Positions 1-32,370 of a stretch of 32,370 nucleotides of DNA are shown here, piece after piece. The notes beneath the pieces are model-generated. The model ran no database searches, was not told the origin of the DNA, and saw only the letters and a program-made list of their open reading frames with translations. The translations under genes were made by a program, and so were the position numbers. Position 1 is the stretch's first letter. Each line of letters begins with the position of its first letter. The stretch is from Akkermansiaceae bacterium (GTDB taxonomy: Bacteria > Verrucomicrobiota > Verrucomicrobiia > Verrucomicrobiales > Akkermansiaceae), in assembly GCA_947462535.1 (NCBI GenBank), contig CANHPN010000028.1, positions 1 to 32,370 of the forward strand, in the 5' to 3' direction.

Positions 1-128
1 AAAAGGATCTCGCCGAAGTAGTGGCGCTTGGCTTTGCCATTGCGGGGATCGGTGAGCTTTTCAAATGCTTCCATGCCGGGAGGAAACCATCCGGCATACT
101 CTTCATTACGGGTCTTCTTGCAAGCCAT
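1..128 (-). CDS. ISAs1-like transposase, N-terminal part (runs off left edge)
   Basis: The reverse strand opens with ATG at 126-128 and stays open to the window edge, giving about 42 residues. The segment AFEKLTDPRNGKAKRH followed by an FGEIL-like stretch matches the pattern of the short domain that precedes the DDE catalytic domain in ISAs1/H-repeat transposases (F..L.DPR....RH.L.E.L). The catalytic part lies outside the window, so activity cannot be judged. The plus-strand open frame over the same DNA (21-254) has no recognisable features and is taken as a shadow. The assignment rests on one short motif; an unrelated short protein with a DPR motif remains possible. Confidence 0.55.
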   Translation of the reverse strand, partial: MACKKTRNEEYAGWFPPGMEAFEKLTDPRNGKAKRHYFGEIL

Positions 129-175
129 CCGGCCCGCTTAAATCAAACGGTCGTTTCGTACAAGTGCGGATTGTA

Positions 176-194
176 CCAAAATGAGGTAGCCCTG
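176..194 (-). mobile_element. Candidate outer end of the ISAs1-like element
   Basis: Read inward from 194 on the reverse strand the sequence begins CAGGGCTACC, about 66 bp ahead of the transposase start, a plausible place for an insertion-sequence end. The partner end is outside the window, so neither the inverted repeat nor a target duplication can be verified. This is a positional guess. Confidence 0.25.
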
Positions 195-272
195 TGCGGG
201 TCAAGAAATTCCATTGACATCCCCGCTCTGGAGCCGCCTCTTTGGATAGGTTAAAAAACACTGCAAATCAAC

Positions 273-482
273 GTGGACACCGACTTACTACACACCGAAA
301 AAATCCTCGCGGATCGGAAGACCTTTTATCTCGATCTCAAAAAGAACGCGCGCGGCATGGTGGTAAAGATCACCGAAGACGTCGGCGGGAATCGTGACAC
401 GATCATGGTGCCGGCCGAGATCCTCGGGGATTTCATCGCCGCGCTGACGGATATCAAGGCCACCGCCGACGAGCAGGATTGA
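273..482 (+). CDS. PUR-alpha-like (DUF3276-type) nucleic-acid-binding protein
   Basis: A 69-residue protein starting with GTG. The order is a short strand (LLHTEKILADRKTFYLDLK), a strand-turn-strand (ARGMVVKITEDVGGNRDTIMVP) and a final helix (EILGDFIAALTDI). This is the strand-rich-then-helix arrangement of a single PUR repeat, found in bacterial DUF3276/BpuR proteins that bind single-stranded DNA or RNA as dimers. The length suits one repeat. An in-frame stop lies at 252-254 and no better start occurs between, so GTG at 273 is chosen; no Shine-Dalgarno is visible. The role is probably RNA or ssDNA binding in the cytoplasm; targets cannot be read from sequence. Confidence 0.75.
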   Translation: MDTDLLHTEKILADRKTFYLDLKKNARGMVVKITEDVGGNRDTIMVPAEILGDFIAALTDIKATADEQD

Positions 483-555
483 GCGTGCGGGCTTCCCGCC
501 GCTTTGGCCTTGCTGAGGCGGGGGGATTTGGCGAGCTTGGCGCACAGGATTTTCC

Positions 556-1641
556 ATGGCAGCACACCCCTCCGTCAACGTCGCGCGTCTCACTTATTTG
601 TTGGTTTGTGAAGCCGCGGGCGTGGCGATCGCCCTGAGCACCAAGGGCACACTCGACATCCCGATCGGTTTCGGGTTGCTAGGCGGACTCGCGGTGGCGG
701 GCTTTTTCATCTGGATGGAGTCGCTGATGAAGGGCTTCACCTTGCGCGGGTTTTCCACCGCCAGCTTCGGGCTCGGAGTCGGATTGTTCTGCGCCTGGCT
801 GCTGACGCGGGTGGAAATCTCAAATCTGCTGGAGCTGGCTTTCCGCGACAAGCTACAAGACGAAAAGGGCGTCTCCGCCGTCCAGCTCGACGTGCTGGTG
901 AACGCGCTGCGCCTCACCATCGATGTCACCTTGTTCGCGAGCCTCGGCTTTCTCGGAGCGGTGCTGGCGCTGCGGAGCAACCGCGACGAGTTCGCCTTCA
1001 TCATCCCCTACGTGCGGTTCCGCCAGGACTCGTCTTCCGGGCAGCCGGTGGTGCTGGACGTGGAGGCGGTGATGGACGGCCGGGTGTTAGGAGTCTTCCG
1101 CTCGGGCTTCCTCCACGGTCGGCTGATCGTCCCGCGCTTTGTGCTTGATGAGCTACAGACCATGGCGGATGTCGGATCAAGCGCCGACCGCCAGCGTGCG
1201 CAGCGCGGCTTGAACAGCCTCGAGCAGATGCAAAACGCCGCCGACATCCAAATCTCGATTCACGACAGCCTGATGCCCGCAGAGCCAGAGCCGGTGAATA
1301 CCCGCCTGATCGAAACGACCCGCTTGCTAGGCGCGCGACTGATGACCGTGGATGAAAACCTGGCGAAGGTGGCCAGGATTCAAGGGCTGGACGTGCTTAA
1401 CATCCACGACCTCGACGACGCGCTGAAACCCACTGTGGCGGTGGGCGAGAAAATCCGCATCGCGCTCGTCCGCACCGGCAAGGAAGAGCATCAGGCGGTG
1501 GGTTATCTACCAGACGGCACGATGATCGTGACCAACCACGCTGTCGCCAAGATCGGTTCCACTGTCGATGTCATCGTGGTCAGCACCTTGCAGACGGCGG
1601 GCGGGATGATCGTATTCGCCGAGCTTTACAAGGCGGGCTGA
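556..1641 (+). CDS. YacL-like PIN/TRAM-domain membrane protein
   Basis: A 361-residue protein close in size and layout to Bacillus YacL. Four hydrophobic segments fill roughly residues 8-28, 34-58, 66-84 and 116-138. A PIN nuclease-like domain follows from about residue 165, opening with LDVEAVMDGR (Asp168, Asp174) and carrying LIVPRFVLDEL and the late MTVDENLAKVARIQGLDVLN block. The last 75 residues, from DALKPTVAVGEKI, form a TRAM RNA-binding domain. The protein is inferred to be a membrane-anchored, metal-dependent ribonuclease or RNA-binding factor. The usual LDTS at the PIN start is LDVE here, a mild divergence. ATG at 556 is preceded by AGGA six bases upstream, one of the few clear ribosome-binding sites in the window. 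Confidence 0.85.
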   Translation: MAAHPSVNVARLTYLLVCEAAGVAIALSTKGTLDIPIGFGLLGGLAVAGFFIWMESLMKGFTLRGFSTASFGLGVGLFCAWLLTRVEISNLLELAFRDKLQDEKGVSAVQLDVLVNALRLTIDVTLFASLGFLGAVLALRSNRDEFAFIIPYVRFRQDSSSGQPVVLDVEAVMDGRVLGVFRSGFLHGRLIVPRFVLDELQTMADVGSSADRQRAQRGLNSLEQMQNAADIQISIHDSLMPAEPEPVNTRLIETTRLLGARLMTVDENLAKVARIQGLDVLNIHDLDDALKPTVAVGEKIRIALVRTGKEEHQAVGYLPDGTMIVTNHAVAKIGSTVDVIVVSTLQTAGGMIVFAELYKAG

Positions 1642-1647
1642 GAAGGC

Positions 1648-1953
1648 CTAACCGCGCTTGGCGATCTGCTTGCGGAATAGCGGGACGAGCTCGGAGTCCA
1701 TCCACGCGTTGGCCGCTTCAAGACCGCCTTCCAGAAAGAGTTTGCCGATCGACGCCTCCACGCGGGTCGGGTTGCCGAAGGCGCTGAGAAAATCGTTAGA
1801 AGTCAGACGGGTGAACCACTCGCCGTCCATGGAGTTGCGCTCGCGCAGGACGAATTGGCGGGCAAAAAGCGCGAGGACGGCGTCACCGACCCAGGCTGCT
1901 TCACGTTCTTGGCGGAGTTCTTCGTCTTTGCGGCTCACGCGGGGAGAATGCAC
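1648..1953 (-). CDS. Small RNase III-domain-like protein with incomplete active site
   Basis: A 101-residue protein with a GTG start. Two RNase III hallmarks are visible: AAWVGDAVLALFARQF (family ERLEFLGDAVL) and RVEASIGKLFLEGGLEAANAW (family D..EALIGAIYLDGGLEAA). It has no double-stranded-RNA-binding domain and is as small as Mini-III proteins. Against the four acidic metal ligands of RNase III, Asp24 and Glu66 are kept, but the first Glu aligns with Ala20 and the third acidic residue with Thr63. Catalysis is therefore doubtful. It starts 4 bp after the lipoprotein gene ends on the same strand, so the two are probably co-transcribed. It might bind structured RNA without cutting it. Confidence 0.65.
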   Translation of the reverse strand: MHSPRVSRKDEELRQEREAAWVGDAVLALFARQFVLRERNSMDGEWFTRLTSNDFLSAFGNPTRVEASIGKLFLEGGLEAANAWMDSELVPLFRKQIAKRG

Positions 1954-1957
1954 GATC

Positions 1958-2533
1958 TCAGTGCGGCCGCACGATTTTTTGCAGGCGTTCGCGCTCGATT
2001 TTTTCGCGAAGCCGGGTTTCCGAATCGACGTCCCAGTATCCCGGCTTGAGTTCGAGGAAAACCGACGAGTAAGGCAGCGCGGTGGTCGTGCGGATCACCA
2101 GCACATCGAAGCTGCGGTTCGCGTCCTCAAGCAGGGTGAGCAGTGATTGTTGTTCGAGCTCGGCCGTCTCATGGCCGTGAAGCGAATCCTTGAGACGCTT
2201 GCGAAGCTCGTCGATCCCCGGGGCGAAGTCGTTTTCCACCGAGCGGAGCTCCCGCGGCACATAGATGTGCGACCTGACGTTTTCTGTTTGTTCGAGGACG
2301 TTGAGCACGTAGTCGAGGGCCTCCGGGACATCGACGGAAGCTGTCACCTGGCGGATTCCGGGCCTGCTCTGAGCGGGGAACGAGGCTTCCGCGATGACGA
2401 TCCAGTTGCGGTAACCGAGCTGCCCCGCCTGGCGGTCCACCGCCGCGTGCCACGGCGGGTTGTTCTGAACACCTGCACAGCCAAGCGAGAGAAACGCCAC
2501 CACAAGGGCAAGAAAACCGCGACAAACAACCAT
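1958..2533 (-). CDS. Exported RbsD/FucU-like lipoprotein, probably non-catalytic
   Basis: A 191-residue protein. The first 19 residues form a signal peptide ending in SLGC, a lipobox-like site with lipid-accepting Cys19. The mature part follows the RbsD/FucU sugar mutarotase fold: QLGYRNWIVIAEASFPAQS matches the family block with LGH..D.LVI.DA.FP, and VIRTTTALPYSSVFLEL matches the C-terminal VIR.GE..PYAN.IL block. Key family residues differ: the catalytic His of LGH is Tyr41, the Asp of the DA motif is Glu49, and the Asn of PYAN is Ser. Family members are cytoplasmic pyranase/mutarotases, so a lipid-anchored variant lacking the catalytic His is odd. It sits just upstream of the RNase III-like gene. 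Confidence 0.6.
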   Translation of the reverse strand: MVVCRGFLALVVAFLSLGCAGVQNNPPWHAAVDRQAGQLGYRNWIVIAEASFPAQSRPGIRQVTASVDVPEALDYVLNVLEQTENVRSHIYVPRELRSVENDFAPGIDELRKRLKDSLHGHETAELEQQSLLTLLEDANRSFDVLVIRTTTALPYSSVFLELKPGYWDVDSETRLREKIERERLQKIVRPH

Positions 2534-2735
2534 GCGTTTACGTAGGCATTCGGCCGCCGACTGTCAACGTGCAGGCTGAGGTGAAAGCATTCGGTCGGCG
2601 TAACAATCTTGCGACTCGTGCCGCAGGCGTGCTACCGCTTGCCCGCTTGATTCGTTAAGACTCACGAAGGAATCTGCCGCGCCGAAAGCCCAAAAGGCTT
2701 GCACAAAACTAGCTGCGGGACTAACCCCCTCTCCC
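2534..2735. other. Intergenic region between divergent lipoprotein gene and ndk
   Basis: About 200 bp with no open frame that looks like a gene. It must carry the promoters of the minus-strand lipoprotein pair and of ndk. A TTGCAC at 2699-2704 with a TAAC-containing segment about 17 bp later could be the ndk promoter, but the -10 match is poor. ATG of ndk is preceded by a pyrimidine-rich stretch and no Shine-Dalgarno. Confidence 0.4.
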
Positions 2736-3173
2736 ATGACTCCAGAAACGACTCTCATCCTTTTAAAGCCCGACGCGGTCTCCAAAAACATCACCGGCCA
2801 GGTTCTCGCCCGCTTCGAAGCGCAAGGCTTCAAGATCCGCGGCATCAAAATGATGCTCCTCAGCGACGAAATCCTCGCCGAGCACTACTCGCACATCGCC
2901 GACAAGCCGTTCTTTCCATCCGTCCGCAGCTTCATGCAGGAAACTCCGGTCATCGCCCTCGCGCTTGAAGGTGAAAACGTCATCGCACGCGTCCGCGACT
3001 TGCTCGGACCGACCGACTCGATGGCCGCCGCCGCCGGGACCATCCGCGGCGACTTCGGCCACAAGGACGCCGACGCGAAGATGCGCAACGTCTGCCACGC
3101 CTCCGACTCCGTGGAAGCCGCCCAAGCCGAACTGAAGCGCTTCTTCAAGGAAGGCGAAATCTTCAACTACTGA
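2736..3173 (+). CDS. ndk: Nucleoside diphosphate kinase
   Basis: A 145-residue cytoplasmic enzyme that transfers the gamma-phosphate of ATP to nucleoside diphosphates through a phosphohistidine, balancing NTP and dNTP pools. Family blocks are in order: TLILLKPDAV at the N-terminus, GFKIRGIKMM, the DSMAAAAGTIRGDFG nucleotide loop, and the active site NVCHASDS with His121. Most relatives have HGSDS; the Ala variant is tolerated in some. Length and ends are normal. The VOC gene follows 3 bp downstream on the same strand and is probably co-transcribed. Confidence 0.96.
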   Translation: MTPETTLILLKPDAVSKNITGQVLARFEAQGFKIRGIKMMLLSDEILAEHYSHIADKPFFPSVRSFMQETPVIALALEGENVIARVRDLLGPTDSMAAAAGTIRGDFGHKDADAKMRNVCHASDSVEAAQAELKRFFKEGEIFNY

Positions 3174-3176
3174 AAA

Positions 3177-3521
3177 ATGCAGGTCGAACGCGTCAAGTAT
3201 GTCATCTGGGCAGCCGACTTGGCGCGGGCGACCCGCTTCTATCTGGAGGTTTTCGGTGCGGAGGTCATTCGCGCCAACAGTCATATCTCCGAGCTGGAAA
3301 TCGCCGGTGCCGTCATCGGTATCCATAGTGGCGGTGAGGGGAAACGCACATGGACCGGCATCAGCATCCAGGTCGCGGACGTGGTCGCCGGAGCGGCCGA
3401 AGTGGTGGCGCACGGCGGCGGCCTGGTCCGCGAGCCGCAGGAGGAAGACGGCGAGGCCCCGCACCTAGCGATGTGTTTCGACACGGACGGGAATGAGTTC
3501 ATGCTCATCCGCAAGCGCTAG
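3177..3521 (+). CDS. VOC (glyoxalase/bleomycin-resistance fold) family protein
   Basis: A 114-residue single-module vicinal-oxygen-chelate protein. The opening VKYVIWAADLARATRFYLEVFGAEV is the classic first beta-alpha-beta unit (F(Y/W)..vfG), and the end FDTDGNEFMLIRKR is the typical final strand with the metal-binding Glu of the family. The central ISIQVADVVAGAAEVVAHGGG is the second beta-alpha unit. Such proteins bind a metal and act on varied small molecules; the substrate cannot be predicted. The gene starts 3 bp after the ndk stop. Confidence 0.8.
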   Translation: MQVERVKYVIWAADLARATRFYLEVFGAEVIRANSHISELEIAGAVIGIHSGGEGKRTWTGISIQVADVVAGAAEVVAHGGGLVREPQEEDGEAPHLAMCFDTDGNEFMLIRKR

Positions 3522-3537
3522 GGGACGGTGGCAGTGC

Positions 3538-3600
3538 TCACTTCACCAGCTCCATCAGCTTCCCGTAGCCGCCCACGATGACCAGTTGATTGCTTGTCAT
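3538..3600 (-). pseudogene. 20-codon open frame, probable remnant of a lost gene
   Basis: The reverse strand reads ATG to TGA for 20 codons, MTSNQLVIVGGYGKLMELVK. VIVGGYGKLM resembles a nucleotide-binding-loop strand or the C-terminal strand of a longer protein, but nothing else of such a gene is detectable in the surrounding 190 bp between the convergent VOC and SafE genes. It is either a decayed fragment or chance; a functional micropeptide is less likely. Confidence 0.25.
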
Positions 3601-3709
3601 GTGACCCATGCGAGTCGGCCCGTCTCGTCAATGTCTCTCGAAACACCCTCATCAAACGGCCAAACGGGCGTGATGTTAGAAATTGTTTCCTGAAACCCCG
3701 GCGGGCCAA

Positions 3710-4408
3710 TCAATGACAGCACGAGGGAAGCTCCGGTTGCTCGCTGGCCGGCGCGCCGTAAAAATCCGTGGGGATCGTGCCGTGCAGCCGCAGCGCGAGC
3801 ACCAGCGCGGTGACGAGGGCCAGCCCGCGGCGCAGGCGGCTCATTGCGAGCGGCGTCAGCTTCGCCCGGATGCGGTGGAATTGATGTTGCGCGAGCCACA
3901 GCAGCGGCACTGTGCCGAGGCCGAAGGCGAGCGTGAACTCCGCGCCCTTCGCGGCGGAACCGGCGAGCAGTGCCGCGCCGAAAACCAGATAGAGCGGGCC
4001 GCACGGCAGGAAGGGTGTTAGCAGCCCCATCGCCGAGGCACCGCCGTATGCCGAGAGCTTGCAGGCCTTGAAGCGGGCCCGCGCGGCGAGCCGGTTGAGG
4101 ATCGCCGGGCGCGGGACTTTCTTGTCCAACCCGAAGGCCATCACTAGCAGAACGCCAACCATCATCCACGGAAGTAGGACGGCGGGCGAGTTGAAAAACC
4201 ACTTCAGCGGCTGCTGGCCGAGCGCGCCGCAGAGTGCGCCGATGAGGCCGTAGGAAACGAGCCGCGTCCCGTGATAGAGCGACGCGGCGGTGAGCCGCTC
4301 GCCCTCGGATTTCGCCAGGGTGCCGAGCCCGCACGCGATGGGGCCGCACATGCCGACGCAGTGGAAACTGGTGACAAGTCCGGCGGCAAGGGCGGCGACG
4401 GTGGTCAT
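3710..4408 (-). CDS. SafE/DsbD_2-type membrane transporter of a cbb3-oxidase assembly cluster
   Basis: A 232-residue multi-pass inner-membrane protein with about six hydrophobic segments. The N-terminal GLVTSFHCVGMCGPIACGL is the signature Cys-containing motif of the DsbD_2/SafE-like family (His16, Cys17, Cys21), and LLTPFLPCGPLYLVFGAAL is the second, repeated Cys-Gly-Pro motif. Relatives commonly lie next to cco/fix genes and are thought to move copper or reducing equivalents for haem-copper oxidase assembly. It begins 7 bp after the 43-residue gene and ends the ccoG cluster. Genome annotation pipelines often label the family sulfite exporter; copper or thiol handling fits this context better. 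Confidence 0.75.
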   Translation of the reverse strand: MTTVAALAAGLVTSFHCVGMCGPIACGLGTLAKSEGERLTAASLYHGTRLVSYGLIGALCGALGQQPLKWFFNSPAVLLPWMMVGVLLVMAFGLDKKVPRPAILNRLAARARFKACKLSAYGGASAMGLLTPFLPCGPLYLVFGAALLAGSAAKGAEFTLAFGLGTVPLLWLAQHQFHRIRAKLTPLAMSRLRRGLALVTALVLALRLHGTIPTDFYGAPASEQPELPSCCH

Positions 4409-4415
4409 CAGCGTT

Positions 4416-4547
4416 TCACTTCGATTGGTCCGGCGCGAACTCCACGGCCAAGGAAATCAACGTGGACCACGCGGTGAGCAGCAGGATGAATGCGAGCACG
4501 ACATAGATCCAGGGATTGCGGGAGACGAATTCAGAGATGGTTTTCAT
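4416..4547 (-). CDS. 43-residue single-pass membrane protein in the ccoG cluster
   Basis: A short reverse-strand gene, ATG at 4545-4547 and TGA at 4416-4418, that fills the gap between ccoG (6 bp) and the SafE-type gene (7 bp). The protein has a short N-terminal lead (MKTISEFVSRNP), one membrane helix (WIYVVLAFILLLTAWSTLIS) and a short polar tail ending in FAPDQSK. Spacing and size fit a small oxidase-assembly or oxidase subunit such as CcoQ, CcoS or a truncated FixH, but no diagnostic residue supports any one of these. Confidence 0.6.
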   Translation of the reverse strand: MKTISEFVSRNPWIYVVLAFILLLTAWSTLISLAVEFAPDQSK

Positions 4548-4553
4548 TGATGG

Positions 4554-5957
4554 TTAGGGATTGGGGATGGATTGCGGATTCGGGCCAAGAAAGCGAGCGG
4601 TTTTCTCCAGGACGACATCGCCCGGATCTGCGCGGACCTCGATGACGATGTCGGAGGTGCCGGTGTAGGAGGCGAGCGGGGCGAATACGACGCAGGTGCG
4701 CGACATCTCGCTGAGCGGCGCGATGGAGAACGACTGCTCGGTGCCGCTGAGCTGATAGCTCGCCGGCGTTTTCTTGCCGAGGTGGATGGTGATGGTGGCG
4801 GTCTGGTTGCGCTTGTTGAAGACGCGGACCTTGTAAATGTTCCGCACTGCGGTCGCGTCGCTGTAAAATCCGGCACCGTCGGCGCGGGAAATCGTCGCAG
4901 TGAAAGGCCGCGCCTTGTGGGAGGCCACCAGCGTCAACGCGCCCAGGCCGAGCACGGCGAGCGCGCAATAAGCATAGACGCGCAGCCGCAGGTAGCGGCG
5001 CTTTTTCCCGGCGAATCCGTTGAAGGAATCATAGCGGATCAGCCCTATCGGCCGCCTCACCTTGGTCATGATGTCGTCGCAGGCGTCGATGCAGGCGGTG
5101 CAGCCGATGCATTCGAGCTGCAGGCCGTTGCGGATGTCGATGCCGGTCGGGCAGACTTGCACGCAGCGGTGGCAGTCGATGCAGTCGCCCATCACCCTGC
5201 CTTTTGCGCCGCGGGGCTCGCCGCGTTTGTAATCGTAGCCGACGTTGATGGTGTCGTCGTCCGTTAGCGCGCTCTGGAGGCGGCCATACGGGCACATGAT
5301 GATGCAGAACTGCTCGCGGAAATAACCAAAGCAGAACCACAGGACCAGGGTGAGGAAGAGCACGACGCCGAAGGCGGTCGCGTGCTGGAGCGGCCCCTTG
5401 TGCATGAAGCCGTAAAGCCGCTCCAGCGAGACGAAGTAGGAAATGAAAACATGCGCGATGGCCGCGGCGATGACGACGAAAAGGAAGTGCTTGGTGCCGC
5501 GCTTCACGATTTTTCCGGCGGTCCACGGAGCCTGGGCAAGCGCCCGTCGCGCCGTGGCGTCGCCCTCGATCCAGCGCTCGATGCGCCGATAGACGTGATC
5601 CAGGAAGACGGTGTAAGGACAAGCCCAGCCGCACCAGATCCGGCCGAGCAGCGAGGTGATGAAAAACAGCGCGAAGCCCATCCCGCTGATCGCGAAAAAC
5701 ATCACCCACAAATCCTGTGGCACCAGCGTCAGGCCGAAGAGGTGGAACATCCGGTTTTCCACATCAAGAAACACCGCAGGATTGCCGTTGATCGGAATCC
5801 ACGGCAGCAGCATGTAAACGGCGATGAGCGCCAGCCCGACGAGGCGCCTCGCCAGCGTCCACCGGCCTTTCACGTCCGCCGGATGGAGGAAATAGCGCGA
5901 ACCATCGTCATTGATGGTGGTCACGGAGACCAGGTTCGGTGATTTGGGTGCGGCCAT
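4554..5957 (-). CDS. ccoG: Cytochrome c oxidase accessory protein CcoG (FixG/RdxA family)
   Basis: A 467-residue polyferredoxin membrane protein needed for cbb3-type oxidase assembly, probably through Cu(II) reduction. It has several membrane segments in the first half, the FixG signature RIWCGWACPYTVFLDHVYRR near residues 103-122, EQFCIIMCPYGRLQSAL near 215-235, and two Cys-rich [4Fe-4S] motifs, GDCIDCHRCVQVCPTG and ECIGCTACIDACD, near 256-293. A further membrane helix near 325-345 precedes the C-terminal Ig-like FixG_C domain. The open frame extends 35 codons upstream, but that part looks unlike the family; ATG at 5955-5957 (MAAPKSPNLV) is chosen. It leads a three-gene minus-strand cluster; ccoNOP are not in the window. 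Confidence 0.92.
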   Translation of the reverse strand: MAAPKSPNLVSVTTINDDGSRYFLHPADVKGRWTLARRLVGLALIAVYMLLPWIPINGNPAVFLDVENRMFHLFGLTLVPQDLWVMFFAISGMGFALFFITSLLGRIWCGWACPYTVFLDHVYRRIERWIEGDATARRALAQAPWTAGKIVKRGTKHFLFVVIAAAIAHVFISYFVSLERLYGFMHKGPLQHATAFGVVLFLTLVLWFCFGYFREQFCIIMCPYGRLQSALTDDDTINVGYDYKRGEPRGAKGRVMGDCIDCHRCVQVCPTGIDIRNGLQLECIGCTACIDACDDIMTKVRRPIGLIRYDSFNGFAGKKRRYLRLRVYAYCALAVLGLGALTLVASHKARPFTATISRADGAGFYSDATAVRNIYKVRVFNKRNQTATITIHLGKKTPASYQLSGTEQSFSIAPLSEMSRTCVVFAPLASYTGTSDIVIEVRADPGDVVLEKTARFLGPNPQSIPNP

Positions 5958-6119
5958 GGAAGAGCGTGGAAGGATCCCCCTCGCCTGCCCATCCCGCTCC
6001 GCATCGCCTGCGCAAGACCGCGCAGGAAATGCCTGTGGCGCACGTCCCCCGCCGCCGATCACGCGGGAATTTCATGCGAGCCCGTTGCCGGATGAAGCCT
6101 CAACCCGGAGCAATCTCCC

Positions 6120-6392
6120 ATGAAAACGAAGTCACCGAGGCCTTTGGCAAAGTCGCGCGGCCTGATCGACGGTGAGGCGCGGGCGGCGGGGATTTCCAAC
6201 CTCATCGAGCACGACGCTGTGCTGAAAGAGGCGATGGGATTTGACGAGGCGCATTTCACGCGGCTCTGGCAGGTCTGCGGCCGGTTTGAGGGAGACGCGA
6301 CCTTGACCTCGGTCCGGATGCGTGACAGAAAAAGTGACGGAGCGGGCCTGTTCACCGGGCCTCCATTTGAAAACCAACCACCGATCTCATGA
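6120..6392 (+). CDS. Small hypothetical protein coupled to the DUF3313 lipoprotein gene
   Basis: A 90-residue frame whose TGA overlaps the ATG of the next gene in an ATGA arrangement, the main argument that it is translated. GGAG lies 10 bp before the ATG, a weak ribosome-binding site. The protein is basic at the start (MKTKSPRPLAKSR), probably helical in the middle (ISNLIEHDAVLKEAMGFDEA), and has no signal peptide or recognised domain. The opposite strand is also open over much of the region, so a chance frame is possible. No function is proposed. Confidence 0.4.
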   Translation: MKTKSPRPLAKSRGLIDGEARAAGISNLIEHDAVLKEAMGFDEAHFTRLWQVCGRFEGDATLTSVRMRDRKSDGAGLFTGPPFENQPPIS

Positions 6393-7039
6393 ACCTCATC
6401 ACACGACTTGGCATGTTTGCCGCCGCGGGAGCCGCGCTCGCCCTTTCCTCCTGCGCTACCGGAGGCAAATCGCCCTCCGGGATTCTCTCGAATTTCTCCC
6501 AACTGGACGGCGGCTACGGCACGGAAAACGCGGTGTCCTCCTACGTCAAGCCGGGCGCGGACTTCAAGCAATACGACAGCGTGATCATCGACCCAGTGAC
6601 CACCGTGGTCGCCTCGCCGGGCGTCAGTCCCGCAGTGACGGACCAACTCGCCGCTTACCTGAGCGAGTCGCTGCACGGCCAGGTGAGCGACTTGAAAATC
6701 GTCGCCACTCCCGGTCCGAGGACTCTCCGGGTCCACACGGGTCTGACGGACGTGATCACCGCCCAACAGGCCGGCAAGGGCGTGAAAGCCGTGCATGCCG
6801 CGCCTCGCGCCACGCTCAGCGGCAAGCTGGGTTCCGCCACCGTGGCGACCTTCGTTTCCAATGTCTGCTTCGAGGGTGAGATCCTCGATTCCGTGACGGG
6901 CGAGCGGCTGGTCGCGTTGGTGGATCACCGGCTCGGCTCGAAGCGCGAGGCCACCGAGGCGACCTCATGGACCGCCGTCCGCAGCGGCGTGAATCAAGGA
7001 GTCGTGAGACTTCGCGAGCGCTTCAAGGCCGTACGCTAA
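6389..7039 (+). CDS. DUF3313-family lipoprotein
   Basis: A 216-residue protein with a lipoprotein signal peptide ending ALALSSC (Cys22), so probably anchored in the outer membrane. The body matches the DUF3313 pattern: FSQLDGGYG near the start, YVKPGADFKQYDSVIIDPVT, a middle block with LAAYLSESLHG, and a C-terminal FEGEILDSVTGERLVALVDHRLG. The family has no established biochemical role. The gene overlaps the preceding small gene by four bases, and the recombinase gene follows after 42 bp. Confidence 0.75.
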   Translation: MNLITRLGMFAAAGAALALSSCATGGKSPSGILSNFSQLDGGYGTENAVSSYVKPGADFKQYDSVIIDPVTTVVASPGVSPAVTDQLAAYLSESLHGQVSDLKIVATPGPRTLRVHTGLTDVITAQQAGKGVKAVHAAPRATLSGKLGSATVATFVSNVCFEGEILDSVTGERLVALVDHRLGSKREATEATSWTAVRSGVNQGVVRLRERFKAVR

Positions 7040-7081
7040 CGGGCTTGGTGTTCGATTCCCCGCCGGATACCTTCCGCGCCG

Positions 7082-7972
7082 ATGACCGACTGCGACGAGA
7101 TCGCTTTTTTCGATTTCCAAGCCACGGAGAAAAGCGCTTCTCCCCGGACCTTGGCGAACTACCGGGATGCGCTCGCGGTCTATCAGAAATGGCGGGGCGG
7201 GAAATTCGGCGGCTGGCGCGACGAGGCGGCGGATGATTTCCGCGACTATCTGTTCGCGCTTATGAAGCAGGGATTCAAGCGCGCGACCATCCGCCTCCGG
7301 TTCGCCGCGCTGCGCTCGTTTTACAAATTCCTCGTACTGCGCCGCGGGCTGGCGCGCAGCCCGGTGGCCGAGGTGCAACTGCCGAAACCCGAACGTGGCC
7401 TGCCGGTGGTGCTGACGCTCTCACAGATCGACGAGCTGCTAGGTATGCCGCTGCGGGACGCCCCGGACAAGAAAGCCCCGCCGTGGCTGCCGCTGCGCGA
7501 TGCGGCCATCCTCGAGCTGTTCTACTCCTGCGGGCTACGGATTTCCGAGCTGCTAGCACTGGATGTGAAGCACCTCGATTTCATCGGCGAAACCGTGCGG
7601 GTCTTGGGAAAAGGCTCGAAAGAGCGCATCGTCCCGATCGGCGGACCGGCGATCAACGCCATCCAGCGCTACCGCCAGGAAGCGGCGGTCACCTCCGGGC
7701 CGCTGTTTCTCAGCATCCGCAAGCGCCGCATCACCCAGCAGGCGGTGGATCAGCTGCTCAAGAAATACCTCAAGCGCAGCAGCATCCCCTTCGCCATCAG
7801 CCCGCATAAACTCCGTCACAGCTTCGCCACCCACCTGCTAGACGCCGGGGCGGATCTCCGCAGCGTGCAGGCGCTGCTCGGCCACGCATCGCTTTCCACC
7901 ACGCAAATCTACACCCACGTGACCAAGGAGCGCCTCAAACAAGCCTACGACACCGCCCACCCAAGAGCGTGA
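7082..7972 (+). CDS. Tyrosine site-specific recombinase of the XerC/XerD type
   Basis: A 296-residue integrase of the normal Xer length. The N-terminal core-binding (SAM-like) domain covers about 5-95 (SPRTLANYRDALAVYQKW, then FAALRSFYKFLVLRRGLARSPV). The catalytic domain has the full set of residues: Arg153 (GLRISELLAL), Lys177 (GKGSKER), His242 and Arg245 (HKLRHSFATHLL), His268 (LLGHASLSTTQ) and nucleophile Tyr277 (QIYTHV). The core Xer-like motifs and lack of neighbouring phage genes suggest a chromosome-dimer-resolution recombinase, but XerC and XerD cannot be told apart here. The TGA overlaps the next gene's GTG. Confidence 0.9.
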   Translation: MTDCDEIAFFDFQATEKSASPRTLANYRDALAVYQKWRGGKFGGWRDEAADDFRDYLFALMKQGFKRATIRLRFAALRSFYKFLVLRRGLARSPVAEVQLPKPERGLPVVLTLSQIDELLGMPLRDAPDKKAPPWLPLRDAAILELFYSCGLRISELLALDVKHLDFIGETVRVLGKGSKERIVPIGGPAINAIQRYRQEAAVTSGPLFLSIRKRRITQQAVDQLLKKYLKRSSIPFAISPHKLRHSFATHLLDAGADLRSVQALLGHASLSTTQIYTHVTKERLKQAYDTAHPRA

Positions 7973-8670
7973 AACCCATTCTCGTGAACCTCGCCTGCAT
8001 CCTGAGTTTTTTCGGCATTTCCGCGTGCGCGACGCGTGCTCCGCTGCCCGCCTGTCCGGGCAGAGCCGAGCTCTCCGGCCGCATCCGTGCCAAGCCGGAG
8101 CTAGCGGTGCTGTTCGTGGGTAACAGCTACAGCTTCGGGGCGCCCAAGGCGTTTTCAAAACTCGCCGCCGCGCAGGGTAAAAAAGTGCGCGTCGGTCACG
8201 CGACCTACGGCGGCTGGACGCTCAAAATGCACGCCGCCAACGAGCCGACGCTGCGAAAAATCCGCGACGGCCGCTGGGACATCGTCGTCATCCAGGAGCA
8301 AAGCCTGATCCCGGCGATGCCCTCGGCAAAACGCGAGGCGGAGATGTTTCCGCCGTTGCGCCAGCTCGTCCGGGAAACCCGTCAAGGCGGTGCCGTGCCG
8401 GTGCTCTATCAGACATGGGGCCGCCGCGACGGAGATCCGGTATTGCGGCAGGACGACTTCCACGCGATGAACGCCCGGCTCCGCACCGGCTATCAGGCGG
8501 CGGCGGAAAACGCGGGCGGAATAGTTGTCGTGCCCGTCGGCGATGCCTGGGAGCGCGAGATTTCCGCAGGCCGGGGCGGAGTGCTTTTCATGGACGACGG
8601 CAGCCACCCCACACCGCGCGCGAACGAATTGATCGCCGAGACCTTCTTCGCGGCGTTCTTCCGCGAGTGA
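7969..8670 (+). CDS. SGNH/GDSL-like hydrolase lipoprotein
   Basis: A 233-residue protein starting with GTG that overlaps the recombinase TGA (GTGA). The signal peptide ends GISAC with Cys20 as the probable lipid site. The esterase-like core has LAVLFVGNSYSFG (block I, Ser53), a Gly at YGGWTLKMH, IVVIQEQS, and a C-terminal DDGSHPTPRANEL (block V, Asp210 and His213), together consistent with an SGNH catalytic triad. Likely a periplasmic or outer-membrane esterase acting on sugar acyl groups or lipids; the substrate is unknown. Block III Asn is not obvious, so catalysis is likely but not certain. Confidence 0.75.
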   Translation: MKPILVNLACILSFFGISACATRAPLPACPGRAELSGRIRAKPELAVLFVGNSYSFGAPKAFSKLAAAQGKKVRVGHATYGGWTLKMHAANEPTLRKIRDGRWDIVVIQEQSLIPAMPSAKREAEMFPPLRQLVRETRQGGAVPVLYQTWGRRDGDPVLRQDDFHAMNARLRTGYQAAAENAGGIVVVPVGDAWEREISAGRGGVLFMDDGSHPTPRANELIAETFFAAFFRE

Positions 8671-8671
8671 C

Positions 8672-9229
8672 TTATTTCCTCGGAATCGTCAGCGACTGGC
8701 CCGGGTGGATGAGAGTGCCGGAAATGCGGTTGGCGCTCTTGATTGCAGAAATCGACGATCCGGTGCGGCTCGCGATGGCGGAGAGCGAGTCGCCGTTCTT
8801 GACGACGTAACGCGTCGATTGCGGTTTCTGCTTGGCCTTGGTTTTCACCACGACCGGCTTGGATTTGATCCCGACGGGCTCGGATTTCGACGCAGTGGAT
8901 TTCGACTTGGACGCCACCTGGGTTTGCGAAATGACCGGAGCCGGCTTGGAGGTGCCTGCCGAAGGGAGCGGGATGGAGTTTTGCGGAGGTTGTTCGTTTT
9001 GAGCGATTTGCGGCAGATTGTCGGACTGCGATTCGTGCGGCGATGGCGCGCTGCCGGGCTTGCGCCACTTCGAAGGATTGTCGGCCCACTCCTCGACATA
9101 ACGCCCGTTTTTGTCAAAAGGCCCGGTGCCCGCGAGCTGGGTCCCGCCGCTGCCCCGGCCGGAGTTGGCGCAGCTGGAAAATGCGAGGACGAATGCGCAG
9201 GATGCGGAAATCCAAAGAACCGTTTTCAT
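8672..9229 (-). CDS. LysM-domain lipoprotein
   Basis: A 185-residue protein. The frame is open further upstream, but ATG at 9227-9229 gives a proper signal peptide, MKTVLWISASCAFVLAFSSC, with Cys20 as lipid site. A long linker rich in Ser, Lys, Pro and Gln (about 25-140, with repeated SKS/SKP segments) leads to one C-terminal LysM module: RYVVKNGDSLSAIASRTG, then ISAIKSANRI and LIHPGQSLTIP. LysM binds peptidoglycan N-acetylglucosamine, so this protein probably ties a membrane to the cell wall. It has no enzymatic domain. Its promoter must lie in the 150 bp shared with the divergent tRNA gene. Confidence 0.85.
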   Translation of the reverse strand: MKTVLWISASCAFVLAFSSCANSGRGSGGTQLAGTGPFDKNGRYVEEWADNPSKWRKPGSAPSPHESQSDNLPQIAQNEQPPQNSIPLPSAGTSKPAPVISQTQVASKSKSTASKSEPVGIKSKPVVVKTKAKQKPQSTRYVVKNGDSLSAIASRTGSSISAIKSANRISGTLIHPGQSLTIPRK

Positions 9230-9381
9230 GCGGGGAATGATGAGGCATCCGGCGGCTTTGGCAAAAGCATAGTTAATCGGCCGGGATATTTTTTCCGAAA
9301 CAGCGCCCAAGCCGGCCGCGCGAAACTTCAACCTTGCGCCGGGTCCCGCCAGATGGCAGGAAATCCTGCGCGGGGACGTGA

Positions 9382-9454
9382 GGGGCATTAGCTCAGTTGG
9401 TAGAGCGCTTCGTTCGCAATGAAGAGGTCAGGAGTTCGAATCTCCTATGCTCCA
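9382..9454 (+). tRNA. tRNA-Ala (anticodon CGC)
   Basis: A full cloverleaf of 73 bases. The acceptor stem GGGGCAT pairs with ATGCTCC and contains a G3-U70 pair, the alanine identity element. The D arm is GCTC...GAGC. The anticodon stem CTTCG/TGAAG encloses the loop TTCGCAA with anticodon CGC, which reads GCG. The T arm is AGGAG-TTCGAAT-CTCCT and the discriminator base is A. CCA is not encoded. Two minus-strand frames crossing this gene are antisense artefacts. Confidence 0.97.
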
Positions 9455-9724
9455 CTCCTGGTTCTTCTCGCTGGCATCTTCCTTCAGCCCCGCGAATAAA
9501 CGTCTGCTGAAGCCACACCAGCATCCAGAGGTAAATCCCGAGACACATGATTCGCTGGGGCACGTCATTGAGGTAGGGAAACCACAAGCGCCCCTTGGAT
9601 TGTGCGGCATCGACCCAACCCTTTCGGATTTTAAACACAAGGAGACTAAACCCAAACGGCTATACACGGAAGATGCTCCGCCAGTTTCACCCACGGATTT
9701 GACGGAAGAGGTTGGAATATGATG
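9455..9724. other. Lower-GC tRNA-flanking segment without a supportable gene
   Basis: About 270 bp with GC near 52 %, against above 60 % on both sides. Both strands are partly open. The minus frame contains a plausible membrane-like stretch (MCLGIYLWMLVWLQ) but continues into the tRNA antisense; the plus frame begins inside the tRNA. Neither has recognisable domains. It may be the remnant of a small element once integrated next to the tRNA, though no copy of the tRNA 3' end longer than 7 bp is seen. Confidence 0.4.
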
Positions 9725-9737
9725 GATGTTCGCGATT

Positions 9738-10889
9738 TCACCTCCGCCGGGCGGGAGTCCTTCTAGCAGAAGCGATTTCCACGATGAGGCGGTGGAGGAC
9801 GAGTCGGTGGTCGAGGCCGGTGGTGACGAGCGACTGGTCCGCCTTGAGGGTGGCTTCCATGACGTGCTGGAGTCCGGCGAGCTCGAAGTTTTTCGAGTTC
9901 TCGGCGGCGAGGAAGATCGGGAACACGTTCACGCCGGAGCCGTCTTTTTTCTGCGGCAGCCAGGCGCGGTCGGCTTCGGGCAGGCGGTTGAGGCCGCCGG
10001 AAAAGGCCGGGTAGTTGCCGGTGGGCACCTTGAATTTCTCGATGATCAGCTTGGCCATGAACAGGTTCCTCACCACGCTGATGATCGAGGCGCGCATGAT
10101 GCCGATGGCGGATTCGTCTGCTTCGAGCTGTTGGTCGATGAGCTGGATGGCGCGCGAGGCATTGCCCATCTGGATGGCCTTGCCGATTTCAAAAACGACG
10201 GCGGCGCGGCTGAGCGGGACGAGCACGCGGACGTCGTCCTCGGTGATTTCGCGGCGCTCTGAGCCCAGATAGAGATCGAGTTTTTCCAGCTCGTTGCCGA
10301 TCTGTTGGGACTGCTCGCCGGCGAGCATGACGAAGAGCGCCATGGCGTCGCGGTCGAAGGTGAGGCCGAGTTCGCGGGCGCGCTTGGTGACGAGCGAGGC
10401 GACTTGGTCCTGCCAATCGTCGCGGCTGGTGTCGATGCGGTCGTGGACTTGGACGTCGGCGGCTTTTTCGATGAATTTCCAGAACCCGCGGCGCTTGTCG
10501 ACGCCTTGGGCGGTGAGTAGGAATTTCACCCCGTCCGGGATGCCTTTTTCGAGCGTGGTGCGGAGGCTTTCGACGCCGGCTTCGGTGCGTTGGGAGCGGC
10601 CGGTGACATTGTCGGCGAGGAAATTCGCGTTGCGCAGCCAGACCACCTTGTCGCCGCCGAACATCGGGATGGTCAGCAGCGCTTGGATGGTGGAGGAACA
10701 AATCTCGTAGGCGGATTCGGAGTTGTCGGCGATGCCGTCAATGGTTTCGTGGGTGAAACCGTCGTCCACGCCATTGGTGAGCTGGTTGTAGAGCAGCAGC
10801 GCTTTTTCGCGGACGAGGCCTTCATCGCTGCCGACGACCGCGAAAAAATTTCCGGCGTTCTGGGGTGATGTCTTTGCTTTCGCGGCCAC
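9738..10889 (-). CDS. holA: DNA polymerase III subunit delta
   Basis: A 383-residue clamp-loader subunit. The N-terminal AAA-like domain lacks a Walker A motif, as usual for delta: FFAVVGSDEGLVREKALLLYNQL, then IPMFGGDKVVWLRNANFLADN, then DGVKFLLTAQGVDKRRGFWKFIEK. The middle and C-terminal collar contain AGEQSQQIGNELEKLDLYLG and ITEDDVRVLVPLSRAAVVFEIGKAIQMGNASRAIQLIDQQLEADESA, typical for HolA. It opens the sliding clamp within the DnaX complex. AGGA lies 9 bp before the ATG. tadA lies upstream on the same strand, 42 bp away. Confidence 0.92.
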   Translation of the reverse strand: MAAKAKTSPQNAGNFFAVVGSDEGLVREKALLLYNQLTNGVDDGFTHETIDGIADNSESAYEICSSTIQALLTIPMFGGDKVVWLRNANFLADNVTGRSQRTEAGVESLRTTLEKGIPDGVKFLLTAQGVDKRRGFWKFIEKAADVQVHDRIDTSRDDWQDQVASLVTKRARELGLTFDRDAMALFVMLAGEQSQQIGNELEKLDLYLGSERREITEDDVRVLVPLSRAAVVFEIGKAIQMGNASRAIQLIDQQLEADESAIGIMRASIISVVRNLFMAKLIIEKFKVPTGNYPAFSGGLNRLPEADRAWLPQKKDGSGVNVFPIFLAAENSKNFELAGLQHVMEATLKADQSLVTTGLDHRLVLHRLIVEIASARRTPARRR

Positions 10890-10931
10890 GGGAGTTTCCT
10901 AAAGGGATGGGGAGAGGTCTGCAAGCGGCGA

Positions 10932-11459
10932 TCAATTCGGCGACTCCGGCGAATCGCCCAGCCGCTCGGATTTCTTCCTCTCACGGGCTTCGCGGAAGAA
11001 ACTTTGGAGCAAATACAGGCATTCCTCGCCGAGCACGCCGGGCGTCACGTCGCAGCGGTGGTTGAGCGGGGGATTGGCTTCGAGCAGGTTGATCCAGCTG
11101 CCGGCGGCTCCCGCTTTCGGGTCAGGGCAGCCGAAAACGACGCGCTCCGGCCGGCAATGGACGATTGCTCCGGCGCACATCGGGCAGGGCTCCTTGGTGA
11201 CGTAGAGCGTGCATTTTTCTAACCGCCAGTCGCCGAGCGCTTCCTGCGCGGCGGTCAGTGCGAGCATCTCTGCGTGGGCGGTGGCGTCCTTGAGCGTTTC
11301 CACCTGGTTCCAGGCTCGGGAAATGATCCTGCTCTCGCGCACCACCACGGCACCGACCGGGACTTCCCCGGCAGCATAGGCCTTGCGGGCCTCACGCAGC
11401 GCCTGGCCCATGAAGTAAGTGTCGCTGTGCAGATCAATGATTGAGGCTTCGTCTTCCAC
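10932..11459 (-). CDS. tadA: tRNA-specific adenosine deaminase
   Basis: A 175-residue zinc deaminase that converts A34 of tRNA-Arg(ACG) to inosine. The zinc-binding and catalytic motifs are intact: HAE (His62, Glu64) in ATAHAEMLAL, and PCPMCAGA (Cys92, Cys95). The usual N-terminal MGQALREARKAYAAGEVPVGAVVV is present, and the C-terminal region with NHRCDVTPGVLGEECLYLLQSFFR is standard. The GTG at 11457-11459 gives the longest frame; ATG at 11411 (MGQALREA) is an equally plausible start matching the minimum family length. The start region faces the divergent RAYT gene. Confidence 0.93.
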   Translation of the reverse strand: MEDEASIIDLHSDTYFMGQALREARKAYAAGEVPVGAVVVRESRIISRAWNQVETLKDATAHAEMLALTAAQEALGDWRLEKCTLYVTKEPCPMCAGAIVHCRPERVVFGCPDPKAGAAGSWINLLEANPPLNHRCDVTPGVLGEECLYLLQSFFREARERKKSERLGDSPESPN

Positions 11460-11488
11460 GCCGGAGGGGTAACGGATGGCGTGGCGGG

Positions 11489-12646
11489 ATGCACGCGGAT
11501 TTGATGCTCATTTCTCGAAGCCCCCGGGCGGTTACATTTTCCCTGATTTCCGGCGAAAGTCTGCTGGACAAGTCCGAGACGGAATTAGAAAATGACCCGG
11601 TGATTTACCACTGCATTTCGCGGGTGGTTGATCGGCGCTTTGTTTTCGGAAGGGAGGAAAAGGAAAAGTTCCGAACCTTGATGCGGATGCAGGAGAATTT
11701 CACGGGCTGCCGGGTAGCTTCCTACTGCCTGATGAACAATCACTTCCATATTCTCCTGGAGGTGCCGCCGATGGCGGAGGGGGGGCTTTCGGATGAAGCT
11801 CTTTTGAAACGTTTGTCGGCGATTTACAGTGAGGCGTTGGTGGCGGAGGTGGCTGCGGAACTGGCAGGGGCGCGACAGCAGGTGAAGGATGGCCCGGGTG
11901 AGGAGTTGCTGCTGGTGGGGCGGATTCATGAGCGCTTCACCTACCGGATGCATGATCTGGGCGAGTTCATGAAGGGCCTGCTGCAGCGTTACACGCAGTG
12001 GCATAACCGGATGCATTCGCGGACGGGACGCCTGTGGGAGGACCGTTTCAAGAGCGTGATCGTGGAGGACGGGGTGGCGGCGAAGACGATGGCGGCCTAT
12101 ATTGATCTGAACCCGGTGCGGGCGGGAATGGTGAAAGACCCGGCGGATTATCGCTGGAGCAGTTACGGCGAGGCGATCGGGGGCGGGGCGAAAGGGAATG
12201 GGAAGAAGGCGCGGGCCGGTTTGGTGCGTGCGCTGCGGGCTCACCAGGGCTGCGGAGCGGATGATTCTTTATGGGCGAACGACGTTTCGCGGGAATACCG
12301 TAAGCTGTTGATGGCAGGCGCGGTGGAGAAAACCGAGACGCGGACCGGCAGGAGCGGGGCCGAGGAAGCGAGGCGGACGGGCAAGGGTATGAACGCGGCG
12401 GAAGCGGCGCGCGAGAAGGAGTGCGCGAGCGAGCTGTCGACGGGCCGGATGCTGCAGTGCCGGATCCGCTATTTCACGGACGGCGCGGTGATCGGCAGCC
12501 GGAGTTTCGTGAACGAGGCGTTTGAGAAATCGCGGGAGCGCTTCGGTCCAAAACGCAGGGACGGGGCCAGGAAACTGAGAGGAGCCGCATCGGGTGCTGC
12601 CGGGACTTTGTGGAGTTTGAAGGATCTGAGGAAAGAAATTGGTTAG
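11489..12646 (+). CDS. REP-associated (IS200-like, HUH) tyrosine transposase, long form
   Basis: About 385 residues. The HUH domain is clear: PVIYHCISRVVDRRFVFG at the start, MNNHFHILLEVP with the metal-binding His85 and His87, and FMKGLLQRYTQWHNRMH with probable nucleophile Tyr168. TGRLWEDRFKSVIVED and YIDLNPVRAGMVKDPADYRWSSY follow, as in RAYT proteins. A C-terminal extension of about 130 residues ends in a region with RMLQCRIRYFTDGAVIGSRSFV. No insertion-sequence ends are seen, consistent with a single-copy domesticated RAYT that handles dispersed palindromes. The frame opens at 11441, overlapping tadA; ATG at 11489 is a compromise start, and a later one is possible. Confidence 0.88.
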   Translation: MHADLMLISRSPRAVTFSLISGESLLDKSETELENDPVIYHCISRVVDRRFVFGREEKEKFRTLMRMQENFTGCRVASYCLMNNHFHILLEVPPMAEGGLSDEALLKRLSAIYSEALVAEVAAELAGARQQVKDGPGEELLLVGRIHERFTYRMHDLGEFMKGLLQRYTQWHNRMHSRTGRLWEDRFKSVIVEDGVAAKTMAAYIDLNPVRAGMVKDPADYRWSSYGEAIGGGAKGNGKKARAGLVRALRAHQGCGADDSLWANDVSREYRKLLMAGAVEKTETRTGRSGAEEARRTGKGMNAAEAAREKECASELSTGRMLQCRIRYFTDGAVIGSRSFVNEAFEKSRERFGPKRRDGARKLRGAASGAAGTLWSLKDLRKEIG

Positions 12647-12731
12647 TTTCCGTCAGCAACCTTGATTCGCCTTGGAAGCCGGGAAAAAATTTCCGTGTCC
12701 CGCTGCGGGATTCGTGGTTTTTATCGGCTCC

Positions 12732-13400
12732 GTGATCCCCAAGAATTTCCGAGACCGTGTCATCGCCCCTTCGCTGCTGGCGGCGGATTTTTCCTGCATC
12801 GGCGATGAAGTCAGCCGGGCGATCCATGCCGGCGCGGACTGGATGCATCTGGATGTGATGGACGGGCATTTCGTGGAAAACATTTCCTTCGGCCCTGCCA
12901 TCGTCCAAGCGGTGCACGAGTCGAATGACATCTTCCTCGATGTCCACCTCATGATTTCGCGGCCGGACCGCTATTTGCAGCAGTTCATCGCCGCCGGTTC
13001 GGACCTGATTTCGGTCCACGTGGAGGCGGAGCACGATGTCGCGGAAACCCTGCGCCGCATCCGCGAGGCGGGTTGCCAGGCGGGGCTCGCGCTCAATCCC
13101 GCCACGCCGATCAGCGTGGTGGAGCCGTTTCTCGGGGAAATCGACCTGCTCCTCTGCATGACTGTCGTCCCAGGCTTCGGCGGGCAGTCTTTCATGCCGG
13201 AGGTGTTGGAGAAGATCACCGCCGTCGCGCGGATTCGCGAGGCGAAGGGGCTTTCGTATCACATCGAGGTCGATGGAGGCATCGACGCCATCACCGCCGC
13301 GCGCTGCTACGCCGCCGGGGGGAACGTGATGGTCGCGGGCTCATCCACCTTCGGCGCGCGGGACATGGCCGCCGCGGTGATGGCGATTCGCAACGCTTGA
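12732..13400 (+). CDS. rpe: Ribulose-phosphate 3-epimerase
   Basis: A 222-residue TIM barrel that interconverts ribulose-5-P and xylulose-5-P in the pentose phosphate pathway. Motifs in order: [38 protein letters not shown] (metal-binding His and catalytic Asp), [32 protein letters not shown], and [30 protein letters not shown] with the second catalytic Asp. The frame is open to 12672 with a TTG, but GTG at 12732 gives the normal length. The stop overlaps a short tandem repeat. Confidence 0.95.
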
Positions 13401-13420
13401 GTTTTACACGCTTGAGTTTT
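13393..13420 (+). repeat. Tandem 13-bp direct repeat across the rpe stop codon
   Basis: ACGCTTGAGTTTT occurs at 13393-13405 and again at 13408-13420, a 15-bp period. The first copy contains the rpe stop TGA. It looks like a slippage duplication of the gene's 3' edge and sits just ahead of the methyltransferase remnant. Confidence 0.85.
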
Positions 13421-13447
13421 TCCGCACCATGCGGGGAGATCAATCAC

Positions 13448-13699
13448 ATGCCACTGATCAACCATCTCTTTTCCATCGGTTCGATCCGCAAGGCGATTTG
13501 TAAATCCTGGTATCCCTACCTCACGCGGACGCTCAAACCGGCGAAATACACCGCGCTCGATCTCAATCCCGCAGGCATCGCGTTTTGCAAGAAGCGCCAC
13601 CAGGTCGAGGGGCTGGAGTTCGTCCGGGGCGACGCGGAAAACCTGCCGTTTCCGGACAACTCGTTCGATGCCGTCATCAATGGCTTCCGGAAGCCGTGA
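13448..13699 (+). pseudogene. Remnant of a SAM-dependent methyltransferase gene
   Basis: The frame from ATG 13448 reads an N-terminal piece ([25 protein letters not shown]), then joins directly to [18 protein letters not shown] and [23 protein letters not shown], the post-I to motif III stretch of a class I methyltransferase. The glycine-rich motif I that binds S-adenosylmethionine is missing between these pieces. Everything after DAVIN is lost too, replaced by a short tail and a stop. At least two deletions in a once longer gene are the simplest reading; the residue is 83 codons. Function is very unlikely. Confidence 0.7.
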
Positions 13700-13747
13700 A
13701 ATTTCTTCGCGCTTGCGGCAGGCGCGGCAGTTGATTTCACTCCGCGC

Positions 13748-14533
13748 ATGACTCGTCCAGACGGCCGCCAGAACGACCAACTCCGCCCGATTTCCTTCAT
13801 TCCGAACGTGGCTCCCTACGCCACCGGCTCGGTGCTCGTGTCCTTCGGCGACACCCGCGTGATTTGCTCGGCGAGCATTGAGGAGGACGTGCCGCGCTGG
13901 ATGCGCGCGCAACGGGTGGAAGGCGGCTGGCTAACAGCGGAATACTCGATGCTTCCCTATTCGACGCTGGAGCGGAAATCGCGCGACATTTCCCGCGGGA
14001 AAATCGACGGCCGCTCGTCGGAAATCCAGCGCCTCATCGGTCGCGCGCTGCGGGCCTGCGTGGATTTGCAAAAAGTCGGCCAGCGCACGATCTGGATCGA
14101 CTGCGACGTCCTGCAAGCCGACGGCGGCACCCGCACCGCGTCGATCACCGGCGGTTGTGTGGCGATGGCGATCGCGCTCAACAAGCTGATGGCGGAGGGC
14201 AAGCTCAAGACATTCCCGCTCAAGAACCTCGTCGCCGCAGTGTCCGCCGGCGTTTACGAAGGTGTGCCGGTGCTGGATTTGAACTATCCGGAAGACAAGG
14301 CGGCCTCGGTCGATTTCAACGTGGTGATGACCGAGACGCTCGACTTCGTGGAAATCCAGGGTAGCGGCGAGGAAGCCGTGTTTTCCTCCGATGAAATGAC
14401 CTCGATGCTCGAGCTCTCGCGCAAGGGGGTTTCCGAGATCATCTCGCTCCAGAAAGCGGCGATCCTCACCGCCGACCGCGCCGAGCCGCTTGATCTCGCG
14501 ACCCTGACCGCGGCGTTCGGCAAGCGGCTTTGA
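13748..14533 (+). CDS. rph: Ribonuclease PH
   Basis: A 261-residue phosphorolytic 3'-5' exoribonuclease that trims tRNA 3' ends as a hexamer. Family blocks: MTRPDGRQNDQLRPISF at the N-terminus, GSVLVSFGDTRVICSASIEEDVPRWMR, GWLTAEYSMLPYST, RKSRDISRGKIDGRSSEIQRLIGRALR, IDCDVLQADGGTRTASITG (phosphate-binding loop GTR), and VLDLNYPEDKAASVDFNVVMT with catalytic acidic residues. The length is slightly above the usual 240-250. ATG at 13748 has no Shine-Dalgarno. Confidence 0.96.
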   Translation: MTRPDGRQNDQLRPISFIPNVAPYATGSVLVSFGDTRVICSASIEEDVPRWMRAQRVEGGWLTAEYSMLPYSTLERKSRDISRGKIDGRSSEIQRLIGRALRACVDLQKVGQRTIWIDCDVLQADGGTRTASITGGCVAMAIALNKLMAEGKLKTFPLKNLVAAVSAGVYEGVPVLDLNYPEDKAASVDFNVVMTETLDFVEIQGSGEEAVFSSDEMTSMLELSRKGVSEIISLQKAAILTADRAEPLDLATLTAAFGKRL

Positions 14534-14585
14534 GCACGTGATTTCCCTTGGCGAAATCCGCCTGCCGCACTAAGAAACCTGCGCC

Positions 14586-14693
14586 ATGACCCGTTCCTCC
14601 ATTGAAAAAGCCGCGATCATTTACATCGTCGCGCTGAGCCTTGTGTTCATCTGGACCGTGACCAAGGTCCTGGCGCAGTTCGGCTGGATGTGA
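14586..14693 (+). CDS. 35-residue single-pass membrane peptide
   Basis: ATG at 14586 and TGA at 14691-14693 enclose 35 codons: a short basic lead (MTRSSIEKAA), a clear membrane helix (IIYIVALSLVFIWTVTKVLA) and the end QFGWM. The stop abuts the stop of the convergent exonuclease gene (TTA at 14694-14696 on the minus strand) with no spacing, leaving no room for a terminator. The hydrophobic pattern is unlike random translation of GC-rich DNA. No homologue is recognised and no Shine-Dalgarno is visible. Confidence 0.45.
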   Translation: MTRSSIEKAAIIYIVALSLVFIWTVTKVLAQFGWM

Positions 14694-15260
14694 TTATTTC
14701 CAATTCACGGCGACCTCGGCGATGCGGCCGCTTTTGTCGTCGTATTTGAGGAGTCCGTGCTCGAGGGCGTATTCGTGGACGCATTTGGTGACCTTCACAT
14801 CGAAGGCGCAGTATTCGGCGATTTTCTTGAGCGGCGCGAACTCGCCGGATTTCTTGTGTTCCTGCCACCAGCGCAGCGCGTCGAGGCCGTCGGCGGTCTT
14901 GCCGGTGCCGAGCGAGGCGGAGGCCACGGAGTCGAGTTTGAGTCGGAAACCGACGATTTTTTCAAGCTCGAGCATCATGTCGAGGTTGATCGTTTGCTCG
15001 GCGAGCGTGTGGAAAACGTAAGGCTGGAGGACCGGATAATCGAACTGCAAGTGGTTCCAGCCGACGACGAGATCGGCGCGGACCAGTTCCTCGCCGAGCT
15101 TTTCCATCTCGTTTTCCGCGTAAATCTCGTAAGTCCCGCGGGCGGTGCTGTAGGTCACGCCGACGGAAACCTGCATCTTGTCCTTGTGCATCGAGCCGCC
15201 GACGTCGCCGAAGCTGCGCTGGGTTTCCAAGTCGAAATAAACGATGTTTTTGCCGGCCAC
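14694..15260 (-). CDS. DEDD-type 3'-5' exonuclease-like protein (RNase H fold)
   Basis: A 188-residue protein with all three Exo motifs of the DnaQ/RNase H-like superfamily: IVYFDLETQ (Asp10, Glu12), VVGWNHLQFDYPVL (Asn69, Asp74) and YCAFDVKVTKCVHEYAL (Tyr150, Asp154). The YxxxD pattern places it in the DEDDy-like, YprB/PolB-exonuclease-like group. Substrates could be DNA or RNA ends. The frame is open further upstream, but GTG at 15258-15260 (VAGKNIVYFDLE) matches the usual start just before ExoI. It is the last gene of the minus-strand sigma-factor group, 76 bp after the condensation-domain gene. Confidence 0.8.
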   Translation of the reverse strand: MAGKNIVYFDLETQRSFGDVGGSMHKDKMQVSVGVTYSTARGTYEIYAENEMEKLGEELVRADLVVGWNHLQFDYPVLQPYVFHTLAEQTINLDMMLELEKIVGFRLKLDSVASASLGTGKTADGLDALRWWQEHKKSGEFAPLKKIAEYCAFDVKVTKCVHEYALEHGLLKYDDKSGRIAEVAVNWK

Positions 15261-15336
15261 GCGCGTTTCTAGTCGAGAGCGCGGGCACCCGGCAAGTGTG
15301 ATGGCGAACTTCGCCGGATTTGAGCGGGACCGCCCC

Positions 15337-16464
15337 TCACAACCGCTCCAACACGCGGACCCAGTCGCGCAGGAGAGCGTGCCGTCCGGGGCCTTCCACC
15401 TCCAGCCGCAAGTCTGGCAGGACATACGCGGTGGCCATCAAAGTCTCGCCTTTGGGCTCGTGAAGCACCAGCGCCTCTACGAAATCCCCGCCCGCCAAAT
15501 AGCGCAGCGTGCCGCGTTCAATCATGATCACGCTGCTAGAAGGCCCGTTTGTGTCAGGGAAAACTCCGGGCGCGAAATCCTCCGGCGACACCGACTCGAT
15601 GGCCCGCAGCGCCAGCAGGCGGGCGCGGAATTCCCGCAGGCTCCGCGCCACGTCAGCGCCGGCCCGGGGGATCGGCACGGGCAGCGTATTCATGGTAAAT
15701 CCCGCGGTCCCCGGCTGCGGCGCGCCCGCGCGCAGCTGCTCGACGACTACCGCGTCGGCCCCGGAAATTTCCATCAGCGCCTGGCCCCAAGCCCAGACGA
15801 GAATAGTCGCGGCGGTCCCCTCCATCGACTCCAAGCGCCGCGCGAAATCATTTCCCATGAAACGCACCGCAGGCCCCGCAGCTTCATCGGGAAAACTCAT
15901 TTCTATCGGACGCACCCCGCCATCCCGGAAGATCCGCTCCGCCAGCGCCAGCGATTCCGCCGTGGGCGCGCGCCACTCGGCGACGGCCAGCGGCTCGGGA
16001 TTTCCACCCGCGAGCCGTTCCAGGAAATTCCGCAACACCCGCGCAAGCGACCTGCCGTCTAGCAGCGCGTGGTGGAAGGTCCAGATGAACCGCCCATCGT
16101 CCGGCCAATACACCGCCCGCCACGGCACCTCGTGCGGTGCAAGCAGCGGGCGTGCGCGGTCCGCCTGCCGCCAGTTTTCCCATGAGGCCGGCAGAGGTTC
16201 ATGCTGGTTCAAAAAACTCCGCAGAGTCACGAATTCCCTGCCCGCTGCATGTCCGTTAGCCGTCACGAACGCGACCCGCAGCGCCTCGGTGGCTGCGATG
16301 GTTTCCTCCCATGCCGCAGCCACGCGCCCGCGCACCCGCGCGCACGCGAAGAGGATTTCCACCTGCTCCACATGATGCCCGGCGTCGGGCTCAGCGAGCG
16401 AATCCCGCAACATCACCCGCTGCAAAGGTGCCAGAAGAGGCGATGGATCAGGATGGAGGCTCAT
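15337..16464 (-). CDS. Stand-alone condensation-domain protein (NRPS C-domain/acyltransferase fold)
   Basis: A 375-residue protein formed by one chloramphenicol-acetyltransferase-like condensation fold. The active-site motif HHxxxDG is intact as WTFHHALLDGRSL (His131, His132, Asp136, Gly137). An opening LAPLQRVMLRDSL resembles the C1 motif, and GFTMNTLPVPIP resembles the C5 motif near the solvent channel. No adenylation or carrier domain is encoded nearby, so it is not part of a local NRPS. It may join an acyl or aminoacyl group to an unknown acceptor, as in free-standing C-domains or PapA-like acyltransferases. It lies 15 bp after the anti-sigma-like gene on the same strand. ATG at 16464 is preferred to the upstream TTG. 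Confidence 0.7.
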   Translation of the reverse strand: MSLHPDPSPLLAPLQRVMLRDSLAEPDAGHHVEQVEILFACARVRGRVAAAWEETIAATEALRVAFVTANGHAAGREFVTLRSFLNQHEPLPASWENWRQADRARPLLAPHEVPWRAVYWPDDGRFIWTFHHALLDGRSLARVLRNFLERLAGGNPEPLAVAEWRAPTAESLALAERIFRDGGVRPIEMSFPDEAAGPAVRFMGNDFARRLESMEGTAATILVWAWGQALMEISGADAVVVEQLRAGAPQPGTAGFTMNTLPVPIPRAGADVARSLREFRARLLALRAIESVSPEDFAPGVFPDTNGPSSSVIMIERGTLRYLAGGDFVEALVLHEPKGETLMATAYVLPDLRLEVEGPGRHALLRDWVRVLERL

Positions 16465-16479
16465 TTCCAACGGCGAGCT

Positions 16480-17367
16480 TCAGAACAGTGCCGTCAGCTT
16501 GCCGACTTCCGTGTGGCTCATCAGCAGGAACACGTTTTCCCCCTCCTGCCAGCGCGCGGTCGCCCAGTTTCCGCATTGGGAAAAAGCGGGGCGCTCGATG
16601 TCGGGAAGCTCGCCGCTCACGTCCTCGCGGCGGAAAATCACCACGTGGACGACTCCGGCTTCGCGCTCGTCGAAGCAAATGAGCGAACCGCGTTTGCCGT
16701 CGATCACCAGCTCCCGGCAGCCGATTCCCTTCACGTTCTGAAGCCCGGGCGGCAGGCAGCAGAAGCAAGGCAATTTGCGCTCCTGCAAATTTTGAACCAG
16801 CAACCGGTGATCCTCGCGCTTCTCGTCCAGGTCAAACAAGGGCGATTCAAAGGTCCGGATGAAACCCGCCTGAACCGCTTCGATCGGGACGCTTGAGGTT
16901 TTCACCACCGCCGTCGGGCTGGCAGGGCGGGTGATGAAAAACGCCAGCGCGATACCCGCCGCAGCTGCTAACGGAATAGCCGCGCGCCGGAAAACCGAAA
17001 TCCTAACATGATCGCGGCTTCCCGTCCGTTCCATCGCGGCGATCACCTCGTCGCGCAGCGCGGCGGGCGGCTGGATCGAGGCCAGCGTGCCGATCCAGGC
17101 CGCGTCGTTCAGGTCCTGCGCCTGCGGGAAATCCCCGCGCTCGCCGGCCAGACAGGCGAAAATATCCTCACGCAAATGACCTGGTAGATTCACCGAGCCC
17201 AGCGCGATTGCGAATTCCGCATCGAAGGCCCGCTCGCTCGCCAGCCACTCGCCCAGCTCGCGGTTCTCCAGTGCCAGCTTGAGCGCCTCCGCGAAATCAG
17301 GATCGCCCGCGTCCGCGCCGTCCGGCCGGAAGCTCCGCAGGACGAATCGTGCCTGTTCCTTATCCAT
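16480..17367 (-). CDS. Probable membrane-spanning anti-sigma factor
   Basis: A 295-residue protein overlapping the ECF sigma gene by 8 bp, the usual position for its anti-sigma factor. The N-terminal 130 residues are cytoplasmic-type and helical, with PGHLREDIFACLAGE and QPPAALRDEVIAAMERTG segments repeated in style. One membrane helix follows (AAIPLAAAAGIALAFFITR, about 129-147). The C-terminal 145 residues would be periplasmic, with CFCCLPPG, SLICFDEREAGVVHVVIFRRED and a closing EGENVFLLMSHTEVGKL. There is no HxxxCxxC zinc-binding motif at the N-terminus, so it is not a typical ZAS protein. Role inferred from position and topology. Confidence 0.7.
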   Translation of the reverse strand: MDKEQARFVLRSFRPDGADAGDPDFAEALKLALENRELGEWLASERAFDAEFAIALGSVNLPGHLREDIFACLAGERGDFPQAQDLNDAAWIGTLASIQPPAALRDEVIAAMERTGSRDHVRISVFRRAAIPLAAAAGIALAFFITRPASPTAVVKTSSVPIEAVQAGFIRTFESPLFDLDEKREDHRLLVQNLQERKLPCFCCLPPGLQNVKGIGCRELVIDGKRGSLICFDEREAGVVHVVIFRREDVSGELPDIERPAFSQCGNWATARWQEGENVFLLMSHTEVGKLTALF

Positions 17368-17902
17368 GGCGGACTCCCTCCCGTTCCATTTGAAGAATGT
17401 TTCTCGGCGCGCTCGAAGGCTCGGCTTTCATCCGCTGCCTGAGCATTTCCTTGCCGCGTGAAAGCCGCGACATCACCGTGCCGATCGGGATATCCAAAAT
17501 CTCGGCGATCTCCTTGTAGCTGTGCTGTTGCAGATAGAAAAGCGCCAGCGGCGCGCGGTAGAATTCATCCAGCGCGCCTAGCAGATCCATCGCCCGCTGC
17601 CCGTCCATCTGGCGCTCCGCGTCCTGTTCCGGGGCGACCAGCGCCTCCGCCTTTTCCTCGTCCAGCGGCTCGTCGGAAAATTTCGCCGCCCGCCTGCGCT
17701 GGTTGAGAAATTCCCGATGCAAGGTGGTGAAAAGCCACGTCTTCGCCTTCGAGCGGTCGCGCAGTTGGCTGTTCTTCGCGGCCCAGATGGAAAACGTCTC
17801 CTGCACCAAATCCGACGCCCGGTCCACGTCACGCGTCAGCGACATCCCGAAGCGGAACAACGCTTGGTAATGGGCATCGACTAACTCTGCGAACTCACTC
17901 AT
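17360..17902 (-). CDS. ECF-type RNA polymerase sigma factor
   Basis: A 180-residue sigma-70 family factor with only regions 2 and 4. Region 2: YQALFRFGMSLTRDVDRASDLVQETFSIWAAK, then KTWLFTTLHREFLNQRRR. Region 4: LLGALDEFYRAPLALFYLQQHSYKEIAEILDIPIGTVMSRLSRGKEMLRQRM with the helix-turn-helix. It begins the minus-strand group and overlaps the anti-sigma-like gene. ECF factors of this kind respond to envelope or extracytoplasmic signals. A tract of nine C residues lies about 45 bp upstream of the ATG; no autoregulated promoter motif could be defined. Confidence 0.9.
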   Translation of the reverse strand: MSEFAELVDAHYQALFRFGMSLTRDVDRASDLVQETFSIWAAKNSQLRDRSKAKTWLFTTLHREFLNQRRRAAKFSDEPLDEEKAEALVAPEQDAERQMDGQRAMDLLGALDEFYRAPLALFYLQQHSYKEIAEILDIPIGTVMSRLSRGKEMLRQRMKAEPSSAPRNILQMEREGVRHG

Positions 17903-17948
17903 CGGCAGCCATGGGAGTGTTGGAAATCGATTTCTATTCCGAAAAATT

Positions 17949-17957
17949 CCCCCCCCC
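17949..17957 (+). repeat. C9 homopolymer between rsfS and the sigma-factor gene
   Basis: Nine consecutive C residues in the 72-bp gap between two minus-strand genes, in the upstream region of the ECF sigma gene. Such tracts slip during replication and are also prone to sequencing error. It lies about 46 bp ahead of the sigma start codon. Confidence 0.8.
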
Positions 17958-17974
17958 GAAGGACACCCGCGAGA

Positions 17975-18340
17975 TCAGTTTTTGTCCGCCGCCTGCCACT
18001 CCACTTCCTTCGCGTCCTTCCACAGATCTTCCAAGCCGTAGTATTCGCGCAGCTCGTCGCTCATCACGTGGACCATCACGTCGATGTAATCGAGGACCAC
18101 CCACTTGGTGTCGGCCTTGCCCTCGGTCATCGTCGGCTTGACGCCGTAAACCTCTTCCACCTTGCCGGCCACGTCGCGCAAAATCGCCCGCAACTGGGGC
18201 ATCGACGAGCCCGAGCACACCACCATGTAGTCCGTCAGGTTCGAAACCCCGCGCATGTCCCACACGCGGATGTTTTCCGCCTTCACTTCATCGGCCGCCT
18301 TCGCGCAAGCCAGAGCCAGTTCTTCACCTTGTATCGCCAT
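17975..18340 (-). CDS. rsfS: Ribosome silencing factor RsfS
   Basis: A 121-residue protein that binds ribosomal protein L14 and blocks subunit joining when nutrients are short. Family sequence features are visible from N to C: ACAKAADEVKAENIRVWDMRGVSNLTDYMVVCSG, SMPQLRAILRDVAGKVEE, and the conserved end WVVLDYIDVMVHVMSDELREYYGLEDLWKDA. The length is typical. GAGGGG five bases before the ATG is one of the few strong Shine-Dalgarno sequences in the window. It stands upstream of the sigma-factor group on the same strand with a 72-bp gap, so linkage to it is uncertain. Confidence 0.95.
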   Translation of the reverse strand: MAIQGEELALACAKAADEVKAENIRVWDMRGVSNLTDYMVVCSGSSMPQLRAILRDVAGKVEEVYGVKPTMTEGKADTKWVVLDYIDVMVHVMSDELREYYGLEDLWKDAKEVEWQAADKN

Positions 18341-18474
18341 AAATTCCCCTCGGGGAGCGGCAAGCTAATCCAAGTCTCCCGCTCACACCAACCCAAAATT
18401 CCACCGCCCGAACGGCGGATTGGGCCGATGAGCCGGGTATTGACGCCCCGCGACCGGTTCTCCACGTTCCGCAG

Positions 18475-18981
18475 ATGCACACAGCGCCAGTCGTCGGAAT
18501 TATCATGGGTAGCACATCGGATTGGCCGACGATGGAGCACGCCGCCCGCACCTTGCGCGACTTCGGCGTGGCTTGGGAAGCCGAGGTCGTGAGCGCCCAC
18601 CGGACGCCGGACAAGCTGGTTTCCTACGCGACGGAGGCGCGGGGCAGGGGACTGAAATGCATCATCGCCGGGGCTGGCGGCGCGGCGCATTTGCCTGGAA
18701 TGACCGCTGCCATCACCGACATCCCGGTGCTCGGCGTGCCCGTGGAATCCAAGGCGCTGCAAGGCGTGGACTCGCTGCTTTCCATCGTCCAAATGCCCGC
18801 CGGCATCCCGACCGCCACCTTCGCCATCGGCAAGGCGGGCGCGACGAACGCCGCGCTTTTCGCCGTGGCCATGCTCGCTAACAACGACGCCGGACTCGCC
18901 GAAAAACTCGCCGATTTCCGCAAAAACCAGACCGCCGCCGTGAAATCGGCCGCGCTGCCTCCTCTCGATCCCATTGACTGA
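18475..18981 (+). CDS. purE: N5-carboxyaminoimidazole ribonucleotide mutase
   Basis: A 168-residue class I PurE that moves the carboxyl group of N5-CAIR to give CAIR in purine synthesis. The signature loops are complete: [49 protein letters not shown], and [32 protein letters not shown]. It is followed 4 bp later by purK, its pathway partner, which confirms the class I (mutase) rather than class II (carboxylase) type. Confidence 0.96.
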
Positions 18982-18985
18982 TTTC

Positions 18986-20137
18986 ATGTCTTCCTCCCTT
19001 CCCATTCACGCGCCGCATTGTGTCGTCGGCGTCATCGGTGGTGGCCAGCTCGGCCGCATGATCGCCCTCGCCGCCCGCCAGATGGGAGTGCGCACGGTCA
19101 TCTGGACCGGCGGACTCGAGGCTCCCGCCGTCGAGTGCGCGGACGAGGTCATCGACAAACCGTTCGACGATTCGCTGGCACTCAAGGATTTCTGCAGCCG
19201 CGTCACGGTGGCGACCGTGGAGTTTGAAAACATTCCCCGCGAGACTCTGGAGACCGTCGCGAAATGCACCGGGCTGTATCCATCGCCATACGCCATCTGC
19301 ATCTGCCAGAACCGCGAGCGGGAGAAAAATTTCCTGCGGGAAAACAACATCCCGCACACCTGGTTCGCCGTGATTTCCAGCGCCGCCGATCTCGCCGCCG
19401 CGATGAAGGAACTCAACGGTCCGGGCGTCCTCAAGACCGCGGATTTCGGCTACGACGGCAAGGGTCAGGTCAAACTGGAAGGCGACGAGGATCCGGAAAA
19501 AATCTGGGCCGCCTTCGAAGCCCCGCGCGCCGTGTTGGAAGCGTGGGTGCCATTTGAAAAGGAACTTTCCGTGATGGCCGCGCGCGGTGCGGACGGCGTC
19601 ACCGTGACTTACGACCCGGCGGAAAACCGCCATCGCCACCACATCCTGGACGTCTCCATCGTCCCGGCCCGCGTCTCGCCCGCGGTGGCCTTGGAGGCGG
19701 CGGCCATCGCCCGCCGGGTGGCAGAGGCGCTGGATTATCGCGGCATTCTGGGAGTCGAATTTTTCCTGAAATCCGACGGCTCGCTGCTCGTCAACGAGAT
19801 CGCCCCGCGCCCGCACAACTCCGGCCACCACACGCTCGACGCCTGTGTCACCTCGCAGTTCGCCCAACAGCTCCGCGCCGTCATCGGTTTACCGTTAGGT
19901 TCCACCCGCCTGCTCACGCCGGTGGTGATGCTCAATTTGCTAGGTGATATGTGGCAGGACGAAACCACGCCGCCCGACTGGCTGCCCCTGTTCGAGGACG
20001 GCGAGGCGCATCTCCACCTTTACGGCAAACGCCACGCCCGCGGCCGCAGGAAAATGGGCCACGCCAATTTCATCGGAGCGACCACCGAGTCCAACCTCGC
20101 CCGCGCCAAAGCGCTCAAAGCACTTTGGCTCGCCTGA
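18986..20137 (+). CDS. purK: N5-carboxyaminoimidazole ribonucleotide synthase
   Basis: A 383-residue ATP-grasp enzyme that carboxylates AIR with ATP and bicarbonate, feeding PurE. VVGVIGGGQLGRMIALAARQMG is the N-terminal pre-ATP-grasp motif; TVEFENIPRETLETV, GPGVLKTADFGYDGKGQVKL, LEAWVPFEKELSVMAARG and LVNEIAPRPHNSGHHTLDA are the ATP-grasp and substrate blocks. The frame reaches back to a TTG at 18974, overlapping purE, but ATG at 18986 (MSSSLPIHAP) is the natural start. No Shine-Dalgarno precedes it. Confidence 0.96.
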   Translation: MSSSLPIHAPHCVVGVIGGGQLGRMIALAARQMGVRTVIWTGGLEAPAVECADEVIDKPFDDSLALKDFCSRVTVATVEFENIPRETLETVAKCTGLYPSPYAICICQNREREKNFLRENNIPHTWFAVISSAADLAAAMKELNGPGVLKTADFGYDGKGQVKLEGDEDPEKIWAAFEAPRAVLEAWVPFEKELSVMAARGADGVTVTYDPAENRHRHHILDVSIVPARVSPAVALEAAAIARRVAEALDYRGILGVEFFLKSDGSLLVNEIAPRPHNSGHHTLDACVTSQFAQQLRAVIGLPLGSTRLLTPVVMLNLLGDMWQDETTPPDWLPLFEDGEAHLHLYGKRHARGRRKMGHANFIGATTESNLARAKALKALWLA

Positions 20138-20173
20138 CCCAGGCGCGCCGGGCTTGACGCCGGGCGGTCATGC

Positions 20174-22891
20174 TTGAATCTGCACGCCTTGCCGCCTTCA
20201 ACTGACATTTCATCGTTTCTCGGGGATTCCCGGTGGAAGGACCGCTTTGACGACGAGGTCCTCGCCGCCGCGAATTCGCTTGTTAGCAAGGTGAGGGACC
20301 TGCGGACCGAGGAAACCGCGCCGGGATCGGTGAGCCTGCTAGGCGTGGTATCCAAGGACGAGGCGGAGGTGAATCTCTGGCAGTCCGGCGGCGGCTGGGA
20401 GTTCGAAACCTTCTGCTCGTGCGACATCGGAAATTTCTGCCACCACGCGGCGGCGCTCCTCACCAAGGCAGCGAAGGAGCGCGATCCGTCCCGGCTGCAA
20501 GGCCGCGGCATCGCCGGAGCGGTCGCCGCCGCGCTGCCGAGCGCGCGAGAACTGATGCACGACCCGCCGCCGGATTTGCCGCGGCTGCGGATGGAAGCGC
20601 GCTTCGAGCTGCGGGTGAACCGCGAGCCGGTGGACAAGGCGACGCGGCTCTTGCTCCAATCGCTCGGCCAGCCGAACGTGGACTTCTGGGTTTCCGCCGA
20701 GGCGTCGGTGGTTTATGGTCCGCACCGCAGTTCGCTGCGCTCCAGCGCGCCGGAGTGGGTCAGCTCGATCACGCACGAAGGCCAGGCCGCGATCCTCCAG
20801 CACGACGCCGCCGCGGAAAACGCTGCCACCCAGCAGCTCCGCGACACCGGGCTTTCCTCGCTCCAATCGAACTCGGCGTGGAAATTCCTACTCAACCTGA
20901 AATCCCGCGAGACCAATCAGTCGAAAGGGCCGGACCGCTGGTTTCCCGATCCCGGCCGCGTCCCGACCGACGCGTTCTGGCACCAGTTCCGCGGGGAAAT
21001 GGTCGCGAAGTTAGAAAGTCTCGGCTGGCTCGTCACCGTGTCGGACAACGTCGGCCACCGCGTCCACGAAGCCGATCCGGTGAATTGGCAGAGCTCGCTC
21101 GATCCCGGCGACGGCGGCTGGTTCAGCCTGTCGGTCGGCTTCGATGTCGGCGGGCAGCGTTATGACCTGCTGCCGATCCTCGCAGGTTTGCTAGAAAATG
21201 ATTTCCTCGAGGAAACCCTCGACCGCCCGGACAACGGCCACATTTACGCGCCGCTGCCGGACGGCGACGCGTTGAAGCTCCCGATCGGCCGCGTGCGGAA
21301 AATCCTCAACCACCTGTCCGCGCTGATCGACCCGAAATTCCCCGACAGGGCGCGGCTCCACGCGCTCGACGCCGCCTCGCTCGCCGGTCTGGACGGACTC
21401 GGCATCGACACCCCGCCGCAACTCGCCGAGCTCGCGGCGAAGCTCAAGGACTTCTCCGGCATCGAGCCGGTGCCGACCGCGACCGGCCTGCAGGCGACCC
21501 TCCGCGACTATCAGCTCGCCGGTTTCCACTGGATGCAGTTCCTCGCCCGCCACGGGCTGCATGGGATTCTGGCCGATGACATGGGCCTCGGGAAAACCCT
21601 CCAGACGCTCGCCCACATCCTCACCGAGAAACAATCCGGCCATTCGCGCGGCTTGCCGACGCTGGTCATCGCGCCCACCTCCGTCGTCCCGAACTGGCGG
21701 GCGGAAGCGCTCAAGTTCACGCCGGACCTGCGCGTGCTCGTGCTCAACGGACCGGAGCGGAAGAAATACTTCCGCTCCATCCCGCACGCCGACGTCGTTC
21801 TAACGTCGTTCGCACTGCTCCAGCGCGACATCGACAAACTCGCGACCGTCCCCTTCCACATGATCGTCCTCGACGAGGCGCAGTACATCAAGAACCCGCG
21901 CTCGAAGATGGCGCAGGCGGCTTGCAAGCTGGATGCAAGGAACCGGCTCTGCCTATCAGGCACGCCGATCGAGAACCACCTCGGCGAGTTGTGGAGCCTG
22001 ATGAATTTCCTCGTCCCCGGCTTCCTCGGCACCGAAGACGCGTTCAACAAACGCTTCCGCACGCCCATCGAAAAGGACGGCGACATGGAACGCAACGCGG
22101 TTTTGAAATCGCGAGTCGCGCCGCTGATCCTGCGCCGCACCAAGGACCAGGTCGCCAAGGAACTCCCGCCGAAAACCGAGCTCGTCCACCTCATCGAGCT
22201 CAACACCGGCCAGAAAGACCTCTACGAAACCGTGCGGGCCACCATGAACAAGCGCGTCCGCGAAGCCATCGCCGCGCGCGGCATCGAGCAGTCTCAGATC
22301 GTCTTCCTCGACGCGCTGCTCAAGCTCCGCCAGATCTGTTGCCACCCGAAGCTGCTGCCGGAAGATTACTCGAACGACGTGGTGGAATCCGCGAAGCTCG
22401 ATTTCCTCACCGAGCTGCTCGCCGTGCTGATCGAGGAAGGCCGGCGTATCCTGTTATTCTCGCAGTTCACCACCATGCTCGCGCTGATCGAGGCGCATCT
22501 GGTGAAGGAGAAAATCCCGTATTTGAAACTCACCGGAGCCTCGAAAGACCGCGGCCAGCTGGTCGAGGATTTCCAGAACGGCAAAGCCCCGGTCTTCCTC
22601 ATCTCGCTCAAGGCCGGCGGCACCGGCCTCAACCTGACCGCCGCCGACACCGTCATCCACTACGATCCGTGGTGGAACCCCGCCGCCGAGGCGCAGGCCA
22701 CCGACCGCGCCTACCGCATCGGCCAGAACAACCCGGTCTTCGTCCACAAGCTGCTCTGCCAGGACACCGTCGAGGAGCGCATCCACAAGCTCCAGCAGGA
22801 AAAAGGCAAACTTGCCGCCGGCATCCTGGCGGACGCGGACATCTCCCGCCGCCTCGACGCCGCGACCGTGCGGGCACTGTTGAATCCCTGA
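20174..22891 (+). CDS. SNF2-family helicase with N-terminal SWIM zinc finger
   Basis: A protein of up to 905 residues. A SWIM finger, CSCDIGNFCHH (Cys81, Cys83, Cys89, His91), lies near the N-terminus, followed by a long variable region. The SNF2 ATPase begins near 445: LRDYQLAGFHWMQFLA, GILADDMGLGKTLQTLAHIL (Walker A, about 464-475), VLDEAQYIKNP (DEAQ box near 566), LCLSGTPIENHLGELWSLMNFL, and the second lobe with LFSQFTTMLALI, LISLKAGGTGLNLTAADTVIHYD and AYRIGQ. It would translocate on double-stranded DNA to remodel protein-DNA complexes; no target is indicated. The longest frame starts with TTG at 20174; TTG at 20189 is also possible, and no ATG fits. Confidence 0.92.
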   Translation: MNLHALPPSTDISSFLGDSRWKDRFDDEVLAAANSLVSKVRDLRTEETAPGSVSLLGVVSKDEAEVNLWQSGGGWEFETFCSCDIGNFCHHAAALLTKAAKERDPSRLQGRGIAGAVAAALPSARELMHDPPPDLPRLRMEARFELRVNREPVDKATRLLLQSLGQPNVDFWVSAEASVVYGPHRSSLRSSAPEWVSSITHEGQAAILQHDAAAENAATQQLRDTGLSSLQSNSAWKFLLNLKSRETNQSKGPDRWFPDPGRVPTDAFWHQFRGEMVAKLESLGWLVTVSDNVGHRVHEADPVNWQSSLDPGDGGWFSLSVGFDVGGQRYDLLPILAGLLENDFLEETLDRPDNGHIYAPLPDGDALKLPIGRVRKILNHLSALIDPKFPDRARLHALDAASLAGLDGLGIDTPPQLAELAAKLKDFSGIEPVPTATGLQATLRDYQLAGFHWMQFLARHGLHGILADDMGLGKTLQTLAHILTEKQSGHSRGLPTLVIAPTSVVPNWRAEALKFTPDLRVLVLNGPERKKYFRSIPHADVVLTSFALLQRDIDKLATVPFHMIVLDEAQYIKNPRSKMAQAACKLDARNRLCLSGTPIENHLGELWSLMNFLVPGFLGTEDAFNKRFRTPIEKDGDMERNAVLKSRVAPLILRRTKDQVAKELPPKTELVHLIELNTGQKDLYETVRATMNKRVREAIAARGIEQSQIVFLDALLKLRQICCHPKLLPEDYSNDVVESAKLDFLTELLAVLIEEGRRILLFSQFTTMLALIEAHLVKEKIPYLKLTGASKDRGQLVEDFQNGKAPVFLISLKAGGTGLNLTAADTVIHYDPWWNPAAEAQATDRAYRIGQNNPVFVHKLLCQDTVEERIHKLQQEKGKLAAGILADADISRRLDAATVRALLNP

Positions 22892-22902
22892 TTTTTCGGA
22901 CT

Positions 22903-22920
22903 GCGGGAACATGTTCCCGC
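22903..22920. repeat. Perfect 18-bp palindrome GCGGGAACATGTTCCCGC
   Basis: A perfect inverted repeat with no loop, 11 bp after the helicase stop codon. It could fold as a hairpin in RNA or ssDNA, bind a dimeric regulator, or be a REP-like unit. It is not followed by a T tract, so it is a poor intrinsic terminator. No second copy occurs in this window. Confidence 0.9.
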
Positions 22921-22931
22921 TTTCCCACTGG

Positions 22932-22943
22932 CCGACATGTCGG
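22932..22943. repeat. Perfect 12-bp palindrome CCGACATGTCGG
   Basis: A second perfect palindrome, 11 bp beyond the first and sharing its central ACATGT. A partly self-complementary CCATCCACACGGTGGTGG follows. The spacing and shared core suggest one compound element rather than chance. Confidence 0.9.
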
Positions 22944-22969
22944 AGCCATCCACACGGTGGTGGCTTGAA

Positions 22970-23099
22970 TCACGGCAGGGCCGCCAGCGCGGTCTGGGCG
23001 AGTTTGCGGGCCTTGGGCTGGTTGAATTTGGCGTTAGAGGCGGCGGTGAAATCGGCTTTGGCCTCGGCGGCGCGGCCGAGCGCGAGCCTTGAAGCTCGT
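22970..23099 (-). pseudogene. 3' remnant of a TPR-like protein gene
   Basis: On the minus strand a frame ends in a natural TGA (22970-22972) and reads ALGRAAEAKADFTAAS, then NAKFNQPKARKLAQTALAAL and a final Pro. The pattern (ALGR..EAKADF..A) resembles the last helices of a tetratricopeptide-repeat protein. Upstream the sequence loses the pattern within about 45 codons and no start or signal peptide is found. This is best read as the surviving tail of a deleted gene. The remaining bases to the L,D-transpeptidase start hold nothing else that I can identify. Confidence 0.5.
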
Positions 23100-23190
23100 C
23101 TCCTCGCGTTCGCCGCGCAAGAGGATGCGCAAGAGGATTGCAATCCCGGGAAATCTGTCCTAATTCCGTCGCGCTAGACGCCTTCTGCTC

Positions 23191-23832
23191 ATGATCCCGT
23201 TCCGAATCACCGCCCGGTTTGCTGCTGTCGCCGCCATGCTTTTGCTGGCGAGTTGTGCCAACCAGAAGCCGGCCGTCACCTACACCAAGGACGGCAAGCC
23301 GGTGAATCCTTATCCGGTCGGCACCTACGATCATTTCAAGGCCGAGCCCACCTATCCGAAAACCTACTCGGTCTGGAAAAGCAACGAGCTGCTCTCGCGC
23401 ACGGATGCCGAGAACTCCTCCATCGTCATCAGTCTCGCCAAGCAGCGCGGCTTCCTCATGAACGGCGAGGAGGTGGTCATCGACTATCCGATTTGCTCCG
23501 GCATCCCAAGCCGCCCGACCCCTCCGGGCACTTTCTACATCCTCGAAAAGATCGTGGAAAAGCGATCTAACAAATATGGCAGGATTTACGACGCCGCAGG
23601 CGAGCTGGTCAACGGCGACGCCGATTCCACCCTCGACCCGATCCCCGAGGGAGGGAAATTCGAGGGTGCTTCGATGCGCTACTGGATGCGCCTGACCAAC
23701 GATGGCGTCGGCCATCACATCGGTCCGGTCAGGCGCCGCCCCGCCTCCCACGCCTGCATCCGCGGCCCGAGTGCCACGATGCCAGTCGTCTATTCCAAGG
23801 TCAAAGAGGGCACCCGCGTCATCGTCGAGTAA
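23191..23832 (+). CDS. L,D-transpeptidase (YkuD family) lipoprotein
   Basis: A 213-residue protein with signal peptide ending MLLLASC (Cys22, lipid anchor). The YkuD catalytic domain covers about 76-212: IVISLAKQRGFLMNGEEVVIDYPICSG, then TPPGTFYILEK, then the active-site block GHHIGPVRRRPASHACIRG with probable nucleophile Cys189 and the preceding histidines. Canonical members have SHGCxR; here the Gly is Ala. The enzyme would form 3-3 peptidoglycan crosslinks or attach proteins to the wall, in keeping with pbpC nearby. A terminator hairpin follows 30 bp later. Confidence 0.88.
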   Translation: MIPFRITARFAAVAAMLLLASCANQKPAVTYTKDGKPVNPYPVGTYDHFKAEPTYPKTYSVWKSNELLSRTDAENSSIVISLAKQRGFLMNGEEVVIDYPICSGIPSRPTPPGTFYILEKIVEKRSNKYGRIYDAAGELVNGDADSTLDPIPEGGKFEGASMRYWMRLTNDGVGHHIGPVRRRPASHACIRGPSATMPVVYSKVKEGTRVIVE

Positions 23833-23861
23833 TCACGGATAGATTTCCATTCTCTCCCGCA

Positions 23862-23895
23862 AACAGGCCCGGACGCGATCGCATCCGGGCCTGTT
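23862..23895. terminator. Bidirectional terminator hairpin between convergent genes
   Basis: A 15-bp stem (AACAGGCCCGGACGC with GCATCCGGGCCTGTT, one mismatch) closes on the 4-base loop GATC. It lies between the ends of the L,D-transpeptidase gene and the convergent cytochrome b562-like gene, and can terminate both. The flanking T tracts are short. Confidence 0.85.
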
Positions 23896-23904
23896 GCTTT
23901 CAGA

Positions 23905-24327
23905 TTATTCCTCCTCCTCCTCGATGAACTTGTCGTGGCCGGCCTTTTTCATCTCCTTGATCGCGGTGACGATCTTCACGACCTCGTCCATTTTACCGTT
24001 CAGGAAGGCTTCCTCCACCTCGCAAAAAGTCACGAAGAGCTTGCCGATCATTTTGCGGTATTCCAGCAGTGCCTTCACTTTTTCCGGACCCTCCGGCATC
24101 GCCTTGAACATTTCCGGAATCTCCGAGGCGCTCTTCAGCGCCGCCTGCTGGGCCTCGCGGGCCTGGGTGGCTCCCTTCACCGGATCGGTTTCCTTGCGGA
24201 AGCCTTTGAACGCGTCGTCCATGGCCTCCATCTGCTTGGCCAATGGCGAATCTTCTTTTTCCGCAGCACCTGCCGGCATCAGCATCAGACCTGCCGCACA
24301 GCTCAATAGAAACAGTTGTTTTTTCAT
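23905..24327 (-). CDS. Cytochrome b562-like periplasmic protein
   Basis: A 140-residue protein. The frame is open far upstream, but ATG at 24325-24327 yields a clean signal peptide (MKKQLFLLSCAAGLMLMPAGAAE, cleavage near 21-22). The mature part is nearly all helical with four predicted helices, as in the b562 bundle. The QMEAMDDAF segment supplies a Met (33 or 36) and MKKAGHDKFI supplies His131; their spacing (95-98) equals that of the axial haem ligands Met7 and His102 of E. coli cytochrome b562. The C-terminus is a run of Glu. Haem binding is inferred from these two residues only. A non-haem four-helix relative (CpxP-like or cytochrome b562-like) is possible. Confidence 0.65.
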   Translation of the reverse strand: MKKQLFLLSCAAGLMLMPAGAAEKEDSPLAKQMEAMDDAFKGFRKETDPVKGATQAREAQQAALKSASEIPEMFKAMPEGPEKVKALLEYRKMIGKLFVTFCEVEEAFLNGKMDEVVKIVTAIKEMKKAGHDKFIEEEEE

Positions 24328-24402
24328 GTGCCCTGAATACGAACGAAATCGGCCGATCTTTCCAACTCGAAATTTCACGTTTATTTTTCCCGGCTCTTCG
24401 GC

Positions 24403-26670
24403 ATGGTGGTGCGCTTGAAATTGAATTCCAAATGTCGGCGGCGGATCATCTGCGGCGTTTGCGTGGCCGTGCCCGTCCTGCTCGGCTGGTTCGCACTGCC
24501 CTTCGCCGTTCCGCTGCCTGCCGGGTTGTTGGAAAATCCGGCTGCCTCGCCGGTGCTGTTGGACCGCCATGGCGCGCCGATCCTACACCTCACGCTGCCG
24601 AATTCGTCGCGAACCGCGCCGGTCGCGCTGGACGAAATTCCCGCCGATCTGATCGCCTGCACGCTCGCCGCGGAGGACAAGCGGTTTTACCAACACGGCG
24701 GGATCGACGCGCTCGCCACGCTGCGGGCGGGCCGTGATTTACTCGCCAAGCGGCGGGTGGTTTCCGGGGCATCCACCATCACCCAGCAGCTGGTGAAAAT
24801 CTCCTCGCCGCCCGCGAAACGCGGTCCGTTCACCAAACTCTGCGAAGGGCTCGCCGCCCGCCGTCTGGAAATGACCTGGTCGAAAAACCAGATCCTCAGC
24901 GCCTATCTGAATCGCCTCGACTACGGAAACCTCCGCATCGGCATTGCCGAGGCCGCGCGGTTTTATTTCCAAAAACCTCTCGCCGATCTCTCGCTCGCGG
25001 AGTGCGCCCTGCTCGCCGGACTTCCCCAATCCCCGTCGCGCCTCAATCCCGTCCGCCACCCCCAACGCGCGACCGTCCGTCGTAACACCGTCCTCTCGCG
25101 CCTCGCCGTCATTGGAAATCACGACCCCGCCCGTATCGCCGCCGCCCTCGCCGAGCCGCTCACGCTCCGCCCGCTCGCCGAATCCCAGCCCGCCCCGTGG
25201 CTCGCCCGCCAAGCTGAAATTTCAAATTTCAAATCCCGGATCAAGACCACCCTCGACCTCCCGCTCCAGCGCGACCTCGAAGCCATCGTCCGCGAGGAAA
25301 CCTCCCGGCTCCGCGACGCGAACCTCCGCCACGCCGCCGTCGTTGTCATTCACAACCCGACCGGCGAAATCCTCGCCCTCGTCTCCTCGGCCGATTGGGC
25401 CGACCCGCGCGGCGGCCAGCTCAACGGCGCGCTCGCCCCGCGCTCGCCCGGCTCGACGCTCAAGCCCTTCACTTACCTGCTCGCCATCGAGCGCGACCAC
25501 CGCATTCCCGCCTCCATCCTCGCCGACATCCCCAGCCCGTTCCGCACCCCGCAAGGCCTCGATCTGCCGGAAAACTACGACCGCAACTACCGCGGCCCGG
25601 TCACTCTCCGCGCCGCGCTCGCCTGCTCGCTCAACGTCCCCGCCCTCCGCGAGCTCAACTCCCTCGGCGGCCCGAAGCCGCTTCAGCAGCTTTTGGAAAA
25701 CCTCGGCATCACCACCCTCGGCAGCGATTCCTCTGTCCACGGCCTCGGACTCACGCTCGGAAACGCCCCCGTCCGCCTGCTAGAGCTCGCCAACGCCTAC
25801 GCCACCCTCGCCCGCCAAGGCCGCTACTTCCCGCCCGTTCTCTTCCCTTCAAAGTTCAATGTCGGGCGTTCGGTGTTCGATGTTCGCAGCGCCTATCTCA
25901 TCGCCGACATCCTCGCCGACTCCGCCGCCCGCGCCCCGTCTTTCCAGCCCGGCGGCCCGCTCGACCTTCCTTTCAAGTGCGCCGTGAAAACCGGGACCTC
26001 CTCCGATTTTCACGACAACTGGTGCCTCGGCTTCACCCCGGAATTCACCGTGGGCGTCTGGGCGGGAAATTTCGAGCAACAGCCGATGAAAGGCCTCTCC
26101 GGGATCGCCGGAGCCGGGCCCGTTTTTCACCGTGCCATGCTCCGCCTCCACCGCGATACCAAACCCACCTGGTTTGCCCGCCCCGCCGGACTCGTGGAAA
26201 TCACCATCGACCCGCGCACCGGGAAACTCGTCCCTGCCGACGCTGAAAACGCCCGCCGCGATCTCGCCCCGGCCGGCCAGGTTCCGCCCGCCGCCACCCC
26301 CGCCGACTACGACGCCGGCGGCCACGCGCTGCTCGATTCCAGCTACGCCGATTGGTTCGCCAGCCGCCACAATTTCCGTCACAACGAGCTCGCCCTCAAC
26401 GCCGCCCGCGCCCCGGAAAAACTCCGCATCATCAGCCCGGCCGACAACGCCACCTTCCTCCTCGACCCGGAAATCCCCTCCGGTTCCGACAAACTCCGCC
26501 CCGTCACCAACCTCCCCGGCACCGCCCGTTGGCAATCCGCCACCCTTCGCATCGAGCCCGCCAGCCCCGAGCCGATCATCCATCTCATCCCCGGCACTCA
26601 CACCCTCACCGCCACCGATCCCGCCACCGGCGTCGTCCACCACCTGACGCTGCAGGTGAAGTCGCTTTAA
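24403..26670 (+). CDS. pbpC: Penicillin-binding protein 1C (bifunctional peptidoglycan synthase)
   Basis: A 755-residue class A PBP. One N-terminal membrane helix (about 15-37) precedes the glycosyltransferase domain with AAEDKRFYQHGGID (Glu91), SGASTITQQLVK and RRLEMTWSKNQILSAYLNRLDYGN. The transpeptidase has SPGSTLKPF (Ser351, Lys354), CSLN (Ser409) and KTGTSS (Lys529). The tail, with LRIISPADNATFLLDPEI and HTLTATDPATG, is the BiPBP_C domain that marks PBP1C. Two in-frame stretches of 7-bp repeats, at 25217-25237 and 25848-25889, encode EISNFKS and SKFNVGRSVFDVRS in linkers where relatives have shorter loops. All catalytic residues remain, so the enzyme is probably active. Confidence 0.94.
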   Translation: MVVRLKLNSKCRRRIICGVCVAVPVLLGWFALPFAVPLPAGLLENPAASPVLLDRHGAPILHLTLPNSSRTAPVALDEIPADLIACTLAAEDKRFYQHGGIDALATLRAGRDLLAKRRVVSGASTITQQLVKISSPPAKRGPFTKLCEGLAARRLEMTWSKNQILSAYLNRLDYGNLRIGIAEAARFYFQKPLADLSLAECALLAGLPQSPSRLNPVRHPQRATVRRNTVLSRLAVIGNHDPARIAAALAEPLTLRPLAESQPAPWLARQAEISNFKSRIKTTLDLPLQRDLEAIVREETSRLRDANLRHAAVVVIHNPTGEILALVSSADWADPRGGQLNGALAPRSPGSTLKPFTYLLAIERDHRIPASILADIPSPFRTPQGLDLPENYDRNYRGPVTLRAALACSLNVPALRELNSLGGPKPLQQLLENLGITTLGSDSSVHGLGLTLGNAPVRLLELANAYATLARQGRYFPPVLFPSKFNVGRSVFDVRSAYLIADILADSAARAPSFQPGGPLDLPFKCAVKTGTSSDFHDNWCLGFTPEFTVGVWAGNFEQQPMKGLSGIAGAGPVFHRAMLRLHRDTKPTWFARPAGLVEITIDPRTGKLVPADAENARRDLAPAGQVPPAATPADYDAGGHALLDSSYADWFASRHNFRHNELALNAARAPEKLRIISPADNATFLLDPEIPSGSDKLRPVTNLPGTARWQSATLRIEPASPEPIIHLIPGTHTLTATDPATGVVHHLTLQVKSL
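25217..25237 (+). repeat. Three degenerate heptamers inside pbpC (21 bp)
   Basis: Units AAATTTC, AAATTTC and AAATCCC follow one another without spacing, in a GC-rich gene that otherwise avoids A/T runs. The total of 21 bp keeps the frame. It encodes part of the linker between the glycosyltransferase and transpeptidase domains. Confidence 0.75.
25848..25889 (+). repeat. Six degenerate heptamers inside pbpC (42 bp)
   Basis: Six successive 7-base units of consensus TTCRRTG fill 42 bp, for example TTCAATG, TTCGGTG and TTCGATG, with one degenerate unit TCGGGCG. The total is a multiple of 21, so the frame is kept. It encodes a 14-residue insertion before SAYLIADIL in the transpeptidase domain. Confidence 0.8.
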
Positions 26671-26688
26671 AAAAACAATGTGTTCCAG

Positions 26689-26723
26689 CTGTCTCAGCCG
26701 GATGATTCCCCCGGCTGATACAG
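26689..26723 (+). terminator. Hairpin between pbpC and the pseudopilin operon
   Basis: CTGTCTCAGCCGG and CCGGCTGATACAG pair over 13 bp with one mismatch, closing a 9-base loop, 18 bp after the pbpC stop. TTTG follows, too short a T tract for a strong intrinsic terminator. It may terminate or attenuate pbpC read-through, separating pbpC from gspG. Confidence 0.6.
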
Positions 26724-26823
26724 TTTGAACCCATTCCGGGGCATATTTATTTCCGACAACTTTGGAATCGCGCGGCGTTTTCATCTCTGAAAGGCTAGCG
26801 CCAGACGCAAAATCAAACTCTTC
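26724..26823 (+). promoter_or_regulatory. Probable promoter region of the pseudopilin operon
   Basis: After the hairpin, 100 bp of unusually A/T-rich sequence precede gspG. TTGAAC at 26725-26730 is a fair -35 element; TATTTC at 26748-26753, 17 bp later, would be a weak -10. No operator-like inverted repeat is seen. No Shine-Dalgarno precedes the gspG ATG. Confidence 0.3.
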
Positions 26824-27264
26824 ATGAATATCCATCATCCAGCTCTCAATTCCCGCCGCCGCTCGGGTTTCACCCTGCTTGAAATGGTCATCGTGCTTGG
26901 CATCATCGCCATGATCCTCGGTGGCGCGATTTTCTCCATGAACAAGATCGGCAATTCGGCGAAACTCAGCCAAGTCGAGTCCGATTTCAAAAGCTGTGAA
27001 AGCGCCCTGGCAATGTACAAATTAAACGCCGGATCCTATCCTACCACGCAACAAGGCCTCAAGTCTCTGGTGGAAAAGCCCTCCAGCACGCCAGTCCCGC
27101 GCCGCTGGATCCAGATAATGAAGAAGGTTCCGCTTGATCCATGGGGTATGGAGTATGGCTACCGCTTCCCCGGCAAGAAGCAGCCTAGCGAATTCGAAAT
27201 GTTCAGCAAAGGCCCGGACGGTCAGGAAGGCACCCCCGATGATCTCAGCAGCCAGGACGACTAA
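26824..27264 (+). CDS. gspG: Type II secretion major pseudopilin GspG
   Basis: A 146-residue type IV pilin-like protein. The prepilin peptidase site is RRRSG-FTLLEM with cleavage after Gly15 and Glu20 at mature position 5; the hydrophobic helix VIVLGIIAMILGGAIF follows. The C-terminal domain shows the GspG hallmarks: AMYKLNAGSYPTTQQGL, VPLDPWGMEYGYRFPG and the calcium-binding end GPDGQEGTPDDL (Asp132, Asp139, Asp140). It forms the pseudopilus shaft. It is the first gene of an operon in which successive genes overlap. Confidence 0.95.
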   Translation: MNIHHPALNSRRRSGFTLLEMVIVLGIIAMILGGAIFSMNKIGNSAKLSQVESDFKSCESALAMYKLNAGSYPTTQQGLKSLVEKPSSTPVPRRWIQIMKKVPLDPWGMEYGYRFPGKKQPSEFEMFSKGPDGQEGTPDDLSSQDD

Positions 27265-27796
27265 GCCACGACGGGGCTTCACGCTCTTGGAGATCGTCGT
27301 TGTCCTTGCGATCGCAGGCATCGTCATGGCCGGCGCGGTCGGGCTGATGATTTTCTCGTCCGACGAGCAGGATTTGCGCAACACCTCCGGCGAAATCGAG
27401 CTGATGGCCAAGCGCGCCCGCACCATCGCGATTCTCCACCAGACGCCCTACGCCCTTGAATTCCGCGAAGGTGTCGTCCGGCTCCTGCCGCTGGCCCAGG
27501 CGGGATTGAGCGAAAAGAAAATGTCCCGCCGCCGCAACGAGCCCGAACCGGAAGCCGGAAACATTGACGAAAACCGCCGGCTTAAGCTCCAAGGCGGGAT
27601 GGAGATCCTCATCCGCCGCTGGAACTCCGACGCATGGCTGACAACCGCCAAAAAGAACGTCCACGTCTGGCGCTTCGACCCCGACGGACTTTGCGAGCCG
27701 ATTTCCGTCCGCCTCGTCCTCGATAAAAGCTGGTCGGAAGATATCTATCACCCGCTCACCGCCACCATCCGCGACAGCCAACTCGAAGCCCGATGA
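27239..27796 (+). CDS. gspH: Minor pseudopilin GspH-like
   Basis: A 185-residue protein. KPRRG-FTLLEIVVVLAIAGIVMAGAVGL is a complete prepilin cleavage site and N-terminal helix. Behind it come LRNTSGEIELMAKRARTIAILHQTPYALEFREGVVRL, the usual GspH order of a helix then beta strands, and a Lys/Arg-rich region (KKMSRRRNEPEPEAGNIDENRR). The frame is open from 27134, but ATG at 27239 is 35 codons further in and gives a short leader (MISAARTTKPRRG). It overlaps the gspG 3' end by 26 bp. Confidence 0.85.
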   Translation: MISAARTTKPRRGFTLLEIVVVLAIAGIVMAGAVGLMIFSSDEQDLRNTSGEIELMAKRARTIAILHQTPYALEFREGVVRLLPLAQAGLSEKKMSRRRNEPEPEAGNIDENRRLKLQGGMEILIRRWNSDAWLTTAKKNVHVWRFDPDGLCEPISVRLVLDKSWSEDIYHPLTATIRDSQLEAR

Positions 27797-28203
27797 CCCG
27801 CTCCCTCCATTCCGGCAAACGCGGATTTCTTCTCCTTGAGATGATTCTGGCGCTGGCGGTATTTGGCATCGCCACCACCGGATTCGCCGTCGCGCTGCAC
27901 CGGATGGCCGCAGTCGCCGGACTCGCCCAGAGCGAGCTCCGGATCACCCGCATTCTGGAAAGCGCGCTCGACGAGACACTTTCACTGCCGGTGCTTGAAG
28001 AAGGAACTGTCAACACCAGTGTCGGCGATACCGGCATCGAGCTCGACACCACCGTCAAGCTCATCGAGGACCTCCAAAACGAGGACGGCCAGCCGCTTCA
28101 GGAAATGTATCTCGTCACCGTCGAAGCCAAGTGGTTTGCCAACGGCCAATGGCAAAACCGCAGCGTCGATACCTGGCGCTACGGCCGCATGTACCAGCCA
28201 TGA
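27793..28203 (+). CDS. gspI: Minor pseudopilin GspI-like
   Basis: A 136-residue protein overlapping the gspH stop in an ATGA arrangement. KRG-FLLLEMILALAVFGIATTGFAVAL is the prepilin motif with Leu replacing Thr at mature position 2 and Glu5 kept. The rest (LHRMAAVAGLAQSELRITRILESAL, then EMYLVTVEAKWFANGQWQNRSVDTWRYG) agrees with a small GspI with a C-terminal beta sheet. GspI starts the tip complex with GspJ and GspK. Confidence 0.75.
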   Translation: MTRSLHSGKRGFLLLEMILALAVFGIATTGFAVALHRMAAVAGLAQSELRITRILESALDETLSLPVLEEGTVNTSVGDTGIELDTTVKLIEDLQNEDGQPLQEMYLVTVEAKWFANGQWQNRSVDTWRYGRMYQP

Positions 28204-28997
28204 TCACCACCTCCGTCAGTCCCCGCCGCCGCGGCTTCACGCTGCTCGAGCTCGTCATCGCGATGGGCTTGCTGGCGATCCTCGTCGGCATGGTTTTCAC
28301 CACCGCCCGCACCTCGCTGGCACTGGGAAATACCATCGTGGAGACCCAGAACGAGGAAATGCTCCACCAAGCGTTTTTCGAGCTGCTCAACCGGCGTTTC
28401 ACCTCCCTCCCCGGAAACACCCGCCTCGACCTCAAAGTGCAGGATTCCGGCTCCCACTACATTTCCGACCTCACGCTCCAAAACGTCCCGCTCAGTTTCA
28501 GCTGGGGCGGCCAGACCCGCGTCGCCAAAGCCGTCCAGCTCAGCACCGTGAAACGCCGCAGCGGCTACCTCGACATCGTCCTGAAATACTACGAAAACGA
28601 AATTCTCCCTGATTCCGCGTCCAGCTTCAAAAGCACCGCCGGCAATGAAAAGCCGTTCGCGGAAATCGTCCTTCTCAGCGATGTGGCCTACTTCGAATGG
28701 CGCGTCCTCGACAGCCGTTCGATGGAGTGGCAATTCGACTGGGAAGTGCAGGGCCGCCTGCCGCTGCAAATCGAGCTCACCCTCGCCATCGGTGCCAAGG
28801 GCGAGGAAATCCGCCAGGTTTTCTGGGTCCCGCCGAAGCAAAACCCGGAAGTCGTGATGCGCCAGATGCAGCAAGGCGGCGGCGCTCCCGGCGGCGGAGA
28901 CTCCCCGAACGGACAAGTTCCGCCCATCGAGATCGCTCCCCCAGGTGAAATTCCCGGCGGCGGCGTGCAAGCTCCTGATATCCAGATTCCTCGGTAA
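28200..28997 (+). CDS. gspJ: Minor pseudopilin GspJ-like with Gly/Pro-rich tail
   Basis: A 265-residue protein. ATG at 28200 overlaps the gspI stop as ATGA; the upstream extension of the frame lies inside gspI. RRRG-FTLLELVIAMGLLAILVGMVF is the prepilin site and helix. The central part with EMLHQAFFELLNRRFTSLPG and VAYFEWRVLDSRSMEWQFDWEVQG matches GspJ. The last 40 residues, starting at QQGGGAPGGG, are Gly- and Pro-rich and do not belong to the known fold. Confidence 0.8.
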   Translation: MITTSVSPRRRGFTLLELVIAMGLLAILVGMVFTTARTSLALGNTIVETQNEEMLHQAFFELLNRRFTSLPGNTRLDLKVQDSGSHYISDLTLQNVPLSFSWGGQTRVAKAVQLSTVKRRSGYLDIVLKYYENEILPDSASSFKSTAGNEKPFAEIVLLSDVAYFEWRVLDSRSMEWQFDWEVQGRLPLQIELTLAIGAKGEEIRQVFWVPPKQNPEVVMRQMQQGGGAPGGGDSPNGQVPPIEIAPPGEIPGGGVQAPDIQIPR

Positions 28998-29935
28998 TGA
29001 TTTCCCCACCCGTCAGCACCCGCAGACCTCGCGGCGCAGCGCTCATGGCGGTGCTCTGGCTGATTGCGATTCTCTCGATGGCCTGCATGGCCACGTTGCG
29101 GGTGATTTCCTTCGACATGGAACTCGCCTCCGCCAAGGTCCACGGCTCGCGCGCCCGCCAGGTCGCGGAAATGGGCATCGCCATCGGCTCCAATCCCGTC
29201 GTCAAACGCTCTGATCCGCTCCTCCGCTACGACAATGGCGAAACCGGCGAGAGCTTCGAAGTCAAAGTCACCTCCGAAGGCGGCCGCTTCAACATCAACG
29301 CCCTCATCCTCCAGGACGACAAGGCCCTGCTCAAATCGATGTTCATCGACTGGGGCATCGAGCTCGACGCTGCCCAGGAAATCGCCGACGCACTCACCGA
29401 CTGGGTGGACGCCAATGACGACGAGCAACTCAACGGCGCGGAAAAAAAATACTACGAGGGCGAGGGTCGCATCAACCAGCCGTTCAACCGGCCGTTTTAC
29501 GACGTCGATGAAGTCAGCCTTGTCCGCGGCATGGACCTCGTCGAAGCCGTCCGCCCCGACTGGCGGAACTGGTTCACCATCTGGAGCAGCGGTCCGCTCG
29601 ACCTCAACGAAGCGCCCGCCGAGTTGATCGCCGCCGCCGCGGAAATCTCGGCGGATCAAGCCGACATCATCCCTGAAACCGTCTGTGGTCCCGACGGCCT
29701 GCGCGACACACTCGACGATGTTCCCTTCCAAAATGCCGCCGCTGCGCTTGATCTTTTGGGAATAGATATAAATGGTCGCCCAGGCATTGCCAAACGCTTC
29801 ACTGTGAACGACACCACCACCCGCATCGAAAGCATCGGCTACGCGCAAGGCGCCAAACGCAAGATCACCGCCATTGTCCGCAACCGCACCGGGAAACCGG
29901 CCCTCCTCGAACGCACTGAAGAAATCATCCCGTGA
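28997..29935 (+). CDS. gspK: Type II secretion minor pseudopilin GspK-like
   Basis: A 312-residue protein. Its N-terminus, RRPRG-AALMAVLWLIAILSMACMATL, is a prepilin-like site lacking the Glu at mature position 5, as is normal for GspK. GGRFNINALILQDD, IADALTDWVDANDDEQLNGAE, and a helix-hairpin-helix-like SGPLDLNEAPAELIAA follow in the GspK order. It caps the pseudopilus tip. Its ATG shares one base with the gspJ stop codon. Confidence 0.88.
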   Translation: MISPPVSTRRPRGAALMAVLWLIAILSMACMATLRVISFDMELASAKVHGSRARQVAEMGIAIGSNPVVKRSDPLLRYDNGETGESFEVKVTSEGGRFNINALILQDDKALLKSMFIDWGIELDAAQEIADALTDWVDANDDEQLNGAEKKYYEGEGRINQPFNRPFYDVDEVSLVRGMDLVEAVRPDWRNWFTIWSSGPLDLNEAPAELIAAAAEISADQADIIPETVCGPDGLRDTLDDVPFQNAAAALDLLGIDINGRPGIAKRFTVNDTTTRIESIGYAQGAKRKITAIVRNRTGKPALLERTEEIIP

Positions 29936-31170
29936 GCAAACCTACTGACAACGTGCTTCTCGTCCCCGGCGAATCCGGTTGGGAAATCTGGACTGGCCAA
30001 TCCACCGACGCGGCCTTCACTCTCCACACCGCCACTTCCGTCGAGCGCGCCGCCGATCTCACCGACCTCCCCGGCGGCGATCTCCTGCTGCTTTTCCCGG
30101 TGAAATCCATCACCGCCATCCCGATGCGCGTCTCCAGCGATGACGACGCGCTTTTCCCCGACCTCGCCGCGCTCCACGCCGAGCGCCTCGGCCTCCGCCC
30201 GGACCCGATGGCCGGCCAGCTCACCGACCTGTTCGTCATCGCCCGCGAAGCGGAAAACACCGCCCTCGTCTCCATCCAGTTGCGCGCTCCTGGCGAAGGC
30301 GAACTGCCGCCCCGCGGACCGAAAAGCTTCGACATTTCCGCCCGCGCCTACCCGCTCACCGGCGACGCGCTCGCCGTCTGGAAAGAATTCGGCCGCTGGG
30401 TTTTCGCCCTCTCGCACCAGGGAAATCTCGTTTATTGCCAGGCCACTTCCGGGACTTCCGTCCATCCCGACGAGGCCCTCGCCCGGGAAATCCGCCTCGC
30501 GCTCATCCAGCTTTCCATGCAGGGACTCGAGATCGAGCCCGCCCGCGTCGCCCTTTGGACGAGCGCGGAAAATCCCAACGCCGCCGCCCTCGCCGCCACC
30601 TTCGAGGCACCGGTCGAAATTTCAACTCGCCCGGCACCCGCCTTGCCGATTCCGCTCAGCAAGCTCCTTCCGGCCGACGTCCGCGCCGCCCGCCGCGAGG
30701 CCAAGCGCCGCCAGACCATCATCCTCGGAGCCGCCGCCGTCGCCCTGATCTACCTCGGCATCATCGGTTGGTTCGCCTTCGGCTTGTGGAAGGACAACTC
30801 GGAAACACAAAACCTCCTCCGACAGGCCGCCGAAGCCGCCCCCGAGGGCGAGGCCTACGCCGTCCACGTCGCGAAGTGGGACGAGCTCGCCAATGTCATC
30901 GACCTGGCGAACGCCCCGGTCGATATCCTCAAACGCATCGCCGACTGCATCCCGCCAAACAGCGCCCTCCGCCTGAAAACCGCCGATATCAGCGCCACGG
31001 AAATCAAACTCATCGGCGAGGCACCGCAGCTCCAGGCGGTCAACGCCTTCAGCCTCAACCTCGGCAAAAACGCCGACCTCACCCAATTCAAGTGGCAGAC
31101 CCCCGAGCCCAACCAGTCCACCCGCGGCTGGGAGTTCGTTTACAGCGCCGAGGTTCCCACCGCGAATTGA
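29932..31170 (+). CDS. gspL: GspL/PilMN-like inner-membrane platform protein
   Basis: A 412-residue protein starting with GTG in a GTGA overlap with gspK. The N-terminal cytoplasmic part (about 1-245) is beta/alpha-rich, with DLLLLFPVKSITAIPMRVSS and ALHAERLGLRPDPMAG, like the actin-like cytoplasmic domain of GspL. A membrane helix at about 263-285 (TIILGAAAVALIYLGIIGWFA) leads to a periplasmic ferredoxin-like region (ILKRIADCIPPNSALRLKTADISATEIKLIGEAP), as in PilN/GspL. It recruits the secretion ATPase and platform. The assignment rests mainly on topology, motif style and operon position. Confidence 0.75.
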   Translation: MSKPTDNVLLVPGESGWEIWTGQSTDAAFTLHTATSVERAADLTDLPGGDLLLLFPVKSITAIPMRVSSDDDALFPDLAALHAERLGLRPDPMAGQLTDLFVIAREAENTALVSIQLRAPGEGELPPRGPKSFDISARAYPLTGDALAVWKEFGRWVFALSHQGNLVYCQATSGTSVHPDEALAREIRLALIQLSMQGLEIEPARVALWTSAENPNAAALAATFEAPVEISTRPAPALPIPLSKLLPADVRAARREAKRRQTIILGAAAVALIYLGIIGWFAFGLWKDNSETQNLLRQAAEAAPEGEAYAVHVAKWDELANVIDLANAPVDILKRIADCIPPNSALRLKTADISATEIKLIGEAPQLQAVNAFSLNLGKNADLTQFKWQTPEPNQSTRGWEFVYSAEVPTAN

Positions 31171-31240
31171 TTTCACTGACAAAATCCCGCCGCCCCGGCA
31201 TTATTCGCTCAACAGCCCGTCCAGTTCTCTCTTCCTCTCC

Positions 31241-31771
31241 ATGTCCGCCCGCGAAAAAAAACTGATCATCTTCTTCGCCATCGCGGGATTTGCGATTCTC
31301 AATCTGCTCGTTTTCAACTTCGCCACCACCCAGCGCCAAGCCGTCAATACCCGGCGTGAACAAGCCCGGCAGAAGCTCGCCACCGCCGAAATGTTCCGTG
31401 AAAGCAGCGCCCAAGTGACCGACCAAATGGCTTGGCTTGCCGAGCACGAACCGCAGCCCGCCGCAAACCAGGACGTCCAGACCAAGCTCCAGCAGCTCGC
31501 CGAGCGCGAGGCCAAAGCCACCGGCCTCACCATCAAAACCCAAAAGCCCCTTCCCACCGATTCCACCGAGGGCCGCCACTACCACCGCGCGAAAATCCAG
31601 ATCACCGTCTCCGGCAGCGAGCAGGCACTCTATCAATGGTTCGACAAGCTCAACATGCCCGACCAGCTTCGCATCGCCTCGCAAATCCGGCTGACCCCCA
31701 ACCAGCAGGACGACACCCAGATCGACTGCACCGCCACCATCGAGCAATGGTTCGTCCCAGCCACCACTTAA
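31241..31771 (+). CDS. gspM: GspM/PilO-like inner-membrane protein
   Basis: A 176-residue protein with a short cytoplasmic N-terminus, one membrane helix (LIIFFAIAGFAILNLLVF, about 8-25), a coiled-coil stretch (TTQRQAVNTRREQARQKL and on to about 95), and a ferredoxin-like periplasmic domain (YHRAKIQITVSGSEQALYQWFDKL, then LRIASQIRLTPN). This is the usual GspM/PilO architecture, and it follows the gspL-like gene by 70 bp. PilO and GspM are structurally equivalent, so the name is positional. Confidence 0.72.
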   Translation: MSAREKKLIIFFAIAGFAILNLLVFNFATTQRQAVNTRREQARQKLATAEMFRESSAQVTDQMAWLAEHEPQPAANQDVQTKLQQLAEREAKATGLTIKTQKPLPTDSTEGRHYHRAKIQITVSGSEQALYQWFDKLNMPDQLRIASQIRLTPNQQDDTQIDCTATIEQWFVPATT

Positions 31772-31783
31772 CCCGCGCGCACT

Positions 31784-32370
31784 TTGAACCTTCCGCTTTT
31801 CAATCCTGTCCTCCTGCTCCTCGCCCTCACCGGCGCGGCGGTGGCGGATTCGCCCAAAAAGGCACCCATCAGCCGCTATAACAGCCTGTGGACCAATTCC
31901 CCTTTCACCTCCAAACCGCCGCCACCCGAGGCCGCTCCCGAGAGCAATCCGCTCGGTGACTACGCGCTCATCGGCGTTTCCCCCATCAGCGGCAGCAACC
32001 GCTACCGCGTGACACTCATCAACAAGAAAAAGCCCGACGAGCGCCTCACCGTCGATTCCGACAAAACCGTCGGCGGCTTCAAAATCCTGAGCGTCACCCG
32101 CAAGCCCGGCGACCCGCTCGGCACCGTCGTCAGCATGTCCTCCGGCTCGATGACCGGCACCGTCAGCTTCGACGAGAAACTGCTCACGATCACCGCCAAA
32201 GCTCCGCCGCAAGGCGCGCCCCCGGTGCCCGGCCAGCCTCCCCAAGCCATTCCCGCTGGCCAGGTCCAACCGCCACAACGCCAACCGCGCCCTCGCGTCG
32301 TTCCGCCGCCCGCTCCCCAAGCCGGTGCGCAGGTGCAACCCCCCCCAGCCCCCCCCCCCCCCCCCCCCCC
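31784..32370 (+). CDS. Partial secreted protein at the end of the pseudopilin operon, possibly GspC/PilP-like
   Basis: No ATG fits, but a TTG at 31784, 12 bp after the gspM stop, opens a frame to the window edge. It begins with a signal peptide (MNLPLFNPVLLLLALTGAAVA, cleavage before DSPKK). A folded region from about residue 58, with DYALIGVSPISGSNRYRVTLIN and GGFKILSVTRKPGDP, has the small beta-barrel style of GspC HR/PilP domains. After residue 140 the sequence is Pro/Gln-rich and ends in a run of C, whose length cannot be trusted. Operon position supports a link between platform and secretin; PilP or GspC homology is inferred, not proven. Confidence 0.6.
   Translation, partial: MNLPLFNPVLLLLALTGAAVADSPKKAPISRYNSLWTNSPFTSKPPPPEAAPESNPLGDYALIGVSPISGSNRYRVTLINKKKPDERLTVDSDKTVGGFKILSVTRKPGDPLGTVVSMSSGSMTGTVSFDEKLLTITAKAPPQGAPPVPGQPPQAIPAGQVQPPQRQPRPRVVPPPAPQAGAQVQPPPAPPPPPP
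32349..32370 (+). repeat. C22 homopolymer at the window edge
   Basis: Twenty-two C residues follow C8-AG. They would encode polyproline within the last gene, but such a run at a sequence end is also a known sequencing or assembly artefact (poly-G from two-colour chemistry, seen on the other strand). Confidence 0.8.

Follow-up and report, generated by a model that had tools for sequence, protein, structure and literature searches.

Among the closest known counterparts of the protein studied here are condensation (C) proteins that work outside a multidomain chain. VibH belongs to the vibriobactin siderophore synthetase, which has its own carrier. It joins an acyl group bound to a carrier with an acceptor in solution, and the text that describes this also presents Zmn19, of the zeamine pathway, as a C domain that is predicted to be free-standing and is proposed to connect a polyamino chain with a chain bound to a carrier (PMC3547906). 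OaaC of gut bacteria is presented as a free-standing C protein that uses acyl-ACP and a free amine; in the parts of that source concerned with fatty-acid-amide enzymes, the clusters of these C proteins supply their own A protein and ACP, and their C domains usually carry (D/H)HxxxDS, with G in 17% of the set (PMC13142362).

Here, we analyse a window of 32,370 nucleotides from an Akkermansiaceae bacterium (assembly GCA_947462535.1, contig CANHPN010000028.1), in which a gene for a single C domain, a unit usually integrated in large peptide synthetases (NRPS), follows a stress-type sigma factor gene and an anti-sigma-like gene.

Four-gene arrangement

The preliminary description of this DNA listed four minus-strand genes, in the order sigma, anti-sigma-like, C, and DEDD exonuclease, separated by -8, 15, and 76 bp. 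The coordinates confirm this order and the spacing (an 8-bp overlap, 15 bp, and 76 bp), and the fourth gene matches RNase_H_2 as expected of such an exonuclease (Table 1). The C gene also has a possible alternative TTG start at 16470, which would give a protein of 377 aa. All four genes occur in the same order in three further genomes (G001, G011, and L014), which have wider surroundings in common with the window as well. Since the order is kept in these genomes, it cannot be put down to chance. Sigma, anti-sigma, and C genes are probably co-transcribed here and in the three sisters, and to this extent the earlier claim of a single operon stands; the composed system that it implied does not. 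The exonuclease is probably an unrelated downstream gene rather than part of a unit with sigma and C, because 50 of 59 genomes across the order carry it, and none of the stretches of 4.6-11 kb that were fetched for the 20 other sigma loci has it near sigma.

Table 1. Coordinates of the sigma-to-exonuclease genes and of the putative promoter in the window.
Feature	Position	Strand	Evidence
Putative autoregulatory ECF promoter, GGAATA-N17-CTCCCAT	17911..17940	-	Just upstream of sigma; genus-wide pattern
ECF sigma factor, 180 aa	17360..17902	-	PF08281 8.8e-14, PF04542 2.1e-11
Anti-sigma-like protein, 295 aa	16480..17367	-	8-bp overlap with sigma; weak NCBIfam antisigma match; hydropathy
Free-standing condensation-domain (C) protein, 375 aa	ATG 16464 to 15337	-	PF00668 below cut-off; predicted fold; HHALLDG
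DEDD-type exonuclease, RNase_H_2, 188 aa	GTG 15260 to 14694	-	PF13482 E 3.3e-11

A search at E<=1e-20 found orthologs of the sigma factor in 31 of 37 genus genomes, and an anti-sigma-like gene adjoins sigma in each of the 18 other genus sigma loci fetched. The anti-sigma-like protein has no Pfam match at E<=1, a far, sub-cut-off match to 'antisigma' in NCBIfam (E 0.006), and one hydrophobic stretch by hydropathy (about residues 128-147). Its position and this single segment point to an anti-sigma factor. With sigma regions 2 and 4 and a putative membrane anti-sigma encoded in one unit, the two genes have what is expected of an ECF pair. A GGAATA/CTCCCAT-like motif lies ahead of sigma at 21 of the 22 loci from the genus and at neither of two sigma loci from other genera, and this conserved predicted motif suggests that sigma may control its own expression. 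The pattern has three matches in the 2.8-Mb genome of the window (the reversed-pattern control gave 0); among them, only the sigma site is in an obvious promoter position. The other two were dropped as sigma targets: one falls inside a same-strand frame of 658 aa (L202, sdhA/frdA-like by eye), and from the other it is about 480 bp to the next listed plus-strand frame (L201).

Fold, motif, and selection in the C protein

The condensation fold and intact HHxxxDG that had been attributed to the 375-residue protein are borne out. HHALLDG occupies residues 133-139 (377-residue numbering) and is kept in all 13 free copies and in the four fused copies looked at. The protein matches PF00668 with an E of 1.1e-5 and 24.8 bits, under the Pfam cut-off of 30.6; the copy of a close relative (L033) reaches 44.1 bits, and six of the nine free relatives scanned are over the cut-off (L025, L026, L016, L017, L018, and L033), the other three being under it (L030, L020, and L027). 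The best of five AlphaFold models has a pLDDT of 73.8 and a pTM of 0.72, and is only moderately confident, the mean pLDDT being below 55 in three of the five. With Foldseek, this predicted model matches the C domain of SrfA-C at 2.8e-15. With VIA, it aligns to the C domain of AmbE (Z 29.0, rmsd 3.1, 349 aligned) and to a starter C domain of RzmA (Z 27.7, rmsd 4.4, 364 aligned), and the best 50 matches are all of the condensation family (Z 24.9-29.0, within residues 2-377). The Z values for AmbE, VibH, and RzmA differ little. A full, two-lobed, CAT-like C fold is thus predicted over the whole chain, with Z of 28-29 to solved C domains. The protein has no strongly hydrophobic segment and is shorter than canonical C domains.

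The C protein is under purifying selection: omega is 0.21-0.39 in 22 of 28 pairs (those with defined dS), compared with lower values in its neighbours, 0.06-0.13 in sigma and 0.06-0.07 in the exonuclease. None of the eight copies tested has an internal stop. One TGA was flagged within the match in G436 and in G441. If these are the L014 and L016 genomes, as the coordinates indicate, the TGA falls at the stop codon and ahead of the ATG, and the reading frames themselves do not contain it. A pseudogene is not favoured, given the kept motif, the eight copies free of internal stops, and these values of omega.

Distribution and neighbourhoods

The C family is present in 15 of 73 genus genomes, with 13 free-standing and three fused copies, in a search that scored at most four candidates per genome and may miss members. 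Four of the 13 free copies lie beside sigma and anti-sigma and form one clade, and nine lie elsewhere. A C gene located away from the pair in most relatives was the outcome that the preliminary description had named as refuting its proposal, and this is what the genus shows. A C-family gene occurs in nine of the 37 genus genomes of the sigma-search set and in eight of the 31 that bear sigma.

Seven of the 13 free copies adjoin, and diverge from, a NarL-type kinase and/or regulator. Homologs of the kinase and regulator also occur with no C adjoining (G000, G011, G003, G033, G015, and G017), and a glyoxalase-family gene directly adjoins the kinase-regulator of G003 and of G033, as at an empty site. 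The link between kinase and C may therefore be an inherited neighbourhood only. An GGTCGAGCnnGGAATT-like element lies between C and the kinase. Four of six C-less loci also have it ahead of the kinase (the G011 copy has one mismatch), while G015 has part of it and G017 lacks it. Because it is present before the kinase in C-less loci, the element goes with the kinase and is uninformative on C, and it was rejected as a regulatory site of C.

Fused relatives and possible partners

Fused C-A-T-TE synthetases are encoded in two genomes of the same genus (G029 and G036) and in one of another genus (G266). A further fused copy, in G446, has a frame of 1279 codons with HHALLDG in its locus. The free copies form one clade with support 99/99, in a tree whose outgroup consisted of three other NRPS C domains and which gives no settled order among the fused forms. 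Because they form one clade, the free protein probably descends from the C domain of a one-module C-A-T-TE synthetase from which it escaped, and the direction of change would more probably have been from fused to free than the reverse.

The genome of the window (95% complete, 104 contigs) has no A-T-TE relative of the sister synthetases at E<=1e-30. A PF00668 search of this genome found nothing at E<=0.001 and is insensitive to this C family, since even the C gene of the window escaped it. Two carriers were matched elsewhere in the genome, one AcpP-like (contig C34) and one of 86 aa (contig C26), and none on the window's contig (C28). The statement that no carrier or adenylation domain is nearby agrees with these results, and the A-T-TE and carrier searches suggest that the protein does not work within an A/T assembly line. 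Among the free-copy genomes searched for a trans-acting A-T-TE partner, none was found at 1e-30 in G000 (the genome of the window), G009, G011, G024 (57% complete), and G031, and G001, G034, and G036 gave NRPS matches. The carrier matches of G009 lie in a frame of 2579 codons.

Discussion

We lean towards the reading that the C protein is a soluble, stand-alone amide (or ester) synthase like VibH and OaaC, served by a free ACP, which secondarily came to lie in an autoregulated ECF operon. The A-T-TE part would have been lost once, in an ancestor within the genus or its family. We infer that the donor would be an acyl thioester, formed with either the fatty-acid ACP or a second free-standing ACP of the genome, that the acceptor would be an amine (or alcohol) that is small and soluble, as with VibH and OaaC, and that the product would be the corresponding amide (or ester). 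In most C-bearing relatives, the neighbour of C, in divergent orientation, is a NarL-type sensor kinase/response regulator; the window clade has C after the ECF pair, and because C stands behind this pair with a promoter-like motif in front, it is probably made there when sigma is released by anti-sigma. Either type of sensor may control C. A broader and more tentative idea, which we regard as possible and not as likely, is that an escaped C domain, fed by housekeeping carriers in synthetase-free genomes, has come under several sensors (mostly two-component, ECF in one clade) and yields an acyl amide upon a signal.

The O-acyltransferase reading, in which a protein akin to wax ester/DGAT or PapA enzymes joins acyl-CoA to an alcohol to modify a lipid or glycan, is rather unlikely. 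C domains and these O-acyltransferases belong to one CAT-like superfamily, which counts for it, as do a weak, sub-cut-off match to WS_DGAT_cat (E 5e-4) in L020, one of the nine free relatives scanned, and the GH1-family glycosidase-domain gene that follows C in G031 and G036. Yet the window protein and nine free relatives match Condensation, and the nearest relatives found are the C domains of synthetases; the best 50 VIA matches are all condensation-family, although absence from those matches proves nothing. The protein might also be a decaying remnant of the lost synthetase, expressed with no needed activity. The patchy distribution in 15 of 73 genus genomes, the missing A-T-TE partner at 1e-30 in the genome of the window, and an omega above those of sigma and the exonuclease would fit such decay, which we nevertheless hold to be improbable: HHALLDG persists in 13 of 13 free copies, the eight tested copies lack internal stops, omega stays at 0.21-0.39 over deep divergence, and C is found in several neighbourhoods.

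We think it quite improbable that the ECF pair belongs to a dedicated module, having evolved to control a C protein that transfers an acyl or aminoacyl group. In its favour, C adjoins the pair across 15 bp in the same order in four genomes, the motif before sigma is conserved and has just three matches in the genome of the window, and the gap between anti-sigma and C has no terminator-like site. Against it stand terminator-like minus-strand sites inside the sigma and anti-sigma genes, which are little above chance, and the distribution of the genes: nine of 13 free copies lie elsewhere, the free-C genomes of L016, L017, L018, L019, and G036 (draft assemblies) have no sigma match at E<=1e-20, and 23 of the 31 sigma-bearing genus genomes have no C gene. 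GGAATA-N14..18-CTC[CT][CTA]A is missing from all 11 C loci away from sigma, and the idea that C belongs to the sigma regulon regardless of its locus was therefore rejected. Neighbourhood, co-occurrence, and motif tests all go against sigma-C as a conserved unit. Since only a few sister species have C beside sigma, the pairing does not amount to a general system, and in this form the dedicated module is refuted.

Comparison with known systems

Nothing in the open-licence literature was found to join a condensation domain with an ECF sigma factor in Verrucomicrobia, or a free-standing condensation domain with an anti-sigma factor. The window protein is free-standing and single-domain, as a VibH-type amide synthase would be, and its predicted fold is close to the stand-alone fold of VibH (1l5a, Z 27.6, rmsd 3.4, 347 aligned); unlike VibH, it has no NRPS match or carrier nearby. 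It differs from the OaaC type in having HHALLDG and not the (D/H)HxxxDS described as usual for fatty-acid-amide C domains (PMC13142362), which counts against the reading we favour, and in adjoining anti-sigma-like and exonuclease genes instead of an A protein or ACP. Zmn19 is placed by its description within a PKS/NRPS/FAS cluster (PMC3547906), unlike the window protein. As far as these descriptions go, the clusters of VibH, OaaC, and Zmn19 bring a carrier and an activating enzyme, whereas the synthetase of the window's lineage was not found. The nearest relatives of the window protein are the C domains of the C-A-T-TE synthetases of G029, G036, and G266, from the same family, which are 37-45% identical and have HHALLDG; they are fused to A, T, and TE, and the window protein stands alone. 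If our reading is true, a domain of an assembly line has become an independent enzyme, maintained by selection and with two kinds of sensor beside it, and a single genus that has both fused and free sisters provides a setting in which to test the idea of domain escape.

The sigma–condensation pairing is not general

The preliminary description had proposed a dedicated system, in which an ECF sigma/anti-sigma pair controls acyl or aminoacyl transfer by a free-standing condensation-domain (C) protein. Such a system is not general. Among 59 genomes (G numbers), 37 of them of the genus and including the window's own (G000), sigma was present in 31 of the 37 genus genomes (E<=1e-20) and the C family in nine; a tenth genome matching the family, G055, lies outside the genus and has an ordinary NRPS. 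The anti-sigma gene adjoined sigma in all 18 other genus sigma loci fetched (five with rsfS directly upstream), and neither C nor the exonuclease was seen in these 18. When the whole genus was searched with a profile, 15 of 73 genomes had C, as 13 free copies and three in long frames of 1279-1317 codons, with G036 carrying both forms. Four of the 13 free copies (in G000, G001, G011 and fetched locus L014) adjoin sigma and form one clade (support 100/99); the expected adjacency holds there, and the remainder lie elsewhere. Five free-C genomes had no sigma match at 1e-20, namely G036 and those of L016-L019 (G436, G381, G450, G455 and G441 were taken as the genomes of L014, L018, L019, L017 and L016, respectively), and G009 carries sigma, C and exonuclease on a single contig, at ~240 kb from each other.

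The motif GGAATA-N16/17-CTC(C/T)(C/T/A)A is conserved upstream of sigma, which suggests that sigma is autoregulated via a putative promoter, with read-through into C in the window's clade. The pattern matched 21 of 22 genus sigma loci (exception L140), 0/2 other-genus sigma loci, 0/11 C loci away from sigma and 0/6 C-less kinase loci; the window's genome has three matches, and none to the reversed pattern used as control. The gap between anti-sigma and C has no terminator-like site. Sigma and anti-sigma contain two such sites on the minus strand, the region's total of six being little above shuffles (4.4, sd 1.8).

A probably escaped condensation domain

Gene coordinates bear out the described order and spacing of the four genes on the minus strand. 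Sigma and exonuclease are clearly identified by Pfam; the Condensation match of the C protein is below cut-off (24.8 vs 30.6 bits), a value exceeded by six of nine free relatives scanned. The anti-sigma assignment is based on gene position, a single hydrophobic segment and a weak NCBIfam match; the C protein has no strongly hydrophobic segment (best 19-residue mean hydropathy 1.08). We read the exonuclease, with homologs in 50/59 genomes across the order, as a general gene located downstream. Sequences similar to the window's IS200-like protein (see table) occur in the vicinity of sigma in G006 and G025.

The C-protein model, built from nine aligned sequences (best model pLDDT 73.8, pTM 0.72; remaining four 69.1 to 52.3), aligns to NRPS C domains across nearly its full length (AmbE C: Z 29.0, rmsd 3.1, 349 residues; VibH: Z 27.6, rmsd 3.4, 347 residues), so the condensation fold claimed earlier holds as a prediction. 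Fused relatives in G029, G036 and G266 (another genus) are C-A-T-TE synthetases. Rooting the tree on three other NRPS C domains groups all 13 free copies in a single clade (99/99) and leaves the fused forms outside it, in no settled order. A single escape from a synthetase explains this most simply, and the C protein is probably such an escaped domain. A class-wide search, scoring at most four candidates per genome, matched 11/384 genomes at 1e-20: four in Akkermansiaceae (three free, one fused), while the other seven match within 790-2124-codon frames and are probably C domains of ordinary NRPSs.

Neighbourhoods away from sigma

A two-component neighbour is commoner for C than sigma. Comparison of loci, with domain scans of kinases (L017, G009, G024, G036) and regulators (G009, G036, G031), placed a kinase and/or regulator beside 7/13 free copies: a divergent HisKA_3 kinase and NarL-type regulator in L017, L018, L019, G009 and G036; G024 has just the kinase, followed by a contig end, and G031 just the regulator. 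Neither was seen beside C in L016, where C adjoins rsfS, or in G034, whose contig is just 6.2 kb. Orthologous kinases also occur without C. G000 and G011 keep the kinase-regulator without C at that place; G003 and G033 have directly beside it a glyoxalase-family gene, which in L017 flanks C on the other side, and so present an empty site for C. Given these varied neighbourhoods and C-less kinase loci, the C gene is gained and lost or moves between sites.

Other features accompany these loci. In G031 and G036 C and a GH1-domain frame possibly form a two-gene unit; taking the first start, the two frames of G036 overlap by 4 bp. At L125, the sigma locus of G024, there are rsfS, sigma, anti-sigma and a gene whose N-terminus matches that of the L016 kinase-like gene; alongside the absent sigma match, sigma/anti-sigma may have been lost by deletion from the L016 genome. 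A GGTCGAG-nnn-GAATT-like element, possibly a kinase promoter or regulator site, immediately precedes the NarL-type kinase gene whether or not C is present (L025, L026, L017-L019, L176-L179; weaker in L030, L180).

Coordinates of features in the window, its genome and compared loci
Feature	Location	Remark
IS200-like (Y1_Tnp) domain protein	window 11441-12646 +	401 aa
AcpP-like carrier	C34 (contig of G000)	117-codon frame
Free-standing carrier protein	L183:4965-5225 (G000 C26)	86 aa, GLDSL; adjoins gene rlmN-like by eye
Frame with GH1-family glycosidase domain, immediately after C (G031, G036)	L020:9890-13261, L030:4582-8021	712-739 codons; same strand as C
rsfS between C gene and gene kinase-like by eye	L016:7721-10699	

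Function and known systems

HHALLDG is kept in 13/13 free copies. Omega for C is 0.21-0.39 in 22/28 pairs (dS undefined in the other six); this exceeds the values for sigma (0.06-0.13) and exonuclease (0.06-0.07) and is similar to or higher than those for anti-sigma (0.14-0.31). No related A-T-TE was found in the window's genome, which has two carriers; a carrier match in the profile range of its C26 protein (~19-67) occurs in 8/9 C-bearing genomes checked, and a second match in G024 falls in another range.

That ECF sigma factors can control NRPS pathways is known from PvdS and pyoverdine; in the open-licence literature we found no paper joining a free-standing condensation domain with an ECF sigma factor, although four papers there mention free-standing condensation domains. 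The case is modestly interesting, the C domain being of a known kind and its setting new. By analogy with VibH (PMC3547906) and OaaC (PMC13142362), the C protein would transfer an acyl group, with a free ACP as donor and a small amine as acceptor. Compared with OaaC (PMC13142362), the window protein is not of the OaaC type by motif or cluster.
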